A program made the translations under genes and the position numbers. From Bryobacterales bacterium (GTDB lineage: Bacteria > Acidobacteriota > Terriglobia > Bryobacterales > Bryobacteraceae), in the NCBI GenBank assembly GCA_025463005.1, contig JAOAPR010000103.1:1-64000 (forward strand): 64,000 nucleotides of DNA. Direction: 5' to 3'. The notes under the pieces were generated by a model that made no database searches, was not told the DNA's origin, and saw only the letters and a list, made by a program, of their open reading frames with translations. Positions 1 to 64,000 of the stretch are shown here, piece after piece; position 1 is the first letter of the stretch, and the number at the start of each line of letters is the position of its first letter.

Positions 1-2
1 GG

Positions 3-257
3 GTGTATGAAGTCGGCTCCGCCACGGCCGCCGACACCCGCGCTGCAAGGACCGTTTTCACCATCACGATGGGGAACGGCGAGCTCCTGATCGACCTTCA
101 GGGTAAGGGTAAGGTCCCCATGATCCCGCTGTCGGAAACGATGTTCTCGCCGCGGCTGCTGGGGACCTATCAATTCATCAAAAACGAGCAAGGCGTCGTC
201 ACGCATATGCTCGTACACTCCGCCGAGGAAGTGCTCACCGCTGTCCGCCGAAGGTAA
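3..257 (+). CDS. C-terminal fragment of a protein cut by the window edge
   Basis: The frame is open to the left edge, so these 84 residues are most likely the end of a longer protein; the GTG at position 3 need not be a start. The fragment alternates short beta-like stretches (TVFTITMGNGELLIDLQG, LLGTYQFIKNEQGVVTHMLV) and ends in VRRR. This pattern recalls the small beta-rich tail domain (DUF3471-like) found after peptidase or beta-lactamase-like domains in acidobacterial secreted proteins. That match is by pattern only. The next gene starts 64 bases later on the same strand. Confidence 0.5.
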   Translation: MYEVGSATAADTRAARTVFTITMGNGELLIDLQGKGKVPMIPLSETMFSPRLLGTYQFIKNEQGVVTHMLVHSAEEVLTAVRRR

Positions 258-321
258 GTAGCTGCGAATTTAGCCCTTCTTCTATCGCGGCCTACCTGAT
301 TTACGGTATGCTGGACGGTCC

Positions 322-2358
322 ATGTTTGTTTACGCGGCTACCATTTTCCTGAGCGCTTTCCTCCTGTTCCAGGTCCAGCCGATGATCGCGAAGTTCATCC
401 TCCCGTGGTTCGGCGGATCGGCCGCGGTGTGGAGCGCATCCCTGCTCTTTTTCCAGCTTTTATTGCTCGCCGGCTACCTCTACGCTCATTGCCTGATCCG
501 ATATCTCAAGCCCAAGCAGCAGATCGGCGTGCATCTCACGCTGCTCGCGATCAGCCTGATCACGCTTCCCATTATTCCGAAAGATTACTGGAAGCCCGCC
601 GGCGGAAGCGATCCGTTGTTGGGCATCCTCTTACTGCTGGGTGCCACCGTCGGGCTGCCCTACACATTGCTCTCCGCCACCAGTCCGTTGCTTCAGGCCT
701 GGTATCTGCGAACGCGAGCCGGCGTGATTCCCTACCGCCTGTTCGCGCTATCGAACTTCGGATCGATGCTGGCTCTGCTGAGCTATCCGTTTGTGGTCGA
801 ACCCAATATCGCCCTCCGTTCGCAAGCCCGGATCTGGTCGATAGGATTTGCCGCGTTCGCCGTTGCCTGCGCCTTAGCGGCCTGGAAAAGCCGCAGCGGA
901 ACCGATTCGTTACAGGCGGCCGCGCAAGCGGATGCTAAACCGCCCCGCTTCTCCACCATACTTTTGTGGATCTCTCTGGCCGCATGCGCTTCCACGCTGT
1001 TGCTGGCTACCACCAGCCATCTGACGCAGAACGTAGCGCCCATCCCGCTGCTGTGGATCGCGCCCCTGAGCATCTATCTGCTGAGCTTCATCCTCTCGTT
1101 TGAAAGCGACAAAATCTACCAGCGCTGGCTGTTCCTCCCGCTCGGCCTGGTTGCGCTCGGCGTGTTCGCCCGTGGCATGTCCCAGTACGAGGACAACGTG
1201 GACGTTATCAAGACGTTGATTCCTATGTTGTGCGGGGCGCTGTTCATCGCCTGCATGGTTTGTCACGGCGAACTCGCGCGCAGCAAGCCGCATCCGCGCT
1301 ATCTCACGCTGTACTTTCTGATGGTTTCGCTAGGCGGAGCGATTGGCGGATTATTCGTCGCGCTGATCGCGCCCCGGATCTTCCCCAACTACTGGGAGAT
1401 GCCGATCGCCATAACCGGATTAGGCGTGCTGATCGCCATCGTGCTTTCGTACGAGGATTCCGGCGCGCCTCGTCCGCTGGCCGTGCGCGCATCGTTGCTG
1501 ATTGTGGCGCTCTCCTTCGGCATCTATCTGGCTCGCCTGGAACGCCGCGCCAATCGGGAGTACCTTTTGGCAGCGCGCAATTTCTACGGCGTGCTGCGTG
1601 TTCGTGACGATGCCGCCGTAGACGGCTCTGGAGGAGTGCGCGTCCTGATTCACGGGACCATTAACCACGGCACACAACTCCTGGGTCCCGGAGGCGGCCG
1701 CATTCCGACCTCGTATTTCGGAGTCACTTCCGGCATCTCGCGCGCAATTCGCACCAAGGGCGAAGCCGGTCCCATACGGATCGGGATTCTGGGCCTGGGT
1801 GCCGGCGTTACCGCGACACTCGCCCGCGCCGGCGATACGCTGCACTACTACGAGATTAATCCTCTGGTATTTGAAATCGCGCAGACCAAGTTCGATTTCT
1901 GGAAATCCTGCCCCGCCGAGAAGCAAATATATTTCGGCGACGGCCGCCTGACGCTCGAGCGCATGCCGTCCAGTGAAAATCTCGATTTCCTGGCGATGGA
2001 CGCGTTCACCAGTGACGCCGTCCCCATGCACCTGCTTACGCGGGAAGCCTATGCCACCTACGCGCGCCATCTGAAACCGGACGGCGTTCTCGCCATCAAT
2101 GTCTCCAACAGGTACCTCGACCTGGAACCGATCATTGCCGAAGCCGCAAAAGAGATCGGGTGGTCCGGAATCGTGGTGTACGATGAAGGTTATTCCGAAA
2201 CGTTTTACGTTTCGAACACTTGGATTTTGTTGTCGAAGTCGCCCGCTGTTTTCGGTCATCCGAATTTTCAGGACTCCAATGCCTACGCGCTGCAGCCGCG
2301 CAAAGGGTTCCGGGCATGGACGGACGACTACAGCAATATCATCCAAATTTTGCGCTGA
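322..2358 (+). CDS. Membrane-anchored spermidine-synthase-like protein (copy 1)
   Basis: A 678-residue protein with about ten hydrophobic segments in the first 400 residues and a soluble spermidine-synthase-like domain at the C-terminus. The Rossmann part shows GLGAGVT near residue 490, the acidic YEINPL, GDGRLTL, and DAFTSDAVPMHLLTRE near residue 557, where polyamine aminopropyltransferases carry the catalytic Asp. Membrane-fused members of this superfamily are common but largely uncharacterised, so aminopropyl transfer is not assured. The start ATG at 322 gives a clean first membrane helix (IFLSAFLLFQVQP). A close paralogue follows after 12 bases, so the two are probably cotranscribed and arose by tandem duplication. 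Confidence 0.85.
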   Translation: MFVYAATIFLSAFLLFQVQPMIAKFILPWFGGSAAVWSASLLFFQLLLLAGYLYAHCLIRYLKPKQQIGVHLTLLAISLITLPIIPKDYWKPAGGSDPLLGILLLLGATVGLPYTLLSATSPLLQAWYLRTRAGVIPYRLFALSNFGSMLALLSYPFVVEPNIALRSQARIWSIGFAAFAVACALAAWKSRSGTDSLQAAAQADAKPPRFSTILLWISLAACASTLLLATTSHLTQNVAPIPLLWIAPLSIYLLSFILSFESDKIYQRWLFLPLGLVALGVFARGMSQYEDNVDVIKTLIPMLCGALFIACMVCHGELARSKPHPRYLTLYFLMVSLGGAIGGLFVALIAPRIFPNYWEMPIAITGLGVLIAIVLSYEDSGAPRPLAVRASLLIVALSFGIYLARLERRANREYLLAARNFYGVLRVRDDAAVDGSGGVRVLIHGTINHGTQLLGPGGGRIPTSYFGVTSGISRAIRTKGEAGPIRIGILGLGAGVTATLARAGDTLHYYEINPLVFEIAQTKFDFWKSCPAEKQIYFGDGRLTLERMPSSENLDFLAMDAFTSDAVPMHLLTREAYATYARHLKPDGVLAINVSNRYLDLEPIIAEAAKEIGWSGIVVYDEGYSETFYVSNTWILLSKSPAVFGHPNFQDSNAYALQPRKGFRAWTDDYSNIIQILR

Positions 2359-2370
2359 AAGTAGACTCTC

Positions 2371-4434
2371 ATGATCCTTTACGCCGCTACTATTTTTCTC
2401 AGCGCGTTCCTGCTGTTTCAGGTTCAACCGCTGATCGCCAAAATAATTCTTCCCTGGTTCGGCGGGTCCGCCGCTGTCTGGGCCGCCGCGCTGCTCTTTT
2501 TTCAAATTTCTCTTCTGGCCGGATACGCCTACGCCCACGCGCTTACAAAATTCGCCAAGGCTCGGACCCAGATGATGATTCACGGCGGGCTGCTGCTGGC
2601 AAGTTGCGCGCTCCTGCCGATCCTGCCCAACGTCTCCTGGAAACCGACCGCCATCGGCGATCCCACGCTGCGCATTCTGGAGCTGCTGGCCGCCACCATC
2701 GGACTGCCTTATTTTCTGCTTTCGTCCACCAGCCCCCTGCTGCAGGCCTGGTATGTGCGCCGCACCGGCAGCAGCGTCCCTTACCGGCTCTTCGCCCTTT
2801 CGAACTTCGGATCCATGCTTGCGCTGCTCAGCTTCCCGTTCGTGGTCGAGCCGAACATTGCTTCGCGCCAGCAGGCCTACATCTGGAGCACGGCGTATGT
2901 GGCGTTCGCTGCGTTGTGCTTATTCGCCGCATGGGTCAGCCGGAACAAGGCGGAAGGTGTCAATATTCCCGAAATCGCCGCCGTGAGCGCGGCGGAAGAC
3001 TCGAAGGCGGCCCGGCCGACCGGACTTCAGCTCCTCTTATGGATCAGCCTGGCGGCCTGCGCTTCGACGCTCCTGGTCTCGATCACCAACCACATGAGCC
3101 AGAATGTGGCGCCCATTCCGCTGCTCTGGGTCGTGCCTTTGGCGATTTACCTGTTGACCTTCATCCTCGCCTTTGAAAGCGACAAGATCTACCAGCGCTG
3201 GATCTTTTTGCCGTGGGTTGCTCCCGCGCTCGGCTGGATGGCATACGCGATTTATGCAGGCGAAGGAAATTTCCACATCAAGTATTCGATTCCCATCTTT
3301 TGCGCAGGGTTGTTCATCTGTTGCATGCTGTGCCACGGAGAGCTCGCGCTGCGTAAGCCGGCTCCCCAGTACTTGACGCTTTTCTACTTGATGGTGTCGC
3401 TGGGCGGCGCCATCGGCGGCATCTTCGTCGCGATCATCGCGCCGCGGATGTTCAACTCTTATCTGGAGCTTCCTATCGGCCTGGTTGCCTGCGGCGTTCT
3501 CGCAGTAATCGTTCTCTTCAACATGGAAATTCCCAGACTTGGACCGTGGCCGGTGCGCTTCGCTCTGGCGATCGGCGTCGGACTGTTGGCGGGATACCTG
3601 CTGCGCAAAGAGCTGGCGGATCGGCAAGGCTATCACCTGTTCGCCCGGAATTTCTACGGCGAGCTGCGCATCCGCGACGACGATGTCACCCAGGAATACG
3701 CCATCCGAAACCTGCTGCATGGGACCATCAACCATGGATCGCAGCGGCTCAACGAAGAGCACCGCTACGACGTGAATTCCTACTATGCACCCAGCTCGGG
3801 GATCGGACGGACCATGACCGCGAAGCAGGGGCTTGGTCCGGTTCGCTACGGCGTGATCGGCATGGGTGCGGGTGTGATGACCGGTTACTGCCGCGCCGGA
3901 GACTACGTACGCGTGTACGAAATCAACCCGCTAGTGAAGTCGCTTTCCGATCGCGGCGAGTTCACCTTTTTCTCCCACTGCGCCGGCGACAAACAGGTGT
4001 TCATGGGCGACGCGCGACTCACCATGGAAGCCCAGCCGCCGCCTAATTATGACGTGCTGGTGGTCGATGCATTTTCAAGCGACGCCATTCCCGTTCACCT
4101 CCTTACGCGGGAAGTGATGCAGACCTATTTCAAGTTGCTGAAGCCGGATGGCGTGCTGGCCGTGCACATTTCGAACCGCTATCTGGATCTGGCGCCGGTG
4201 TGCGCGCGGGGCGCGGAGTTCGTTCACAAGAAAGCCACCGTGGTGGCCGACGACGCCTCGGAAAACACCTTCGCCAACTCCACTACGTGGGTTCTCATCA
4301 CCTCCGAGGACAACAAGGTATTCCAGAACCCGAGTTTCGAGGGCGCGAACATGTACCCAGCTACCGCGGCCGCCACCTTTCGGGGTTGGACCGACGATTA
4401 CAGTAGCATCCTTCCGATACTAAGCTTGAACTAG
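2371..4434 (+). CDS. Membrane-anchored spermidine-synthase-like protein (copy 2)
   Basis: A 687-residue paralogue of the preceding gene with the same order: multi-pass N-terminal half, then a spermidine-synthase-like domain (GMGAGVMTGY, YEINPLV, GDARLTME, DAFSSDAIPVHLLTRE). The two copies agree almost residue for residue in the first helix (IFLSAFLLFQVQP, then WFGGSAAVW) and in the KIYQRW and FYGELRIRDD-type loops, but differ in linkers. That suggests an old duplication with both copies kept under selection. Its 3' end overlaps the convergent TIR gene by 15 bases. The substrate is unknown; a polyamine or other aminopropyl/methyl-type transfer near the membrane is inference. Confidence 0.85.
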   Translation: MILYAATIFLSAFLLFQVQPLIAKIILPWFGGSAAVWAAALLFFQISLLAGYAYAHALTKFAKARTQMMIHGGLLLASCALLPILPNVSWKPTAIGDPTLRILELLAATIGLPYFLLSSTSPLLQAWYVRRTGSSVPYRLFALSNFGSMLALLSFPFVVEPNIASRQQAYIWSTAYVAFAALCLFAAWVSRNKAEGVNIPEIAAVSAAEDSKAARPTGLQLLLWISLAACASTLLVSITNHMSQNVAPIPLLWVVPLAIYLLTFILAFESDKIYQRWIFLPWVAPALGWMAYAIYAGEGNFHIKYSIPIFCAGLFICCMLCHGELALRKPAPQYLTLFYLMVSLGGAIGGIFVAIIAPRMFNSYLELPIGLVACGVLAVIVLFNMEIPRLGPWPVRFALAIGVGLLAGYLLRKELADRQGYHLFARNFYGELRIRDDDVTQEYAIRNLLHGTINHGSQRLNEEHRYDVNSYYAPSSGIGRTMTAKQGLGPVRYGVIGMGAGVMTGYCRAGDYVRVYEINPLVKSLSDRGEFTFFSHCAGDKQVFMGDARLTMEAQPPPNYDVLVVDAFSSDAIPVHLLTREVMQTYFKLLKPDGVLAVHISNRYLDLAPVCARGAEFVHKKATVVADDASENTFANSTTWVLITSEDNKVFQNPSFEGANMYPATAAATFRGWTDDYSSILPILSLN

Positions 4435-4992
4435 GCGGCAGCCGGGCCTCCGCCCGGCTCGTCCCGCCTTTCGCACGGCTCGTACAACTTTCTTCATTCC
4501 GGCTTCCCAATCCGGGAACAAATCCACGTATTGAAGCTGTTCTGCGATCTGTAGAGGCACTACGCATTTCTCGAACCGCACCGGCACCAGGAATGTCGCA
4601 TCGAGCGGCCGCAGCCGGGCACACTCCAGAGCCCACCGCAGCTCGTTGTGGAACTGCCCTCGTTTTGCGATCGAGCGCCGAGAAAAGCACGCCACAAACA
4701 CGTCCGAGATTTCCACAGCCCGCCGGATCGCCCGAGGCCAGTTTTGACCGGGCAGCAGCTTGTCTTTGTCCAGCCAGGTCAAACACCCGGCGGCCACGAT
4801 TCCATCCCGCAGCCGGCGCGCCAGAGGCAGATCCTCCTGCACATACGCCAAGAAAACCTGCGGCTGTGTCTGAGGTATCAGCTCATAGCCGCGTCCAGAG
4901 GGCCGGAACATACCCAGGCCGTCGATCTCGACTGTCTGGCCGTCATCCAGAGCTCGGCGGACAATCGTTAGAATCTGTTTGCGAGCAGTCAT
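4420..4992 (-). CDS. Half-HU/TIR domain fusion protein
   Basis: A 190-residue protein. Residues 4-31 (RKQILTIVRRALDDGQ, then VEIDGLGMFRP) match the second helix and first beta strands of HU/IHF proteins, without the DNA-binding arms. Residues 44-160 form a TIR domain of the TIR_2 type: QVFLAYVQED opening strand, WLDKDKLLPGQNW, SDVFVACFS, and the helix with NELRWALE, where E117 sits at the catalytic Glu position of NAD-cleaving TIR domains. FLVPVRFEKCVVP follows as usual. ATG overlaps the stop of the upstream HU-like gene (ATGA), which points to translational coupling. NADase activity and a defence or nucleoid-stress role are inference. Confidence 0.8.
   Translation of the reverse strand: MTARKQILTIVRRALDDGQTVEIDGLGMFRPSGRGYELIPQTQPQVFLAYVQEDLPLARRLRDGIVAAGCLTWLDKDKLLPGQNWPRAIRRAVEISDVFVACFSRRSIAKRGQFHNELRWALECARLRPLDATFLVPVRFEKCVVPLQIAEQLQYVDLFPDWEAGMKKVVRAVRKAGRAGRRPGCRLVQA
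4440..4459. terminator. GC-rich stem-loop between convergent genes
   Basis: AGCCGGGC and GCCCGGCT form a perfect 8-bp stem with a 4-base loop. It lies just past the stop of the second spermidine-synthase-like gene and inside the last codons of the convergent TIR gene. There is no T-tract, so termination is only a possibility. Confidence 0.35.
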
Positions 4993-5171
4993 CGCGGGCC
5001 CGCGCGAGTCGCACGCGCGACTAGCTTTCCCATCCCTGGAAGATCCACGCGCTGACCGCGTCGCAGCTTCCTCACGATCCGGTGTACCAGCTCATCGACC
5101 CGGTCTTGGGCCACTGCCGGTGGCACCCGGGCTTCACGCGCCAGTTGCCGAGCCAGCTCTTCCTGTTTCAT
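4989..5171 (-). CDS. Truncated HU-like DNA-binding protein
   Basis: A 60-residue protein equal to the first half of HU. It has the two dimerisation helices (MKQEELARQLAREARVPPAV, then DRVDELVHRIVRKLRRGQ) and the VDLPGMGKLV strand that matches the GFGTF region of HU. It stops where the DNA-contacting beta arms should begin; complete HU is about 90 residues. It is the first gene of a two-gene unit, and its TGA overlaps the ATG of the HU/TIR fusion. HU subunits dimerise through just these segments, so pairing with the half-HU of the partner is a reasonable inference. The tail is basic (RATRAGPR). Confidence 0.7.
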   Translation of the reverse strand: MKQEELARQLAREARVPPAVAQDRVDELVHRIVRKLRRGQRVDLPGMGKLVARATRAGPR

Positions 5172-5222
5172 GCCCCCAGACTAGCTTTCGTCGGGACCAG
5201 CAACGCCGGCTTTTTCGGCATA

Positions 5223-5273
5223 CCTCGGACGAACAAGGCCATCCGAGGATTTAGGAACCGTTATCTCCTCGGA
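5223..5273 (-). promoter_or_regulatory. Leader with mutually exclusive hairpins upstream of the HU/TIR genes
   Basis: Three alternating repeats lie 52-102 bases upstream of the HU-like start. On the minus strand they read TCCGAGGA (5273-5266), TCCTCGGA (5249-5242) and TCCGAGG (5229-5223). The middle arm can pair perfectly with either outer arm, leaving loops of 16 or 12 bases. This is the layout of an attenuator, riboswitch or antiterminator leader, or of a multi-site operator. No transcript start is known, so the role is inferred. Confidence 0.45.
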
Positions 5274-5379
5274 ATGAAATGATTTTAATGGGTGCTTAAG
5301 GGTCTGTTCATGTAAGGTTGCAACTATAGTGACTGCGGAACGGCATTGGTCGTTCGGCAAATAAGGAGATCTCACTCAA

Positions 5380-5598
5380 ATGAAAATGCTCATGACGTCG
5401 ATGCTGGGCCTCGCGTTAGTTGCCGGCACGGCTAGTTTCAGTTTCGCGCAACCCAAAGACACCCCTCCCAAGACCGCGAAGAAGGGGAAAGGTGTTTGCT
5501 CGGACAAAAGCAAGCCTGGCAAGGATGGAAAGTGCAAAGACGGCAGCGATCCGGCTCCAGCACCTGCCAAGGCTAAGAAAGCCACCACAACAAAGTAG
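5380..5598 (+). CDS. Small Lys-rich secreted protein
   Basis: A 72-residue protein with a clear signal peptide (MKMLMTSMLGLALVAGTASF, cleavage likely after SFA). The mature part of about 50 residues is rich in Lys, Pro, Ala and Gly and holds two Cys (GVCSDKSKPGKDGKCKDG) that could form a disulfide. AAGGAG at 5363-5368 is a well-placed ribosome-binding site, and TATAGT at 5325-5330 is a possible -10 box. A strong terminator follows, so it is a single-gene transcript. Similar low-complexity exported peptides occur in acidobacteria; I do not know a function. Confidence 0.75.
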   Translation: MKMLMTSMLGLALVAGTASFSFAQPKDTPPKTAKKGKGVCSDKSKPGKDGKCKDGSDPAPAPAKAKKATTTK

Positions 5599-5626
5599 CT
5601 CGTTACTTTCGGTTCGGAAATTCATT

Positions 5627-5678
5627 GCCGCGTACGGGCAGCCTGCTCGAAGGATGCCCGCCGCGGCTTTCCTTTTTT
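5627..5678 (+). terminator. Rho-independent terminator of the small secreted protein gene
   Basis: GCCGCGTACGGGCA (5627-5640) pairs with TGCCCGCCGCGGC (5655-5667) apart from a small internal mismatch. A T-tract (tttcctttttt, 5668-5678) follows at once. It lies 29 bases after the upstream stop and before the convergent chromate transporter. Confidence 0.8.
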
Positions 5679-5689
5679 AGTTTCGATTC

Positions 5690-6208
5690 CTAGTGAAACA
5701 GGCTCGCCGCCAGACCCGCTGCCGCCGCCGCAAAAATCAGCCAAGCCGAATCGATTCGTGTGAAAGTGAGCGCCGCAAAGCTTGCCGCCATCAGCACCGC
5801 AGAGAAGACGCCGGTGAATGCGTCCAGCGTGAGCGGCACGGAAGAAGAGAGCAGCAGCCCGGCGCTGGCCAGCAGCAGCCCGCGAATCGCGCTTCGGACC
5901 CGCGGGATGTCGGCCCGCGCCCCTATCCAGCGCATCAGCGGAATCACCAGAAACGCCGGCGTGATCAGCGCCAGGAAACCCATGCACGCCCCCGGCACGC
6001 CCCCCACCAGATACGCGACGCACACCAGGTAGAGCCCGTAGGGTCCAGGCCCGGTTCGTCCCGCCACCACGGCCATATTCAACTGGTGATCCGTGAGGAG
6101 GTGGCGCTCCACCACGAAATCGTTCCGCACCATAGGCAGCGATCCCAGGCCGCTGAACGACGTCAGGCTGGCCTTCACTAGCAATAGATACAGAAGCAGC
6201 AGATTCAT
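5690..6208 (-). CDS. chrA: Chromate transporter, C-terminal-half subunit
   Basis: A 172-residue membrane protein matching the second half of ChrA: five to six hydrophobic segments, SFSGLGSLPMVRNDFV near the N-terminus, and AVVAGRTGPGPYGLYLVCVA. In the short-chain ChrA pattern two roughly 180-residue genes replace the single 400-residue protein and act together to export chromate (CHR family). The ATG at 6208 overlaps the stop of its partner by four bases, so the halves are translationally coupled. Longer upstream starts in this frame would only read across the partner in a non-coding way. Confidence 0.8.
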   Translation of the reverse strand: MNLLLLYLLLVKASLTSFSGLGSLPMVRNDFVVERHLLTDHQLNMAVVAGRTGPGPYGLYLVCVAYLVGGVPGACMGFLALITPAFLVIPLMRWIGARADIPRVRSAIRGLLLASAGLLLSSSVPLTLDAFTGVFSAVLMAASFAALTFTRIDSAWLIFAAAAAGLAASLFH

Positions 6209-6798
6209 CGGCGATCGTTGTCCTGATGAGCATCCTTCCACAGGAACCCGATCAGCGTGCCTGCCAGGATGATGGGCAGCGGCGTGAGGCCGAAGATCCG
6301 CGACGCCACGAACGCCCCGCCCGTGATGAGCACCACTTGCAGGTTTCGCGTCATCCCCTTCCACGTCAGACCGCCCACGTGCGGCCGCAGAATGACCCAG
6401 ATGGTGGACCACATCATGCCCGCTACCGCCGCCACCGTTCCTCCGATGGCTGCCATCGCGATCCGGTTCCCCTGCCACGATTCGAATCCCTGCATGATCA
6501 GCACGGCCAAGGCCGACGACGGCGCGGTAAGAGCGACCACCGCGGCCACTGCTCCTGCGACCCCGCAAATCAGCGCTCCGATCGCCGCGCAGAACGCGAT
6601 TAAGTTGGTCCCGGGCGTCACGCGGGCCAACGCGAACGCCAGGTCGAACTTCTCCGCGCTGATCCAGCGGCGTGTGTCGACCAACTCTCGTCCCAACATG
6701 CCGATGGTCACGTATCCGCCGCCGAAGGTGGTGTTGCCGATGCGGAAGAAAATTTCGGTGAGCTTCTTGAGTGACGGCGGGGAGGTTTGGGGATTCAA
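6205..6798 (-). CDS. chrA: Chromate transporter, N-terminal-half subunit
   Basis: This is the first gene of the split ChrA pair. The conserved opening LTEIFFRIGNTTFGGGYVT is the CHR signature, and it is followed by several membrane segments and FARVTPGTN-like text (ALARVTPGTNLIAFCAAIG). The start is uncertain. The TTG at 6798 gives 197 residues beginning just before the conserved region. An upstream start at 6876 would overlap the divergent SDR gene and add residues unlike the family. Both genes would be driven from the narrow divergent region at about 6799-6855. Chromate as substrate is family knowledge, not shown here. Confidence 0.75.
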   Translation of the reverse strand: MNPQTSPPSLKKLTEIFFRIGNTTFGGGYVTIGMLGRELVDTRRWISAEKFDLAFALARVTPGTNLIAFCAAIGALICGVAGAVAAVVALTAPSSALAVLIMQGFESWQGNRIAMAAIGGTVAAVAGMMWSTIWVILRPHVGGLTWKGMTRNLQVVLITGGAFVASRIFGLTPLPIILAGTLIGFLWKDAHQDNDRR

Positions 6799-6855
6799 AC
6801 TTCTAATTCTCGTACATTCCTCGTTACAATCCTCGTTTACAATCAAGGTTTCGTC

Positions 6856-7644
6856 ATGGACCTCGGTCTCACCCACAAAGTCGCCATGGTCTCCGGCGCT
6901 AGCCGCGGGCTCGGATTCGCGGTAGCGCGCGCTCTGGCCCGCGAAGGCGCGAAAGTCTCGTTATCTTCGCGAACTCCCGAGGCCGCTTCCGCCGCGGCTG
7001 AAAAAATCCGGGCCGAAACCGGAGCCGACATCCTGGCTGTCGCCGCCGATGTGCGTTCCGCGGACGCGCTCGCGAACTGGCACCACGAGACGGTCGGGCG
7101 GTTTGGCGGCGTCGATCTGCTGTACGCCAACACGGGCGGCCCCCCGCCGGGTCCCGTCCTCAAGTTCGACGATGCCGCGTGGCAAAGCGCGTTCGAGCTG
7201 CTGCTGCTGAGCGCCGTGCGAATGATCCGGTTGGCGGTGCCGTCGATGACCGCCCGCGGGGGCGGCGCGATTGTGCTCCCGACCTCTTCGGCCGTCAAAG
7301 AACCAATTGGCAACATCGCCCTTTCTACCGTGATGCGAACCTCGGTGTCCTCGCTCTCCAAAATCCTCGCCTCCGAGCTTGCGCCGCAAAAAATCCGCGT
7401 GAATCAACTCATCCCTGGACGCATCTCCACCGACCGCGTCGAGGAAATCGACCAGGACAATGCCCGGCGCTCCGGCATCACCGTTCCCGAGCAGCAGAAG
7501 CGGATTTTCGCTACCATTCCGCTGGCTCGCTACGGCGATCCGAAAGAGTTCGCCGCCGCCGCCGTTTTTCTCTTGTCAGATGCCGCCGGGTACATCACGG
7601 GGGCCAGCCTCCAGGTCGATGGCGGCATGCTCCACGGGATATGA
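6856..7644 (+). CDS. Atypical short-chain dehydrogenase lacking the Tyr-Lys pair
   Basis: A 262-residue Rossmann protein. GASRGLG is the NAD(P)-binding glycine motif, NTGGPP stands at the usual NAG position, and the catalytic Ser region reads LPTSSAVKEP. Where classical SDRs have Tyr-x-x-x-Lys, this protein has LSTVMRT (about 7322-7342), i.e. Ser and Arg. A known SDR branch annotated as FabG-like also lacks this Tyr, so the protein may still bind cofactor but use other chemistry. ATG at 6856 is chosen because MDLGLTHKVAMVSG is the normal N-terminus; a longer frame from 6787 adds non-family residues. It is divergent from chrA. Confidence 0.85.
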   Translation: MDLGLTHKVAMVSGASRGLGFAVARALAREGAKVSLSSRTPEAASAAAEKIRAETGADILAVAADVRSADALANWHHETVGRFGGVDLLYANTGGPPPGPVLKFDDAAWQSAFELLLLSAVRMIRLAVPSMTARGGGAIVLPTSSAVKEPIGNIALSTVMRTSVSSLSKILASELAPQKIRVNQLIPGRISTDRVEEIDQDNARRSGITVPEQQKRIFATIPLARYGDPKEFAAAAVFLLSDAAGYITGASLQVDGGMLHGI

Positions 7645-7679
7645 GTGGGGTCAGCCCGCACATCTTCTAAAATAGAATC

Positions 7680-9377
7680 GTGCGAGCGGCTGCCCTCCTC
7701 GGTTTGGCCCTGTGTTTCATGGCCTACGCCCGCACGCCCGCCGAGCGACTGAAGGACGATCGCCTGGAAGCCGTTCACTCCCAGATCGTCGAATGGAAGA
7801 AAACCCGCGCCAACTTCCCCGTCGAAGGGGTATATCAGGACTATCGCGCAGTCTTTCTACCTTCGGATGTGCCCGCGCTCCCTTCCCCGGAAACACTTCT
7901 GCCGGCCGCTCACAACGCCGGCGTTCGGGTGATCTTCGGAGCGTCCATGATGGGCGCCCGCGATGGAATTCTGTTCCTGCATGCCCCTGACGCCGATTTC
8001 AAAGGCACCGACATTTTCGGACAGCCTCAAGAGGAAGACGCCGCTCGCCTGGGCTCGAAGTTCAAGCAGCGCTCCGATGAGGCCTTTGGAGCAGATACTC
8101 ATGCTCCGGGGGCTTTACCCCCGCAATCCGTACTTTTCGCGCGAACGCATCTGCCTCCCGCGAAGGTCACCAAAGACCCGACCGAGGCATACACCGCCGC
8201 CTTCCGTCACGCGACCACCCATATCCTGGCGCCGGAACTGACCGTGGAAGCGATTAGTGCTTCGCTCGCCGCCGGCCACGCCTATGTGGCCCACGATTGG
8301 TTATGCGATCCCACCGGCGCGGCTTTCATTGCGCAGAGTTATTTCGGCGTGTTCGAGATGGGCGATACGGTGGTGCACAATCCTTTGGCCGGCAGCGTCA
8401 CTATCGCTGCGCGCCTTCCGGTCCCCGCCACCATTCGCCTTCTGCGCGATAACACGGTCATTGCCGAAGCGCGTGACTGGAAGCTCGATTACATCGTGCG
8501 GGACCCGGGAGCTTATCGCCTGGAAGCGCTGCTAAGCATCGACGGCGAGGAACGGCCCTGGATCTTCACCAATCCGATTGTTGTGGGCCCGCCCTCCAAC
8601 GTAAACCTTCCCGCCGTTCCGATTTCCTCGAATGTCGACATGCAGCCCGGCATTTCCTATGTTGAAGGCGCACCCGCGGATGCCGAGAAGCACAAGCTTG
8701 ACCTGTATCTTCCTCGAGACAAGAAAAACTTTCCGGTGTTGGTGTTCGTTCACGGCGGATCCTGGCGCAGCGGCGACCGTTCGCTATATAGAGCCCTGGG
8801 CGACCGCTTCGCGCGGGCCGGGATAGGCGTCGCGATTCCCAGTTACCGGCTGATGCCGCAGAACCCGCACCCGGCGCAGATCGAGGACCTGGCGGCAGCA
8901 TTCGACTGGGTGTACCGGAATATCTCTCAGCACGGCGGCGATGCGTCGCAGATTTATCTCAGCGGTCACGCCGCCGGAGCCCATTTGTCGGCGCTACTGG
9001 CGCTGGACGAAAAATACCTGAAGAAATTCGATCTGGCCCGCAACGCGATTCGCGGGGTCATCGCCATGAGCGGCGTGTACAACGTCGACAAGCTGGACAC
9101 GTTTGTCGCGGCGGCTGATAAGGGTGACAAGCACGACGCCTCGCCTGTGGCACACGCCCATTCCGGCGCCCCGCCCTTCTTGGTCAGCTACTGCCAGTGG
9201 GATTATTTCGGCTTGCCCAAACAGGCCCGCGACTTCACCCTGACGCTCAAGAAAAATTTCGTTGCGGCCCGGCTTCTCTACGTTCCCGGCGAGGGTCATA
9301 TTTCGGAGGTGATCAGTCTCGTGCAGGAGAACGGTCCCCTGGTCGATGCCATTCTGCGAACGATTAGTGAAAAATAG
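7680..9377 (+). CDS. Secreted degenerate PHP / BD-FAE-type esterase fusion
   Basis: A 565-residue protein with a short signal peptide (MRAAALLGLALCFMAYA) and two parts. Residues 20-300 recall CehA/McbA-type PHP proteins (AAHNAGVRVIFGAS; EAISASLAAGHAYVAHDW) but lack the metal-binding His-x-His opening. Residues 325-565 are an alpha/beta hydrolase of the BD-FAE/carboxylesterase kind with the oxyanion motif VFVHGGSWRSGD and the late His in PGEGHISEV. The nucleophile elbow, normally GHSAG, reads GHAAG (codon GCC near 8973), so the catalytic Ser is missing. GTG start. The PfkB gene begins directly after the stop, suggesting an operon through the rhomboid gene. Confidence 0.75.
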   Translation: MRAAALLGLALCFMAYARTPAERLKDDRLEAVHSQIVEWKKTRANFPVEGVYQDYRAVFLPSDVPALPSPETLLPAAHNAGVRVIFGASMMGARDGILFLHAPDADFKGTDIFGQPQEEDAARLGSKFKQRSDEAFGADTHAPGALPPQSVLFARTHLPPAKVTKDPTEAYTAAFRHATTHILAPELTVEAISASLAAGHAYVAHDWLCDPTGAAFIAQSYFGVFEMGDTVVHNPLAGSVTIAARLPVPATIRLLRDNTVIAEARDWKLDYIVRDPGAYRLEALLSIDGEERPWIFTNPIVVGPPSNVNLPAVPISSNVDMQPGISYVEGAPADAEKHKLDLYLPRDKKNFPVLVFVHGGSWRSGDRSLYRALGDRFARAGIGVAIPSYRLMPQNPHPAQIEDLAAAFDWVYRNISQHGGDASQIYLSGHAAGAHLSALLALDEKYLKKFDLARNAIRGVIAMSGVYNVDKLDTFVAAADKGDKHDASPVAHAHSGAPPFLVSYCQWDYFGLPKQARDFTLTLKKNFVAARLLYVPGEGHISEVISLVQENGPLVDAILRTISEK

Positions 9378-10325
9378 GTGACTGCACCGGCGTTCGACCT
9401 GGTTGGTGTGGGCCTCAACGCCACCGACACGCTTCTGCTGGTTTCGAAATACCCGGAGTACGGCGGTAAGGTCGCCTTCGACCGCGAAATTGTCAGCCCC
9501 GGCGGTCAGGTGGCCAGCGCGCTCGCAACCTGCGGCAAGCTCGGGTTGCGCACCAAGTACATCGGCGTCGTCGGCGATGACGAACGCGGCCGTATCCAGA
9601 TGGACAGCCTCCGCGAAGCCGCGATGAACCTGGATGATGTCGAGATCCGTGCCGGCTGCCCCAACCAGAGCGCCTACATCGTCATCGACCAGTCCACCGG
9701 CGAGCGCACGATTTTCTGGCATCGGCCGGACTGTCTGCGTATCGATCCGGACAGCATTACTCCGGAGAAGATCGCCTGCGGCCGGATGCTGCATGTGGAC
9801 GGGCACGATACGCCTGCGGTTGCACGCGCCGCCCGGATCGCACGCGAGCATGGTATCCCCGTCAGCGTGGATGTCGATAACGTCTATCCGGGTTTCGATG
9901 AGGTGCTCGCCTGCGTCGACTACCTGGTCGGGAGCACCGAATTTCCCGGGCGATGGACCGGCGAGCGCGATCCCTTTCGCGCCCTGGAGCGCATCCAGAG
10001 CCAACACAGTATGCGAGTGGCTGCCATGACTTTGGGGCGCTACGGCGCGCTCGCGCGTGAAAGCGGACGATTCGTCTATTCCCCAGGATTCGTGGTGAAT
10101 TGCGTCGACACCACTGGCGCTGGAGACGTCTTTCACGGAGCGTTCTGTTATTCTGTGCTCAAGGGAGCAACCGTGCGGGATTCGCTTGAATTTTCCAACG
10201 CGATGGCTGCTCTGAACTGCACGCGGCTGGGGGCGAGAGGCGGAATCGCCACGGCGGCCGAGGCGCATGAACTGATGCAGCGCGGCGAGCGCCGCTCCCA
10301 CCACGACTTCTCCCGCAACCAATGA
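9378..10325 (+). CDS. PfkB-family carbohydrate kinase
   Basis: A 315-residue ribokinase-fold sugar or nucleoside kinase. The N-terminal substrate motif is SPGGQVASALATCGKLG, followed by YIGVVGDDERG. The C-terminal ATP and catalytic motif is DTTGAGDVFHGAF, with the catalytic Asp in GAGD. The specific sugar cannot be read from sequence. The GTG start follows the preceding stop with no gap, and its TGA overlaps the ATG of the rhomboid gene, so translation is probably coupled across all three genes. Confidence 0.88.
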   Translation: MTAPAFDLVGVGLNATDTLLLVSKYPEYGGKVAFDREIVSPGGQVASALATCGKLGLRTKYIGVVGDDERGRIQMDSLREAAMNLDDVEIRAGCPNQSAYIVIDQSTGERTIFWHRPDCLRIDPDSITPEKIACGRMLHVDGHDTPAVARAARIAREHGIPVSVDVDNVYPGFDEVLACVDYLVGSTEFPGRWTGERDPFRALERIQSQHSMRVAAMTLGRYGALARESGRFVYSPGFVVNCVDTTGAGDVFHGAFCYSVLKGATVRDSLEFSNAMAALNCTRLGARGGIATAAEAHELMQRGERRSHHDFSRNQ

Positions 10326-10996
10326 TCCCGCTACGCTCGAGCGAGCGTGTTTACTCGCGCACGGTCGTCACCGGCACTCTGATCGCGATCAACGTCGTCA
10401 TCTTCTTGTACACACGGTACCTAGCGACGTTGAGTTACGATGCCGTCAACCAGTTTGTTAAAAGCTGGGGTATCGTGCCGGACGATCTGCACCTGATCAC
10501 CCTGCTCACCTCCATGTTTCTGCACGGAGGGTGGCTGCACCTGCTTGGGAACATGCTGTTTTTGTGGGTTTTCGGACGAAATCTGGAGGACCTGATCGGG
10601 GGAACGCGCTTTCTGATCTTCTACCTGCTGTGCGGCGTGGCGGCGGCGGGGGTGCAGGTGCTCGCGAATCCCCATTCGCCGGTTCCCACCATCGGAGCCA
10701 GCGGCGCCATCGCAGGCGTGATGGGCGCATACCTGGTGAAGTTTCCGCGCTCGCAGATCGACACTCTGGTTCTGCTGATCATTTTTTTCACACGCGTGAC
10801 GATTCCCGCGCCGTTCTACCTGCTCCTCTGGTTCGGCATGCAGTTCCTGAACGGTTTCGAATCCATCGGCGACCGGAACTATACCGGCGGCGGGGTGGCC
10901 TGGTTCGCGCATATTGGCGGCTTCATCGCCGGAATGCTGCTCATCCGCCTGTTTCCCGCGCGCCAACGCTGGCGACATTGGTACGACGAACCTTAA
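10322..10996 (+). CDS. Rhomboid-family intramembrane serine protease
   Basis: A 224-residue polytopic membrane protein with the rhomboid core. HGGWLHLLGNMLFLWVFG is the HxxxN-type loop and helix, the catalytic Ser is in GASGAIAGVMG, and the partner His is in FAHIGGFIAGM. Six helices fit the hydrophobicity. Rhomboids cleave membrane proteins within the bilayer; the substrate here is unknown. The start overlaps the kinase stop by four bases. The C-terminus is short and basic (RQRWRHWYDEP). Confidence 0.92.
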   Translation: MIPLRSSERVYSRTVVTGTLIAINVVIFLYTRYLATLSYDAVNQFVKSWGIVPDDLHLITLLTSMFLHGGWLHLLGNMLFLWVFGRNLEDLIGGTRFLIFYLLCGVAAAGVQVLANPHSPVPTIGASGAIAGVMGAYLVKFPRSQIDTLVLLIIFFTRVTIPAPFYLLLWFGMQFLNGFESIGDRNYTGGGVAWFAHIGGFIAGMLLIRLFPARQRWRHWYDEP

Positions 10997-11034
10997 GGGG
11001 TTTGGTGTCAGAATGAGAACCGAGGAGACTCATT

Positions 11035-11499
11035 ATGGCAACTCAAGTCCGACCGATTCCTGAGGGATATCACACCGCCACGCCGTACCTCATCTGCGAT
11101 GGCGCGGCCCAGGCGATCGACTTCTACAAGCAGGCATTTGGCGCCGTCGAGATCATGCGTATGCCGATGCCCAACGGAAAGCTGGGGCATGCCGAGATCA
11201 AAATCGGCGACTCCCACATCATGCTCGCCGACGAGAATCCGGAGCAGGGCGCGCGATCGCCGAAGAGCTATGGCGGCTCGCCCATCAGCGTGCTCCTGTA
11301 TGTGGAGAAGGTGGACGCGGTGGTCGCGCAAGCTGTGTCCGCCGGCGGTAAGATGACCCGTCCGCTCAAGGACGAGTTTTATGGCGACCGGACCGCTACG
11401 GTCGTCGATCCCTTCGGGCATACCTGGTACATCCACACGCACATCAAGGACGTATCGCCCGAGGAGATGAAGAAGGCGATGCAGTCGGCCGGCCAGTAA
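11035..11499 (+). CDS. VOC-superfamily (PhnB/glyoxalase-like) protein
   Basis: A 154-residue protein of the vicinal oxygen chelate fold, PhnB-like subgroup. It has the opening TPYLICDGAAQAIDFYKQAF, the HAEIKIGDSHIMLAD strand, the second module VEKVDAVVAQAVSAGG and the ending FYGDRTATVVDPFGHTW. Members bind metal and act in glyoxalase-like, dioxygenase or resistance reactions, and many have no known substrate. GAGGAG just upstream of the ATG is a good ribosome-binding site. It stands alone between the rhomboid gene and a promoter-like region. Confidence 0.88.
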   Translation: MATQVRPIPEGYHTATPYLICDGAAQAIDFYKQAFGAVEIMRMPMPNGKLGHAEIKIGDSHIMLADENPEQGARSPKSYGGSPISVLLYVEKVDAVVAQAVSAGGKMTRPLKDEFYGDRTATVVDPFGHTWYIHTHIKDVSPEEMKKAMQSAGQ

Positions 11500-11538
11500 G
11501 AAAGTCGGCGCGCCCTGTCCGTTTCCTCCTGTCTTTCA

Positions 11539-11570
11539 TTGACACAGAGTACTTTGTAGTATAGAGTACT
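11539..11570 (+). promoter_or_regulatory. Promoter/operator candidate with GTACT-N11-AGTAC dyad
   Basis: TTGACA at 11539-11544 is a perfect -35 hexamer. Behind it AGAGTACT occurs twice (11546-11553 and 11563-11570), forming both a 17-base direct repeat and a GTACT-N11-AGTAC dyad. The -10 would lie in the TAGTATAGAGT stretch. The element ends 4 bases before the radical SAM start, so a bound repressor would also block translation initiation. Confidence 0.5.
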
Positions 11571-11573
11571 CAC

Positions 11574-13115
11574 ATGATTAACGCCTCTGAGCCGTTCGCG
11601 CGGCCCGTGCGCCGCGGCTGGGTTCCCCCTGAAATGCTGCACCCCCCGCACCTCGATCCCGCAGTGCGTTCCGAGCCGGTCCAGCCGCGATACGCGCTAC
11701 TCATCAATCCGTTCTATGCCAAAGATCCCCATGCAAGCTTCGGAAAGCACGTATTGACGCCAACCCTGGCTCTGACCAGTTTTGCGGCGACCACGCCAGA
11801 ATCCTGGCGCGTTCAATACTGGGACGAAAATCTTCTCGATGGGCGACCGCCACATGAGCCGATGCCGGAAGTGGTCGGGATTACGGTCCACCTCACGTTC
11901 GCGCGCCGAGCATTTCAGCTTGCAGACTGGTATCGCCGTCGAGGCAGCAAGGTGATCCTGGGCGGACTTCACGTTCTCTCCTGCCCCGAGGAGTGTGCGC
12001 CGCACGCCGACGCACTCGCGCTGGGAGACGGTGTCCAGCTATGGCCGCGAATTCTGGCGGACGTTGAAAATAATCAATTGCGGCCACGCTACGCGGCAAC
12101 GTATGAAAACGACTATCGGGAGGATCCGGTTCCGCGTCGCGCGATCCTTCCGCGGGCGAGTTTTCTGACCACCACCAGCCTGATTGCCACCCGCGGGTGT
12201 CACAATCGGTGCGGATTCTGCTATCTGGCGACAGAGGGCTTGCGCATGCCCTACCGCATGCGGGACCCTGCCCAGGTCGCATCCGAATTCCTGGAAGACG
12301 GCCAGCCGTACGCCGTGTTCATTGACAACAATTTGGGATCGCGGCGCGAATACCTGAGGGCGCTCTGCGAGGCTCTTAAACCGCTTGAGAAGATCTGGAG
12401 CGCGGCTGTCTCCATCGACGTCACCGACGATCCGAGTTTGATTCGAGCCATGGCCCTGGCCGGCTGCACCGGCGTATTCGTGGGGTTCGAGTCCCTGTCC
12501 GACGAGAACCTGGCGGACGCCCGCAAGAAAACTCCGAAAACGGCGGACTACGCGCGCCGGGTCCGCATGCTTCACGACAACGGAATCCAGGTCAATGGTT
12601 CATTTGTGCTGGGCTTCGATCACGACCGAAAAGACGTTTTCGCGCGCACCGCCGCGTGGGTGGAGGAGAACCGGCTGGAATGCGCCACGTTTCATATCCT
12701 GACTCCGTACCCAGCGACGCCGCTATTCCGGCAAATGGAAACCGAGGGCCGGCTGCTTCACCGCGATTGGAGCTTGTACGATACGGCCCACGCCGTCTTT
12801 CGTCCCAAGCACATGGAACCGGAGGAGCTGGAGCAAGGCTACGGATGGCTCTATGAGCGGCTGTTTTCGCACACATCTATCTGGAGACGCCGTCCCGACG
12901 ATTGGCGCGCCGTGGCGCCCTATCTAGCGATGTCGTATCTCTACAAGCGCTCCAATCGATTCTGGCATTTGCTGATCAAGCGCCATCTGGTGCATCGCGC
13001 CTGGAAACCTCTGGTCGAGCTGACTCGACTCAGGCATTTGCGCTTTCGCAAAAATCTGGCGGCGTACGATGCGCCGGTCGTTCCGCGGGGCAACGTCATA
13101 ACCGCCGGAGTTTAA
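11574..13115 (+). CDS. B12-binding-type radical SAM protein
   Basis: A 513-residue protein. Residues 35-150 look like the cobalamin-binding Rossmann domain that precedes many radical SAM enzymes (PRYALLINPFY, VVGITVHLTFARRAFQLADW, GSKVILGGLH). Residues 195-420 are the radical SAM core, with the cluster motif in RGCHNRCGFCYLAT (Cys-x3-Cys-x2-Cys). The C-terminal 90 residues are basic and family-specific. Such enzymes methylate or rearrange unactivated carbon in lipids, hopanoids or natural products; the target here is unknown. There is almost no room for a Shine-Dalgarno site between the operator-like repeats and the ATG. Confidence 0.85.
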   Translation: MINASEPFARPVRRGWVPPEMLHPPHLDPAVRSEPVQPRYALLINPFYAKDPHASFGKHVLTPTLALTSFAATTPESWRVQYWDENLLDGRPPHEPMPEVVGITVHLTFARRAFQLADWYRRRGSKVILGGLHVLSCPEECAPHADALALGDGVQLWPRILADVENNQLRPRYAATYENDYREDPVPRRAILPRASFLTTTSLIATRGCHNRCGFCYLATEGLRMPYRMRDPAQVASEFLEDGQPYAVFIDNNLGSRREYLRALCEALKPLEKIWSAAVSIDVTDDPSLIRAMALAGCTGVFVGFESLSDENLADARKKTPKTADYARRVRMLHDNGIQVNGSFVLGFDHDRKDVFARTAAWVEENRLECATFHILTPYPATPLFRQMETEGRLLHRDWSLYDTAHAVFRPKHMEPEELEQGYGWLYERLFSHTSIWRRRPDDWRAVAPYLAMSYLYKRSNRFWHLLIKRHLVHRAWKPLVELTRLRHLRFRKNLAAYDAPVVPRGNVITAGV

Positions 13116-13117
13116 GC

Positions 13118-13915
13118 TCACTCTTCCGGAACAGTCCATTTTTCGCCGCACTGGAATACTTTGAACTGTTGCTCCGGCCGGTGGCCCAGCATGTGCGAGA
13201 CGAATTCGCTTTCGCGATCCTCGTCGAACGTTGCATAGTGCATAGGCACGATCCAAGCAGCGCCTATATCGGAAGAAAGTTGCGCGGCGTCATTCACCGT
13301 CAGGTTCCCGTCGCCGATGGGCAGCAGCGCGACGTTCACATTGAAGGGTCGCAAGTGCGCGGCCAATTCCTGATAAGGAACGCAGTCACCCGCGTGATAA
13401 ATGGTCCAGCGTCCGAAGCGGATCAAGTAGCCCAAGTAAGGATATCCGCCGGCTGAGGTCCAGTCGAGCCGCGGATGCGCCGAAGGCACCGCATACACGC
13501 GACCGTAGAGGTTGTCCTTGAAGTACTCGATGCGCAGCCCGGAATCCGTGGTGGTCATGCGGTTGTAGGGAATGCCGGCGGCATTCGCGGGATCGGCCGC
13601 GCTTTTCGGCAGGACCAGCTTCGCGCTCCGGCAGTTCTCCAGCATGGGGCAGATCGAGGGTGCGTCCAGGTGCCCGGGGTGCGCATGGGTCGCGAAAATC
13701 ATGTCTGCATTCCGGATGTCGCTCGCGGCCAGCGGCGCTGCCATCCGCCGCGTCCGCCCAGGCGGGTCCGATAGACACGGGTCGATATAGAACGTAATGT
13801 TGGCGAAGCGCAGCACGAAGCCGGCGTGGCCCAGCCACCATAGGGTGGGCGTGACGGCCAGCGTCTGGTCGATCTCTTCGATCAGCTCGCGGCCACTTTT
13901 CGCAGGCCTCTGCAT
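13118..13915 (-). CDS. UlaG-like metallo-beta-lactamase-fold hydrolase
   Basis: A 265-residue MBL-fold protein of the UlaG/L-ascorbate lactonase-like type. It has LGHAGFVLRFANITFYIDPC, the metal loop THAHPGHLD, the later AVPSAHPRLD, AGDCVPYQELA and VPMHYATFDED. The metal loop normally reads H-x-H-x-D-H; here the Asp is Gly (HAHPGH), which removes one expected metal-2 ligand. ATG at 13915 is preferred because earlier in-frame sequence overlaps the sua5 coding region and has no family features. The gene lies 10 bases after sua5 and is probably in the prfB-sua5 operon. It converges with the radical SAM gene two bases away. Confidence 0.82.
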   Translation of the reverse strand: MQRPAKSGRELIEEIDQTLAVTPTLWWLGHAGFVLRFANITFYIDPCLSDPPGRTRRMAAPLAASDIRNADMIFATHAHPGHLDAPSICPMLENCRSAKLVLPKSAADPANAAGIPYNRMTTTDSGLRIEYFKDNLYGRVYAVPSAHPRLDWTSAGGYPYLGYLIRFGRWTIYHAGDCVPYQELAAHLRPFNVNVALLPIGDGNLTVNDAAQLSSDIGAAWIVPMHYATFDEDRESEFVSHMLGHRPEQQFKVFQCGEKWTVPEE

Positions 13916-13925
13916 CCTGGGTATT

Positions 13926-14828
13926 TTATCCTCTTGAGGCACGTTGCAGCCGGTCGCGGATCGCCGTCCAGTCCGGCGCATCCGGCGGAATCTCCACAGC
14001 GATCCACGGCCAATTCTCCGCGTCAAGCTGGTGCAGCACTCGATAGAGCTGCGCCGCGTAGGGTCCCGCATCGAGCGGCATGCGCACACTGCGAGCCGCC
14101 AGGCCGAGCGCCACCCGCCACACGTAGGCTCCAGTACGATCCGGAAGCTCAGCCGGTCCAGTTACAACGATCAGCCGTGTTCGCGGGCTGTAGTGCTTTT
14201 CGTGCATGCCGGGAGATGGATGTGCTGCGCCGGCCTGTACGGCGGCGTGCTCAATTTCGCCTAAGCGAATCATTCCCGGCCGCAGTAACGTGGGTTGGTC
14301 ACCTTCGATCGCTACTACGGTCGATTCGATTCCCACCGCGGATGGGCCGCCATCGAGAACAGGCACGGCATCGCCGAACGCTGCGCGCACGTGGTCCGCA
14401 GTGGTAGGAGAAAGTCCGGTAAAGCGGTTCGCGCTCGGTGCGGCAACCGGCACGCCAGCTTCTTGGATCAGCTCCAACGCAATCGGGTGATTCGGCATGC
14501 GCACGCCGACCGTCGGCAATCCTGCTGTTACGCTGGCCGGCACGAGGTCGCGTTTACGCAGCACCATCGTCAACGGCCCCGGCCACCACTGGCGGGCCAA
14601 CTCGTCGGCGAGCGGGGGCCATTCGGCCACGATCTCCCGGGCCATCTCAATCGATGCCACGTGCACGATCAGCGGACTTGTCTCGGGCCGCCCCTTCATC
14701 TCGAATATTTTTTGAACGGCGGCTGGATCGAGCGCGTTCGCACCCAGGCCGTAAACCGTTTCGGTGGGAAATGCGACCAGCCCGCCGCCGCGGAGGATCT
14801 GCGCAGCCTCCTTAATCGAGAGGCTCAT
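13926..14828 (-). CDS. sua5: L-threonylcarbamoyladenylate synthase (Sua5/YrdC)
   Basis: A 300-residue protein that makes threonylcarbamoyl-AMP from Thr, bicarbonate and ATP for the t6A37 tRNA modification. The YrdC domain shows FPTETVYGLGANA, KGRPETSPLIVHV, WWPGPLTMVL, TVGVRMPNHP and APSANRFTGLSPT. The C-terminal Sua5 domain (about residues 205-300, beginning SPGMHEKHYSPRTRL) marks it as the long Sua5 form rather than TsaC. Its start overlaps the prfB end by 17 bases, placing two translation-fidelity genes in one transcript. Confidence 0.93.
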   Translation of the reverse strand: MSLSIKEAAQILRGGGLVAFPTETVYGLGANALDPAAVQKIFEMKGRPETSPLIVHVASIEMAREIVAEWPPLADELARQWWPGPLTMVLRKRDLVPASVTAGLPTVGVRMPNHPIALELIQEAGVPVAAPSANRFTGLSPTTADHVRAAFGDAVPVLDGGPSAVGIESTVVAIEGDQPTLLRPGMIRLGEIEHAAVQAGAAHPSPGMHEKHYSPRTRLIVVTGPAELPDRTGAYVWRVALGLAARSVRMPLDAGPYAAQLYRVLHQLDAENWPWIAVEIPPDAPDWTAIRDRLQRASRG

Positions 14829-15943
14829 CTTTATCAGTAGCCGTTTTACCTGTTTTGCGGAATACCAGATAGGAATGGATCAGCGCATCCAGATCGCCAT
14901 CCAGCACTCGGTCGACGTCGCCGACCGAGAGCTTGGTGCGATGATCCTTGATCAGCCGATAAGGCGCGAGCACGTAACTCCGAATTTGGCTGCCGAAGTT
15001 GATCTCGAGCTTGGAATCCTCCATCTTGCGATCCTCGGCGCGCTTCTTGTCCATTTCGTGCTCATAGAGTTTCGCGCGAAGCTGCTTCATTGCGGTAGCC
15101 CGGTTCTTGTGCTGGCTGCGCTCACTCTGGCACTGCACCACGATGCCGGTGGACAGGTGCGTCATGCGAATGGCAGAATCGGTGCGGTTGACGTGCTGGC
15201 CGCCGGCGCCGGAAGCCCGGAACGTGTCTACACGCAGATCTTCGGGACGAATATCGATCTTGATCTCCTCATCGATCTGCGGATAAACGAACACGGACGC
15301 GAACGAAGTGTGGCGGCGCGCGGCAGAGTCGAATGGTGAAATACGGACCAGGCGATGTACGCCCACTTCACTTTGGAGAAGTCCGTAGGCGTTTTCACCG
15401 TTGACCTCGAAGGTCGCGGATTTAATGCCCGCTCCCTCGCCTTCCAGCCGATCCGTTTCGACGATCTCAAATTTGTTGCGCTCCGCCCAGCGGTAATACA
15501 TGCGCAGGAGCATTTCCGCCCAGTCCTGGCTTTCGGTGCCTCCGGCGCCGGGATGAATCGTGACGATGGCGCTTTTCGCGGCGTTATCGCCTGAAAGCAG
15601 CATCTGAGTTTCGAGCTTTTCGAGGAAGCCGGAAAAACTCTTGATGTCCCGCTCGAGATCCGCGGAAACGTTTTCGCCTTCACGTCCGAGCTCGAACAGG
15701 GTGTCCAGGTCGGAAGTCAGGCCGCATATCTTGGCTTCTTGGGCGATCTGCTCTTCCAGGCGCTTGCGATCCTGCATGATCTTCTGGCTTTTCTCGGGAT
15801 TCGACCAGAAGTCGGGAGCGTTGATTTGCTCTTCGAGCTTGTTTAGCTGATTTTTTCGGGTGGGCGCGTCAAAGATAGCTCCGCACAGCATCGGCTTGCT
15901 GGCGGAGCGTAGTGTATTCGCGTTGCAGTTCGTCGAGGGTCAT
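14812..15943 (-). CDS. prfB: Peptide chain release factor 2, with programmed +1 frameshift
   Basis: This is RF2, which ends translation at UGA and UAA codons. The gene starts at ATG 15943 (MTLDELQREYTTLRQQADAV), meets an in-frame TGA at 15871-15869 after 24 codons, and continues in the +1 frame as DAPTRKNQLNKLEEQ to the stop at 14812, giving about 376 residues. The stop-codon-reading tripeptide SPF is in ISPFDSAARR, and the hydrolysis motif is in GAGGQHVNRTDS near residue 248. Length and spacing fit E. coli RF2 (365 residues). Neither open frame alone is the gene. No gene is close upstream, so the promoter should lie just before 15943. Confidence 0.93.
15868..15882 (-). promoter_or_regulatory. 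prfB: prfB programmed frameshift site
   Basis: On the minus strand the sequence reads GGAG-C-TAT-CTT-TGA-C. CTT is the slippery Leu codon, TGA the in-frame stop, C the favourable next base, and GGAG the internal Shine-Dalgarno-like stimulator three to four bases upstream of the slip. This is the classical RF2 autoregulation signal: low RF2 slows reading of TGA and favours the shift. Confidence 0.92.
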
Positions 15944-15983
15944 TCTTTTACGAGTGTACCGTATGCTAGAACTTTCATAGGAC

Positions 15984-16430
15984 ATGCGTCCACGGCGATC
16001 CCCGCAAGACTGGTTGCTTGAAGCGATCGCCTTCGCAGCGTTGATCGCGACCTTTGCCATGGTGTTCGGGCATTGGCAAAGATTGCCCGCGTTCGCCCGC
16101 AGAGGCAGCGGCGCGAGTCTGGTGGTCATGGTGTTTCTCAACGCGGGCGTGTACGTCCTCCTGACCGTAGCCGCGCGCTACCAGCAACTGGTCAATATCC
16201 CTTTCGAAGTCGACCGCGAGCGTCCCGAGGTCAAGCAAGTGCTGCTGCGGATGACCATCGTGCTCAAGACCGTTCTGATGGTTCTGCTGGCGGGGCTGCT
16301 GTGGATCATCGTGAATACTCCCGTGGGTCGAATGCGGGCCGCGGGACGCGGTTTCCTGGCGATATTTTTGATCGCGATGCTCGCGCCGACGCTGATTTAC
16401 GTCCGCAAGCTGAGCCGATTCCGCAAGTGA
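15984..16430 (+). CDS. Small four-helix membrane protein (DUF1648-like)
   Basis: A 148-residue integral membrane protein with four hydrophobic segments (about residues 11-30, 42-63, 92-110, 122-138) and a basic C-terminus (YVRKLSRFRK). The start WLLEAIAFAALIATFAMVFG and HWQRLPA recall the DUF1648 family often found near antibiotic- or stress-response membrane proteins, but the match is weak. It is divergent from prfB with a 40-base gap and is followed 14 bases later by the methyltransferase pair. Function unknown. Confidence 0.65.
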   Translation: MRPRRSPQDWLLEAIAFAALIATFAMVFGHWQRLPAFARRGSGASLVVMVFLNAGVYVLLTVAARYQQLVNIPFEVDRERPEVKQVLLRMTIVLKTVLMVLLAGLLWIIVNTPVGRMRAAGRGFLAIFLIAMLAPTLIYVRKLSRFRK

Positions 16431-16444
16431 GAGAATGCTAGGTA

Positions 16445-17791
16445 GTGTCCGAAAACTCCACCAAAACAATACGCGAATCGGCGCGAGGACTGGACTTCAG
16501 CCAGGACCTGCTCGCTAAAGGCTGGTATCACAGCTTCGAATTTCCGGACGGCGCCGTCATCGATGGATACATGCCGCTGGCGGTGCAGAAAGAGCGCTAC
16601 GCCCGCTATCCGATTCCCGACGATCTTCGCGGCAAGCGCGTGCTTGACATCGGCGCCTGGGACGGATGGTTCAGTTTTGAGACCGAGCGGCACGGCGCCC
16701 AGACCATCGCCATCGATTGCGTGGAGATCCCGTCTTTCCTGCAAGTCCATCGCCGGCTTGGGTCGAAGGTCGATTACCGTGTGCTCGATTTCTATGAACT
16801 GCCGGCGGCAGGTTTGGGCAAATTCGACGTCGTGTTGTTCCTGGGGGTTCTCTACCACCTTCGCCACCCTCTGCTCGCGCTCGAAATCGTTTGCGGTCTG
16901 ACAACGGACGTGGCGATCGTGGAATCGTTCGTCATCGATGCGGAAACGTGGAGGGAACATCAGGGCGCTATTCCCACACTCGAGTTTTATGAAACGTTCG
17001 AGCTTGGCAATCAGTATGACAACTGGAGCGGTCTCACCGTGGCCTGTCTGCTGGCGATGTGCCGGGCGGCGGGATTCGCCCGCGTGGAGCTGATGTACGC
17101 AGGAGGCAATTACGCCGGCGTGGCTTGCTACCGTAAGTGGGAAGCGGCTCCTGCACAGCCTGCGAGCGCTCCTCCGGAACTGCTGTTTGTGTCGAACGGG
17201 AGAACGCCGGGTAACAGTTTCTCCAGCCGAAAGTCGGAGGAATACCTGGAGTGCGTCTTTCGATCGCCCACCGATCGCGAGGTTAGTCCACAAGATCTGC
17301 GGTTGGAGGTCAGCGGCTTCGGCACCCGAGCAATCTACGTGCAACGAAGAGAGGACGGAAGCTGGGCAGCATCTTTTCGCTTGCCGCCCGCGCTGGATCC
17401 GGGATGGTATCCTGTGCGCCTTCGATTTGCCGAGACCGGATTTAGCAACGAACTCCGCATCGCGGTAGATCTCCCGGCCGAGCGCCCGGACCAGCTCACA
17501 GTCAAAGATGTTTGCGACGGAAAATCTTGGGAGCGTGGGCAGGTCAGTATCGCCGGCGGCGGATTTGTAAGCTTCTGGCTGAGCGGATTGCCGGAGAACC
17601 GCAGCGCCCTCGACATGCGCGTGCTGCTCGGAGACATTCCGCTGCAGATCACATGGATCGGGTCGACAGAAAGTAGTGGGTACTCCCAGATCAATGCGAA
17701 AGTTCCTCCTGATCTCGCGAAGGGCGCGCACGATTTTCAAATCAGGTTCGCGGGTGTGAGCTCGCAGCCGCAGGTGGTGAGGGTTCTGTAA
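16445..17791 (+). CDS. CmoB-like SAM methyltransferase with C-terminal beta domain (copy 1)
   Basis: A 448-residue protein. Residues 20-235 form a class I methyltransferase close in pattern to CmoB/DUF1698, the tRNA cmo5U34 enzymes: WYHSFEFPDG, VLDIGAWDGWFSFE as the SAM motif, IDCVE, VDYRVLDFYELP, FLGVLYHLRHPLLALE and the CRAAGF ending. The last 200 residues are not part of CmoB. They look like beta-sandwich modules and end in YSQINAKVPPDLAKGAHDFQ, similar to the IPT/TIGR03437-like tails of acidobacterial surface proteins. No signal peptide is seen. The GTG start follows the small membrane protein; a paralogue follows after one base. Confidence 0.8.
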   Translation: MSENSTKTIRESARGLDFSQDLLAKGWYHSFEFPDGAVIDGYMPLAVQKERYARYPIPDDLRGKRVLDIGAWDGWFSFETERHGAQTIAIDCVEIPSFLQVHRRLGSKVDYRVLDFYELPAAGLGKFDVVLFLGVLYHLRHPLLALEIVCGLTTDVAIVESFVIDAETWREHQGAIPTLEFYETFELGNQYDNWSGLTVACLLAMCRAAGFARVELMYAGGNYAGVACYRKWEAAPAQPASAPPELLFVSNGRTPGNSFSSRKSEEYLECVFRSPTDREVSPQDLRLEVSGFGTRAIYVQRREDGSWAASFRLPPALDPGWYPVRLRFAETGFSNELRIAVDLPAERPDQLTVKDVCDGKSWERGQVSIAGGGFVSFWLSGLPENRSALDMRVLLGDIPLQITWIGSTESSGYSQINAKVPPDLAKGAHDFQIRFAGVSSQPQVVRVL

Positions 17792-17792
17792 C

Positions 17793-19130
17793 ATGGCCAC
17801 GGGAGCGCTCGAAGCCCGCCGGCGAATCGACTTCAGCAAAGAACTCGCGGCGAAGGGCTGGTATCACAGCTTTGAGCTTCCGGACGGCACGTTTATCGAC
17901 GGCTTCATGACCGTCGAACAGCAGAAACGGCGGTACGCCCAGTTTCCAATTCCTGAGGATCTGCGCGGAAAAAGCATCCTCGATATCGGAGCCTGGGATG
18001 GCTGGTTCAGCTTCGAGGCGGAACGGCATGGCGCCGGCGTGACCGCGATTGATTGCGTGGAACTGGCAACTTTCTTGGACGTCCACGCGCGGCTGGGATC
18101 CAAGATCGATTACCGGATTATGGATTTTTACGAGCTTCCCGACGCCGGTCTGGGAAAGTTCGACATCGTGTTCTTTCTGGGCGTTCTGTACCATGTGCGG
18201 CATCCTCTGCTGGCACTGGAAATCGTGTGCGCGCTGACCAAGGACATCGCCATCGTGGATTCGTTCGTCACCGATCCCGACAACTGGAAGGAACACGCGG
18301 GCGACATTCCCACCATGGAGTTTTACGAGCTGGATGAACTAGGAAATCAGTTCGGCAACTGGGTTGGTCCGACGGTGCCGTGCCTGCTGGCTATGTGCCG
18401 TGCCGCAGGATTCGCGCGCATCGAATTACTCGGCACCGGCGATCACCACGCCGTGGTGGCGTGTTACCGGAAATGGGAACCGCCGCCGGCCGCGCTCTCG
18501 GACGACACGCCGGAAGTAGTGACCATCGAAAACGCACGGACCAATGGCATCAACTTTTCCACGCGGAAATCGGAAGAATATCTTACGAGCGTTTTCCATA
18601 CGGGGCGAAATCCGGTGACGCCGGCGATGCTGCGCCTGGAAGTGAGCAACGGAGTGGACAATTTTGGCGCGGCGGCGCTGTTTGCGAACCCTGAGGGTAA
18701 CGCCTGGCGAGCGACATTTCACCTTCCGCCGGGCCTCGATCCCGGCTGGCACACCGCGCGGCTGCGGTTTCGCGACAGCGGATTCGGACGGGAGTTCCGG
18801 ATTGCAGTGGATGTTCCGCCTGTGGCGGAGCGCATCGCCTTGAAAGAAGTATTCGACGGCGTCGCGTGGACCAAAGGCGAGGTGCAGGTCGGCGAGCGCG
18901 GCTTCCTGAGCTGCTGGGTAGGCGGGCTGCCCGAGAACGCGGATCGCGCAAATGTCCGCACGTATCTGGGGAATCGGCGTCTGGAAGTGGACTACGTCGG
19001 CCAGCCGAACGCGGACGGATACTGCCAGGTGAACGCAGCAGTGCCTGCGAATGTCGCGACGGGCGAACACGAGTTCCGCGTGGAGTGTGCGGGCATACGG
19101 TCGGAGGCGATGCTCGTGCGAGGCGTGTAG
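17793..19130 (+). CDS. CmoB-like SAM methyltransferase with C-terminal beta domain (copy 2)
   Basis: A 445-residue paralogue of the gene one base upstream (TAA-c-ATG), sharing every landmark: WYHSFELPDGTFIDGF, ILDIGAWDGWFSFEAERHG, IDCVELATF, FLGVLYHVRHPLLALE, MCRAAGFARIELL. It has the same extra C-terminal beta region (GLPENADRANVRTYLG, YCQVNAAVPANVATGEHEF). The pair is a tandem duplication with both cores intact. Known CmoB enzymes modify tRNA wobble uridine, but two tandem copies with a surface-protein-like tail make another substrate, such as a glycan or natural product, plausible. It is convergent with the next gene with no gap. Confidence 0.8.
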   Translation: MATGALEARRRIDFSKELAAKGWYHSFELPDGTFIDGFMTVEQQKRRYAQFPIPEDLRGKSILDIGAWDGWFSFEAERHGAGVTAIDCVELATFLDVHARLGSKIDYRIMDFYELPDAGLGKFDIVFFLGVLYHVRHPLLALEIVCALTKDIAIVDSFVTDPDNWKEHAGDIPTMEFYELDELGNQFGNWVGPTVPCLLAMCRAAGFARIELLGTGDHHAVVACYRKWEPPPAALSDDTPEVVTIENARTNGINFSTRKSEEYLTSVFHTGRNPVTPAMLRLEVSNGVDNFGAAALFANPEGNAWRATFHLPPGLDPGWHTARLRFRDSGFGREFRIAVDVPPVAERIALKEVFDGVAWTKGEVQVGERGFLSCWVGGLPENADRANVRTYLGNRRLEVDYVGQPNADGYCQVNAAVPANVATGEHEFRVECAGIRSEAMLVRGV

Positions 19131-19517
19131 CTACACACCAGCGCGTTTCCACTGGGGATGGTCAGGATCGACGACAAATTCGAGCTCGTCATGGCATGAT
19201 GTAAAACACTCTGGGCACAACCAATCCAGTTGAAAACCGCTGAGTTTAGGAGATGGTACACAAACGTAACCAACCGCCTTCGCGTCTGAGATGAACTGTG
19301 GCTCGACGTCATCATCTGTCGGCCAAAGCGTAACCCATCCTGCCGTGTGAACAACGTCAGACCACTCCTCTGCGTGCTCGGCAAAGCGGGCCCAGCAGCC
19401 GCCGCAGTGATCATGGTTCCATTCTGGTGAGAGCTGCCGGTATTGTTGCCATCGGAACACGAACCCGCGGTAATGCTGCAATGATTTTAGTAAAAGTTCT
19501 TTCGTAGCCACGAGCAT
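19131..19517 (-). CDS. Hypothetical protein with two CxxC motifs
   Basis: A 128-residue soluble protein I do not recognise. It has two Cys pairs that could bind zinc: HDHCGGCWARF near residue 40 and LCPECF near residue 100. It is rich in Trp and acidic residues, and its DNA is visibly less GC-rich than its neighbours, with codons such as AAA and TTT more frequent, so recent acquisition is possible. ATG at 19517 shares its A with the TGA of the phosphoesterase upstream, and GGAGG precedes it, so the two genes are translationally linked. Confidence 0.6.
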   Translation of the reverse strand: MLVATKELLLKSLQHYRGFVFRWQQYRQLSPEWNHDHCGGCWARFAEHAEEWSDVVHTAGWVTLWPTDDDVEPQFISDAKAVGYVCVPSPKLSGFQLDWLCPECFTSCHDELEFVVDPDHPQWKRAGV

Positions 19518-20113
19518 CAAACCTCCAATAAGTATCCCTTCTTGCCAACATTTTGCGCGCGCGTGGCGCCCATCTGGATCATGGCTCCTTCGGCCTCGTG
19601 GATATGGCCACAGAAAAAGTGCGCGGGCTGGTGCTTCTCGATAAACTCGCGCACCGCGCGGCTGCCGGCGTGAAGACCCGCTTTAACGCGGTCGAGATCG
19701 GTGTTGAGCGGGGGCGCGTGGCAAATCAGCACGGACGGTTTCCAGCCTGCAAACTTCTCCAGCCGCGCAGCCATTTCCTCCTCCGAATATTCGCCCGGTG
19801 TGTCGAAAGGCGTGGGCGTCGAGTAGCCCAGGCCAGCCACATGGTCCCCCCCGATTTCGAGCGTCCCGCCGTGAAAGTTGACGAATCCATGACGCTCGCA
19901 GAAATCGGCAATATTTCTCTCAGACTCATGATTTCCGGGCAGCACATACATGTGCTCCGCGCGGCGCTTCATCGGCTCGGCCATTTTGTCCAGGCCGCGG
20001 GCCCAGCTCACCAGGTCGCCGGCCGCGAAGTAATAGTCGGCGTCGATGTCCATGAGCTTTTCCAGGGCACGTGCGTCATTGTGGAGGTCGGAAAAAATCA
20101 GAAGGCGAGGCAT
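19517..20113 (-). CDS. Calcineurin-like metallophosphoesterase
   Basis: A 198-residue phosphoesterase of the YfcE/Icc-like class with the five metal motifs in order: FSDLHND, AAGDLV, LPGNHE, ICHAPP and CGHIHEAEGA. Substrates of such small enzymes include phosphodiesters and nucleotides; this one cannot be assigned. It is the first gene of a short unit with the CxxC protein, divergent from the 2-oxoglutarate enzyme gene 57 bases away. Confidence 0.88.
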   Translation of the reverse strand: MPRLLIFSDLHNDARALEKLMDIDADYYFAAGDLVSWARGLDKMAEPMKRRAEHMYVLPGNHESERNIADFCERHGFVNFHGGTLEIGGDHVAGLGYSTPTPFDTPGEYSEEEMAARLEKFAGWKPSVLICHAPPLNTDLDRVKAGLHAGSRAVREFIEKHQPAHFFCGHIHEAEGAMIQMGATRAQNVGKKGYLLEV

Positions 20114-20170
20114 AGCGGATTAGGTGAGTTTAATCGACGGGTTCAGATACCATAGTAGTAGCGTTGCTTC

Positions 20171-23100
20171 ATGTCAGAAGATCCAATACAACCTAACGTA
20201 AATAGCTGGCTGGAAGACGAGCTTCTCCAGCAATATAGACACGATCGTAAAACGGTAGATGCCACCTGGACGCCGGTCTTAGAAGGCAACGGGCACACTG
20301 CTGCGCCAGCCGGGAAAGCTGCCGCAGTGGCCGAGCCGCCTCGTGCGCTGACTGTGCGTTCGCCAGAAGCGCCTCTGGTTGTGGTTGCCGAAGGCGATCA
20401 ACTCATTCCACTGCGTGGCCCTGCGCTGCGCATTGCCGAGAATATGGCGGCCAGCCTGACGATTCCTGTCGCCACCAGCCAGCGTGTGATGCCCGTGAAG
20501 GTGATCGACGAGAACCGGCGGTTGATTAACCAGCATCGCGCTGCCGCGGGGCAGACCAAGCTTTCGTATACGCATCTGGTGGCGTGGGCCATCGTGCGCG
20601 CGATCGAAGCGGTCCCTGCAATAAACCAGGCGTTCTCCGAGCGCGGCGAAGAGTCGTTCCGCATCGCCCGCGGGCACGTCAACCTCGGCATCGCGGTGGA
20701 CGTGGCGGGCAAGGATGGCTCGCGGTCACTGAAAGTTCCGTGCATCAAGCGCGCGGAAGGCATGAACTTCGCGCAATTCGTCGCTGCCTACGATGACCTG
20801 GTGGCGCGCGCGCGCTCCAATAAGCTGACCGTTGCCGATTTTGAGGGTGTGACGATTTCGCTGACCAATCCGGGGACTGTCGGCACGGTGGGTTCGATCC
20901 CGCGGTTGATGCCCGGGCAGGGCGCGATCATCGCCACGGGCGCCATCGATTATCCGCCGGAGTATCGCGGCGTGCCGGAAGACGTGCGCTCTTCCATGGG
21001 CCTGAGCAAAGTGATGACGATGACCTGCACCTACGATCATCGGGTGATTCAGGGCGCCGAGTCGGGCATGTTCCTGGCAAGAGTGCAGGCGCTGCTCGAA
21101 GGGGAGGACGGATTTTACGGCCAGGTCTTCCGCGATCTCGCGATTCCCGCGCAGGCCTGGCGGTGGCAGCCGGATCAAGCCGCGGCTCCGATGGTCAGCG
21201 CCGATCCGCTTAAACAGGCTGGTGTGGCACGGCTGATCCAAGCCTGGCGCGAGCGCGGGCATCTGGTCGCGGATATCGATCCGCTGGGCTTGCCGCGTCC
21301 ATCGTACCCGGATCTGGAGCCTTCGGCACACGGGCTAACGATCTGGGATCTGGATCGCACCTTTCACGCCGAATCATTCGGCGTGCTGCCATTGCGCGCA
21401 CTGATCGACCGTCTGCGAAACATCTATGCGGCTAAGACCGGCGTGCAATACATGCACATCGATAGCCCAGAGGAACGGAGCTGGATCCAGCAGCGCTTGG
21501 AATCGGCCGCGGATCAATTCGCGCTGGATGCGGCGACGCAGCGCCGCATTTTGAAGGAACTCGTCCTGACCGACGGATTCGAAGGGTTCCTGGATAACCG
21601 CTTCAAGGGGCATAAGCGCTTTTCGATCGAAGGCGGCGAGACCATGCTCGCGATGGTCGAGGAACTGCTGGAACGGGCCGCCCCGGCGGGCGTGCAGGAG
21701 ATCGTGATCGGCATGGCGCACCGCGGGCGGCTGGCGGTTCTCGCCAACCTGATCGGCAAAGGCGTGGCGCAGATTTTTTCGGAATTCGAGGGCGATATCG
21801 AGTCCGAGGTCGGCGAGGGCACCGGCGACGTGAAGTATCACCTGGGCGCGAGCAACGTCCGGCAGATGTCCAGCGGTCAGGAGATTACCGTCTCGGTCGC
21901 CGCAAATCCGAGCCACCTGGAAGCCGTGAATCCGGTGGTGGAAGGCATCGTACGCCCCAAGCAGGATCGTCTGGGCGACGCCAAACGTGAGCGCGTAATT
22001 CCGGTACTTATCCACGGTGACGCAGCGATGTCGGGGCAAGGGATCGTGGCGGAAACCCTGAATTTCAGTCAAGTGGGAGGGTATACCACGGGCGGAACGA
22101 TTCACCTGGTGATCAACAACCAGGTCGGATTCACGACCAATCCGAACGAGGCACGGTCGTCTACGTATTGCACGGACGTGGCGCTGGGAATTCAGGCTCC
22201 CGTGTTTCACGTGAACGGCGATGATCCCGAAGCCTGCGTGGCCGCCATGGAACTGGCTTTCGAATACCGCCAGCGATTCCACAAAGACGTGGTGCTGGAT
22301 ATGGTCTGCTATCGCAAGCACGGCCACAACGAAGGCGACGATCCCAGCTACACGCAGCCGCTGATGTATCAGAAAATCCAGAACCACAAACCGGTGGCGG
22401 ATCTGTACGCCCAGCGCCTGATTCACGACGGTGTGGTCACCCCGCAGGAAGTCGCCGGCTGGCAGGAAGCGCAGAAGAAGCAGCTCTACGAAATCTACGA
22501 CAACACGCAGAAGGTCAAGGAGCAGTTCGAGCTGCACGAGATGAGTCCCATCCCGGCCGAGGGCATGCCGACGGATTTGCCTCCCACGGCGGCGGATCGC
22601 GCGGTATTGCACCGGATCATCGACGGCATAACCACATTCCCCGCGGATTTCCATTTGCACCCGAAGCTGGCTCGCTTTATCGAGCGCAGGAAGCAAGCGC
22701 ACGAGGGTCCGCACGTAGATTGGGCTCTGGCCGAGACCCTGGCATTCGGAAGCCTGGTGGTGGAGGGAACGCCCGTCCGGCTAAGCGGACAGGATAGCGG
22801 GCGCGGCACCTTCAGCCAGCGTCATGTGCAGTTTCACGACGCGGAAACGGATCGCGTGTATGCGCCGCTGCAGCACCTCGCGGCTAACCAGGCGAGCTTT
22901 GAGGTGTACAACAGCCCGCTGAGCGAGTTCGGCATCGTCGGTTTCGAGTTCGGCTACAGCGTGGCGGACCCGCTCACGCTAGTCCTGTGGGAAGCGCAAT
23001 ACGGCGACTTCGTGAACGGCGCGCAGATAATCATCGACCAGTTCATTTCCGCGGCGGAATCCAAGTGGGGGCAACCCAGCGGAATCGTGCTGCTGCTGCC

Positions 23101-23809
23101 GCACGGGCAGGAAGGCGGCGGGCCGGAACATTCCAGCGCTCGTCTGGAGCGTTTCCTGCAACTCTGCGCCGAAAACAATATGCAGGTGGCATATCCCACC
23201 ACGCCGGCGCAATATTTTCATCTTCTGCGGCGGCAGATGCGCGGCGGAGCGGATCGGCGAGGATTGCGGAAACCTCTGGTGGTGATGACGCCCAAGAGCC
23301 TGCTGCGCCATCCCAAAGTGGTTTCGACCGTGGAAGAGCTGTCCAGCGGCGTGTTTCTGCCGGTGCTGGACGACACTCGCGTAAGCGATCCCGCCCGTGT
23401 GACCCGCATTCTGGCATGCACCGGCAAGATCTATTACGAGCTCCTGGCGGCGCACGAAACGCGTGGCGGCGATTTCGCCATCGTCCGTCTGGAGCAGCTG
23501 TATCCTTTTCCGCAGGCCGAATTCGCGGAAGTCTTGCGGCGGTATCCTGCGGCGCAGCACGTCGTTTGGGTGCAAGAGGAGCCGCGCAACATGGGAGCGT
23601 GGGCGTTCGTGCGCGGCCATATTCAGCCGATGCTGGGCGCGAATCAGGCCATTGGATACGCGGGACGGCCGCGCAGCGCGAGTCCGGCGCCGGGCTCGCC
23701 CAAAGTGCACCAGCGTGAGCAGACTCAACTGATTGAAGCCGCCTTCGCAGCGCCGACAGTGGCGCGTTTGGGACGAAAGCGGCTGATTCGCAGAAGAAAA
23801 GAACGGTAG
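20171..23809 (+). CDS. kgd: Fused 2-oxoglutarate dehydrogenase E2/E1 (Kgd/OdhA type)
   Basis: A 1212-residue multifunctional enzyme for the 2-oxoglutarate step of the TCA cycle. Residues 12-33 (SWLEDELLQQYRHDRKTVD) are the E1-type N-terminal helix, and residues 37-75 an Ala/Pro linker. Residues 80-330 are an E2 succinyltransferase catalytic domain with YDHRVIQGAESG near 288. The rest is E1: HRGRLAVLANLIGK near 515, the TPP motif HGDAAMSGQG near 615, NNQVGFTTNP, then LSGQDSGRGTFSQRH and HGQEGGGPEHSSAR. This E2-E1 fusion without a lipoyl domain is best known from mycobacteria and corynebacteria, where it pairs with a separate dihydrolipoyl system; no lipoyl partner lies in the window. Confidence 0.93.
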   Translation: MSEDPIQPNVNSWLEDELLQQYRHDRKTVDATWTPVLEGNGHTAAPAGKAAAVAEPPRALTVRSPEAPLVVVAEGDQLIPLRGPALRIAENMAASLTIPVATSQRVMPVKVIDENRRLINQHRAAAGQTKLSYTHLVAWAIVRAIEAVPAINQAFSERGEESFRIARGHVNLGIAVDVAGKDGSRSLKVPCIKRAEGMNFAQFVAAYDDLVARARSNKLTVADFEGVTISLTNPGTVGTVGSIPRLMPGQGAIIATGAIDYPPEYRGVPEDVRSSMGLSKVMTMTCTYDHRVIQGAESGMFLARVQALLEGEDGFYGQVFRDLAIPAQAWRWQPDQAAAPMVSADPLKQAGVARLIQAWRERGHLVADIDPLGLPRPSYPDLEPSAHGLTIWDLDRTFHAESFGVLPLRALIDRLRNIYAAKTGVQYMHIDSPEERSWIQQRLESAADQFALDAATQRRILKELVLTDGFEGFLDNRFKGHKRFSIEGGETMLAMVEELLERAAPAGVQEIVIGMAHRGRLAVLANLIGKGVAQIFSEFEGDIESEVGEGTGDVKYHLGASNVRQMSSGQEITVSVAANPSHLEAVNPVVEGIVRPKQDRLGDAKRERVIPVLIHGDAAMSGQGIVAETLNFSQVGGYTTGGTIHLVINNQVGFTTNPNEARSSTYCTDVALGIQAPVFHVNGDDPEACVAAMELAFEYRQRFHKDVVLDMVCYRKHGHNEGDDPSYTQPLMYQKIQNHKPVADLYAQRLIHDGVVTPQEVAGWQEAQKKQLYEIYDNTQKVKEQFELHEMSPIPAEGMPTDLPPTAADRAVLHRIIDGITTFPADFHLHPKLARFIERRKQAHEGPHVDWALAETLAFGSLVVEGTPVRLSGQDSGRGTFSQRHVQFHDAETDRVYAPLQHLAANQASFEVYNSPLSEFGIVGFEFGYSVADPLTLVLWEAQYGDFVNGAQIIIDQFISAAESKWGQPSGIVLLLPHGQEGGGPEHSSARLERFLQLCAENNMQVAYPTTPAQYFHLLRRQMRGGADRRGLRKPLVVMTPKSLLRHPKVVSTVEELSSGVFLPVLDDTRVSDPARVTRILACTGKIYYELLAAHETRGGDFAIVRLEQLYPFPQAEFAEVLRRYPAAQHVVWVQEEPRNMGAWAFVRGHIQPMLGANQAIGYAGRPRSASPAPGSPKVHQREQTQLIEAAFAAPTVARLGRKRLIRRRKER

Positions 23810-23816
23810 GAGTCTG

Positions 23817-23891
23817 GGGGACAGCCAGCCGATTTCCGCTCGCCGCTGCTGACTCAGTTGGACTCGTTCTTCGAAATCGGAGGCTGTCCCC
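23817..23891. repeat. REP-like inverted repeat at the kgd/DinB junction
   Basis: GGGGACAGCCAGCCGATTTC (23817-23836) and the complement of GAAATCGGAGGCTGTCCCC (23873-23891) pair almost perfectly, separated by 36 bases. The right arm lies inside the last codons of the DinB gene and encodes its tail. It may terminate both convergent genes or be a dispersed palindromic element; no second copy is seen in this window. Confidence 0.65.
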
Positions 23892-24384
23892 TGTTCTCTC
23901 GTGCGAGCTTGGCCGTTGTGATCGCCTGACCCAGATGGCGCTGCGTGTGTTCGGCGACGTGCACCAGTAGGCCAAGCACCGTCGACGGCAGACGCTTCTT
24001 CCCGATATAACGCGGCTCGTCAAGTGTTGCGGCGCCGATCTCACGTATCCGCCGCTCGGCATCACTCAGCTTCGCATCAATATCGCTGAGCAGTTCGGGC
24101 AGCGTTGCGCCGGGGTCGCCTTCCTGCTTGAGTGTGGCGATCTGGGTGTCGGTCAGTTGATCTCCGCACAGATACGTCACCAGCCGATCCACGCTATGGG
24201 CGATGTGGCGCAGATGGAAACCGAGCGATGGAAGCGATCCGGTGCGGCGCCAGACATCCTCAGTCGTCAGACCTTCGGTGTAGCGAGCCAAGTCCTCACG
24301 CACCTGCGCGAAGGAGTGAAATACGGGCATCAGGTGCGGCGGAACGCCTTCGATGGGTCCGCGAAGCCATGGTTCTGGATTCAT
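23854..24384 (-). CDS. DinB-family protein
   Basis: A 176-residue four-helix-bundle protein with the three metal His in their usual setting: LGFHLRHIAHSVDRL (first) and LLVHVAEHTQRHLGQ (second and third). DinB/YfiT proteins act as thiol-dependent S-transferases or have unknown roles. The last 14 residues (from RENRGQPP) come from one arm of an inverted repeat, so the natural tail may have been replaced by insertion. ATG overlaps the lipoprotein stop by four bases, making this the last gene of the hslV-hslU transcript. Confidence 0.85.
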   Translation of the reverse strand: MNPEPWLRGPIEGVPPHLMPVFHSFAQVREDLARYTEGLTTEDVWRRTGSLPSLGFHLRHIAHSVDRLVTYLCGDQLTDTQIATLKQEGDPGATLPELLSDIDAKLSDAERRIREIGAATLDEPRYIGKKRLPSTVLGLLVHVAEHTQRHLGQAITTAKLARENRGQPPISKNESN

Positions 24385-25312
24385 TGAGCAGCGGCCTCCA
24401 CAGGCGCGGATTGCGCGCTTTCATTGCCAGTCAGATCCACCGCGGAAACAGTGTAGCGATACTTCTTCCCGGATTCAATCTTCGAATCGCTGAAGGTGGG
24501 CGCCTCAATCAATGACGCGACCTTTTGGAAGGGTCCGTTGTCTGCCGCGCGGAAGACGTTATAGCCGCGAAAATCCGCTTCGGTATTGCGCGTCCAGGCG
24601 AGCTCGATCGACTGCGGAGTGGGCACCGCCGACAAACCCTCGGGAACCGCCGGCGAAAACGTATCCGTCGGAGTGATTTCGCCTGCTTCGGAGACCACGC
24701 TCCACTGTTTGTCACCCGCGATGGTCTGCACCATGTAGCGGTAGCGAGTTCCGTAGATCGTGGAATCATCCAGATAGCTCGGGACGTCGGAATCGGCGAG
24801 CGGCTGCGGCTGGCCATCGCCTTCCGCGCGGAAGATGCGATAGCGCGGACCCGGCCCGGTCCAGGTGAGCTCGACTCCGCGTCCGACATTCTGCGCTTTC
24901 GGGATGGTAGGCGGGGCAAGCGGCCGAATCACTTCGAGGGACGCGGGATTCGACCACGCCGACGGCTTCCCTTTGGGACCCGTGGCGCGCACAGACAGCA
25001 GAATGGTCTTGCCGATCCAATCTCGCGCCGGGACCTGACTAATGACGGGTCCGGGCTTGCTAATCGGCAGTGCCACGAGTTTGCCGTCGGAGGCGTTTTC
25101 CACAACACGGAGTTCGATAGAACGAACACTGGTTAGGGGAAGGTTCTCCGTGGTCTTGTCGGGCAAGGTGAACTCGATTTCAATGTTGTCGCCGTATTCC
25201 CAGGCGCGAAAATCGCGGATCGTGGCCGGAATATCGAGGGTCGGAGGCATTGGCGGGCCGACATAGCCGCATGCAGACAGCACGGCTGCGCCAAACAAAG
25301 CCAACCAAGCCT

Positions 25313-25316
<4 letters not shown>
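24381..25316 (-). CDS. Lipoprotein with fibronectin type III modules
   Basis: A 311-residue predicted lipoprotein: signal [17 protein letters not shown] with lipobox LSAC, Cys16 as the lipid anchor. Three beta-sandwich modules follow. The last two are typical FN3 ([19 protein letters not shown], and [20 protein letters not shown], each ending in YRYMV or YRYTVSAVD). It is probably an envelope structural or adhesion-type protein. Its start overlaps the hslU stop by four bases, an unusual coupling between a cytoplasmic protease and a surface lipoprotein. Confidence 0.8.
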
Positions 25317-26670
<1,354 letters not shown>

Positions 26671-26671
<1 letters not shown>

Positions 26672-27210
26672 CAGCCCAGCTCCTCGTAAAGCACGGATTC
26701 ATTGGTGTAGATACAAATTTTGCCTGCTATGATCATGGATTTTTCCACGATGTCGCGGGCCGAAAGCTTGGTGTTCTCGATCAGCGCGGTGGCGGCGGAT
26801 TTAGCGTAAGCGCCGCCCGAACCGATGGCGGCCACTGCTTCGTCGGGCTCGATCACGTCGCCGTTGCCACTGAGCAAGTAGGTTGTGTCCTTATCGGCGA
26901 CGAGTAAGAGCGCCTCCAGATGACGGAGAGAACGGTCTGTTCGCCATTCCTTCGCCAGCTCGACGGCAGCTCGCGCAAGATTGCCATTATGCTGCTCGAG
27001 TTTGGCTTCGAACCGGCCAAATAGGGCGAACGCATCCGCGGTGGAACCCGCGAACCCGGCTAGAATCTTGCTGTTGTACAGCCTGCGGAGCTTTTTCGCG
27101 GACGACTTCAGCACTTCGGAGCCCAGGGTCACCTGGCCGTCGCCCGCCATGACCACCTTGCCGTCGCGCCGAACGCACAACACGGTTGTGGAGCGGATTT
27201 TCTGTTTCAT
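26671..27210 (-). CDS. hslV: HslV, proteolytic subunit of the HslUV protease
   Basis: A 179-residue Thr-type peptidase related to proteasome beta subunits. The family start TTxxSVRR aligns with [19 protein letters not shown], so the catalytic Thr is T8 and a short leader MKQKIRS must be removed. [14 protein letters not shown] is the conserved helix near the end. It is the first gene of the unit, with hslU immediately downstream. The promoter would lie in 27211-27244 or slightly further into the region before hyuA. Confidence 0.95.
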
Positions 27211-27244
27211 GTGTGAACTTTTAGTGTATACGCTCCAAGATTGG

Positions 27245-29149
27245 TCATTGCTGGATCAGCAGGTTACCGGCGCGGTCTACGTGAAATCGCCAGCCCCCCG
27301 GCACGAGGGTGGTGGATCCGTAATCGAGCACCAAGGCCGGTCCCGGGCGCTGGGCTGCCGTCAGTTGCTCGCGATTCCAGACCGGAACGCGGCGCCAGGA
27401 GCCGATCCACACGCGTCTAAGTTCGGCCGTGCCCGTTTGCGTAGGTGGGCGGACCAGCCGCGGCTTGGGTGACGCGGCTCGGGCACGCACACGAATGGTG
27501 ACTACTTCCACTTCGCGCTTCGGCAGCGAATACCCGTAAATCCGCGCATGCTCCCGATGAAACAATGCAAAGCCTTGATTTGCCGCCTTCCAGGGAACGC
27601 TTAGCTCGTAGCTTTGGCCGCGATACCGGAGGTCGGCGGAGCGCTCTATATGCGCCCGGGGCGATTCGCGGCGCGCGCGTAGCTCCAGAGCTTCAAAGTT
27701 GTTTTCAATGTTGTCGTGTCCGAGCACACCCGCGGCGTAGTCGCGCACGGCATCCGCCATCAGCATTCCCAGCGCGGACAGCGCTCCCGCGTATTGAGGC
27801 ACAATCACCGAACGGATCCCCAACTGTGTGGCAATATCGCAGGCGTGGAGCCCGCCGCATCCGCCGAAAGCCACCAGAGCGAATTCGCGGGGATCGTAGC
27901 CGCGTTCGACCGAGACTACGCGAATTGCTCGCTCCATGTTGGAGTTGGCGACGCGTAACATGCCGCCCGCGGCGGCCGTCCGATCGAGCTTAAGGCGGCG
28001 GGCAATCCGATCAATGGCAGCGGCGGCCCGATCCGCATCCACGCGCATGCGGCCGCCAAGCAGTGACTGAATACGGCCCAGCACCACGTGAGCGTCCGTT
28101 ACTGTAGGCTCCGTTCCGGAGCCATAACAAGCCGGACCGGGGTCGGCACCAGCGCTCTCCGGACCGACCCGGAGAAGCCCGCCTGCATCCACGCGGGCGA
28201 TGGAGCCACCGCCTGCGCCTACCGTGTGAATATCGAGCATCGGCACGCGAATCGGGAAGCCGTCGACGTAGGCTTCGGTGGTTTCGCGCGCGGCCCCGTC
28301 GGCCAGGCTCACATCGGTGGAAGTGCCGCCCATATCGAAGCCCAGGATCTTTCGGAATCCGCTGCGGCCCCCGGTTTCCATGGCGCCCACGACGCCTCCC
28401 GCCGGGCCCGACAGCACGGTGCGCACGGCATGACGGCGAGCTTCGCGGGCGGAAAGGAATCCGCCATTCGATTGCATGATGGCGATCTGGAATCGGCGCG
28501 CGCTCTCCAACTCGCCCAGATACGATTCCATAAGCGGGCCGACGTAGGCGTTTACGGCCGTGGTGGAGCTGCGCTCGTATTCGCGGAATTCGGGGCTGAC
28601 TTCGTGGGAGGCGCAGATATACATTTCGTTCTGTTTCAGAGCCGCGAGCACTGCACGCTCATTGGCTGGGTTTTGATAGGCGTGCAAGAAGCAGATCGCG
28701 ATCGAGCGGACTCCTGAGCGCTTGATCCGTGTGGTCAGGCGCTTGAGCTCGGCCGCAGTTGGGCGGCGCGCGATGGTTCCATCGTGATAAATACGCTCGT
28801 TGACGCCGAAGCACAGATCGCGCGGGATCAATGGCCGACGGGGCGTGGGCGTGAGGTTGTACAGCTCGGGGCGGTTCTGGCGGCCGATCTCCAGAAGATC
28901 CTCGAAGCCGGCGGTGGTGACCAACGCTGTCCGCGCGCCTTTGCGCTCGAGTAACGCGTTGGTGGCGACGGTAGAACCGTGGACCACATCGACTTTTTGT
29001 TTATTCCTGGCCGCCTGTTCGAGCCCTGCGAGGATCACTTTCGCTGGTGAGAGCGGGTTCGACCGAAGCTTGAACGTCTCCAGGCGGCCGTCGTCGTGAA
29101 GAACCACGAAATCGGTAAACGTGCCGCCGGCGTCAACTCCGATGCGCAT
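27245..29149 (-). CDS. hyuA: Hydantoinase/oxoprolinase subunit A family protein
   Basis: A 634-residue ASKHA-fold protein of the N-methylhydantoinase A family, which hydrolyses cyclic amide or imide rings with ATP. Visible motifs are [13 protein letters not shown] (phosphate 1), [15 protein letters not shown], the phosphate-2 motif [30 protein letters not shown] and [13 protein letters not shown]. The usual partner HyuB is not next to it: the following minus-strand gene is hslV and the divergent side is an ABC transporter. It may therefore act alone, pair with a distant subunit, or be an acetone-carboxylase-type relative. Confidence 0.88.
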
Positions 29150-29200
29150 TAACTCACGATTGTAACTTCCGCCTTATGGTGGATGGCATCATAGAAGTAA

Positions 29201-29890
29201 GTGATCCTCCTCCGGGGTGTTTCCAAAACATTTGAGGGAAAGCGTAAGGTAACAGCGCTCGAAGGGATCGATCTGTCGATCGCCAAGGGCGAGATGGCAT
29301 CGCTGGTGGGGCCGTCGGGATCCGGAAAATCAACCATGCTGAACCTGATTGGCGGGCTGGATCGGCCCACGCGGGGCGAGGTCGAGCTGGACGGGCAGCC
29401 GCTCTCGAAACTCAGCGACGACGAGCTCACGCGCGTGCGGCGCGACAAAATCGGGTTCATTTTCCAGTTCTTCAACCTGCTGCCGACGCTGTCGTGCCTG
29501 GAAAATGTGTCTCTGCCTCTGCATCTTCGCGGCTGGCCCCGCAAGAAGGTCGAGGAGCGCGCCCGGGAGTTACTCGACACCGTCAAGCTCGGCGCACGCG
29601 TGGATCACCTGCCGGACGAGCTCTCCGGTGGTGAGCGCCAGCGCGTGGCGATCGCGCGTGCTCTGAGCGTGTATCCCCCGATTCTGCTTGCGGATGAGCC
29701 TACCGGGAACCTGGATACCCAGACCGGAGCTGAGATCCTGAATCTGATCCACGATTTGCACGACCGCCTGGGAGCGACGGTGTTGGTGGTTACGCACGAC
29801 AAGACGGTGGCGGAGAGCTGCTCGCGTACGATCCAACTGCGCGACGGCCGGGTGTTCGCCGACACACGTCGGGAAGAAGTTAGCCGATGA
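29201..29890 (+). CDS. LolD/MacB-type ABC transporter ATPase
   Basis: A 229-residue ATPase with Walker A GPSGSGKSTMLNLIGGLD, Q-loop FQFFNLLPTLSCLENV, signature LSGGERQRVAIARAL, Walker B ILLADEPTGNLD and switch VVTHD. The sequence class (LolD/FtsE/MacB) drives mechanotransmission ABC systems that pull lipoproteins or lipids out of the inner membrane, rather than classical importers. GTG start. Its stop overlaps the permease ATG by four bases, and it is the first of four overlapping genes. Confidence 0.92.
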   Translation: MILLRGVSKTFEGKRKVTALEGIDLSIAKGEMASLVGPSGSGKSTMLNLIGGLDRPTRGEVELDGQPLSKLSDDELTRVRRDKIGFIFQFFNLLPTLSCLENVSLPLHLRGWPRKKVEERARELLDTVKLGARVDHLPDELSGGERQRVAIARALSVYPPILLADEPTGNLDTQTGAEILNLIHDLHDRLGATVLVVTHDKTVAESCSRTIQLRDGRVFADTRREEVSR

Positions 29891-32427
29891 TTCTGCTGCG
29901 GCTGATCAGTTTGCCCTACGCGCGCAAACATCTGCTCCGATGTTTGCTGACCACGGCTGGGATCGTACTTGGGGTGGGCGTTTTCGTGGGGATGCGCACC
30001 GCTAATAGGAGCGTGCTGGCGGCGTTCAACCAGACCATCGATCGGATTGCGGGCGCGGCGCAGCTCCAGGTATCGGCGGGCGAGGCCGGATTTGACGAAG
30101 ATGTGCTGGATCAGGTTCGCAGCCTGCCCGAGGTTCGAGCGGCCGCTCCGGTAATTGAGGCCACAGTCGCCACCGACAAGAGGAATCTCCTGATTCTGGG
30201 GGTCGACATGCTCGGCGACCGCAGCATCCGCAGCTACGATCTGGAGGGGGACGATCAGGCCATCGATGATCCGTTGATATTTCTCGCACAGCCCGATTCT
30301 TTGATGGTGACCAAGAAGTTCGCCGACGAGCGAGGGCTCGCGGTCAACAGCCGGCTGCCCATGCGCACCATGCAGGGAGACCAGGTGTTTACGGTGCGCG
30401 CGATCATGAAGCCGGGCGGCTTGGCGAACGCCTTCGGCGGCGATCTTGCGATTATGGACATCTATGCCGCGCAGAAGATGTTCGGTCGCGGGCGAAAGTT
30501 CGACCGGATCGATATCGCACTCGGAGAAGGCACGGTTCTCGAAGATGCCACCAGGAAATTGCAGGCGTTGCTCGGCTCCGGCTTTCAGGTAGAACCGCCC
30601 AGCTCGCGCGGGCAGCAGTTCGAATCGACCTCGCGGATGTACGCGCTGGCTTCGAACATCACCAGCGTGTTTGCGCTGTTTATCGGGATGTTCATCATCT
30701 ACAACACGTTCGCGATCGCAGTGACGGAGCGGCGAGCAGAGATCGGAATTCTGCGCGCACTGGGAGCAACACGCGGCCAAATCCGGACGCTGTTTCTGGC
30801 GGAAAGCGCGTTGGCGGGGCTGGCGGGAACGAGCGTGGGAGTGTTGTTCGGCATCCTGATGGCACGCGCGATGGCGGGGTACATCGGCGGCCTCCTCACC
30901 GAAGTTTACGGCGTCGCGCAGAGCCCGGGCGATCTTACTCTGGATCCGTGGCTGATCGGGACGGCGGTGGCGATGGGGCTAGTCACGAGTCTGGTGGCGG
31001 CGGTGATCCCGGCGCGCAGCGCGGCGCGCGTGGATCCGGTGAAGGCGCTGCAGAAGGGCGGATATCAGTCGCTGGGAGAGGGCGAAAACCGTGCGCGACG
31101 CCGGTGGGCGATGGCCTTCGGAGTGGCTTCGGTGGTGGCGTTCGTATTCAGCCGTTTCGGCATCATGACGTATGTGGGATTCGTGCTGGCGATTCTCGCG
31201 GCCGTGCTGCTCTCGCCGGCCATGTCTTTCCGGCTGGCGCGGGCTCTACGTCCCCTCTTAGCGGGACTGAGACCGGTGGAAGGAGCGCTGGCGGCGGACA
31301 GCCTGATTCAGGCTCCTCGGCGTACATCGGGCACGATTGCCGCGCTGATGTTGTCGCTCGCGCTGGTGATTTCACTGGGAGGACTGGCTCGCGCCAGCTA
31401 TGATTCACTGGCGGAGTGGATGCGCATCGCCCTGAATCCGGATTTCTTCGTGACCACCGCCGAAACGCTCTCTTCGCGAAGCTTCGTGTTCCCCGGATCT
31501 CTGGCGGACGGCCTGCGCGCCATTGATGGCGTGGCCGAGGTGCAGCCCGTGCGCAGCGTGCGCGTGATGGTGAAGAATGCTCTGATCATGGTGATCGCGG
31601 GCGATATCGGGAACATCGCCAAGCGCGTGCACTTGCCTCCAGTGGAAGGGAACTCGGAGGAAATGTACCGGCTGGCGGCCGAGGAGAAAGGCGTGGTCGT
31701 TTCGGCGAATTTCGCGCGGCTGCATGACGCGCACATGGGCGAGGTACTGGAGATTCCCGCGCCGGCCGGGATCCTGCGTTTGCCGATTGTGGGTGTGGTG
31801 GACGATTTTTCCGATCAGCAGGGGACTTTGCTCCTCAACCGAGGCCTTTTCATCCGCTACTGGCACGACGATTCGGTGAACGTGTTCCGCGTGTATGTCA
31901 CTCCGGGCGCTGATGCGGCGCAAGTCCGGCAGCGCATCCTTCAGGCATTCGGCGGCCAGCAGAGGTTGTTCGTACTGACCAACCGCGAAGTGCGCGATTT
32001 CATTACGCGCCTGACGGACCAATGGTTCGGGTTGACCAACGTGCAAACAGCGGTGGCGGTGCTGGTGGCGATCCTGGGCATCGTCAACGCACTCACGGTC
32101 TCGATCACTGATCGACGGCGCGAACTGGGCGTGCTGCAAGCGGTGGGGGGGCTGCGGAACCAGATCCGGCATACGATCTGGATGGAGGCGATTGCCATCG
32201 GGATCATCGGTGTGGCGCTGGGCTTGGCTCTGGGCGCGGTCCAACTGTTTTACAGCATCGAGATCGCGCGCCGGGATCTGGTCGGCATCAGCATCACGTA
32301 CGCGTATCCCTTTCAGACGGCGCTGATACTGATTCCGGTGATTCTGGGATCGGCGTTGCTGGCCGCGCTGGGTCCGGCGGAGAGCGCAGTGCGCGGATCG
32401 TTGATCGAGGCCCTGGAGTATGAATAA
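29887..32427 (+). CDS. FtsX/LolCE-like ABC permease
   Basis: An 846-residue permease with two FtsX (ABC3) cores. TM1 is near residues 15-35. A periplasmic region of about 220 residues follows, then three helices with NTFAIAVTERRAEIGILRAL near 275 and an ABC3-type coupling helix. Next come two central helices, a second periplasmic region, and the C-terminal core TVSITDRRRELGVLQAVGG near 735. This duplicated layout is that of YbbP/ABC3 permeases, which move lipids or lipoproteins. It overlaps both neighbours and has a LolA-like carrier encoded right behind it. Confidence 0.9.
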   Translation: MILLRLISLPYARKHLLRCLLTTAGIVLGVGVFVGMRTANRSVLAAFNQTIDRIAGAAQLQVSAGEAGFDEDVLDQVRSLPEVRAAAPVIEATVATDKRNLLILGVDMLGDRSIRSYDLEGDDQAIDDPLIFLAQPDSLMVTKKFADERGLAVNSRLPMRTMQGDQVFTVRAIMKPGGLANAFGGDLAIMDIYAAQKMFGRGRKFDRIDIALGEGTVLEDATRKLQALLGSGFQVEPPSSRGQQFESTSRMYALASNITSVFALFIGMFIIYNTFAIAVTERRAEIGILRALGATRGQIRTLFLAESALAGLAGTSVGVLFGILMARAMAGYIGGLLTEVYGVAQSPGDLTLDPWLIGTAVAMGLVTSLVAAVIPARSAARVDPVKALQKGGYQSLGEGENRARRRWAMAFGVASVVAFVFSRFGIMTYVGFVLAILAAVLLSPAMSFRLARALRPLLAGLRPVEGALAADSLIQAPRRTSGTIAALMLSLALVISLGGLARASYDSLAEWMRIALNPDFFVTTAETLSSRSFVFPGSLADGLRAIDGVAEVQPVRSVRVMVKNALIMVIAGDIGNIAKRVHLPPVEGNSEEMYRLAAEEKGVVVSANFARLHDAHMGEVLEIPAPAGILRLPIVGVVDDFSDQQGTLLLNRGLFIRYWHDDSVNVFRVYVTPGADAAQVRQRILQAFGGQQRLFVLTNREVRDFITRLTDQWFGLTNVQTAVAVLVAILGIVNALTVSITDRRRELGVLQAVGGLRNQIRHTIWMEAIAIGIIGVALGLALGAVQLFYSIEIARRDLVGISITYAYPFQTALILIPVILGSALLAALGPAESAVRGSLIEALEYE

Positions 32428-33151
32428 GGTTTTCTTGCTGGTTGCGTTGACCGCGCCACTTTTCGCGCAGGATCCTCGGCAGATCATTCTTGAGGTTCAG
32501 AAGCGCCAGCACTCGGATTCACAACGCTACGAGGGAACGCTGGAGGTGATCAGCCAGGGTAACCAGGTGGCCACCAAGCGCTGGGTGTATCAGCGCATCG
32601 GATCGTTCGGAAACAGCAAAGCGATTCTGCGGTTCACGGCCCCGGCCGAGGTGAAAGGCGTGGGCTTGTTGATCGTGAATCATCCGGATCGCGCGAGCGA
32701 CCAGTGGATGTGGCGGCCGGCAATCGGCCGGGATCAAAGGATCGCTCTGCAGGACCGCTCGACGCGCTTCTTCGGTACGGATTTCAGCTTCGAGGATCTG
32801 GAGGAGCGCGACGTCGACCAGTACGATTACAAACTGCTGGCGGATGAAGGAGCGATGTGGAAAATCGAATCGCGGCCGCGGAAATCGTCGCAGTATGAGT
32901 ATTCCTACTTCTGGATTAAGAAAGACAACTACACGTTCGTAAAAATCGAAGCCTACGGCAAGAAAGGCCTGGTGCGGACCATCGATTACAAGAATTACGA
33001 GCAGATCAAGGGAATCTGGACCGCGCGGGTGACCGAGGTGTACGACGTGGCGCGTAAGAGCCGCACGATTCTCAAGTACGAGAAGCTGGAATACAACCTG
33101 CCGATGAAGGACGACGATTTCACGTTGCAAGCACTTCGCCGCGATTTATGA
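32420..33151 (+). CDS. LolA-like periplasmic carrier (outer membrane lipoprotein-sorting protein)
   Basis: A 243-residue protein with a signal peptide (MNKVFLLVALTAPLFAQ) and the pattern of the LolA-like family PF17131: KAILRFTAPAEVKGVGLLIV, DQWMWRPAIGRDQRI, FFGTDFSFEDLEERDVD, then alternating beta strands to FTLQALRRDL. Such proteins carry lipid-like cargo across the periplasm and usually sit beside RND exporters and DUF1302 barrels; here the exporter is an ABC system instead. It overlaps the permease by 8 bases and the barrel gene by 4. Confidence 0.85.
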   Translation: MNKVFLLVALTAPLFAQDPRQIILEVQKRQHSDSQRYEGTLEVISQGNQVATKRWVYQRIGSFGNSKAILRFTAPAEVKGVGLLIVNHPDRASDQWMWRPAIGRDQRIALQDRSTRFFGTDFSFEDLEERDVDQYDYKLLADEGAMWKIESRPRKSSQYEYSYFWIKKDNYTFVKIEAYGKKGLVRTIDYKNYEQIKGIWTARVTEVYDVARKSRTILKYEKLEYNLPMKDDDFTLQALRRDL

Positions 33152-34371
33152 TCGATGCCGGCGCGCTGTTGTTTGTTCTCCTCGCGCAGCAGTTCGAACA
33201 ACGCGGATTTATTGAGAACCGCGCCGTTGTGTATCCCCAGACTGCGCCGAATGACAGCGGACATTTAGTCGACGAACTTTTACTCCGCGAAGAGGCGTCC
33301 TACAAGTTCGCGCCCTGGCTGACGGTCAGCGGCGCGTTCGACGCGCGCACCGATTCGCATCGACAAACCGCACGCGAGTGGGTCCTGGACGCGGACGACC
33401 GAAGCATCCAGCGTCCTCCTTTCTCTGTACGACGTTTAAGTGCCACGATTCATCGCGGCAAGGTTACGGCAGTGATCGGGCGGCAGTTGGTCCGGTGGGG
33501 CAAGACGGACATTCTCAATCCCACAGACCGATTCGCACCCAAGGATTATTTATCGAGCGTCGTGGATGCGGATGTCCTGGGAGTATCAGCGGCGCGGTTC
33601 ACGTATGAGTCGGGCGGCGATACGATCGATCTGGTGTGGCAGCCGTGGTTCACTCCCAGCCGTACGCCGTTGTTGAACCAGCGCTGGACGGCGCTGCCGG
33701 CAGAGGCCGCGGGCGTGTCGCTCAAAGATGCAGGGGCGCGCTATCCGGGCGGATCGCAGTATGGGGCTCGCTGGAATCACATCGGGTCGGGGTATGAGTA
33801 CTCGCTCTGTTTTTTTGACGGGTATCAGAATCTGCCGTCGTTCGACGCCGTCTTTAGTCCGTTACCGGAGGCCGTTGCGCCGTTGATTAACGTGTCGCGT
33901 ACCTATCCGAAGCTGCGGTTGTACGGAGGCGATGCGGCAGTTCCGCTGCGATGGCTCACGGTCAAAGGCGAAGCGGCCTACTTCACTTCTTCGACACCGG
34001 GGGCGGAAGAATACGCATTGTACGTGATCCAGCTCGAACGTCAGGTGAAGGAATGGTCGTTCGTGGGCGGATACGCAGGCAGCGTCGTGACGCGCGACGC
34101 CGCTTCGCCGCTGCAGTTCGCACCGGACCGTGGGTTTGCGAAGTCGTTCGTCGGGCGCGCTGGATTGACCATCGACGCGAATCGCAGTCTGGCGATCGAA
34201 ACGGCGGTGCGGGCCGGCGGATCGTTTGTGCGTTTCGAATACTCGCAGTTGTTCGGCCAGCACTGGCGGGCGACAGGCGGGATTGCATGGATCCGCGGCG
34301 ACATGGGTGATTTTATCGGCCAGTATCGGCGGAATTCGTACGGGTCGCTGGCGATCCGGTATAGCTTTTAA
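33148..34371 (+). CDS. Outer membrane beta-barrel protein (DUF1302-like)
   Basis: A 407-residue protein with a short N-terminal hydrophobic leader (MIDAGALLFVLLAQQF) and regularly alternating amphipathic strands to the C-terminal aromatic YGSLAIRYSF, a normal barrel-insertion end. VIGRQLVRWGKTDILNPTD recalls DUF1302-family barrels. It is the last gene of the ABC/LolA operon and could be the outer membrane acceptor or exit for the cargo. The leader looks short for a signal peptide, so the exact start is slightly uncertain. ATG overlaps the upstream stop (ATGA). Confidence 0.75.
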   Translation: MIDAGALLFVLLAQQFEQRGFIENRAVVYPQTAPNDSGHLVDELLLREEASYKFAPWLTVSGAFDARTDSHRQTAREWVLDADDRSIQRPPFSVRRLSATIHRGKVTAVIGRQLVRWGKTDILNPTDRFAPKDYLSSVVDADVLGVSAARFTYESGGDTIDLVWQPWFTPSRTPLLNQRWTALPAEAAGVSLKDAGARYPGGSQYGARWNHIGSGYEYSLCFFDGYQNLPSFDAVFSPLPEAVAPLINVSRTYPKLRLYGGDAAVPLRWLTVKGEAAYFTSSTPGAEEYALYVIQLERQVKEWSFVGGYAGSVVTRDAASPLQFAPDRGFAKSFVGRAGLTIDANRSLAIETAVRAGGSFVRFEYSQLFGQHWRATGGIAWIRGDMGDFIGQYRRNSYGSLAIRYSF

Positions 34372-34377
34372 AATTTC

Positions 34378-34456
34378 GCTCGCACAACGGAGCTCGGTCC
34401 GAACTAGACAGGTCGAGGTCCTGCCGGTTGGGGAGACGGACCGGCCCTGTGCGAGC
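34378..34456 (+). ncRNA. Unidentified structured RNA-like element
   Basis: Nested perfect pairings enclose this gap. The outer arms are GCTCGCACA (34378-34386) with TGTGCGAGC (34448-34456), 9 bp. The inner arms are CGGTCCG (34395-34401) with CGGACCG (34437-34443), 7 bp. Inside is a further CAGG...CCTG hairpin. There is no T-tract, so it is not an ordinary terminator, and I see no tRNA or SRP signature. It precedes the thioredoxin-family gene start by 34 bases and could be a leader or a free small RNA. Strand is assumed from the neighbours. Confidence 0.5.
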
Positions 34457-34489
34457 TTCTGAACACTTAGGTTGAGGGACAATGTTGGT

Positions 34490-35101
34490 ATGTCGCTGAC
34501 CGCATCAACCATGATGGAACTGGGGACCGAGATCCCTTCGTTTTCCTTGCCGGACGTGCGCACCGGGAAGATGGTGCGGGTTCCGGAACAATGTGCTCCG
34601 GGACCGATTCTGGTTATGTTTATCTGCCGGCACTGCCCTTATGTGATCCATGTGAAGAGCGAGCTGGCGAGGATCGGCAGGGATTACGCGGGCAAAGTGG
34701 CGATCATTGCGATTTCGTCCAATGATGCCGGATATGTGGCCGACGATTCTCCGGAGCGGCTCAAACAGATGGCCGAGGAGGAGGGATTCGCCTTTCGGTT
34801 GTGCTACGACGAGACGCAGGAAGTCGCTACGAGTTTCTCCGCGGCCTGCACGCCGGATATTTTCCTGTTCGATAAGGACCGAAAGCTTGCGTATCGCGGG
34901 CAGATCGACGGCAGCAGACCGGGCAACACGGTTCCAGTGGACGGTCGCGATTTACGAGCAGCGATGGACGCGCTTCTTAATGGTGCTCGCCCTGCAGCCG
35001 AGCAGCGGCCGAGCACCGGATGCAATATCAAGTGGAAAGCCGGAAAGCAGCCGGTCTATTATCACAGCGCGCTTCGTCAAGAAATGACCAGGAAGCGATG
35101 A
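34490..35101 (+). CDS. Thioredoxin-fold (AhpC/TSA-like) protein
   Basis: A 203-residue thioredoxin-fold protein without a signal peptide. It has the redox motif MFICRHCPYVIHVKSEL (Cys-x2-Cys), the cis-Pro region ACTPDIFLFDKDRKL and the insert SSNDAGYVADDSPERLKQMA typical of a thioredoxin subgroup that reduces peroxides or unknown partners. ATG at 34490 is chosen over an upstream TTG because GAGG lies at 34474-34477 and the protein reads MSLTASTMMELGTEIPSF. Its TGA overlaps the next start. It follows the structured element at 34378-34456. Confidence 0.85.
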   Translation: MSLTASTMMELGTEIPSFSLPDVRTGKMVRVPEQCAPGPILVMFICRHCPYVIHVKSELARIGRDYAGKVAIIAISSNDAGYVADDSPERLKQMAEEEGFAFRLCYDETQEVATSFSAACTPDIFLFDKDRKLAYRGQIDGSRPGNTVPVDGRDLRAAMDALLNGARPAAEQRPSTGCNIKWKAGKQPVYYHSALRQEMTRKR

Positions 35102-35967
35102 GCCGCTTTGCAGTATTGCTGTTCGCCGCCGTTGCCTGGGGACAAGCTCCTAAGGAATACACCATCGAAGTGGTCGCCAACGGTATGCGCTTCGCCGATG
35201 GACCGGTATGGTCGCTCGAAGATTTTCTGCTGTTCAGCGACACGGTCACGGATAAGCAGCATAAGTTCATTCCCGGAAAAGGCGTTTCCGAGATCGGCAG
35301 CCACACGGGCGGTACTGCGGGCAACGCATACGACGAGAAGGGCAGTCTTTATACCTGCGAATTCCGCGAGCGGCGCATCACACGCACGGCGAAGAACGGC
35401 AAAGTCGACGTGATCGCGGCGCGCTTCGAAGGCAAGCGTCTCAACGCACCGAATGACGTGGTGGTGCGGCGCGATGGCAACGTGTATTTCACCGATCCGG
35501 CGTTCGGCAATCAGGAAGATACGCGGGAGCTGGACTTTTACGGCGTGTTTCGCGTGACGACGCGTGGACAGACCGAAGCCATCGCGAAGTGGAAAACCCG
35601 GCCGAACGGGCTGGCGCTTTCTCCCAACGGCCGCACGCTGTATGTGTCAGATTCCGACGGGCAGTCGATTCACTCCTTCGATCTGGATCGCGCAGGAGTG
35701 GCATCGAATGAGCGCGTGGTGGTTTCGAAGATTGCGGGCGTGCCCGCGGGCCTGCGCACGGATGAGATGGGTAATATTTACGTCGCCGCCAAGGACGTGC
35801 TGGTGTATTCGCCGCAAGGCGAGCTGGTCCGCACTATTAGAATCGGGGAAACGCCATCTAATCTTGCGTTCGGCGATCCGGATTTCTCCACGTTGTTCGT
35901 GACTGCGCGGACGTCGGTATATCGCATCCGCTTGGGAGTGAAGGGGGCGGTGCCGTATTCTCCCTAA
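35098..35967 (+). CDS. Secreted SMP-30/gluconolactonase-like beta-propeller
   Basis: A 289-residue protein: signal MSRFAVLLFAAVAWGQ, then a six-bladed propeller of the SMP-30/gluconolaconase family. It shows FADGPVWSLEDFLLFSD, RLNAPNDVVVRRDGNVYFTDP, RPNGLALSPNGRTLYVSDSD and PAGLRTDEMGNIYVAA, which include the metal-binding Glu/Asn/Asp positions. Lactone hydrolysis on sugar acids is the usual role. ATG at 35098 overlaps the thioredoxin stop (ATGA); a longer frame would cover the previous gene. Confidence 0.88.
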   Translation: MSRFAVLLFAAVAWGQAPKEYTIEVVANGMRFADGPVWSLEDFLLFSDTVTDKQHKFIPGKGVSEIGSHTGGTAGNAYDEKGSLYTCEFRERRITRTAKNGKVDVIAARFEGKRLNAPNDVVVRRDGNVYFTDPAFGNQEDTRELDFYGVFRVTTRGQTEAIAKWKTRPNGLALSPNGRTLYVSDSDGQSIHSFDLDRAGVASNERVVVSKIAGVPAGLRTDEMGNIYVAAKDVLVYSPQGELVRTIRIGETPSNLAFGDPDFSTLFVTARTSVYRIRLGVKGAVPYSP

Positions 35968-36028
35968 AGTTTCTCGTCGCAAATCTTCCGGCTCCAAATC
36001 TTCCCGACGAAGATATCCCGCGCATCCT

Positions 36029-36454
36029 TTGCCGGGGGTCGGTGCGTTGATTTTCCGAGGACGTGGGAAGCGCGGGCCGATCCTGCTGGTGGAACGCGGC
36101 GGGCATCCGTTGAAAGGCTACTGGTCGCTGCCAGGCGGGCTGGTGGAGACGGGCGAAAGTCTCGATGAAGCGGTGCGGCGCGAAATACTGGAGGAAACGG
36201 GACTACGAGTGAAACCCGTGGAGATGTTCGGAGTTTTCGAGCGGGTGATGAGGGACGCGCGCGGCCGCGCCGAGTATCATTACTTGCTTCTCGACTACGT
36301 GTGCAAGATCACAGGCGGAAAGCTTCAGGCGGGCGATGACGTGGCGCGCGTCGAATGGGTCCGCCGCGAACGTTTGGGAGACTATCAGATGACGGAAGGT
36401 ACTCGCGAGGTCATCGAGCGGGCATATTCTGGTGCAAGCCGAAAACGCACTTGA
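36029..36454 (+). CDS. Nudix hydrolase
   Basis: A 141-residue (or longer) Nudix enzyme with the complete box GGLVETGESLDEAVRREILE followed by ETG, preceded by GYWSLP. The family hydrolyses nucleoside diphosphates linked to another group. The only usual start codon is the TTG at 36029, but the preceding codons (about 36005-36028) spell RRYPAHP, matching the R-Y-P-x-x-P lead-in of close relatives, so the true start may be upstream, for example the ATT at 35957. The end overlaps mutS2 by 23 bases. Confidence 0.85.
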   Translation: MPGVGALIFRGRGKRGPILLVERGGHPLKGYWSLPGGLVETGESLDEAVRREILEETGLRVKPVEMFGVFERVMRDARGRAEYHYLLLDYVCKITGGKLQAGDDVARVEWVRRERLGDYQMTEGTREVIERAYSGASRKRT

Positions 36455-38822
36455 GCCAGGGGTAAACGCACTCGAGTTTGACGCCTTGCGGGCGCTGCTC
36501 GGTCGCTACGTCCGCAGCCCCCTGGGGCAGGCGGAGCTACTTGGGGTAAGACCTCTGGCGAACCGCGCCGATATCGAAAGCGCCCTGGCTGACGCCGCCG
36601 AAGCGATCGATTATTTGCGCGCGGCTTCAAATCCTCAACCTGCCGGCCGTGGAGCGGCCATTCGACCTCGTTTCGATCTGGCCATTGACCCGGCGCCTTT
36701 GGTCGGGCGCCTGCGCATTGAAGGAGCCACCCTCGAAGCCGCGGAAATCTTCGAGCTGGCGCGGCTGCTGGATGTCGCCTCCGAAGCGCGATCGGTGGTG
36801 CTTTCGGCGCGCGAGCGTTATCCGCGCCTGGCGGCCCACGCTTCGTCGATCGCGGATCTGCGTGAGCTGGCCCGCGATCTTCGCGGCAAGATTCTGCCGG
36901 ACGGCACACTGGCGGACGACGCGAGTGTCATGCTGGGGCGCTTGCGACGGGACAGCGAACGGCAGCGCCGGATGATCGAGGAATCGCTGGCGCGCTTCCT
37001 GCGCACGCATCACGAAGACGGAACTCTGCAGGAGGACTTCGTCACTATTCGCAATGACCGGTTCGTGGTGCCGATCGTCACCGGCCGCGAGCGGCGCGTG
37101 GATGGCGTGATTCATGGATCAAGCGGCTCCGGGCACACGGTGTTCGTTGAGCCGCTGGAGACGATCGAGCTCAATAACGAGCTGGTCCGCCTGCACGAGG
37201 AAGAGCTGCGCGAGGTACACCGGCTGCTGCGCGAATTCACCACGCGGTTGCGGGAGCATGCCGTGCAGATCGCGGCATCGGTAACAGCGCTGAGCCGCCT
37301 GGAGCTACTGTTCGGCAAGGCGGAGTTCGCTCTGGATTTCCGTTGTACGGTGCCGCGGCTGAGCCCGGAACGTTCGAGGCGCATCGTGCTGCGCGACGCG
37401 CGCCATCCTCTACTCGAGGACATCCTGAGGGGCCAACGGAAACCGGTGGTTCCGGTTTCGCTGGAGTTGAATGACGCCCAGAACACACTGTTGATCAGCG
37501 GGCCGAACACGGGCGGAAAGACGGTGGCGCTGAAGACCATCGGACTGCTCGCGCTGATGACCCACGCTGGGCTGCCGGTACCCGCGGAAGAGGCGGAGTT
37601 CCCGTTGTTCGATGAGGTGCTGGCCGATATCGGCGATCACCAGTCGCTGGCTGAGAGCCTGAGCTCTTTCTCGTCGCACATCGTCGCAGTGCGCTCGATG
37701 CTCGAACGGGCCACGCGTGATTCATTGGTGCTATTGGACGAGCTCGGCCGCGCCACGGATCCGGTAGAGGGCGGAGCGCTGGGCGTTACCGTACTCGAAA
37801 CATTTCGCGCGCGCGGGGCGTTTACGCTGGCATCCACGCACTTGATGGCGATGAAAGTATACGGAGCCTCCACCAGCGGCGTGCTGAATGGGTCCATGGG
37901 ATTCGACGAAGCGACGCTGGAGCCCACGTACGTGCTGCGGCTGGGCGCGCCGGGGAAATCGGCGGGTCTGGACATCGCCAGCAGGTTGGGGCTGGATCCG
38001 GCGCTGATCGAAACGGCCCGCGGGAGGATGGCTGCATCGGATCGCGACGTCGCACAGTTTCTGGGAGAGCTGAATCAACGACTGGAGCAGCTTGAAACCG
38101 AACGTACGGAGCTGGCTGCACGGACGCAGGCGCTCGTTGTGCGCGAACAGGGACTGGAGCAAACCTGGGAACGGAAGTACTCGGCGAAGATCCGAGAGGT
38201 GGAAGACCGCGCAACGGAGCTATCGGCGCAGTTTGAACGCCGCGCGCAGGAAACCATCGAGGATCTGAGCCAGAAGGCGCGCGCCCGGATCGCGAAAACC
38301 CGGCGCGAATTTCAAGAGCAGGTAACTTCGCTTGCGCCCGCGCCGGAACGGGGAACTGTAGCGCCGCTGAAACTGGAGGTAGGCGCACAGGTGCGGCTCA
38401 AGGGGATCCGTCAGCCGGCCACCGTTCGCCGTGTTCTGGAGAGCGGCGAAGTCGAAGTGGACGCGGGATATCTGAAGATGCGCGTGCCGCTAACGGACGT
38501 CGAAGAGGTGATTCCCAAGGCCCAGACGCCGGCGCGTGCCCCGTCCATTGCCTTTCGTCAGGGCCCGGAGTTTGCGGTTTCGGTACGCGAAATCAATCTT
38601 ATCGGGCGCCGCGCCGAGGAAGCCTGCGACAGTGTCGATAAGTTTCTGGATACCGCTGCGTTGGCGCAGGCCGAGCGCGTGCGAATCGTTCATGGGCATG
38701 GAATGGGGATCTTGCGAAAAGCGATCGCCGAGCTGCTGGCGCGCAATCCGCACGTCGCGAAGTTCTATGCGGCGCGCCCTGAAGAAGGCGGCACCGGGGC
38801 TACCATCGTGGAGTTGAAATGA
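36432..38822 (+). CDS. mutS2: MutS2 endonuclease/ribosome-rescue ATPase
   Basis: A 796-residue MutS2. It begins with the typical VNALEFDALRALLGRYVRSP and carries the core and clamp region. The ATPase has Walker A GPNTGGKTVALKTIGLLALM, SSFSSHI, Walker B LVLLDELGRATDPVEG and STHLMAMK. A coiled coil is near residues 530-630, and the C-terminal Smr nuclease domain shows EINLIGRRAEEACDSVDKFL and VRIVHGHGMGILRKAI. MutS2 suppresses recombination and, in Bacillus, splits collided ribosomes. In the Smr domain the common LDLHG reads INLIG, so His is lost there, but HGxGxG is kept. GTG start inside the Nudix gene. Confidence 0.94.
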   Translation: MQAENALEPGVNALEFDALRALLGRYVRSPLGQAELLGVRPLANRADIESALADAAEAIDYLRAASNPQPAGRGAAIRPRFDLAIDPAPLVGRLRIEGATLEAAEIFELARLLDVASEARSVVLSARERYPRLAAHASSIADLRELARDLRGKILPDGTLADDASVMLGRLRRDSERQRRMIEESLARFLRTHHEDGTLQEDFVTIRNDRFVVPIVTGRERRVDGVIHGSSGSGHTVFVEPLETIELNNELVRLHEEELREVHRLLREFTTRLREHAVQIAASVTALSRLELLFGKAEFALDFRCTVPRLSPERSRRIVLRDARHPLLEDILRGQRKPVVPVSLELNDAQNTLLISGPNTGGKTVALKTIGLLALMTHAGLPVPAEEAEFPLFDEVLADIGDHQSLAESLSSFSSHIVAVRSMLERATRDSLVLLDELGRATDPVEGGALGVTVLETFRARGAFTLASTHLMAMKVYGASTSGVLNGSMGFDEATLEPTYVLRLGAPGKSAGLDIASRLGLDPALIETARGRMAASDRDVAQFLGELNQRLEQLETERTELAARTQALVVREQGLEQTWERKYSAKIREVEDRATELSAQFERRAQETIEDLSQKARARIAKTRREFQEQVTSLAPAPERGTVAPLKLEVGAQVRLKGIRQPATVRRVLESGEVEVDAGYLKMRVPLTDVEEVIPKAQTPARAPSIAFRQGPEFAVSVREINLIGRRAEEACDSVDKFLDTAALAQAERVRIVHGHGMGILRKAIAELLARNPHVAKFYAARPEEGGTGATIVELK

Positions 38823-38834
38823 CCCCGGCGAGCT

Positions 38835-39122
38835 TCAGTCGATGAAACCCTTCCAGGTATTGCCGCGGTCGTCGCGCAGCGTGACGTTTCCGCCGCTCGA
38901 AATGCCGCTCAGCGCGTTGCCCTTGGGATCGCGGAACCGATACACAATCGAATTGTCCGGATTGCGGACGGCGGAGCCCAGCCAGACATTGCCGTATTCG
39001 TCCTTGAGCTTGATTTGATCGCCATGTCCGTAACCGAAGACCCGGGTCTTGGTTTTTTCTTCTTCCAGGTGGAAGAAGCCGCCGGGTATTTGCCGTCTCT
39101 TTCGCAGCTTGGAGTAGATCAT
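38835..39122 (-). CDS. Hypothetical small beta-rich protein
   Basis: A 95-residue protein of unknown function with a basic N-terminus (MIYSKLRKRRQIPGG) and repeated strand-turn units (DEYGNVWLG, DPKGNALSG, DDRGNTWKG) each ending in a G-N-x-W/A-x-G turn. No membrane segment or signal is seen. It converges with mutS2 with a 12-base gap. The longer overlapping frame on this strand has no repeat logic, which supports this one. Some turn-rich acidobacterial hypotheticals look alike. Confidence 0.6.
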   Translation of the reverse strand: MIYSKLRKRRQIPGGFFHLEEEKTKTRVFGYGHGDQIKLKDEYGNVWLGSAVRNPDNSIVYRFRDPKGNALSGISSGGNVTLRDDRGNTWKGFID

Positions 39123-39232
39123 AGTTGCCGAAGGTACTGGGTGGCTCCATTATGGGTCGAACGGGTTGGACCGGCGATAGGGTTTTTGCCTTAGATCGCG
39201 GCAAGTGAATCCGTCAGGATAGACTCTCCGAT

Positions 39233-39706
39233 ATGCGTGCCGTGATCCAGCGTGTTACCTACGCCAAGGTAGAGGTGGAAGGAACCATCACCGGGGAAAT
39301 CGGCCCGGGCGCGCTGGTTTTGCTGGGCGTTTCCCGAATGGATCGCCCGGAGGACGCCGAGTTCCTGGCCGGTAAAGTGGTACACCTGCGAATCTTCAAT
39401 GATGATGCCGGAAAGATGAATCGGAGCCTGCTGGAGACCGGCGGCGCAATGTTAGCGGTCTCCCAGTTCACTCTCTACGGGGATTGCCGCAAGGGCCGGC
39501 GGCCTAGTTTCGACGACGCAGCGCCCGCCGATCAGGCCAAGCAGTTGTACGAACATTTCGTCGCGGCGGCACGACGATTGGGAGTGCGCGTAGAGACGGG
39601 AGTGTTCCAGGCGCACATGGCTGTGACCCTCTTAAACGATGGACCTGTGACGCTGATTGTGGAGAGCTCGCTCGCTACGAATATTCCCAGTGGAAACGCT
39701 GGATGA
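39233..39706 (+). CDS. dtd: D-aminoacyl-tRNA deacylase
   Basis: A 157-residue Dtd that removes D-amino acids (and Gly from tRNA-Ala) to protect translation. It has [17 protein letters not shown], the catalytic [17 protein letters not shown] and the cross-subunit [14 protein letters not shown] with its Gly-Pro motif. Length is near the usual 145-150 residues, with a slightly longer tail ([13 protein letters not shown]). That tail overlaps the convergent CbiO gene by 32 bases, so both genes share coding sequence at their ends. Confidence 0.94.
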
Positions 39707-40367
39707 CTTCGATCACGTCGCCCTCTCCCGTGATCTGTCCTTGATCGAAAAAGACTGCGCGCGTGGTGAGGGTTCGGGCAAGATTAGCATCGTGCGTGAC
39801 CACCACCTTCGACTGAGGGAGGCTCCGAAGCAGCGTGACAAGATCGCGGCGCGTGGGGGGGTCGAGGAACGTAGTTGGTTCGTCGAGCACCAGGATTTCC
39901 GGATCCATCGCCAGAACGCCGGCGATCGCGACGCGCTTTTTCTCTCCGGCGCTCAGATGATAGGGGGCGCGGTCGAGCGCATGCGCCATGCCTACACGTT
40001 TCAGAACGGTTCGCGCCCGGGTAAGCGCATCGGCCGGGGACAAGCCGAGGTTCAGCGGGCCGAACGCGACGTCTTCCAGCACAGTCGGCATGAAAAGCTG
40101 CTCGTCGGAATCTTGAAACACCACGCCTACCTTGGAACGGATCTGCTCGAGCGTTTCATCCGCCAGCGGCAATCCGCAGATCTCGATGGAACCCTCGCCT
40201 CGCAATAATCCGTTCAGGTGCAGGACGAAGGTGGTCTTGCCGGATCCGTTTGCTCCGAACAGTGCCACGGATTCTCCGGCGTCGAGGTGGAAGTCGATGC
40301 CATTGAGCGCCTGGGTGCCGTCGGGATACCTGTAGCGCAGTCCGCGTATCTGGATCGCTTGACTCAC
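39675..40367 (-). CDS. cbiO: ECF transporter ATPase for nickel/cobalt (CbiO-like)
   Basis: A 230-residue ATPase of the energy-coupling-factor type. It has [15 protein letters not shown], Walker [20 protein letters not shown]-loop [11 protein letters not shown] (the ECF Q-helix motif), signature [17 protein letters not shown], Walker [14 protein letters not shown] and VVTHDANLA. The GTG at 40367 is chosen because it overlaps the cbiQ stop (GTGA) and starts right before the conserved [11 protein letters not shown]; a longer frame runs back through cbiQ. It completes the CbiMQO set. Confidence 0.9.
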
Positions 40368-41083
40368 AGGAGCAGGCGGATGGCGAGGCATCCAGCCAGG
40401 CAAGCGGAAAAAAAGAGCGCATCGGACGTCTGGAACGGCGGCGGAGCGGCAGGTACGAAGCGTCCGCGGAATCCGCGGGCGAGCATTGCGTGATAAATGC
40501 CGTCGGCGCGCTGCCAACTGCGGGCGAAAAGCACACCCACCAAGCCGGCGGCCGCGGAAAATTGGAACGAAACCCGCCGGGACCTCTTGCGGGATCCCCG
40601 ACGGGAAAGCGCGGCCCATCGCATGCGCTGAGCCTGCTCGGCGATGACGAACAGGTAACGGTAAACGAATTGAATCACCAGAATCAGCATCCGGGGTGCG
40701 TGCCAGCTTTCAAGAGCGGCGGTCCAGCCGGTGAGCGGCGTGGTGCCCACCAGCAGCAGCGCTGCCATGCCGGAGAGAAAACTCTTTTCGGCCAGCCCCA
40801 GGGCCCGCAGCGAATCGCCCGACCACCACGTGAGCAACGCGAAGGTCGCCGAGAACGGCAGAACCAGCGCGGCCCGGCCGGCTAATCCGCGAATCGGAAG
40901 ACGAGCGAGGTTCGCCGCGACAATCAGCAAGATCGCATATGCGACGAAGGCTGCTTGCGCCGCCGGCGGCGTGGTCGAGAGCGCGATCAGGAATACCAGC
41001 AGCGCCGCGAGCTTCGCGCGCGGATCGCGCTGATGCAAAGGACTGGAGCCGCGGCTCCAGCGATCGATCACCAAATGATGCAC
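40364..41083 (-). CDS. cbiQ: ECF transporter transmembrane component (CbiQ-like)
   Basis: A 239-residue T component with about five helices. Early residues HQRDPRAKL are the D-P-R-x-K motif, and the coupling helix motif ARG appears in MLARGFRGRF. It links the CbiM substrate unit to the CbiO ATPase. The GTG at 41083 lies 2 bases after the cbiM stop; the earlier ATG-like frame would overlap cbiM by 46 bases. The gene overlaps cbiO by four bases. Confidence 0.88.
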   Translation of the reverse strand: MHHLVIDRWSRGSSPLHQRDPRAKLAALLVFLIALSTTPPAAQAAFVAYAILLIVAANLARLPIRGLAGRAALVLPFSATFALLTWWSGDSLRALGLAEKSFLSGMAALLLVGTTPLTGWTAALESWHAPRMLILVIQFVYRYLFVIAEQAQRMRWAALSRRGSRKRSRRVSFQFSAAAGLVGVLFARSWQRADGIYHAMLARGFRGRFVPAAPPPFQTSDALFFSACLAGCLAIRLLL

Positions 41084-41085
41084 GC

Positions 41086-41928
41086 TTAGGCGCTCCGCCG
41101 GCGCGAAATCAATTTCCCGCCCAGGTAACAAAGCGCGACGATCAAACCGAGTCCCGCGACTCCACCCACCGTCCGCTGCGACCAGTCTGCCGCGAGTCCT
41201 TGCTCAGTCAGACGCTGGATTCCGTCGGGTGCGGCCGAGGCGACCAGCGTGCCGACCACCACCATCACCAGCGCGGTCATGGCGACGGCTGCCAGCGCCC
41301 GCGAAGAAGCAGGCCGGGGCCCGCCGATCCAAGCGGGATTCAGGCGCTCGATCGCACGTACCGCTGCGACGGTAATCGCGCCTTCCATGAGCGCGCTTGC
41401 GAGAAACAACGCCAGAGAAGCCCACAACACGCCGCCCGCCATCGGGACCCCCGAGATCATGAGCTGTCCCAGAGCCAAACAAGCACTGGTGATCACGCTG
41501 AACGCGCCCGCGGCGAAGATCGCGCCCGATCGAGACGCGCCTTCCCACAGCCGGTACGGCAAGTATCCGGCGGCGACCCCCGCCAGCGCCATGTTGAACA
41601 CGTTCGCGCCCAGCGCAAGGACGCCTCCGTCCTGGAATATGAGCGCCTGCAGCGCCAGGATGGCGACCATCACCAGCGATGCGGCGGCCGGTCCCAGCAC
41701 GATCGCCAACAGCGCGCCGCCCACCAGATGTCCGCTGGTGCCCGGACCCACCGGAAAATTAATCATCTGCGCCGCGAAGACGAACGCTCCCATCACGCCC
41801 AGCAGAGGAATACGGTGATCCTGCGTATCGCGCTGGGCTCGGCGAGCTACCCACGCCACGGCAGGGGCGCTGACCAAATCCAGCGTGCCCCATACAGGCG
41901 TGCTCAGGAATCCATCGGGGATATGCAT
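41086..41928 (-). CDS. cbiM: Nickel/cobalt ECF substrate-binding unit, CbiM fused to a CbiN-like domain
   Basis: A 280-residue membrane protein starting MHIPDGFLSTPVW, where the N-terminal Met-His-x-x-x-Gly sequence binds the Ni or Co ion. Six or seven helices form CbiM. From about residue 215 a C-terminal part with two helices and PDGIQRLTEQGLAADW looks like the separate CbiN/PDGLE unit, here fused. There is no B12-biosynthesis gene in the window and no cobalamin riboswitch upstream, so nickel use (urease or hydrogenase) is as likely as cobalt. Confidence 0.9.
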   Translation of the reverse strand: MHIPDGFLSTPVWGTLDLVSAPAVAWVARRAQRDTQDHRIPLLGVMGAFVFAAQMINFPVGPGTSGHLVGGALLAIVLGPAAASLVMVAILALQALIFQDGGVLALGANVFNMALAGVAAGYLPYRLWEGASRSGAIFAAGAFSVITSACLALGQLMISGVPMAGGVLWASLALFLASALMEGAITVAAVRAIERLNPAWIGGPRPASSRALAAVAMTALVMVVVGTLVASAAPDGIQRLTEQGLAADWSQRTVGGVAGLGLIVALCYLGGKLISRRRSA

Positions 41929-42000
41929 CTGGGAACTGTTTCGCTGTGCACAATGCTGTCACGCTGTGCGCTCTTTCATTGGTAGCACGATTCCAAATCT

Positions 42001-42029
42001 GTGTCACCACTTGGTGGCCATGGCGACAC
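42001..42029. promoter_or_regulatory. Inverted repeat in the cbiM-acpS divergent region
   Basis: GTGTCACC (42001-42008) and GGCGACAC (42022-42029) form an inverted repeat with one wobble pair and 13 bases between. An inner CCAC-TTG-GTGG palindrome is nested in it. It lies 73 bases upstream of cbiM and 59 upstream of acpS, a position fitting a metal-responsive operator. It does not match the NikR consensus I know. Confidence 0.3.
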
Positions 42030-42087
42030 TCGTTTACAATCATCACGTGCGCGGTTTCTCCGAAAAGATCCTGACCAGGGCCGGCCT

Positions 42088-42471
42088 GTGATCGTGGGCA
42101 CGGGCGTCGATCTGTGCGAGGTCGACCGGATCAGGAAAGCGATTACCTCGTCGCACGGACGCCGGTTTGTGGAGCGCGTGTTCACGCCGCGGGAAATCGC
42201 CTATGCCGAGCGCCGGGCAAACCCCTACGAGCGATACGCGGCGCGATTCGCGGCCAAGGAAGCGGGTATGAAGGCTCTCGGAACAGGCTGGCGCGGCGGG
42301 CTCGGGTGGCAGGATCTGGAAGTGGTTAATCTGCCGTCGGGCCGTCCGACTCTCCAGTTCCATCGCCGGGCAGCGGAAATCGCGGATAAGCTGGGCGCCA
42401 TCAACGTCGCGTTGTCCATCACCCACACAGCCGAGCAGGCCCTGGCGATGGTGGTTCTCGAAGGCAAGTAG
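42088..42471 (+). CDS. acpS: Holo-acyl-carrier-protein synthase
   Basis: A 127-residue AcpS that moves phosphopantetheine from CoA to acyl carrier protein. Landmarks: VGTGVDLCEVDRI (metal Asp), RVFTPREIAYAE, and RYAARFAAKEAGMKALGTG, the Mg-binding Glu and Lys helix, then ALSITHTAEQALAMVV. The GTG at 42088 is chosen because the family starts with I-x-G-x-G-x-D; the longer frame from 42001 adds 29 residues unlike AcpS. Convergent with the protease gene that ends one base later. Confidence 0.93.
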   Translation: MIVGTGVDLCEVDRIRKAITSSHGRRFVERVFTPREIAYAERRANPYERYAARFAAKEAGMKALGTGWRGGLGWQDLEVVNLPSGRPTLQFHRRAAEIADKLGAINVALSITHTAEQALAMVVLEGK

Positions 42472-44808
42472 TTACCTCCGGGTCACAACCACGCTCCGCC
42501 AGCTCATATTGCCGACGGTATCCGTGGCGCGGATAATCACCTGGTTGAACCCCACCAGCAGCGGGATCGCGGCGCTCCACTGCGCAGTTCCCGAGGCCGT
42601 GCCCGCCCCGCCGGTATCGGTCGACCAGGTCACGCTTGCGACTCCGGACGGGTCCGAGGCAGTGCCCGTGAACGTCAGCGATGCGAGCGTTGTCGCCAGC
42701 GACGTGCTCGACGGGTAGGTGATATTCAGCGTGGGTCCCGTTGTATCCGTCCCTACAGGCGGCACGATGACGGTCAGGCGGGTCACGTTCAGTATGCGTG
42801 AGACACTTTCGGTCGGATCCGCGGCCGTTACGGTGATGATGTTTAATCCGATCGCTAGTGGAATGTCAGATATGTTCCAGTTCACGCCGCTAATCGTAGA
42901 GCCGTCAGATGCGGCGGTGCTCGTAACCCATGTCACGGCGATTCCACCGCTGCCGCCGCTTACGGTGCCCGAGAGCGATATCGTCGCGGAAGTGGTGGTG
43001 GCTGGGGGGACGTTTACGGTCAGAACGAGCGGACCAGGCACCGGCGGAGTGACCGTCTGGCGAGTCACGCTTACGGTGCGAGAAACGCTTCCGGTCGCGT
43101 CCGTAGCCGTAACCGTGATGCTGTTCAATCCGATCGCCAGCGGAACACTTAAAATGGTCCAGTTCACGCCACTTATCGAGGCTCCGTCAGATGCCCCCGT
43201 GCTCGTCACCCACGTCACGGCGGGCGCACTGCTGCCACCGGTTACGGTGCCCGAGAGGGTGATCGCCGCGGAGGTGGTGGCGGCAGGAGGAAGGTTGACG
43301 GTTAGGACGAGCGGGCTCGGGTTCGGCGGAATGATCAGACGGCTCACGCTCACCGTCTGGGAGACGCTTCCGGTCGCGTCCGTAGCCGTAACGGTGATGC
43401 TGTTCAGTCCTATCGCCAGCGGAACACTTAAAATGGTCCAGTTCACGCCACTTATCGAGGCTCCGTCAGATGCCCCCGTGCTCGTCACCCACGTCACGGC
43501 GGGCGCACCGCTGCCACCGGTTACGGTGCCCGAGAGGGTGATCGCCGCGGAGGTGGTGGCGGCAGGAGGAACGTTGACAGTCAGGACGAGCGGACCCGGC
43601 GGGATCGTTCCCGTCCGTGCGGCGTACAGGGTAAGGATGGCGGCCTTGTCGCCGTCGGCGAGGCCTGAAACTATTTTCAAATAGGGATACATGACGTCAT
43701 TCGGGTTATCGGAGTGGCCCAGGCCCAGAGCATGTCCCAGCTCGTGCAGGGCCACGCTGAAGAGGTCGACGTTGGCGCCGACGTGCCAGCTTTCGGAGTC
43801 ATCGAAATGCACGTCGCCCGCGAGCGGCTCGGGATTGGGAGGGAACGGGTAAAACGTGTGAGCTATCACGCCCCCCGGCCCGTCGAACGGGAAATCGTCG
43901 CCATGCGCGCCCGTCGCGAACAAAACGTTGACGGTGCGATTGCCCACTGAGCTGGCGCCAGGTTGCCAGGTGAGCTGAATGACCTTGGCCCATTCGGCCA
44001 TGGCGCGAAGAATTTCGCCCTCAGATACGGCAATCGGCAGCTGCGCGGTCACGTATTGAAAAAAGTAGCTCAGCGTAGTGGCGTTCAGGCCGGGCCCATC
44101 CCAGCCGTCCCCATTGGTCGCAATGATCTGACCGATGGGGCCGAGCACGGTTAGTGCTCCACCGCACACGTTTATGGGTGAACCTGCGATCAGGGACGCT
44201 GAGGCGGGGAAAATGTAAGCGATCGGATCCTGAGTTGCCAGAAACTGCAGCGTTGCGCGTGCGGTGCTGGCGTTCGCCGTGTGCACCATTAAGTGCTGGC
44301 GTAACAGGTCGGGGTTATCACGCAGCTCCAGGCCCAGATTCAGGATCAAACGGCGCGCGGCGTTGGGATCTGCGTCCGGATGGAGTTCGACAAGGTAGTA
44401 GCCGCTGGCTGTCAAAGCGTTTCCCGCCATAATCAGAGGACTGATTTTCGCTAGGGGATCGAGAAGTGCCGCGGACAGAATGCCTAAATTGTTCAAGCGC
44501 ACTCTTGCGTTTATCGACACCAGCACCCCATTGTCGGGAAGATATTGCAGCACCAGGGCTCCCCGGGCGGTCAGCGCAGCCAGGGTCTGGGCAGATGGGG
44601 GTTGGCCGAATTGCACGATCACGTGGGTTCGCAGTGCCAGCGGCAAGCGCGGAAGACGGTTGATCGGATCTTCGCGCCCGATGGCATCCCTCGAGTCCGT
44701 AGAAGCCTCTGCATGAGCCGCAGGGGGAACTTTAAAACGCAGGACAGGCTGGGCGAACATCAGTGCGCCAGAACAAAAGAAAAAGAACCAGCGAGATGAG
44801 CCCTTCAT
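42472..44808 (-). CDS. Secreted matrixin-like metalloprotease with Ig-like repeats
   Basis: A 778-residue exported protein: signal MKGSSRWFFFFCSGALMFAQ, an N-terminal region of about 200 residues, then a metzincin catalytic domain with HELGHALGLGHSDNPNDV near residues 351-368 and the Met-turn VMYPYL. This is the matrixin pattern. From about residue 397 come tandem bacterial Ig-like/cadherin-like modules of 93-94 residues, each with TVNVPPA(A/T)TTSA, GTVTGG, TWVTSTGASDG and GLNSITVTATD. A diverged last module follows. Likely a surface or extracellular protease. Divergent from the NHL-repeat gene. Confidence 0.88.
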   Translation of the reverse strand: MKGSSRWFFFFCSGALMFAQPVLRFKVPPAAHAEASTDSRDAIGREDPINRLPRLPLALRTHVIVQFGQPPSAQTLAALTARGALVLQYLPDNGVLVSINARVRLNNLGILSAALLDPLAKISPLIMAGNALTASGYYLVELHPDADPNAARRLILNLGLELRDNPDLLRQHLMVHTANASTARATLQFLATQDPIAYIFPASASLIAGSPINVCGGALTVLGPIGQIIATNGDGWDGPGLNATTLSYFFQYVTAQLPIAVSEGEILRAMAEWAKVIQLTWQPGASSVGNRTVNVLFATGAHGDDFPFDGPGGVIAHTFYPFPPNPEPLAGDVHFDDSESWHVGANVDLFSVALHELGHALGLGHSDNPNDVMYPYLKIVSGLADGDKAAILTLYAARTGTIPPGPLVLTVNVPPAATTSAAITLSGTVTGGSGAPAVTWVTSTGASDGASISGVNWTILSVPLAIGLNSITVTATDATGSVSQTVSVSRLIIPPNPSPLVLTVNLPPAATTSAAITLSGTVTGGSSAPAVTWVTSTGASDGASISGVNWTILSVPLAIGLNSITVTATDATGSVSRTVSVTRQTVTPPVPGPLVLTVNVPPATTTSATISLSGTVSGGSGGIAVTWVTSTAASDGSTISGVNWNISDIPLAIGLNIITVTAADPTESVSRILNVTRLTVIVPPVGTDTTGPTLNITYPSSTSLATTLASLTFTGTASDPSGVASVTWSTDTGGAGTASGTAQWSAAIPLLVGFNQVIIRATDTVGNMSWRSVVVTRR
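43030..43587. repeat. Two near-identical 279-bp tandem repeats within the protease gene
   Basis: Units at about 43030-43308 and 43309-43587 are nearly identical at the DNA level with an exact 279-base period; for example cggaacacttaaaatggtcc recurs at 43141 and 43420. A third, more diverged unit with a period near 282 lies at about 42748-43029. They encode the Ig-like modules. Near-identity including third codon positions suggests recent duplication or gene conversion. Confidence 0.8.
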
Positions 44809-44872
44809 GACAACCTCTACCGGCTTATCGCCCCGGCCTGAGAGAATCCGAGCGCGGAATGTACTTACTCCT

Positions 44873-47131
44873 ATGCGCGTTCTTCTCGCTCTGCTCCTGG
44901 CTGTGATAGCGGGTCTGCCGCAGATCAGGGGTCAATGGACCTACACAGTTGCGACCGTGGCGGGCAGCGATTGGGTGGGAGATCACGGCCCCGCTACCCA
45001 GGCCCTTCTGTTCCAGGCAGAAGGGTTAACGACAGATGCTGCCGGGAACCTGTACATCGCCGAAGCACAGGGGCATCGGGTGCGGCAGGTCTCGCCTGCG
45101 GGTGTGATCAGCACTATCGCCGGCACCGGGCAGCCTGGATTCTCGGGCGATGGCGGGCCTGCGGCGGCCGCGCAGTTAAATGCGCCCTACGGCCTGGCGT
45201 TCGACAACCACGGGAACCTGTACATCGCCGATTTGGGCAACGCGCGCGTGCGGCGGGTAGCCCCCGACGGCACCATCGCGACCGTCGCCTCCGCGGCGCT
45301 GATTTCTCCGCGAAATCTGGCGCTCGACTTCGCCGGCAATCTGTACATTTCGGATTTCGATGGCCAGCAGGTTTACAAGCTCGGGCCAGACGGAGTGCTG
45401 GCTCCCTTCGTTACCAGCGGCTTGCGTTATCCCACCGCGCTGGCAATCGATCGTTCCGGGGTGTTATACATCGCCGATAGCGAGAATCACCTGGTTCGAA
45501 AGTTCGACCGGGGCGTGCTGACCTCCGTAGCGGCCGCTGCGACGCCCACGGGACTGGCATTCGACGCCTCCGGGACCCTTTACATCGCGGACTCCACGGC
45601 AGGGCGGATCGTGAAAGTTCCTCCCGCGGGAGGGCCCGTCAGTACGTTGCCGGTGAGCGCCCGCGATCTCGCGTTTGCATCCGATGGCAGCCTGTTTGCA
45701 ACCGCTGGAACACTGGTATCACGCGTTCTGCCGGGCACTCCGCGCATCGTTGCTGGCGGGGGCAGCACGGCGTTCGGGGATTACGGGGATGCACGCATTG
45801 CCCGCCTGAATCACCCCACCGGCGTGGCCGCCGACGCCCTGGGAAATGTCTACATCGCCGATCGCGATAACCATCGGATCCGCCGGGTATCTCCCGATGG
45901 GATCATCACCACCATCGCCGGAACGGGCGCGCAGGGCAATACCGGAGATGGCGGTCCCGCGACGCTTGCCCGGTTGAATGGACCGACTTCGGTGAGCCTG
46001 GACGCCGCGGGCAACCTCTACGTCGCCGATACCGGAAATCATCGCGTACGCAAATTCACGCCCGGTGGAATTATGCTCGCAGTCACCGATACCGTCTCGC
46101 CTGTGGATACAGCCGCCGACTCCGCAGGGAATCTCTATATCGCGGATTCGGGTGCACGGCGAATCTATCGGGCGGCGGCGACCGGCGTCGTTGTGCCGTT
46201 TCTTGATGGGTTCCAATCGCCGGGCGGGGTTGCGCTCGATCGCGATGGGAACCTGTACTACACGGACAGCGCTGCGGGCCGCGTGTGGCGGCGCGGCGTC
46301 TCGGGAGTCGTCACAGAATTGGGCGCTGGAGGCTGGATCAACCCGCGCGGAGTCGCGGTCTCAGAAAGCGGGGACATCTTCGTCGCCGATTCCGGGTTGG
46401 GCCGGGTTTTTCGCGTCGATTCGTTCGGCTCTGCGGTGCCGTTGGCAATCGACGGAGCCATCGGAACACCGTGGGCCGTGGCCATAGGACCTGCTGGAAC
46501 ACTGTACGTCGCAGATCCGGATGGCAATCGCGTGCGGATCCTTACGGTCACCAGCGTGGATGCAGTAAATGCCGCCAGCTTGTTGCCCGGACCGCTCGCG
46601 CCCGGCATGCTCGTAGCGATCCTCGGAACTGGAAACGCAGGGGGCGTACTGGCCACGGAGGTGTCCTTCGCTGGATATCCCGCCGCGATTCTGGCCCTTG
46701 ATGCCTCCCGCATACTCGTGCAGGCGCCGGTTCAAATTGCCGGGATGTCTCAGGTCGAGATCAAAGTCGCGTCCGCCATCATCGTCGCAACTGTTGCCGA
46801 TGCCGCACCTGCGCTTTTCACCACGGGCTCGGGACAGGTCGCCGCAGTGAACGAGGATGGGACGCCGAACTCCGCGGAACATCCCGTCTCGCGCGGGTCC
46901 TGGGTTTCGTTTTATGCAACCGGAGAAGGCGTTGCCGGTTTGCCCGTCGCGGTGCGGATCGGAGGCTATGCGGCGGAGGTACTCTACTCGGGCGCTGTCG
47001 CGGGCTATCCCGGACTATTTCAGATCAACGCGCGAATCCCCGCCGGCTACATGGCGCCGGGAATCCTGAACGTAGTGGTCACCGTTGGCGACGCACCCAG
47101 TCAAGCCGGCGTGACGATCGCCGTGCAATGA
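44873..47131 (+). CDS. Secreted NHL-repeat protein with acidobacterial C-terminal domain
   Basis: A 752-residue protein: signal MRVLLALLLAVIAGLPQIRG, then about 500 residues of NHL beta-propeller repeats (recurring GNLYIAD, GFSGDGGPA, NHRIRRVSPDGIITTIAGTG). The C-terminal 200 residues are of the TIGR03437 type: VNAASLLPGPLAPGMLVAIL, then ALFTTGSGQVAAVNEDGT, SFYATGEGV, and PGLFQINARIPAG. That tail is almost a trademark of Solibacter-like genomes. ATG at 44873 is preferred over 44807 because it opens the signal peptide. Role unknown; probably surface binding or signalling. Confidence 0.85.
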   Translation: MRVLLALLLAVIAGLPQIRGQWTYTVATVAGSDWVGDHGPATQALLFQAEGLTTDAAGNLYIAEAQGHRVRQVSPAGVISTIAGTGQPGFSGDGGPAAAAQLNAPYGLAFDNHGNLYIADLGNARVRRVAPDGTIATVASAALISPRNLALDFAGNLYISDFDGQQVYKLGPDGVLAPFVTSGLRYPTALAIDRSGVLYIADSENHLVRKFDRGVLTSVAAAATPTGLAFDASGTLYIADSTAGRIVKVPPAGGPVSTLPVSARDLAFASDGSLFATAGTLVSRVLPGTPRIVAGGGSTAFGDYGDARIARLNHPTGVAADALGNVYIADRDNHRIRRVSPDGIITTIAGTGAQGNTGDGGPATLARLNGPTSVSLDAAGNLYVADTGNHRVRKFTPGGIMLAVTDTVSPVDTAADSAGNLYIADSGARRIYRAAATGVVVPFLDGFQSPGGVALDRDGNLYYTDSAAGRVWRRGVSGVVTELGAGGWINPRGVAVSESGDIFVADSGLGRVFRVDSFGSAVPLAIDGAIGTPWAVAIGPAGTLYVADPDGNRVRILTVTSVDAVNAASLLPGPLAPGMLVAILGTGNAGGVLATEVSFAGYPAAILALDASRILVQAPVQIAGMSQVEIKVASAIIVATVADAAPALFTTGSGQVAAVNEDGTPNSAEHPVSRGSWVSFYATGEGVAGLPVAVRIGGYAAEVLYSGAVAGYPGLFQINARIPAGYMAPGILNVVVTVGDAPSQAGVTIAVQ

Positions 47132-47146
47132 TGCCGTAGCGACCGG

Positions 47147-48637
47147 CTAACTCCACAAGTCGTGCAATGGGCTGTATGTTCCTTGGCTCGCGAACGGAAC
47201 ATATTCGAATCCGCGCTTGAACGGATCGTCGTAGCGGATGGTGGTCCAGTCGATACCCATGGCCGAGTAAATCGTGGACTCGAGGTCCTCCGGCCGAACG
47301 TACCGCGCGGTTTTGCTGGCGAGGGGGTTGCCGTTGCTCGGATCCCACCCGTAATCGGTAACCATGGAGTTATCGGTATTGGTGGCGCCAATAACCTTAC
47401 CGCCGCTGATACCTCCGCCTGCGAGCATCGCCGATAGCAGCAGGAAATGATCCCGTCCGCCCGCGGCGCTGATCCCTGGGGTCCTGCCGAACTCGCCCAC
47501 CATGACGATCAGGGTGCTGTCGAACTGCCCGGCCGCCTTGAGGTCGTCGATCAATGCAGCCACGCCCGCGTCGAGTTGGGGGCCCATCGTGAACATGTTG
47601 CTGCCGTTGGGATTCTGCAGCCCATAAATATCGGTGTGCATATCCCAGCTTCCGAAGCTGATCTGAATGAACCGCGTTCCCTGATCGGCGGCGAGAATCT
47701 GTTTCGCCACCAGGCAGGAATTGCCGAACGAAGTCCCGTTGTTGTTGACTCCGTAGCGCTGGCTATCCGCCGCCGAGAATGTGAACGCCTGGGTGACAGC
47801 CGGGTTGTACATCATCCCCTTAGCGGCGCTGTAGAACGCGTCGTAATCCTGCAGCGGCGAGCCGTATGGCGAATTCGAGCGCAGCGGATCGTCAATCTGG
47901 TGCAGCCGCGAGAACATCGTGTTGAACACGCCCTGGCCATTCGAATTCGTCGTTCCTGGGATTCCCACTGTTCCGTTGGTGCCGTTGGGCTGATTCAGGC
48001 GGAAGGGAGCATACGTCGCGGGCAAGTATCCCGGTCCGATCCCACCTCCGGAATTAAGCGCCACGAACGCGGGAAACACCTGGCCGGGCCTCCGCTCTTT
48101 GTCCTTCTCGATGGCGACCACGCTGCCGATGTTCGGAGCGATATTGCCCAGTGCCGCGGCCGGATTCCGTCCGATCTGGGCCCAGGTCTGGGCCAGCGAA
48201 TGGACCAATGCCCACGCGCTCATGGAGCGGACCAGGGCGACGTCTCCCAAGTGCTGCCCCAGCTTGGGGAAAATTCCCACCGGCCAATTTACGTTGTTGA
48301 TCATGGTGGGATTCATACGGCTTTGGACGGCCGCACTGATGTCGCTGGTAACCTTCAGGTTCCAGCTATCCCTCGAGCTGATCGCGCCCGTGAGCAGGAT
48401 GAAGATGCAGTTCTTGGCCGTGTTCTTCGTCGTCATGTTCTGCGACACGATCGCGGCGGGAGAAGACTGGCCCATCAGGTAGGAGCCGGCCAAGCCTGCT
48501 CCGGCAACCTGGAAGAATCGCCGCCGCGTGAAATCCGGACGGTTAAAGAAGGTCTGGTGATGGTGCGGATACTTGCGCGCGAATTTCTCGGCCGGATCCT
48601 CGAAGTATTTCTTGGGTTGGTAGATCTCGTCTGGCAT
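47147..48637 (-). CDS. DUF1501 protein with Tat-type signal
   Basis: A 496-residue protein of the DUF1501 family, which has an alkaline-phosphatase/sulfatase-like fold. A twin-arginine signal lies at residues 38-60 (TRRRFFQVAGAGLAGSYL), so it is probably folded before export. Later landmarks are SLAQTWAQIGRNPAAA, ISFGSWDMHTDIYG, VMVGEFGRTPGISAAGGRDH and VRPEDLESTIYSAMGID, with Asp and His residues where metals bind in the superfamily. It is 14 bases after the DUF1549/DUF1553 gene, the regular partner in planctomycetes and acidobacteria. Substrate unknown. Confidence 0.9.
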   Translation of the reverse strand: MPDEIYQPKKYFEDPAEKFARKYPHHHQTFFNRPDFTRRRFFQVAGAGLAGSYLMGQSSPAAIVSQNMTTKNTAKNCIFILLTGAISSRDSWNLKVTSDISAAVQSRMNPTMINNVNWPVGIFPKLGQHLGDVALVRSMSAWALVHSLAQTWAQIGRNPAAALGNIAPNIGSVVAIEKDKERRPGQVFPAFVALNSGGGIGPGYLPATYAPFRLNQPNGTNGTVGIPGTTNSNGQGVFNTMFSRLHQIDDPLRSNSPYGSPLQDYDAFYSAAKGMMYNPAVTQAFTFSAADSQRYGVNNNGTSFGNSCLVAKQILAADQGTRFIQISFGSWDMHTDIYGLQNPNGSNMFTMGPQLDAGVAALIDDLKAAGQFDSTLIVMVGEFGRTPGISAAGGRDHFLLLSAMLAGGGISGGKVIGATNTDNSMVTDYGWDPSNGNPLASKTARYVRPEDLESTIYSAMGIDWTTIRYDDPFKRGFEYVPFASQGTYSPLHDLWS

Positions 48638-48651
48638 CGTGGCCGGTCCTC

Positions 48652-50682
48652 CTAATAATTGAAAACGAAATCGACCTTGTTGTAGAGGCTCCAGTAAAGA
48701 TAGCGGGCCTCCTGTGTCCGGGTCGCCTGGGTCTGCAGATTTTGAATCGCCGCGCTCATCTCGCCGGAGGTGGGGTAGCGCGACAGCACGTTCAGGAACA
48801 ACGTATTTACAAGTTGGTCGTTCGGCATCGCGAGCGCCTTGACGATCAAGCTGGTCGCGGCGGTCGAATTCACCCGCTGCATCACGAAATTGTCATTCAT
48901 CAGATCGAGGGCTTGCGAGATCGATCCCTCTCCTCGCCGCTCCTGGTCGTCGCGATTACCGCGCAGGAAAGCATCGAGAAACACCTGAGAGGCAGCTGTT
49001 CCGTTCCCGCCTGTGTTGAGCGGCTCGGGAAGCTTCATGGCCCAGCTCACCGTCGTCGGATTCCAGTTCACATTTGTGTAGGTTGTGGGAATCCCCGAGC
49101 TTTGAGCGATGGAATCGGCGAGCTCTTCCGACCACAGCCGCCGCACCAGGTGTCGCGCGAACAGCGTCTGCGAATTCGGATCCCACGTTCCGTCGTACCG
49201 CGACGAAAGTTGATACGCGCGCGAAGTGACGATCTCGCGCATCAGCGATTTCAGATTGTAGCCGCTGTTGATGAAATCCTGTGCCAGCGCATTCAGCAGG
49301 CGGGCGTTGGTCGGCTGCAAGGTGCAAGGGCTGCTGGGCGACGGGCAATCCGTAGGCGGATGGTCGGGATCCAGGCGCATTGGATCGAACTGGTTCGAGG
49401 GGCTTACAATCCCCATGCCGAAAAAATATTCCCAGATGTAATTGACGGTCGCCCTCGCGAACTGGAAATCGGAGGTGATCTTCTGTCCGAGGAATGTGCG
49501 GTAGTCCTGGCCTGCTGCGGGGCTCACTCCGTCGGTAATGTATGCAGGCTTGACTATCTGGGTTGTAGTCACGCACCGTCCGTTTGCGTCCATGGTGCAA
49601 CGCGCGGGACGGTTGCCGGTGGTCGTGTTTAACTGGTAATCCACCGTTCGGTTGTTGGTCAGGCTCCATGGCTGCACGCCTTGCCCCGTCTGGATGGTGG
49701 AGGTGCGTGACATAAAAGACGCCATGCCCCAGGCCTGCTGGCGCGTAGTGTAGTAACCCCACAGGCTTAGCGAATCCAGATGGCCTCGGCCGTTGTGGCA
49801 CAACAAGCAGTTCAAGTGAGAAATCCCAAGAAACGTGTCCGCGACGTTGGCGGCTTGGAGATCGAAGACGTCCTGAACCGGTCCGCCTCCCATGACCCCG
49901 CCCGCGATGTAGTTCAGCTCGCCCTGCGTAAAGCTGGTGGGACCGGTTGCGGAGATCAGATCGCGAGCCATCTGGTCGTATGGCTTGCCGCTGGTCAGCG
50001 AATTCCGAATATAGTCATTAAAAGCGACGACGCCCTGGATATAACGCTGGATTTGGGTATTGCGCGAATTGTTCTGGAAAAAGTCGCCGAACCAGATGGT
50101 CCATTTGTCCACCCATTCCGGCGAGGCAATCAGTGAGTCGATCAGCTTGGCGCGCTTGTCGAAAGACGCGTCGTTGACGAACGAAGTGACCGCATCGGGA
50201 GTCGGAATCCGCCCGGTCAGATCGAGCGTGACGCGGCGCACGAACTCAAAATCGGTAGTGGGCGGAGCAGGAGCCACGTGAGCGTCCGTCATCGCCTGGA
50301 AAAGGTACTTGTCGATGTTGTTGGGGCCGTGCTGCAGAGTATCCGTCCGGCTGCCGCCAGGCGCCGAGGGCATCGCAGCCGTGCTGGTCGCGAAGGCCGT
50401 CATCACCTCGGCTGCCGGAGCTAGCTGCCCGGTCACATCCGCAGTCAGCTTGGTTCTTTCCGCCCAACGCTGGGGGCCGCCGACAAACTTTTCACGGTTC
50501 GCGCCGAAGTAGGTGCAACTGGGATCGGATACGGAAAGCTGATCGGCGGAGCCATCAGCACTGGAGGAGGAAACTACATCGGGCGAAGTGCCCGCCACAG
50601 GATCCTGTGCCCGCGAGATCATGAATCCTGCGGCAGCTAACAGGGCCGCACCGCACGTTGACACGATTCTAAGTGTCGCCAT
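48652..50682 (-). CDS. DUF1549/DUF1553 secreted protein with a CxxCH motif
   Basis: A 676-residue exported protein (signal MATLRIVSTCGAALLAAAGF). DUF1549 is at about residues 115-330: DKYLFQAMTDAHVAPAPPTT, FVRRVTLDLTGRIPTPDAV, SPEWVDKWTIWFGDFF. DUF1553 is at about 400-670: YIWEYFFGMGIVSP, NSGYNLKSLMREIVTSRAY, RRLWSEELADSI. Between them NCLLCHNGRGH (near residue 291) is a c-type haem attachment motif, so it may carry haem. It probably works with the DUF1501 protein downstream in an electron-transfer or polymer-degrading complex. Confidence 0.9.
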   Translation of the reverse strand: MATLRIVSTCGAALLAAAGFMISRAQDPVAGTSPDVVSSSSADGSADQLSVSDPSCTYFGANREKFVGGPQRWAERTKLTADVTGQLAPAAEVMTAFATSTAAMPSAPGGSRTDTLQHGPNNIDKYLFQAMTDAHVAPAPPTTDFEFVRRVTLDLTGRIPTPDAVTSFVNDASFDKRAKLIDSLIASPEWVDKWTIWFGDFFQNNSRNTQIQRYIQGVVAFNDYIRNSLTSGKPYDQMARDLISATGPTSFTQGELNYIAGGVMGGGPVQDVFDLQAANVADTFLGISHLNCLLCHNGRGHLDSLSLWGYYTTRQQAWGMASFMSRTSTIQTGQGVQPWSLTNNRTVDYQLNTTTGNRPARCTMDANGRCVTTTQIVKPAYITDGVSPAAGQDYRTFLGQKITSDFQFARATVNYIWEYFFGMGIVSPSNQFDPMRLDPDHPPTDCPSPSSPCTLQPTNARLLNALAQDFINSGYNLKSLMREIVTSRAYQLSSRYDGTWDPNSQTLFARHLVRRLWSEELADSIAQSSGIPTTYTNVNWNPTTVSWAMKLPEPLNTGGNGTAASQVFLDAFLRGNRDDQERRGEGSISQALDLMNDNFVMQRVNSTAATSLIVKALAMPNDQLVNTLFLNVLSRYPTSGEMSAAIQNLQTQATRTQEARYLYWSLYNKVDFVFNY

Positions 50683-50749
50683 CCTTGCCCTCCGATAGTC
50701 CGACCTACAGATAACTCTAACCCGGAGCCGGATGAGCAGTTGCGGTTTT

Positions 50750-50764
50750 TGGTACTTAGTACTT
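50750..50764. promoter_or_regulatory. GTACT-T-AGTAC palindrome upstream of the DUF1549 gene
   Basis: TGGTACTTAGTACTT contains a perfect 11-base palindrome (50752-50762). It lies 68-82 bases upstream of the DUF1549 start and just past the murB 3' end. The same half-sites occur at 11549-11569 and 59779-59791. Confidence 0.4.
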
Positions 50765-50783
50765 CCGGCCTACTTGCAACAAC

Positions 50784-51740
50784 TTACGAACAACCAAGAT
50801 ATTGTACTTCTTCCTCCAGCAGCAGTCCGCACCGGTCCTTCACGCTTCGCTTCAGCGTTCCGATCAACTCCCGTACTTGCTGGGAAGTACCACCACCGGA
50901 ATTATATATCAGATTTGCGTGGTAGTCAGCCACCCGGACGCCGCCCAGAACCATGCCCTTAGCTCCTGCCAGCTCCAGGAAGTAAGCCGAGGGCACTTTC
51001 CCCTCGCGGATCACTCGTTCGGGAACCTGCGCGCGCACCGCTTCCGGAAGTTCTGCCAGAATCAGGTTTTTGAAAATGCTTCCGGCGCAGCGCATGGTCG
51101 GCGGATACTTTTCGTTGCGGATCTTGAGAATCCCATCCGCCTTAGCGCGCAGTTCGGCCGGATCGCCCGCGGGAAGCCGCAAGGTGGTCTCCAGCACGAT
51201 CCAATCCTTGTGCCGTTTGAACACGCTTTCGCGGTACTGAAATTCGCACGCGTCGTTGCCGATCTCCCGAATCGTCGGGCTCATCGTCGAACCATCATAA
51301 AAGCGGACGGATTCCACGAACTCGTGGATAGAGTGCCCGTAGGCCCCGGCGTTGCCGTAGATCGCGCCACCCACCCACCCCGGGATGCCGGTCATGGTGT
51401 GCAAGCCCTGGAGCCCGGCTTCAACGGTCGAATCCACCAGGTCCTGGAGCACTGCTCCCGCCGCCACCCGCACCACGGGCCCGTCGATTTCTATGTGATT
51501 CGCCGTGTAGCGCAGTACCACGCCAGGAAATCCGCGGTCATCGGCGACCAGGTTGGTCCCGCCCCCAATTAAGGCGTGCGGCGCGTCGCGCACGATCTCG
51601 CGCGTGGCGATCAGGGCGTCTTCCGACGAGGCGTCCGCAAGAATCCGCGCGGGACCGCCGATAGCGAATCGCGTGACGCGGTTCAGCGGAACGTTTTCGG
51701 TAAACTGTAACCCAGGGATCGCGGTCAGGCGTGCCAACAT
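50784..51740 (-). CDS. murB: UDP-N-acetylenolpyruvoylglucosamine reductase
   Basis: A 318-residue FAD enzyme that reduces UDP-GlcNAc-enolpyruvate to UDP-MurNAc in peptidoglycan synthesis. It has NVPLNRVTRFAIGGPA, FAD motifs LIGGGTNLVADDRGFPGVVL and GIPGWVGGAIYGNAGAYGHS, the substrate Tyr region FQYRESVFK, catalytic Ser in CAGSIFKN, and the final Glu in LLEEEVQYLG. ATG at 51740 is chosen; the longer frame runs across the divergent DUF2461 gene. It is isolated from other mur genes here. Confidence 0.93.
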   Translation of the reverse strand: MLARLTAIPGLQFTENVPLNRVTRFAIGGPARILADASSEDALIATREIVRDAPHALIGGGTNLVADDRGFPGVVLRYTANHIEIDGPVVRVAAGAVLQDLVDSTVEAGLQGLHTMTGIPGWVGGAIYGNAGAYGHSIHEFVESVRFYDGSTMSPTIREIGNDACEFQYRESVFKRHKDWIVLETTLRLPAGDPAELRAKADGILKIRNEKYPPTMRCAGSIFKNLILAELPEAVRAQVPERVIREGKVPSAYFLELAGAKGMVLGGVRVADYHANLIYNSGGGTSQQVRELIGTLKRSVKDRCGLLLEEEVQYLGCS

Positions 51741-51770
51741 CTCTCGTTCATCTCTCTGATCAAGGGTAAT

Positions 51771-52466
51771 ATGTTTCCCGGTTTTTCTCCTGAAGCTTTG
51801 ACGTTTCTTCGTGGTCTGAAGCGAAACAACCACCGTGAATGGTTCCAGCCGCGCAAGGAAATCTTCGAGACCAAGCTGAAGGCGCCTATGATCCAGCTGG
51901 TGGAAGCGATCAACGCCGAGCTGTTGGGTTTCGCCCCAGATCACATCACCGACCCTAAGAAGGCCGTGTACCGTATTTACCGCGACACCCGCTTCAGTGC
52001 GGACAAGACGCCGTATAAGACCCACGTCGCCGCGATCTTTCCGCATCACCGCCTGGGAAAACAGTCGTCTGCCGGGTTCTACTTTCATATCACCGCAAAG
52101 TCTGTTGGAGTCGCGGCCGGGTCCTATATGCCTGGTACCGACGAGCTGCGGGCCGTGCGGATGTGGCTGGCCGAAAACCATAAGGAATTTCGCGCGGCTG
52201 CGCGCCGGCCTCAAAAAACGCTTGGGAAGCTGGGCGGGAGCGCGACCGTGCGCATGCCAAAAGGGTTCGAGGCCAGCCACCCGGCCGAAGACTTGATCCG
52301 CATGAAGCAGTGGCTGTACTGGGTGGAAATGGACGCGAGGATCGCCACCTCGCCGCGGTTGCTCCCGGAACTGGTGAAGCGCTTCCGTGCCGCGGCGCCA
52401 GTGATTGCGATGCTGAACGCACCGTTGGGAAAATTCGCGCGTGCTACTTCGATGACTCTACCCTAA
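51771..52466 (+). CDS. DUF2461 family protein
   Basis: A 231-residue soluble protein matching DUF2461 (TIGR02453). It shows FSPEALTFLRGLKRNNHREW, VYRIYRDTRFSADKTPYKTH, AAIFPHHRLGKQSSAGFYFH and YMPGTDELRAVRMW. The family is widespread but its activity is unknown. ATG at 51771 follows the divergent murB start by 30 bases. The 3' end overlaps the convergent BON-domain gene by 23 bases. Confidence 0.9.
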   Translation: MFPGFSPEALTFLRGLKRNNHREWFQPRKEIFETKLKAPMIQLVEAINAELLGFAPDHITDPKKAVYRIYRDTRFSADKTPYKTHVAAIFPHHRLGKQSSAGFYFHITAKSVGVAAGSYMPGTDELRAVRMWLAENHKEFRAAARRPQKTLGKLGGSATVRMPKGFEASHPAEDLIRMKQWLYWVEMDARIATSPRLLPELVKRFRAAAPVIAMLNAPLGKFARATSMTLP

Positions 52467-52935
52467 GATTATTGATCACCTTGTGCACGCCGGAGACGCC
52501 ATTGGCGGCGATTCCCGCCACTTCCTTGTCCATTTGCGTCGCCACCACTCCTTCCAGCGTGACCTCGCCATTCTTGACAATGATGTGGATCGGAGGCACG
52601 GCGCCCATCTGGTAGCGTTGCAGCGACGGCTTCGAATAGATCGCCCGATAGGTCTCCAGCCGGATTTGATCGTCGTTCGGTGAGAGCGGCAGAACCTCGA
52701 TCTGGTTGTCGACTGCCGATACACCTTCGATGCTCTTTACCGCCTTCTCAGCATCGCTCTTAAGTTTGGGATCCCTTACCTGCCCGAACAGAGTCACCTT
52801 CGATCCATCCACGCGGTAGGCCAGATTATCGAACACCCCGTAATAGGGCAACGTGACCAGCTCATGACGGACTTCTTTTACGAGGTCGGCCGCGAAGAGG
52901 GCCAATGGCAGCAGGAGAAGTATCAGTTTTTTCAC
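52444..52935 (-). CDS. Periplasmic protein with two BON domains
   Basis: A 163-residue exported protein: signal MKKLILLLLPLALFAA, then two BON (OsmY-like) modules at about residues 20-80 (YRVDGSKVTLFGQVRDPKLK, VSAVDNQIEVLP) and 85-160 (VPPIHIIVKNGEVTLEGVVA, VSGVHKVINNLRV). BON domains bind phospholipid surfaces and often appear in envelope-stress proteins. It probably precedes no other gene on its transcript, as the next gene downstream is convergent. Confidence 0.88.
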   Translation of the reverse strand: MKKLILLLLPLALFAADLVKEVRHELVTLPYYGVFDNLAYRVDGSKVTLFGQVRDPKLKSDAEKAVKSIEGVSAVDNQIEVLPLSPNDDQIRLETYRAIYSKPSLQRYQMGAVPPIHIIVKNGEVTLEGVVATQMDKEVAGIAANGVSGVHKVINNLRVESSK

Positions 52936-52967
52936 GACTATATGATGCCGCGCGGAGCAAATCTATT

Positions 52968-53351
52968 TCAGGCGGCGCGGGAAGGAGCCCGCAGCCCGCT
53001 CCATTCCTCACAAACCAGGATGGAGTTTGCGGGATTCTTGGAGGAATACTTGAGGCTTACAGGTCCGATAAGTCGTTCAGGCTCAGCAGGAAGGAGGTGA
53101 CGCAGCGTGCCAATATCCTGGGACGCCTCGTATTGCACGCCCCGTACCGTATAGGAGTAAAACAGCATCGCTTCGGTGGCTTCTGTAATCAAGGCGTCGC
53201 CCAGGCGGCCACGCCGGTGCAGTTCCAGGCGTCGCTTGCGTTCCCGTTTTTCCGGATTCGCCCTCAGCATCCGCTGCGCGAGACGCGCGCCGAAGCCGAG
53301 TGTTCCAACACCTACCGCTCCCAGAAGCAATAGCTTTGTGCCGGGTGACAT
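52968..53351 (-). CDS. Membrane-anchored protein (DUF3592-like)
   Basis: A 127-residue protein with one N-terminal membrane segment (MSPGTKLLLLGAVGVGTLGF), a basic stretch (RANPEKRERKRRLELHRRGR) and a small beta domain with MLFYSYTVRGVQYEASQDI, which recalls DUF3592. The orientation is likely soluble domain in the cytoplasm, from the positive charges after the helix. It lies 18 bases after the transaldolase gene on the same strand, so the two may be cotranscribed. Function unknown. Confidence 0.65.
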   Translation of the reverse strand: MSPGTKLLLLGAVGVGTLGFGARLAQRMLRANPEKRERKRRLELHRRGRLGDALITEATEAMLFYSYTVRGVQYEASQDIGTLRHLLPAEPERLIGPVSLKYSSKNPANSILVCEEWSGLRAPSRAA

Positions 53352-53369
53352 TGTCCTCCTCCGGAGGCG

Positions 53370-54032
53370 TTAACGACTGACGGGTGCGTCCTGAAAGGCC
53401 TTGGCGTAGTCCTTGAGGAATTGGTCCAGCCCCTTATCGGTGAGCGGGTGGCTGAACAGAGCATCCAGGACCTTGAACGGCATGGTCCCGACGTGAGCGC
53501 CGGCTTTAGCGGCATCGATCACGTGATTCGAGTGGCGCAGCGATGCGGCCAATATCTGCGTCGTAAAGCTGTAATTTTTGTAAATTTGGACGATATCCCG
53601 GATCAGTTCCATGCCGTTCCAGCCGGTGTCGTCGATGCGGCCGACAAAAGGACTGACGAAATACGCCCCGGCCTTCGCAGCCAGGATCGCCTGTCCCGCG
53701 GAAAAACACAGCGTCACATTTACGCGAATCCCTTCCCTGCTGAACAGCGAACATGCGCGAATGCCGTCGCGTGTCAGAGGAACTTTTACCACGACGTTTT
53801 TGTGGATTTTGGCCAGCTTACGGCCTTCGGTGAGCATCCCGTCGGTGTCGGTTGCGACGACCTCGGCGCTGACGTCGCCATTAACGATGTCGCAAATCTT
53901 GCGGATCTGCTCCTCGATCGGCACGCCCTCTTTGGCGATCAGCGTGGGATTGGTGGTGACGCCGTCGACGACGCCCCAGCGAGCGCCGGTCTTCAATTCT
54001 TCCAGATTCGCCGTATCAAGAAAGAAACGCAT
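53370..54032 (-). CDS. fsa: Transaldolase of the small (FSA/TalC-like) type
   Basis: A 220-residue class I aldolase. It starts MRFFLDTANLEELKTGARWG, has GVTTNPTLIAKEG, the Schiff-base Lys in VVVKVPLTRDGI, NVTLCFSAGQAILAAKAGAY, SPFVGRIDD and TQILAASLRHSNHV, then GAHVGTMPFKVL. The short form includes fructose-6-phosphate aldolases and true transaldolases; TalC-like transaldolase of the pentose phosphate pathway is the more usual role outside enterics. ATG at 54032 is the family start; an in-frame TTG-type extension has no support. Confidence 0.9.
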   Translation of the reverse strand: MRFFLDTANLEELKTGARWGVVDGVTTNPTLIAKEGVPIEEQIRKICDIVNGDVSAEVVATDTDGMLTEGRKLAKIHKNVVVKVPLTRDGIRACSLFSREGIRVNVTLCFSAGQAILAAKAGAYFVSPFVGRIDDTGWNGMELIRDIVQIYKNYSFTTQILAASLRHSNHVIDAAKAGAHVGTMPFKVLDALFSHPLTDKGLDQFLKDYAKAFQDAPVSR

Positions 54033-54080
54033 AAGGCCGCTCCGTATCTCCAAGTGTAGCATCGATGATTCGAAATCGCT

Positions 54081-54086
54081 TATAAT
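54081..54086 (+). promoter_or_regulatory. Perfect -10 box upstream of the GT2 gene
   Basis: TATAAT matches the consensus exactly. It stands in the narrow divergent gap between the transaldolase and GT2 genes; no convincing -35 is visible. A transcript starting 6-8 bases later would open directly into the hairpin at 54100. Confidence 0.5.
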
Positions 54087-54099
54087 TTAGACTGTTTTA

Positions 54100-54139
54100 C
54101 GGCTCCGTCTGCCGACTCGTGCAGGCAGAAACGGAGCCG
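54100..54139 (+). promoter_or_regulatory. Strong hairpin covering the start region of the GT2 gene
   Basis: CGGCTCCGT (54100-54108) pairs with ACGGAGCCG (54131-54139), and CTGCC (54109-54113) with GGCAG (54124-54128), leaving an AA bulge and a 10-base loop: 14 base pairs in total. The Shine-Dalgarno-like GGAG (54133-54136) lies in the right arm, 12 bases before the ATG at 54149, so folding would hide it. A GTG that could also start the gene sits in the loop. Confidence 0.6.
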
Positions 54140-54148
54140 CTTCTCGGG

Positions 54149-55780
54149 ATGACCACATTCGTACCGATACCCGCGTTCTTACTGGCCGCAGTCCCTTCGT
54201 TCAGCAGCCGGATCGCCGCCGCCTTGGGCGACAACACATTCCAGGATATTCACCATCTCGAATTCTTTGATTGGGCCATCCTGGTCCCGTACTTCGCCGT
54301 TCTCGCCGTGCTGTCCGTCTACGGGCTGCACCGCTATGAGACCATTCGCGGCTACATGAAGCATCGCAAGCGTGTGAGCCAGGCTGCGCCGCCGATGCTA
54401 TTTGCGGATCTGCCGCGCGTTACCATCCAGCTCCCGATTTTCAACGAGCGCTTCGTCGTGGAACGCCTGCTCGAGGAAACTTCCAAGATCGATTATCCCC
54501 GTCACCTGCTCCAGATCCAGGTGCTCGACGACTCCACCGACGACACCCACCCGTTCACCGAAGAACTGGTGCGCGAGTATAGCGATTCCGGTCTGCCTAT
54601 CGAGTACATCCACCGGACAAATCGGTACGGATACAAGGCGGGCGCCCTCGAAAACGGGCTCAACACCGCCACCGGTGAAGTGGTCGCCGTTTTCGACGCC
54701 GATTTCGTTCCGCCGCGCGATTTCCTCCAACGCACCGTGCATCATTTCACCGATCCGAAGGTCGGCATGGTGCAGACCCGCTGGACCTATCTGAATCGGA
54801 ACCATAACGTCCTGACCGAAGTGCAGGCGATCCTGCTCGATGGCCACTTCGTCCTGGAGCACATCGCACGCTCCGGCGGCGGCCTGTTTTTCAACTTTAA
54901 CGGCACGGCGGGTATTCTCCGGCGATCAATGATCCAGGATGCCGGCGGCTGGCAGCACGACACGCTCACCGAAGATTCCGATCTGAGCTATCGCGCCCAG
55001 CTCAAGGGTTGGAAGTTCGTATACGCGCCCTCGATCGAATGCCCTTCGGAGCTACCGGTGGAGACCTATGGCTTCCAGGTGCAGCAGTCGCGCTGGGCCA
55101 AGGGACTCACCCAGGTAGCGATGAAGCTGTTGCCCTCGATTCTGCGTGCCAAGCTCCCATGGCGCGTCAAGGCGGAGGCGTTTTTCCACCTGACGCCAAA
55201 TATCGGCTACCCGCTGATGATCGTAGTCAGCCTGCTCATGCTGCCGGTGATGATCGTGCGCTTCTACATGGGCTGGCTGGAGATGCTGTTGATCGACTTG
55301 CCCTTGATAGCTGCGTCGTTCTGGTCGATTTCGGCATTCTATGTAGTCGCACAGCGCGAGTTGTTCCCGAAGAATTGGAAACGATCCATCCTGTTCCTGC
55401 CGGCTCTTCTGGCGGCTGGCGTGGCGCTCACCATCATCAACACGAAAGCCGTTATTGAAGCGCTGGTCGGGTATCAGACCGCGTTCGCCCGCACCGCCAA
55501 ATACGGCAGCGCGCAGCCGGCGCAACTCGCCAACTTACAGTACCGCCGGCGCAGCGGATGGCTCCCGTATGCGGAACTGGCCGCGGGATGCGGGTTTCTG
55601 GCGATCGTGATCTATGCGATCCAGTCGTATAATTACCTCGCGGTTCCGTTCCTGCTGCTCTTTGTCGGCGGTTACTTCTGGGCAGGAGTCACCACGCTGT
55701 GGGAGGAATATCAGGGCAAGCTGGCCTTCGAGCGCCAGCGCGCACTCGCCTCTCCGCAGGCCCAAACCGCCAAAGCGTAG
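54149..55780 (+). CDS. Membrane family 2 glycosyltransferase (cellulose-synthase-like)
   Basis: A 543-residue processive beta-glycosyltransferase. One or two N-terminal helices precede the GT-A domain with the D,D,D,QxxRW signature: VLDDSTDDT, VFDADFVPP, LTEDSDLSYRAQL and VQQSRWAKG. Four C-terminal helices form the channel. It most resembles CslA/glucomannan- or beta-glucan-type synthases common near other envelope genes. The ATG at 54149 is preferred; a GTG at 54119 lies within a hairpin and would add ten residues. Polymer identity unknown. Convergent and adjacent to the YjbR gene with no gap. Confidence 0.9.
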   Translation: MTTFVPIPAFLLAAVPSFSSRIAAALGDNTFQDIHHLEFFDWAILVPYFAVLAVLSVYGLHRYETIRGYMKHRKRVSQAAPPMLFADLPRVTIQLPIFNERFVVERLLEETSKIDYPRHLLQIQVLDDSTDDTHPFTEELVREYSDSGLPIEYIHRTNRYGYKAGALENGLNTATGEVVAVFDADFVPPRDFLQRTVHHFTDPKVGMVQTRWTYLNRNHNVLTEVQAILLDGHFVLEHIARSGGGLFFNFNGTAGILRRSMIQDAGGWQHDTLTEDSDLSYRAQLKGWKFVYAPSIECPSELPVETYGFQVQQSRWAKGLTQVAMKLLPSILRAKLPWRVKAEAFFHLTPNIGYPLMIVVSLLMLPVMIVRFYMGWLEMLLIDLPLIAASFWSISAFYVVAQRELFPKNWKRSILFLPALLAAGVALTIINTKAVIEALVGYQTAFARTAKYGSAQPAQLANLQYRRRSGWLPYAELAAGCGFLAIVIYAIQSYNYLAVPFLLLFVGGYFWAGVTTLWEEYQGKLAFERQRALASPQAQTAKA

Positions 55781-56158
55781 CTACTTTGCTTTGGCCAGCT
55801 TCGCTGGTTTCATGAGCTCGGCCTGTTTTTTCTTGGGCAGTTTTGCGAACACCAGGTCATAAGACTGGCGGATCAGGCGTTTGATCTCCGCGCGAGGCAG
55901 CGCGTCTTCTCTCTCCAGCGCCACCCAGTGCATGCGAGCCGAATACGGCGCCGGGATGATTCCAGGCAGTTCTATTAGCTCCGCGAATACTTCCGGCGTG
56001 CACTTGAAGGACATCACTACTTTGTGACTCGGCGCTGTTAACACGACGACCGCGTACATCTTGCCGCCGATCTTGAACACCAGGTCGTCGCCCCACAGGA
56101 TTTGTTCCGTGGTGTGCGGGAGCGCAAGACAGTGCGCCCGGACCCAATCGACATTCAT
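55781..56158 (-). CDS. MmcQ/YjbR-family protein
   Basis: A 125-residue MmcQ/YjbR fold protein with VRAHCLALPHTTEQI, LVFKIGGKMYAVV, SFKCTPEVFAEL and MHWVALE. The C-terminus is a Lys/Ala tail (KLPKKKQAELMKPAKLAKAK) typical of acidobacterial members. The family has a DNA-binding-like fold, but its biochemical role is not established. It follows queD by 26 bases on the same strand. Confidence 0.88.
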   Translation of the reverse strand: MNVDWVRAHCLALPHTTEQILWGDDLVFKIGGKMYAVVVLTAPSHKVVMSFKCTPEVFAELIELPGIIPAPYSARMHWVALEREDALPRAEIKRLIRQSYDLVFAKLPKKKQAELMKPAKLAKAK

Positions 56159-56184
56159 GGCTGGTTTACGGCCTGCACGTACGT

Positions 56185-56559
56185 TTAAGGTCTGTATGTC
56201 GCGCTCTGGATGTCCGTCTCCCAGACTTTGACTTCTCGAATACGCACCGGAACGGCAGTGTTCTCGAGCCCGCTGCTCATCTGCGTGCAGAAATACTCAG
56301 CGATATTTTCGGCCGAGGGATTTGTCACGTCGAAAGGCGGAATTTCATTCAGGAACTGGTGATCCAGGCGAGCCAGCACTTGCCCCATCAGGTTCTTCAC
56401 ATCGATGAAATCCACCAGCAGGCCGGCCGCGTCCAGCCGCTCTCCAGCCAGCACCACCTGTACGCGAAAATTGTGGCCGTGCACGTTCTCACAGCCGCCT
56501 TTGTAGTTGCGGAGCGCGTGGGCCGCCGCAAAAGTCTGTTCCACTGTGACTTCAAACAT
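56185..56559 (-). CDS. queD: 6-carboxytetrahydropterin synthase (QueD-type)
   Basis: A 124-residue enzyme of the PTPS/QueD family acting in queuosine or other deazapurine synthesis. It has the zinc and catalytic residues in TFAAAHALRNYKGGCENVHG and HNFRVQVVLAG (Cys nucleophile, two His of HGH), VDFIDVKNLM, LDHQFLNE and NPSAENIAEYF, ending with a conserved Glu (REVKVWET). It starts within the last 8 bases of the helicase gene. No other que genes are nearby, so pterin use cannot be excluded. Confidence 0.9.
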   Translation of the reverse strand: MFEVTVEQTFAAAHALRNYKGGCENVHGHNFRVQVVLAGERLDAAGLLVDFIDVKNLMGQVLARLDHQFLNEIPPFDVTNPSAENIAEYFCTQMSSGLENTAVPVRIREVKVWETDIQSATYRP

Positions 56560-58492
56560 GTTTGAAAAACTTCTCTACTTCTTCCCGCCGGGTCGTGAAT
56601 CCATATTCCGGCAGGCTGTCAAAGAAAATCTGACCGTACCGCGTTTTTGTGATCCTGTGATCCAGCAACGCCAGCACCCCGCGATCCGTTTTGCTGCGGA
56701 TCAATCTCCCGAAACCCTGCTTCAGCGCAATGGCAGCCTGCGGAACCTGGTAGCCGTTAAATGCGTCCCCGCCATCGTTCTTAATCGCCGCGATACGAGC
56801 TTCCACCACCGGGTCGCTGGGCACCGCAAACGGCAGCTTATCGATAATAACGCAACTTAACTGTTCGCCTGGAACGTCCACGCCCTGCCAGAAGGAAGAC
56901 GTCGCGAACAGTACCGCGTTGGGCGTCGAGCGGAATTCTTCGAGCAGCGCGTTCCGTGGTCCCGTTCCTTGCAGCAGCGTCTGATAAGGGATTTCGAGCG
57001 ATACGCGGTCGTGGATCAGGCGCATCTGCTGGTAGCTGGTGAAGAGCACGAACGCTCGCCCGCGGCTGAGCGTGAGGATCTCGACGATCTCCTTCGCCGC
57101 AGCGGAAGTGAACGCCGGACTCCGCGGATCCGGCAGATTCTGCGGAACGTACAGCAGGGCTTGCTTCTTGTGATCGAAATGGCTCGGGACTAATTCCGTG
57201 CGAGCCGCACGTATGCCCAGCCGGCGCAGCGTGTACTCGAAGGTCTCGGCTACAGCCAGGGTCGCCGAGGTCAGGATGACGGTGTCCACGCGGTCAAATA
57301 AACGTTCATCGAGGAGTTGTGAGACTTCAATGGGCGTGGCTTGCAGGAAGGTGCGGCGTCCGCGGCGCTCGATCCAGTACACGTAGCGCTTGTCTGGGGT
57401 TCCGTTGTTGCCTTCCATCCAGAACTGCAGCCGCCGCGCCATCTCCCGAGCGCGGGTCACCAGAGGAATCGCCTCATCCGGAGGCGCTTTCAGCAGCTCC
57501 AGCTGCAGCGTAACCATCTCCAGGGCCCGGAGCACGTCGCGATACGCCTCCTCGTTCTGTTCGAGGAACGCGCTGTGTGCGCGGAATCCCGTGCGGCCCT
57601 CCGCGGCGCCGAACAACGCAAAAAACTGCGCGGCCCGGTCGTTCAAGATGATCAGAATGCGATCCAGCTCCTCGCTGCCGAACTGCTTGCGGTGGGCCAG
57701 CGACGCCACGTCGCGCGTCAGATCTTCGATCTGCCCGCTCGAAATTGTCACGCCGAAGTACTGCCCGGCAGTATCCTCTACCTCGTGGGCCTCGTCGAAG
57801 ATCACCGCCGAGTAGTCGGGGATGATTGCGCCGCGCTCATCTTCCTTTACCGCCAGGTCCGCGAAAAACAGGTGGTGGTTGACGATGATCAGGTCGCTTT
57901 CGCTCGCCTTCTGGTGCATCCGCGTAACGAAGCAGCGCTCGAACTGTGGGCACTTCTGACCGCTGCATAGCTCCCCGCGCGCGTCCATCTTGGCCCACAC
58001 CGAACTGTTCTCCGGAAGCTTCTTGATCTCCGCGCGATCGCCCGTTTCGGTGGTCTTTTCCCAGGCTTGGATGATCTGAAAATCGGCGACCTCTTCCAGT
58101 CCGGCCAGCACCGGCTCTTTCTCGGCGTCGTAGATTTTCTGGCGGCAGGCGTAGTTGGCACGCCCCTTCATGTAACAGGCCCGCAGCGGGCCCAAATGCT
58201 TTTCCAGGAACGGAATATCTTTGAAGAAGAGCTGCTCCTGTAGATTCTTGGTTCCCGTGGAAATCACCACGCGCTTGCCGGAAAGAATCGCGGGAACCAG
58301 ATACGCAAGCGTCTTTCCGGTACCCGTGCCGGCTTCGACGATCAGGTGTTTCTTTTCGGCCAGGGCGCTCTCAACCGCCTCTGCCATGCGGAGCTGGCCC
58401 TCGCGGTATTCGTAGCCGGGATGCCATTCCGAAAGCAGTCCTTTACGGCCAAAGAACTGGCGAACCGTGAGAGTTTTGGGTGATGCAGCCAC
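56552..58492 (-). CDS. dinG: DinG-like ATP-dependent helicase
   Basis: A 646-residue superfamily 2 helicase of the XPD/DinG class. Motif I is EAGTGTGKTLAYLVPA, motif II DEAHEVED, and motif VI QGFGRLIRSKTDRG. Four Cys between motifs I and II (in YACRQK and GELCSGQKCPQFERCF) form the iron-sulfur cluster site of this group. It unwinds DNA, including R-loops and forks, in 5'-3' direction by family knowledge. It lacks the extra exonuclease domain of Gram-positive DinG. Overlaps queD. Confidence 0.92.
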   Translation of the reverse strand: MAASPKTLTVRQFFGRKGLLSEWHPGYEYREGQLRMAEAVESALAEKKHLIVEAGTGTGKTLAYLVPAILSGKRVVISTGTKNLQEQLFFKDIPFLEKHLGPLRACYMKGRANYACRQKIYDAEKEPVLAGLEEVADFQIIQAWEKTTETGDRAEIKKLPENSSVWAKMDARGELCSGQKCPQFERCFVTRMHQKASESDLIIVNHHLFFADLAVKEDERGAIIPDYSAVIFDEAHEVEDTAGQYFGVTISSGQIEDLTRDVASLAHRKQFGSEELDRILIILNDRAAQFFALFGAAEGRTGFRAHSAFLEQNEEAYRDVLRALEMVTLQLELLKAPPDEAIPLVTRAREMARRLQFWMEGNNGTPDKRYVYWIERRGRRTFLQATPIEVSQLLDERLFDRVDTVILTSATLAVAETFEYTLRRLGIRAARTELVPSHFDHKKQALLYVPQNLPDPRSPAFTSAAAKEIVEILTLSRGRAFVLFTSYQQMRLIHDRVSLEIPYQTLLQGTGPRNALLEEFRSTPNAVLFATSSFWQGVDVPGEQLSCVIIDKLPFAVPSDPVVEARIAAIKNDGGDAFNGYQVPQAAIALKQGFGRLIRSKTDRGVLALLDHRITKTRYGQIFFDSLPEYGFTTRREEVEKFFKHV

Positions 58493-58548
58493 CTACGACA
58501 TGATTTTAACAGTGCGCAGTCTGCTGACTCACGCACCGCCGCGGCACG

Positions 58549-59640
58549 TCATCGATTCACAACGGAGGCATAGGGAAGCTCTTCTGTTTCCTCTTCCTCC
58601 AGAACTGCAACCGTTTTTTGGGAATTTCCACGATGCGGCAGGAGTGCGGCGCTTCCGTACACCCATCCCAGAAACTCCACCTCGCTGAACGGGCAACAGT
58701 CTACGACCCGCGGCAGCGAGTGCCGATCTGCAACCTGTGTGACGAAGCCGGCATCAGCGGTAGTTGCCGATTTGATCCCTAACTCGTCCAGCCATTGTGG
58801 GTCCTGCGCGCGCCTCACGCCGCTCGGATAACTGAAATGCTGGGGAGGGCGCAAACCGAGAGCGGCCATACAGTCGCGGTTCTCCAAAATCTCGCGCGCA
58901 AATCCCGCCCGGTGAACGGATGTCCGATGCCGGTGAGTGTGCAACTGCAGGTCGGCTCCTTCTGCCGACAACTTCCGTGCTTCATCCTCGTTGATCAGAC
59001 TTAGAACCCGGCTCCGCCGGAAAGCGTCGTAGTCAATAACGAGACGCTCCGCCAAATCTTCCAGGAGGCCATCCTTCTGAGTCGCCGTGAGTCTCTTTTG
59101 GAGCGCGTAAGTTTGGAGCACAAGGCTCATCCGCTGGCGGCCTTCCAGGTTCAGGAAAACCTTCCGCGCACTGATCTCCGGCCAATCCAATTGCTGGCCC
59201 CGGCCCTTCCACAGCAGGTAGTCAAGCGCCGGATCGAACACCGGAAGGTTGCGAGCCATGTAGTAGGTGGTCAGATACAACGTCGCGGGAAACCCGTACT
59301 CGCGCAGAATCGGCCACGCGGCGCGATAAAAATCTGTAAAACCATCATCAAACGTCAGAACCACACTACGCGGTGGCAAACACCCGTCCTCCAGACGCTC
59401 GATGGCTTCGCCCAAACCGAGCACGTTGCACCTGGCCTCGCGGAGCAGGCTCATCCGCCTCTTGAAATTTTCGGCCAGCATGAACAAGGAGGGATTCCAT
59501 TGGTGCAGTTCGCCCTCTGTTACCCCGTGGTAACAAAGGATTAGCAGCCGCTGCCGTCGCCAGTTGCTTGCGCCGATCAAGCGGCTGAGACCGCTGGCGT
59601 TAGCAGCCCCCAACAAGCCCATTCTGATCCGCCGTAGCAC
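58549..59640 (-). CDS. Polysaccharide deacetylase family protein
   Basis: A 363-residue NodB-type deacetylase with LLILCYHGVTEGELHQ, the metal Asp motif SVVLTFDDGFTDFY, an insert, LQLHTHRHRTSV as the His pair region and QHFSYPSGVRRAQ. It probably removes acetyl groups from a surface glycan, as such genes stand near exopolysaccharide loci. No signal peptide is obvious. GTG at 59640 or ATG at 59622 are both possible starts. The 200 bases upstream hold repeated motifs that suggest regulation. Confidence 0.88.
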   Translation of the reverse strand: MLRRIRMGLLGAANASGLSRLIGASNWRRQRLLILCYHGVTEGELHQWNPSLFMLAENFKRRMSLLREARCNVLGLGEAIERLEDGCLPPRSVVLTFDDGFTDFYRAAWPILREYGFPATLYLTTYYMARNLPVFDPALDYLLWKGRGQQLDWPEISARKVFLNLEGRQRMSLVLQTYALQKRLTATQKDGLLEDLAERLVIDYDAFRRSRVLSLINEDEARKLSAEGADLQLHTHRHRTSVHRAGFAREILENRDCMAALGLRPPQHFSYPSGVRRAQDPQWLDELGIKSATTADAGFVTQVADRHSLPRVVDCCPFSEVEFLGWVYGSAALLPHRGNSQKTVAVLEEEETEELPYASVVNR

Positions 59641-59681
59641 GCTGAGATCACCTTCGCCGAGCGACGTCGGCCTAGTCTTTA

Positions 59682-59728
59682 GGATATAACTCTGGCTTAT
59701 CCCTTTCGCGATTGCAAGGGTATAACTA
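59682..59728 (-). promoter_or_regulatory. AGTTATAYCCT direct repeat upstream of the deacetylase
   Basis: On the minus strand AGTTATACCCT (59728-59718) and AGTTATATCCT (59692-59682) recur 36 bases apart. A TTATCCCTT...AAGGGTATAA dyad overlaps the first copy. The pair could be regulator sites or duplicate -10 regions of the deacetylase promoter, 42-88 bases before its start. Confidence 0.4.
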
Positions 59729-59776
59729 GATTGGTTTGTACCAGACGTTCCGGAGCCGGCCGAAAGTTACGGTTAC

Positions 59777-59793
59777 AAGTACTATCAGTACCA
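59777..59793. promoter_or_regulatory. GTACT-ATC-AGTAC dyad in the deacetylase upstream region
   Basis: AAGTACTATCAGTACCA carries a 13-base dyad (59779-59791) with the same half-sites as 50752-50762 and 11549-11569. It lies about 140 bases before the deacetylase start and 50 bases past the sigma factor's 3' end. Confidence 0.4.
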
Positions 59794-59841
59794 GAAGTCG
59801 AGGCAGGAAAACGTAGCTAGTCGAAGAGGCTCCGGGGTGCT

Positions 59842-60759
59842 CTAGAACGCCTGAGCCGAGGTGATCCCGTTAGCTTCGAGCGCCACCTGCATCTTCTCGA
59901 GCGCGGATTTGTGGATCTGCGAAACGCGGCTTTCGTTGATACCCAGGATGCCGCCGATTTCCTTCATGGTCATCTCGTTGGTGTAGTACAGCAGGACCAC
60001 TTTCTGATAGCGCTCCGGCAGCGTCTTCATGGCAACGCCCAGTACGCTGCGCAGTTGCTCCCGCGCGCAGATGGAATCGGGGTGGGTCTCCGGCTTGGAC
60101 GGGAAATCGGGGGCTGGAAGATCGTCGCCTTCATTGCCGCGGGTGGACGCCGAAATCAGACCCACATTGCGAAGATCGATCATCATGGTGCGCCACCGTT
60201 CGGTGTCCATGCCCAGTTTTTGCGCTACTTCGGCTTCGGTAGGATTGCGCTGGAGCTCGGCGGCCAGGTCGCGCGTGGCGGCCTCTACTTGTTTGTGGCG
60301 GCGGCGCATGTCGCGCGAAGCCCAATCGAGCTGGCGCAGGCTATCGAGAATCGCGCCCTTGATGCGGTGCTTCGCGTAGCTCGAAAACACCACCTGTTTG
60401 TCCGGATTGAACTTGCTGGCAGCGTCGAACAGACCCAGAATTCCGGCGTGGACCAGATCGTCCAGGTCCACGTGGACCGGAAGATTCTCATGAACGCGCA
60501 CGGCGATGGCTTTTACCAGCGGGACGTGTTCCAGCACCACGCGGTCGCGCCGCGCCAGTTTCGCAGCCTGCGCAGTGGCCTTAGCGGCAGCCGGATTGGC
60601 CTGAGCGGCGTGCCGGCTCGTGCTGGTTGCCACCGGCTTCGCGGGAACGCGCTGGCGGCTGCTCGGAACCGCGCGGAGCTGAGCCTTCGCTCCCTGTCTC
60701 ATACCCGTTACTCCCTTAACCGGGCTCGCCGCACGCACTTTCGCTGGCATCGTCATCAC
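59842..60759 (-). CDS. FliA/WhiG-type RNA polymerase sigma factor
   Basis: A 305-residue sigma-70-family factor of group 3. Region 2 holds LVKAIAVRVHENLPVHVDLD and LVHAGILGLFDAASKFNP, with the -10-binding FSSYAKHRIKGAILDSLRQL. Regions 3 and 4 follow, with MKTLPERYQKVVLLYYTNE and GILGINESRVSQIHKSALEK. The first 75 residues are a basic, Ala/Pro-rich extension not usual in FliA. AGGAGG at 60768-60773 is a strong ribosome-binding site; GTG 60759 or ATG 60756 may start. No flagellar gene is in the window, so motility control is not shown. Confidence 0.9.
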   Translation of the reverse strand: MMTMPAKVRAASPVKGVTGMRQGAKAQLRAVPSSRQRVPAKPVATSTSRHAAQANPAAAKATAQAAKLARRDRVVLEHVPLVKAIAVRVHENLPVHVDLDDLVHAGILGLFDAASKFNPDKQVVFSSYAKHRIKGAILDSLRQLDWASRDMRRRHKQVEAATRDLAAELQRNPTEAEVAQKLGMDTERWRTMMIDLRNVGLISASTRGNEGDDLPAPDFPSKPETHPDSICAREQLRSVLGVAMKTLPERYQKVVLLYYTNEMTMKEIGGILGINESRVSQIHKSALEKMQVALEANGITSAQAF

Positions 60760-61176
60760 GTGGCAATCCTCCTGGTCGACCTTAGCCGCCCTCTGTGATA
60801 TTGGTGAACGCCTTCCCTAAGTGCACGCTCCGGACCATCTGCGGCATTGAAGAAAAAAGGCGTTCCTGCCGATGCGATGAATGCGCCCCGAATAAAGGGT
60901 AATAGTTTAGAATCAGCGGTATTGCCGGATACTCCGGTTCGCCGCACGGAAATGCCTCGCACTCGTGTTGTCACCCCGGCCAATAGGGCGGTACCGATTT
61001 GGAACTGGTTCTGCACTGCTTTTTCTCAAAATGAAACATTGGTCCCTGATCGGGACCGCAGACGACTGAATTCTTCGCGTTAAAGAGCAGCTTAAAGGCA
61101 GGGCAGGGGTGGAGTATCTCGACGTTTCACCTTAGAGTGGGCTAATAATCTATCCGACGTGGCCTATGTCGGCTTC
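60760..61176. other. 417-base region without a supported gene
   Basis: This gap holds the upstream region of the sigma factor. A short plus-strand frame (60847-61083) has no ribosome-binding site or recognisable protein sequence. On the plus strand there is a sigma-54-like motif (60999-61016) and a GGTCCC-N5-GGGACC hairpin (61041-61057), but no gene follows on that strand. Confidence 0.6.
60999..61016 (+). promoter_or_regulatory. Sigma-54-like promoter motif
   Basis: TTGGAACTGGTTCTGCA has GG and GC exactly 10 bases apart (61001-61002 and 61013-61014), matching the -24/-12 frame of sigma-54 promoters; the -12 half is CTGC rather than TTGC. Nothing coding lies just downstream, so it would drive a small RNA or be a chance match. 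Confidence 0.3.
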
Positions 61177-61335
61177 TTAGCCTTGGCGCTGTTTCAGAAC
61201 AACTAGCCAGGTCTTGAGCGCGAAAGCCCCTAGAAATATCCACGTCGCAAGACGAATTTTGCCGTCCAGAGTGAAATAAGCCAGAATCGCAAGCACCGCG
61301 TAGCTTGCCATCGTGATTGCAAGCTTTCGATTCAT
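61177..61335 (-). CDS. 52-residue two-helix membrane protein
   Basis: The ATG at 61335 directly follows the stop of the TonB-like gene (TAA-ATG) and opens 52 codons to TAA at 61177. The product begins MNRKLAITMASYAVLAILAY, has a charged turn (FTLDGKIRLA), a second hydrophobic segment (TWIFLGAFALKTWLVVL) and a basic end (KQRQG), i.e. a hairpin with both ends in the cytoplasm. No gap and this clean topology support a real gene. It could assist the TonB-like protein; function unknown. Confidence 0.65.
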   Translation of the reverse strand: MNRKLAITMASYAVLAILAYFTLDGKIRLATWIFLGAFALKTWLVVLKQRQG

Positions 61336-62307
61336 TTAGGGCTTAGCGGGCGGAAGGTTGTAGGAGAACGCCATCTGAAGTCGAATCTGATCGCCTTTGT
61401 AGGCCGCTGGAAGGGGCGGGAAGGGGTTGGACGCACTGATTCCGGCCACGGCCGCACGGTCAAACGCCGTGATGCCTGAGGTCGACGCAATCACCAGCTT
61501 GGGGACGCCGCCCCGCCGGTCGATGCTGAACTGGATCAGCACCAGGCCGCGTCGCCCCATTCTTGCGCTGTCGGGAACGATCGCCATCCAATTCCGGCGG
61601 ACGCTCGCCAGTACTTGGAGCAGATAAGGTTTGAAATCGACGCCAAGGGGATCGCTCAGCAGTTGCATCTGCCGTAGCGCAGTCGCTTCACTGGCGCCGT
61701 CGGGGGAAATGACCATGCTTCCGGCCCCGCCCGGCTGCACCGACGCGTGGGCGATCTCATCCAAGGCCGTGTTGGGCAGCTTGATAGTTGGATTCTCCGG
61801 TGGCGTCACCGGCGCGGCGGCCGCTCCCACACTTTCCAGGACGATCTTGGGCTTGTCCGCCGGCTGGGGCAAGGTGGGCACCACGCCCGAAACCGGCGGC
61901 GCCGAGACCGCTGCCTGAATCTGCGGGGGAGGAGTGAGCGGGGCTGGGGGAGCCACTGGACCCCCGGGCGCAGGCGGCACAAATGTCCGGGCTTTCGGGG
62001 GAGCTTCTCGCAGGGAGCTCCGAATATCGAGCTGGTGCGTGACCTTGCCCTTGTTCTCGTCTTTCTGAGTCACCTCGAAGATTTTCGGCGCGAACAGGGG
62101 CACCGCCGCTTTGCGAAAATCGGCAGTTACCGGCGGCCCGGTGAACCGCGTGGATGTTTCGGGAAGGGTCAGAAACAGCGCCAGGACCGCCACATGGACC
62201 AGGAGCGATCCCAAGCCCGCGCGGAACAGACGGCGGGATGTAATAGGTTCCTGCCACTCGGGAAACAACTCGAGCGGACCGGAATCATTAAGATTTGCCC
62301 GGGACAT
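61336..62307 (-). CDS. TonB-family energy transducer-like protein
   Basis: A 323-residue protein: a cytoplasmic N-terminus of about 30 residues, one membrane helix (GLGSLLVHVAVLALFLTLPE), a Pro-rich periplasmic stretch (residues 105-165), and a C-terminal TonB-type domain with YLLQVLASVRRNWMAIVP, GLVLIQFSIDRRGGVPKLV and AAVAGISASNPFPPLPAAYK. TonB proteins pass proton-motive energy to outer membrane transporters, but acidobacteria have many TonB-like proteins without ExbBD nearby, as here. ATG at 62307 lies inside the preceding oxidoreductase gene (20-base overlap). Confidence 0.85.
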   Translation of the reverse strand: MSRANLNDSGPLELFPEWQEPITSRRLFRAGLGSLLVHVAVLALFLTLPETSTRFTGPPVTADFRKAAVPLFAPKIFEVTQKDENKGKVTHQLDIRSSLREAPPKARTFVPPAPGGPVAPPAPLTPPPQIQAAVSAPPVSGVVPTLPQPADKPKIVLESVGAAAAPVTPPENPTIKLPNTALDEIAHASVQPGGAGSMVISPDGASEATALRQMQLLSDPLGVDFKPYLLQVLASVRRNWMAIVPDSARMGRRGLVLIQFSIDRRGGVPKLVIASTSGITAFDRAAVAGISASNPFPPLPAAYKGDQIRLQMAFSYNLPPAKP

Positions 62308-63262
62308 AGAGCGCCTGAGCCACCAATCGGGCGTGCGCCTCAATTTTATCAAGAATGTCCTGAGCCACCTCCAGCGCGGCCAGGCCCTCCCGGCCCGTCA
62401 CCCTCGGAGCGGCCCTGGAAACCACGCAGCCGAAGAAGTTTTCCAGTTCCAGTCGCAGCGGTTCATCCTTGGTTACCGGCAGCGGCGCATAGCCGATCGA
62501 TAGCGGCGGCTTAACTGTGAAGCGGGCCGCGTCCTGGCGGGTGTAATCGAGCGAGATATACTCGTGCGGCTGGAACAGGCGAAGCTTGCGCACGCGCTCG
62601 GTAGAAACACGGCTCGCGGTGAGGTTAGCGACGCAGCCGCCCGGAAACTGCATCCGCACATTCGCGATGTCCACTTTCTCGGAAAGAATGTGGATGCCCG
62701 CCGCGCGGATCTCCTCGGGTGCTTCTTTGGTGAGCGTGAGCACGATGTCGATATCGTGAATCATCAGATCGAGCACCACGTCCACGTCCAGACTGCGCGG
62801 GCTGAACTCGCTCAACCGGTGTACCTCGAAGAACAGGGGCCGCGAGATCACTGTTTCGAGCGCCGCCACCGCCGGATTGAACCGCTCCAGATGCCCGACC
62901 TGCAGGATCCGTCCGGTACGCTCGGCGGTCTCGACCAGCATGCGGGCTTCGTCCGCGGTACGAGCAATCGGTTTTTCGATCAGAACATCGACGCCGAGCT
63001 CCATCAACTGGCGGCCGATATCGGCATGGCTATGGGTGGGCGTCGCCACAACGGCGGCGTCCGCTTTTTGGGCCAGTTCTTCCAGGGAAGACAGTGCAGG
63101 ACAGGTATGGTTTCGGGCAGCCTCTGCCGCCCGCTCGGTGTTGCTGTCCAAAACCCCGGCCAGCTCCGCGTGATCGGACTGATGAATCACGCGTAGATGG
63201 TTTCGGCCGAAGCTGCCTGCTCCGACGACCGCGACGCGGGGTTTCGATAGGTTCGATGGCAA
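62288..63262 (-). CDS. Gfo/Idh/MocA-family oxidoreductase
   Basis: A 324-residue NAD(P)-dependent dehydrogenase with VAVVGAGSFGRNHLRVI, VVATPTHSHADIG, DVLIEKPIARTADEA, GHLERFNPAV and DLMIHDIDIVL, the Asp-x-x-x-His catalytic pair. The GHLERFNPA text and size resemble UDP-GlcNAc 3-dehydrogenases (GnnA-like) used for diamino-sugar lipid A, which would fit an envelope role beside a TonB-like gene. That substrate is inferred from pattern only. It lies 12 bases after the DinB gene in the same direction. Confidence 0.88.
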   Translation of the reverse strand: MPSNLSKPRVAVVGAGSFGRNHLRVIHQSDHAELAGVLDSNTERAAEAARNHTCPALSSLEELAQKADAAVVATPTHSHADIGRQLMELGVDVLIEKPIARTADEARMLVETAERTGRILQVGHLERFNPAVAALETVISRPLFFEVHRLSEFSPRSLDVDVVLDLMIHDIDIVLTLTKEAPEEIRAAGIHILSEKVDIANVRMQFPGGCVANLTASRVSTERVRKLRLFQPHEYISLDYTRQDAARFTVKPPLSIGYAPLPVTKDEPLRLELENFFGCVVSRAAPRVTGREGLAALEVAQDILDKIEAHARLVAQALYVPGKS

Positions 63263-63274
63263 GATATCGACGCG

Positions 63275-63820
63275 CTAGCTTTGGCTCGCCCGCATGGCGG
63301 CGATGCGGGCTTGCTGTTCGCGAGTCAGGTGCGGCACGATGCCCAGCATACGCTCAAGAACCATGAGCTGCGCGCGATGATGCATCTCATGTTCTTTCAC
63401 GCCCAGGAGCATCTCGAAGCGGCTCTTGGCGGGTGGCTGCGCTCCCTCGGGGAAGCTGACCTGTTCACCCAGGAAAGCGTCGGATAAACCTTCCAGCCAC
63501 TTGGCGAACTGATCGCCGCTGGTCCGCAGAAGCTGCACGATTTCCGCCTTGCTGCGCGATTTCTGCTCCTCGGCCAACATCGGGTGCATAAAGCTGTAGA
63601 AATTGAAACCTACCAGCGTGTTGAGCTTTTGTTCGCCATGTATCACCGTCGCAAAGCGTGTGCCCAGCGCGATGTGGACCAGTGTCTGGGCCACGGTGCG
63701 AGAGTCGGAAGCGGCCTGAAAGCTGTACTTGTCTTCGGGAATCTCTTCGGCGATCTTGATGGTATTATTCCGGACCGTGCGAAACGCGGCGGCCAAGTCT
63801 TTTGCAGAGTAGTAGTTCAT
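63275..63820 (-). CDS. DinB-family protein
   Basis: A 181-residue DinB/YfiT four-helix protein. The His ligands are in QTLVHIALGTRF (first) and LGVKEHEMHHRAQLMVLERM (second and third). ATG at 63820 (MNYYSAKDLAAAFRTV) is preferred; another ATG at 63829 adds three residues, and the much longer frame upstream has no family sequence. It appears to be the first gene of the DinB - oxidoreductase - TonB - 52-residue protein run. It is divergent from the last partial gene. Confidence 0.85.
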   Translation of the reverse strand: MNYYSAKDLAAAFRTVRNNTIKIAEEIPEDKYSFQAASDSRTVAQTLVHIALGTRFATVIHGEQKLNTLVGFNFYSFMHPMLAEEQKSRSKAEIVQLLRTSGDQFAKWLEGLSDAFLGEQVSFPEGAQPPAKSRFEMLLGVKEHEMHHRAQLMVLERMLGIVPHLTREQQARIAAMRASQS

Positions 63821-63888
63821 CACCCACATTGTAAATCGTCCGTCAAGGACGGCGCGTTCGGTGATGAGCACGATAGGATGGCTTCGGG

Positions 63889-64000
63889 ATGACGAAACAC
63901 CGCGCTCAGTTTGCCGATACCGATCCGCATGCAATGGAGGTTTGGCTGGACTTGTTGCGACGGATGTCGCCTGGAGAAAAATTGGGCGCAACCCTCAATG
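63889..64000 (+). CDS. N-terminal fragment of a hypothetical gene cut by the window edge
   Basis: ATG at 63889 opens 37 codons to the right edge: MTKHRAQFADTDPHAMEVW, then LDLLRRMSPGEKLGATLN. AGGATGG lies upstream as a weak ribosome-binding site. The D-T-D-P-x-A start followed by two amphipathic helices resembles short acidobacterial and planctomycete proteins often encoded next to nucleotidyltransferase-like toxins; that is a loose recollection. The rest is outside the window. Confidence 0.5.
   Translation, partial: MTKHRAQFADTDPHAMEVWLDLLRRMSPGEKLGATLN

What the first reader, a model, noticed from the sequence alone, without database searches (positions are those of the whole stretch)
4420..5171. 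Split-HU / TIR bicistron: a possible undescribed NAD-targeting system
Two coupled genes (ATGA overlap) each carry part of HU. The 60-residue protein ends before the DNA-binding arms. The 190-residue protein has only the second helix and first strands of HU before a TIR domain that keeps the Glu (E117) of NAD-cleaving TIRs. Bacterial TIR domains act in anti-phage and cell-death systems; HU halves dimerise. The inference is that the small HU holds or senses something (nucleoid state, phage DNA) and gates the TIR enzyme.
Basis: partly seen in the sequence, partly recalled or inferred. Interest (0 to 1): 0.78.

Follow-up and report, generated by a model that had tools for sequence, protein, structure and literature searches.

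The report
Armless-HU partner of a TIR enzyme
Soil bacteria of one family carry a conserved two-gene unit in which a stripped-down DNA-packing protein sits beside a predicted NAD-destroying enzyme that carries a fragment of the same packing protein, suggesting a new way of holding such an enzyme in check.

Summary
Both minus-strand ORFs are real genes (dN/dS 0.00-0.30 where computable). In 79 of the 80 best named relatives the HU-like ORF lies directly upstream; the exception is cut by a contig end. The 60-residue protein is an armless mini-HU. The 190-residue protein is a half-HU (one helix, three strands) fused to a TIR domain whose catalytic Glu is E in 85 and D in 1 of 86 sequences.

The HU-containing form is nearly confined to one family, probably Bryobacteraceae: 55 of 67 family genomes in a class sample, 1 outside, a likely contaminated bin. 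Mini-HU and TIR gene are kept or lost together (24 both, 5 neither, 0 one alone). Window neighbours are ordinary genes; no phage or viral relative was found, and 11 plasmid matches cover mainly the TIR domain.

Best reading: a translationally coupled module in which mini-HU pairs with the half-HU and controls assembly of a NAD-consuming TIR enzyme. Architecture is shown; NAD cleavage, pairing and trigger are inferred. Phage-DNA sensing is possible but unsupported: both HU parts lack the DNA arms and the distribution is core-like. No model or paper I searched describes the combination.

The parts
4989..5171 (-). mini-HU gene: 60-aa armless HU-like protein (alpha1-alpha2-beta1; net charge +8)
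   Evidence: PF00216 28.6 bits; partner in 79 of 80 loci; model of relative L094 matches HU chains; dN/dS 0.10 against L002; charge
4420..4992 (-). half-HU + TIR gene, 190 aa
   Evidence: (TIR_2 78.7 bits)
4989..4992 (-). 4-nt ATGA start/stop overlap (translational coupling)
   Evidence: -4 overlap in 34 of 79 named loci and 20 of 29 unnamed loci
4873..4986 (-). half-HU segment, residues 3-40 (last part of alpha2, then three strands; arm replaced by a tight turn)
   Evidence: of 86 sequences G27 86, F29 84, G18 83, G25 83, Phe at position 38 83 (Leu in the window)
4450..4860 (-). TIR domain, residues 45-181
   Evidence: VIA Z 18.1 over 132 residues, rmsd 1.8, to SPARTA TIR 8ifl_A
4642..4644 (-). 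codon of E117, predicted catalytic glutamate
   Evidence: E in 85, D in 1 of 86; same column as residue 77 of the 8ifk TIR chain in the printed alignment, by my count
5178..5183 (-). TAGTCT, -10-like hexamer just upstream of the mini-HU ATG: predicted own promoter with leaderless mRNA
   Evidence: TANNNT within the 16 nt before the start in 67 of 86 loci, shuffles mean 7.2, max 15

Best explanation
The locus is a translationally coupled two-gene module, probably with its own promoter. Gene 1 makes a basic, armless HU-like protein (mini-HU). Gene 2 makes a TIR enzyme carrying an N-terminal half-HU. Mini-HU and the half-HU pair as HU chains do in their dimer, and this pairing sets whether the TIR domains can stack on each other. 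TIR domains need such stacking to form the NAD-cleaving site, so mini-HU acts as holder and gate of a TIR NADase that is released by a cellular signal (stress, nucleoid state or infection) and lowers NAD. Shown: both genes, recurrent pairing and co-loss, HU homology of both parts, missing DNA arms, conservation of the catalytic Glu. Inferred: vertical inheritance, HU-HU pairing, NAD cleavage, direction of control, trigger.
For: Partner in 79 of 80 named and 29 of 29 unnamed loci. In 29 family genomes both genes are present in 24, neither in 5, one alone in 0 (one search read). Overlap of -4 in 34 of 79. Half-HU vs mini-HU: hhalign 51.9, best of 200 shuffles 16.6. TIR-protein model pLDDT 89 with an HU-order N-terminus. 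TIR domain closest in structure to SPARTA, MyD88, SARM1 and other TIRs. E117 E in 85 of 86; W73, D75, G82, W85, S104, F114 86 of 86. Passages of PMC10474274 use an E77A catalytic mutant of TIR-APAZ and state that TIR self-association is needed. Mini-HU is basic (mean +7.6, range 0 to 17), the aligned half-HU near neutral (mean -0.5, range -5 to 7) (86 pairs). Mini-HU divergence tracks the half-HU (r 0.586, partial 0.375) more than any of the 92 equally long TIR blocks (best 0.519, partial 0.341).
Against: No complex was modelled and no NAD assay exists. The mini-HU model is of modest confidence (pLDDT 65.5), was made on relative L094, has no Foldseek match at E 0.001 or better (best 4.7e-3) and no VIA match at Z 8 or more (best 6.5). 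The co-variation test is suggestive only: blocks overlap, sequences are related, and mini-HU correlates with the whole TIR part (0.610) slightly more than with the half-HU (0.586). Twelve of 67 family genomes lack the full-length form, and 7 of 25 in a second sample (one of these has a fragment), so it is not essential. The direction of control is a guess.
Confidence: 0.45

Rival explanations
1. Anti-phage abortive-infection system: mini-HU (perhaps through its basic tail) senses phage DNA or nucleoid collapse and triggers TIR NADase.
For: Many bacterial TIR enzymes are defence effectors (established). Of six related TIR proteins scanned, two carry FGE-sulfatase and one a kinase domain, types named in conflict systems (passages of PMC8195603). 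PADLOC matches of the TIR part to TIR-pAgo (E 2.8e-14) and SAVED-TIR (3.7e-6). Mini-HU is basic.
Against: Common and one HU-containing copy per genome in one family; ordinary window neighbours; uvrC or a TPR gene repeatedly downstream; no phage or viral-contig relative, 11 plasmid matches covering mainly the TIR domain; DNA arms missing from both HU parts.
Confidence: 0.2
2. Toxin-antitoxin pair: mini-HU is a plain antitoxin that blocks a toxic TIR enzyme and mainly serves to keep the locus in the genome.
For: Small gene first, tight coupling, joint presence and loss.
Against: One copy per genome, no mobile elements recognised among the scanned window neighbours; strong constraint on both genes; mini-HU and TIR distances also follow UvrC (r 0.44 and 0.53).
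Confidence: 0.15
3. The TIR domain is not a NADase here: it is a scaffold, or makes a signalling nucleotide, and the HU parts only serve oligomerisation.
For: The invariant aromatic residue sits three places before the Glu (F114, 86 of 86) rather than four as in the WxxxE motif (recalled); some TIRs are scaffolds (established).
Against: Catalytic Glu kept in 85 of 86 and many TIR residues invariant.
Confidence: 0.15
4. The two genes are merely co-expressed: mini-HU is a minor nucleoid protein and the half-HU an independent self-dimerising handle.
For: HU proteins self-dimerise (established); each module could dimerise alone.
Against: Mini-HU not found without the TIR gene in 29 family genomes; 1-4 canonical HU genes per genome are present anyway in 41 of 41 genomes searched.
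Confidence: 0.05

Closest known systems
SPARTA (short prokaryotic Argonaute with TIR-APAZ)
   Same: TIR domain gives the top solved-structure rows (VIA Z 18.1) and full-length sequence alignments with the catalytic Glu in the same column (the best sequence hit by E-value is 3h16, covering only 41-114); operon with a regulatory partner
   Different: No Argonaute or APAZ part found; partner is an armless HU; core-like in one family
HU/IHF nucleoid proteins (PF00216)
   Same: Sequence above the Pfam cut-off and HU-like fold for mini-HU
   Different: Mini-HU ends before the arms and the half-HU replaces the arm with a tight turn; fused to or paired with an enzyme
Effector-associated domains (EADs) of bacterial conflict systems
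   Same: A small adaptor module occurs both alone and fused to an effector, suggesting like-with-like recruitment (concept in PMC8195603, passages seen)
   Different: 'HU domain' and 'HU superfamily' do not occur in that text; no STAND or NTPase regulator among the scanned neighbours
HU-CCDC81 and HU-HIG divergent HU clades
   Same: Divergent HU domains proposed for non-packing roles (recalled; the 2017 paper was not found in the library)
   Different: Both proteins score below those models' cut-offs; no TIR fusion known to me

Membership tests
HU/IHF superfamily (PF00216), mini-HU | Sequence match above curated cut-off | tested here: met
   28.6 bits, cut-off 22.4
HU/IHF superfamily (PF00216), mini-HU | alpha1-alpha2-beta body fold | tested here: met
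   Model of relative L094 (pLDDT 65.5). The 50 listed Foldseek rows carry HU, IHF or histone-like titles, or (9f0y_C, 9a4h_B, 8flj_E, 1exe and a few more) titles of complexes or organism-named chains that I take to be HU/IHF-type; best E 4.7e-3, probability 1.00. VIA best Z 6.5, 67 residues, rmsd 3.0, none at 8 or more
HU/IHF superfamily (PF00216), mini-HU | beta-ribbon DNA arms | tested here: not met
   match ends at profile position 56 of 90; mini-HU lengths 55-86 aa in 79 named loci
HU fold, TIR protein N-terminus | Homology to HU beyond chance | tested here: met
   hhalign 43.2 vs canonical HU, best of 200 shuffles 24.9; single-sequence scores are sub-threshold
HU fold, TIR protein N-terminus | Fold match of residues 1-43 on their own to HU | tested here: inconclusive
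   predicted helix and three strands in HU order, but the listed fold matches cover mainly 41-181
TIR domain (PF13676 TIR_2) | Sequence match above curated cut-off | tested here: met
   78.7 bits, cut-off 28
NAD-cleaving TIR | Catalytic glutamate | tested here: met
   E117: 85 E, 1 D of 86; aligned with residue 77 of 8ifk (my count)
NAD-cleaving TIR | NAD cleavage | not testable with these tools
   needs an assay
SPARTA | Argonaute/APAZ partner | tested here: not met
   protein ends after the TIR domain; PADLOC matches cover the TIR part only; ten neighbouring window proteins gave no Argonaute at E 0.001
Known anti-phage system (PADLOC 2023) | Model match over the whole protein | tested here: not met
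   best E 2.8e-14 over profile positions 5-134 of 430 only; mini-HU no match
Mobile defence locus | Patchy distribution, mobile or defence-island context | tested here: not met
   55 of 67 and 18 of 25 family genomes; ten window neighbours ordinary apart from weak mad2 hits; no phage or viral relative

The most novel reading that the evidence does not exclude
A whole bacterial family carries, as part of its near-core genome, a NAD-depletion switch whose sensor and lock is an HU dimer split between two proteins: an armless HU as the free half and a half-HU fused to a TIR NADase as the other, linking nucleoid-type assembly to NAD metabolism or programmed cell death.
Probability: 0.3. Interest if true: 0.85.

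Novelty: new variant of a known kind. Interest (0 to 1): 0.66.

Why it matters
Well-studied TIR enzymes are controlled by large sensors such as Argonautes, NLR-like proteins or cyclic-nucleotide receptors (established knowledge). Here the only partner seen to be conserved is a 55-86-residue armless HU, and the enzyme carries a complementary half-HU. If pairing gates the enzyme, it is a minimal, testable control device for NAD-cleaving TIRs and a non-DNA-packing use of the HU fold. Its common, single-copy status asks why a soil bacterial family keeps a potentially lethal enzyme as part of its normal genome.

Tried and rejected
Programmed frameshift joining the two ORFs: rejected. From the spacing table (79 loci; tallied by hand) the two frames are related by offset 2 in 39, offset 1 in 33 and 0 in 7 loci, so no fixed slip fits.

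One broken gene: rejected; both ORFs are under purifying selection and recur as two ORFs in the loci examined. The opposite-strand ORFs were set aside on the same ground and not scored separately.

Horizontal or phage origin: phages no match; plasmids 11 records, none covering 80% of the query, all 11 matches starting at query residue 21-45 (a repeat with all rows); viral contigs 15 pattern matches, none confirmed. No gene tree was built, so vertical inheritance rests on distribution and on distance correlation with UvrC.

Conserved queC/queE neighbourhood: my first impression from L087 and L094 was wrong as a rule; queE is within 2.5 kb upstream in 2 of 80 loci (71 have that much room).

G077, the one full-length hit outside the family, was set aside as a likely contaminated bin because its neighbours look like those of the window (by eye); it is still counted.

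Rows dropped: alignment A3 has 86 rows (29, and 57 of the 79 named loci after 22 near-identical to the first set were removed). Alignment A4 for the mini-HU model has 75 of the 86 partners: I left out one near-duplicate (L015) and ten with divergent or extended sequences (L009, L010, L013, L016-L019, L027, L029, L109). and the mini-HU charge figures used A4; one search repeats them with all 86 and is the one quoted (60 of 75 became 67 of 86; the co-variation result held).

In one search two of 32 presumed canonical HU sequences were regex artefacts and one shuffle score was anomalous; one search repeats the test without those two and with gap-rich columns removed, and is the one quoted.

The fold search showed no HU row for residues 1-43 because TIR matches fill the list.

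Rfam: no match in the window.

Literature (open-access library; listings only unless stated): searches. Three returned no paper; of the listed titles (1, 7, 10 of 38, and 6 of 177) none describes an HU-TIR pair. The 2017 paper on novel HU clades is recalled, not read.
Full report
Check of the observation. Both ORFs are at the stated place on the minus strand and overlap by ATGA. Pfam gives Bac_DNA_binding for the 60-aa protein (28.6 bits, cut-off 22.4, profile positions 1-56 of 90) and TIR_2 for the 190-aa protein (78.7 bits, cut-off 28). The HU signal at the start of the TIR protein is sub-threshold in single-sequence scans, and in the genome-wide PF00216 search its 12.8 bits barely exceed an unrelated-looking hit of 12.1 bits. 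As a profile it matches canonical HU with score 43.2 (best of 200 column shuffles 24.9) and mini-HU with 51.9 (best shuffle 16.6); the TIR part gives 9.2.

Conservation of the pair. A search of the own genome and 60 relatives found the full-length TIR protein in 29 of 37 genomes of the window's family, plus one fragment near a contig start, and in none of the 24 outside it, four of which have weaker TIR matches. All 29 have the HU-like ORF immediately upstream on the same strand, with a -4 overlap in 20 of 29. In named genome records 164 relatives were confirmed and the best 80 kept; 79 of 80 have the partner, and the exception begins 99 nt from the contig end. In a class-wide sample of 299 genomes, 55 of 67 genomes of the window's family carry a match running from the half-HU into the TIR domain (my tally of the rows, taking the unlisted no-match rows to hold no family member, since rows are ordered by kinship; three of the 55 matches contain one stop codon), 3 have a TIR-only match and 9 none; 1 genome outside has a full-length match and looks like bin contamination. 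A second sample, around another genus of the family, gave 18 of 25 family genomes plus one fragment, and 0 of 16 outside. In a phylum sample of 396, which held three family genomes with matches, all matches outside the family start at query position 36 or later. Among 29 family genomes sampled with the mini-HU profile, 24 have both genes next to each other, 5 neither, none one alone; the mini-HU-profile hits in two of the five (G075, G089) are distant HU-type genes away from any full-length TIR gene. Record titles name Bryobacteraceae, Bryobacterales, Solibacter- or Sulfopaludibacter-type bacteria, or only Acidobacteriota/Terriglobia, with two odd titles; that the window's family is Bryobacteraceae is inferred from them (lineage).

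Selection and expression. NG86 dN/dS lies between 0.00 and 0.30 for half-HU and TIR in 12 pairs and between 0.07 and 0.18 for mini-HU in 6 of 7 pairs, the seventh being saturated. A -10-like TANNNT lies within the 16 nt before the mini-HU start in 67 of 86 loci, against a shuffled mean of 7.2 and maximum of 15, while Shine-Dalgarno-like motifs are few (16 of 86). This suggests an own promoter and leaderless mRNA, with the TIR gene read by coupling. The frame relation between the ORFs is not fixed (hand tally), which argues against frameshifting.

Structure. The TIR protein model (86 sequences) has mean pLDDT 89.1 and shows H3-16, E21-23, E27-32, E35-40, then the TIR fold. The top solved-structure rows are SPARTA TIR domains (VIA Z 18.1, 132 residues, rmsd 1.8), with MyD88, SARM1 and other TIRs close behind. 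The mini-HU model, made on the 72-aa relative L094, is weaker (pLDDT 65.5). Its listed Foldseek matches are HU/IHF-type chains with probability 0.93-1.00 but E no better than 4.7e-3, and its best VIA Z is 6.5. Arms are absent from both proteins: mini-HU ends or turns at the arm base, and the half-HU has only a tight turn between its last two strands.

Active site. E117 is Glu in 85 and Asp in 1 of 86 sequences; W73, D75, G82, W85, S104, F114, R119, P137, R139 and C143 are 86 of 86. In the printed alignment E117 falls on residue 77 of the 8ifk TIR chain (my count). PMC10474274 (passages seen) uses E77A as the catalytic mutant of its TIR-APAZ and states that TIR self-association is needed for activity; that its numbering equals that of 8ifk is assumed.

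Context. Window neighbours include two spermidine-synthase-like membrane proteins (my reading; no Pfam match above cut-off, weak mad2 hits), a chromate transporter, a short-chain dehydrogenase, an esterase, a PfkB kinase, a rhomboid protease, a glyoxalase and a radical SAM protein; the only PADLOC hits among ten neighbours are the weak mad2 ones. uvrC lies within 3 kb downstream in 31 of 80 named loci and a small TPR gene in 35 (71 of the 80 have that much room). Distances of the TIR protein follow UvrC (r 0.53), those of mini-HU follow UvrC (0.44) and the TIR protein more closely (0.71; partial about 0.63, worked out by hand) in 30 loci. No phage match and no confirmed viral-contig relative; the 11 plasmid matches start at query residue 21-45.

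Mechanism. The constant partner, the complementary HU parts and the charge difference (mini-HU mean +7.6, aligned half-HU -0.5) fit a hetero-oligomer of mini-HU with the half-HU. Mini-HU divergence follows the half-HU (r 0.586, partial 0.375) more than any of 92 equally long TIR blocks (best 0.519, partial 0.341), though the whole TIR part correlates slightly better (0.610), and blocks and sequences are not independent. SPARTA TIR acts by self-association, so a partner on the N-terminal tail could hold the domains apart or bring them together. Which of the two, and the trigger, cannot be told from sequence. Canonical HU genes (1-4 per genome) are present in 41 of 41 genomes searched, so mini-HU is not the packing protein.

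Comparison and novelty. PADLOC, NCBIfam and Pfam gave no model that matches the combination, and in seven paper searches no listed title describes it (open-access library only). Six related TIR proteins taken from other genomes have other architectures: two with FGE-sulfatase, one with protein kinase, one with a CarboxypepD_reg domain, two with TIR alone recognised. I therefore rate it a new variant of a known kind: a TIR enzyme with a dedicated adaptor, the adaptor being a split, armless HU.

Noticed in passing
window 322-4434 (+): Two tandem paralogues of about 680 aa (spermidine-synthase-like membrane proteins by my reading; weak PADLOC mad2 hits) run convergent to the TIR gene; the second overlaps its 3' end by 15 nt (4420-4434). 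A relative lies within 3 kb downstream in 10 of 80 named loci.
   Followed up: partly
window 5178-5183 (-) and 85 related upstream regions: -10-like hexamer almost touching the start codon of the mini-HU gene, suggesting leaderless transcription across the family (67 of 86).
   Followed up: partly
L087, L094 and other related loci: uvrC recurs downstream of the pair (31 of 80 loci) with a small convergent TPR gene between in the two loci inspected; a link to DNA repair is possible but may only reflect inherited gene order.
   Followed up: partly
L074, L092: Record titles name Bordetella parapertussis and Acidimicrobiia for metagenome bins whose locus is of the same Bryobacteraceae type: probably mislabelled records.
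   Followed up: no
L188 (G077:C71): A full-length pair in a genome of another family has neighbours like those of the window: probable contaminated bin.
   Followed up: partly
G575, G589 (L197, L199 and further matches): Two Acidobacteriota genomes carry 6 and 5 related TIR-domain matches; the one checked in each is fused to an FGE-sulfatase domain, a likely conflict-system expansion.
   Followed up: partly
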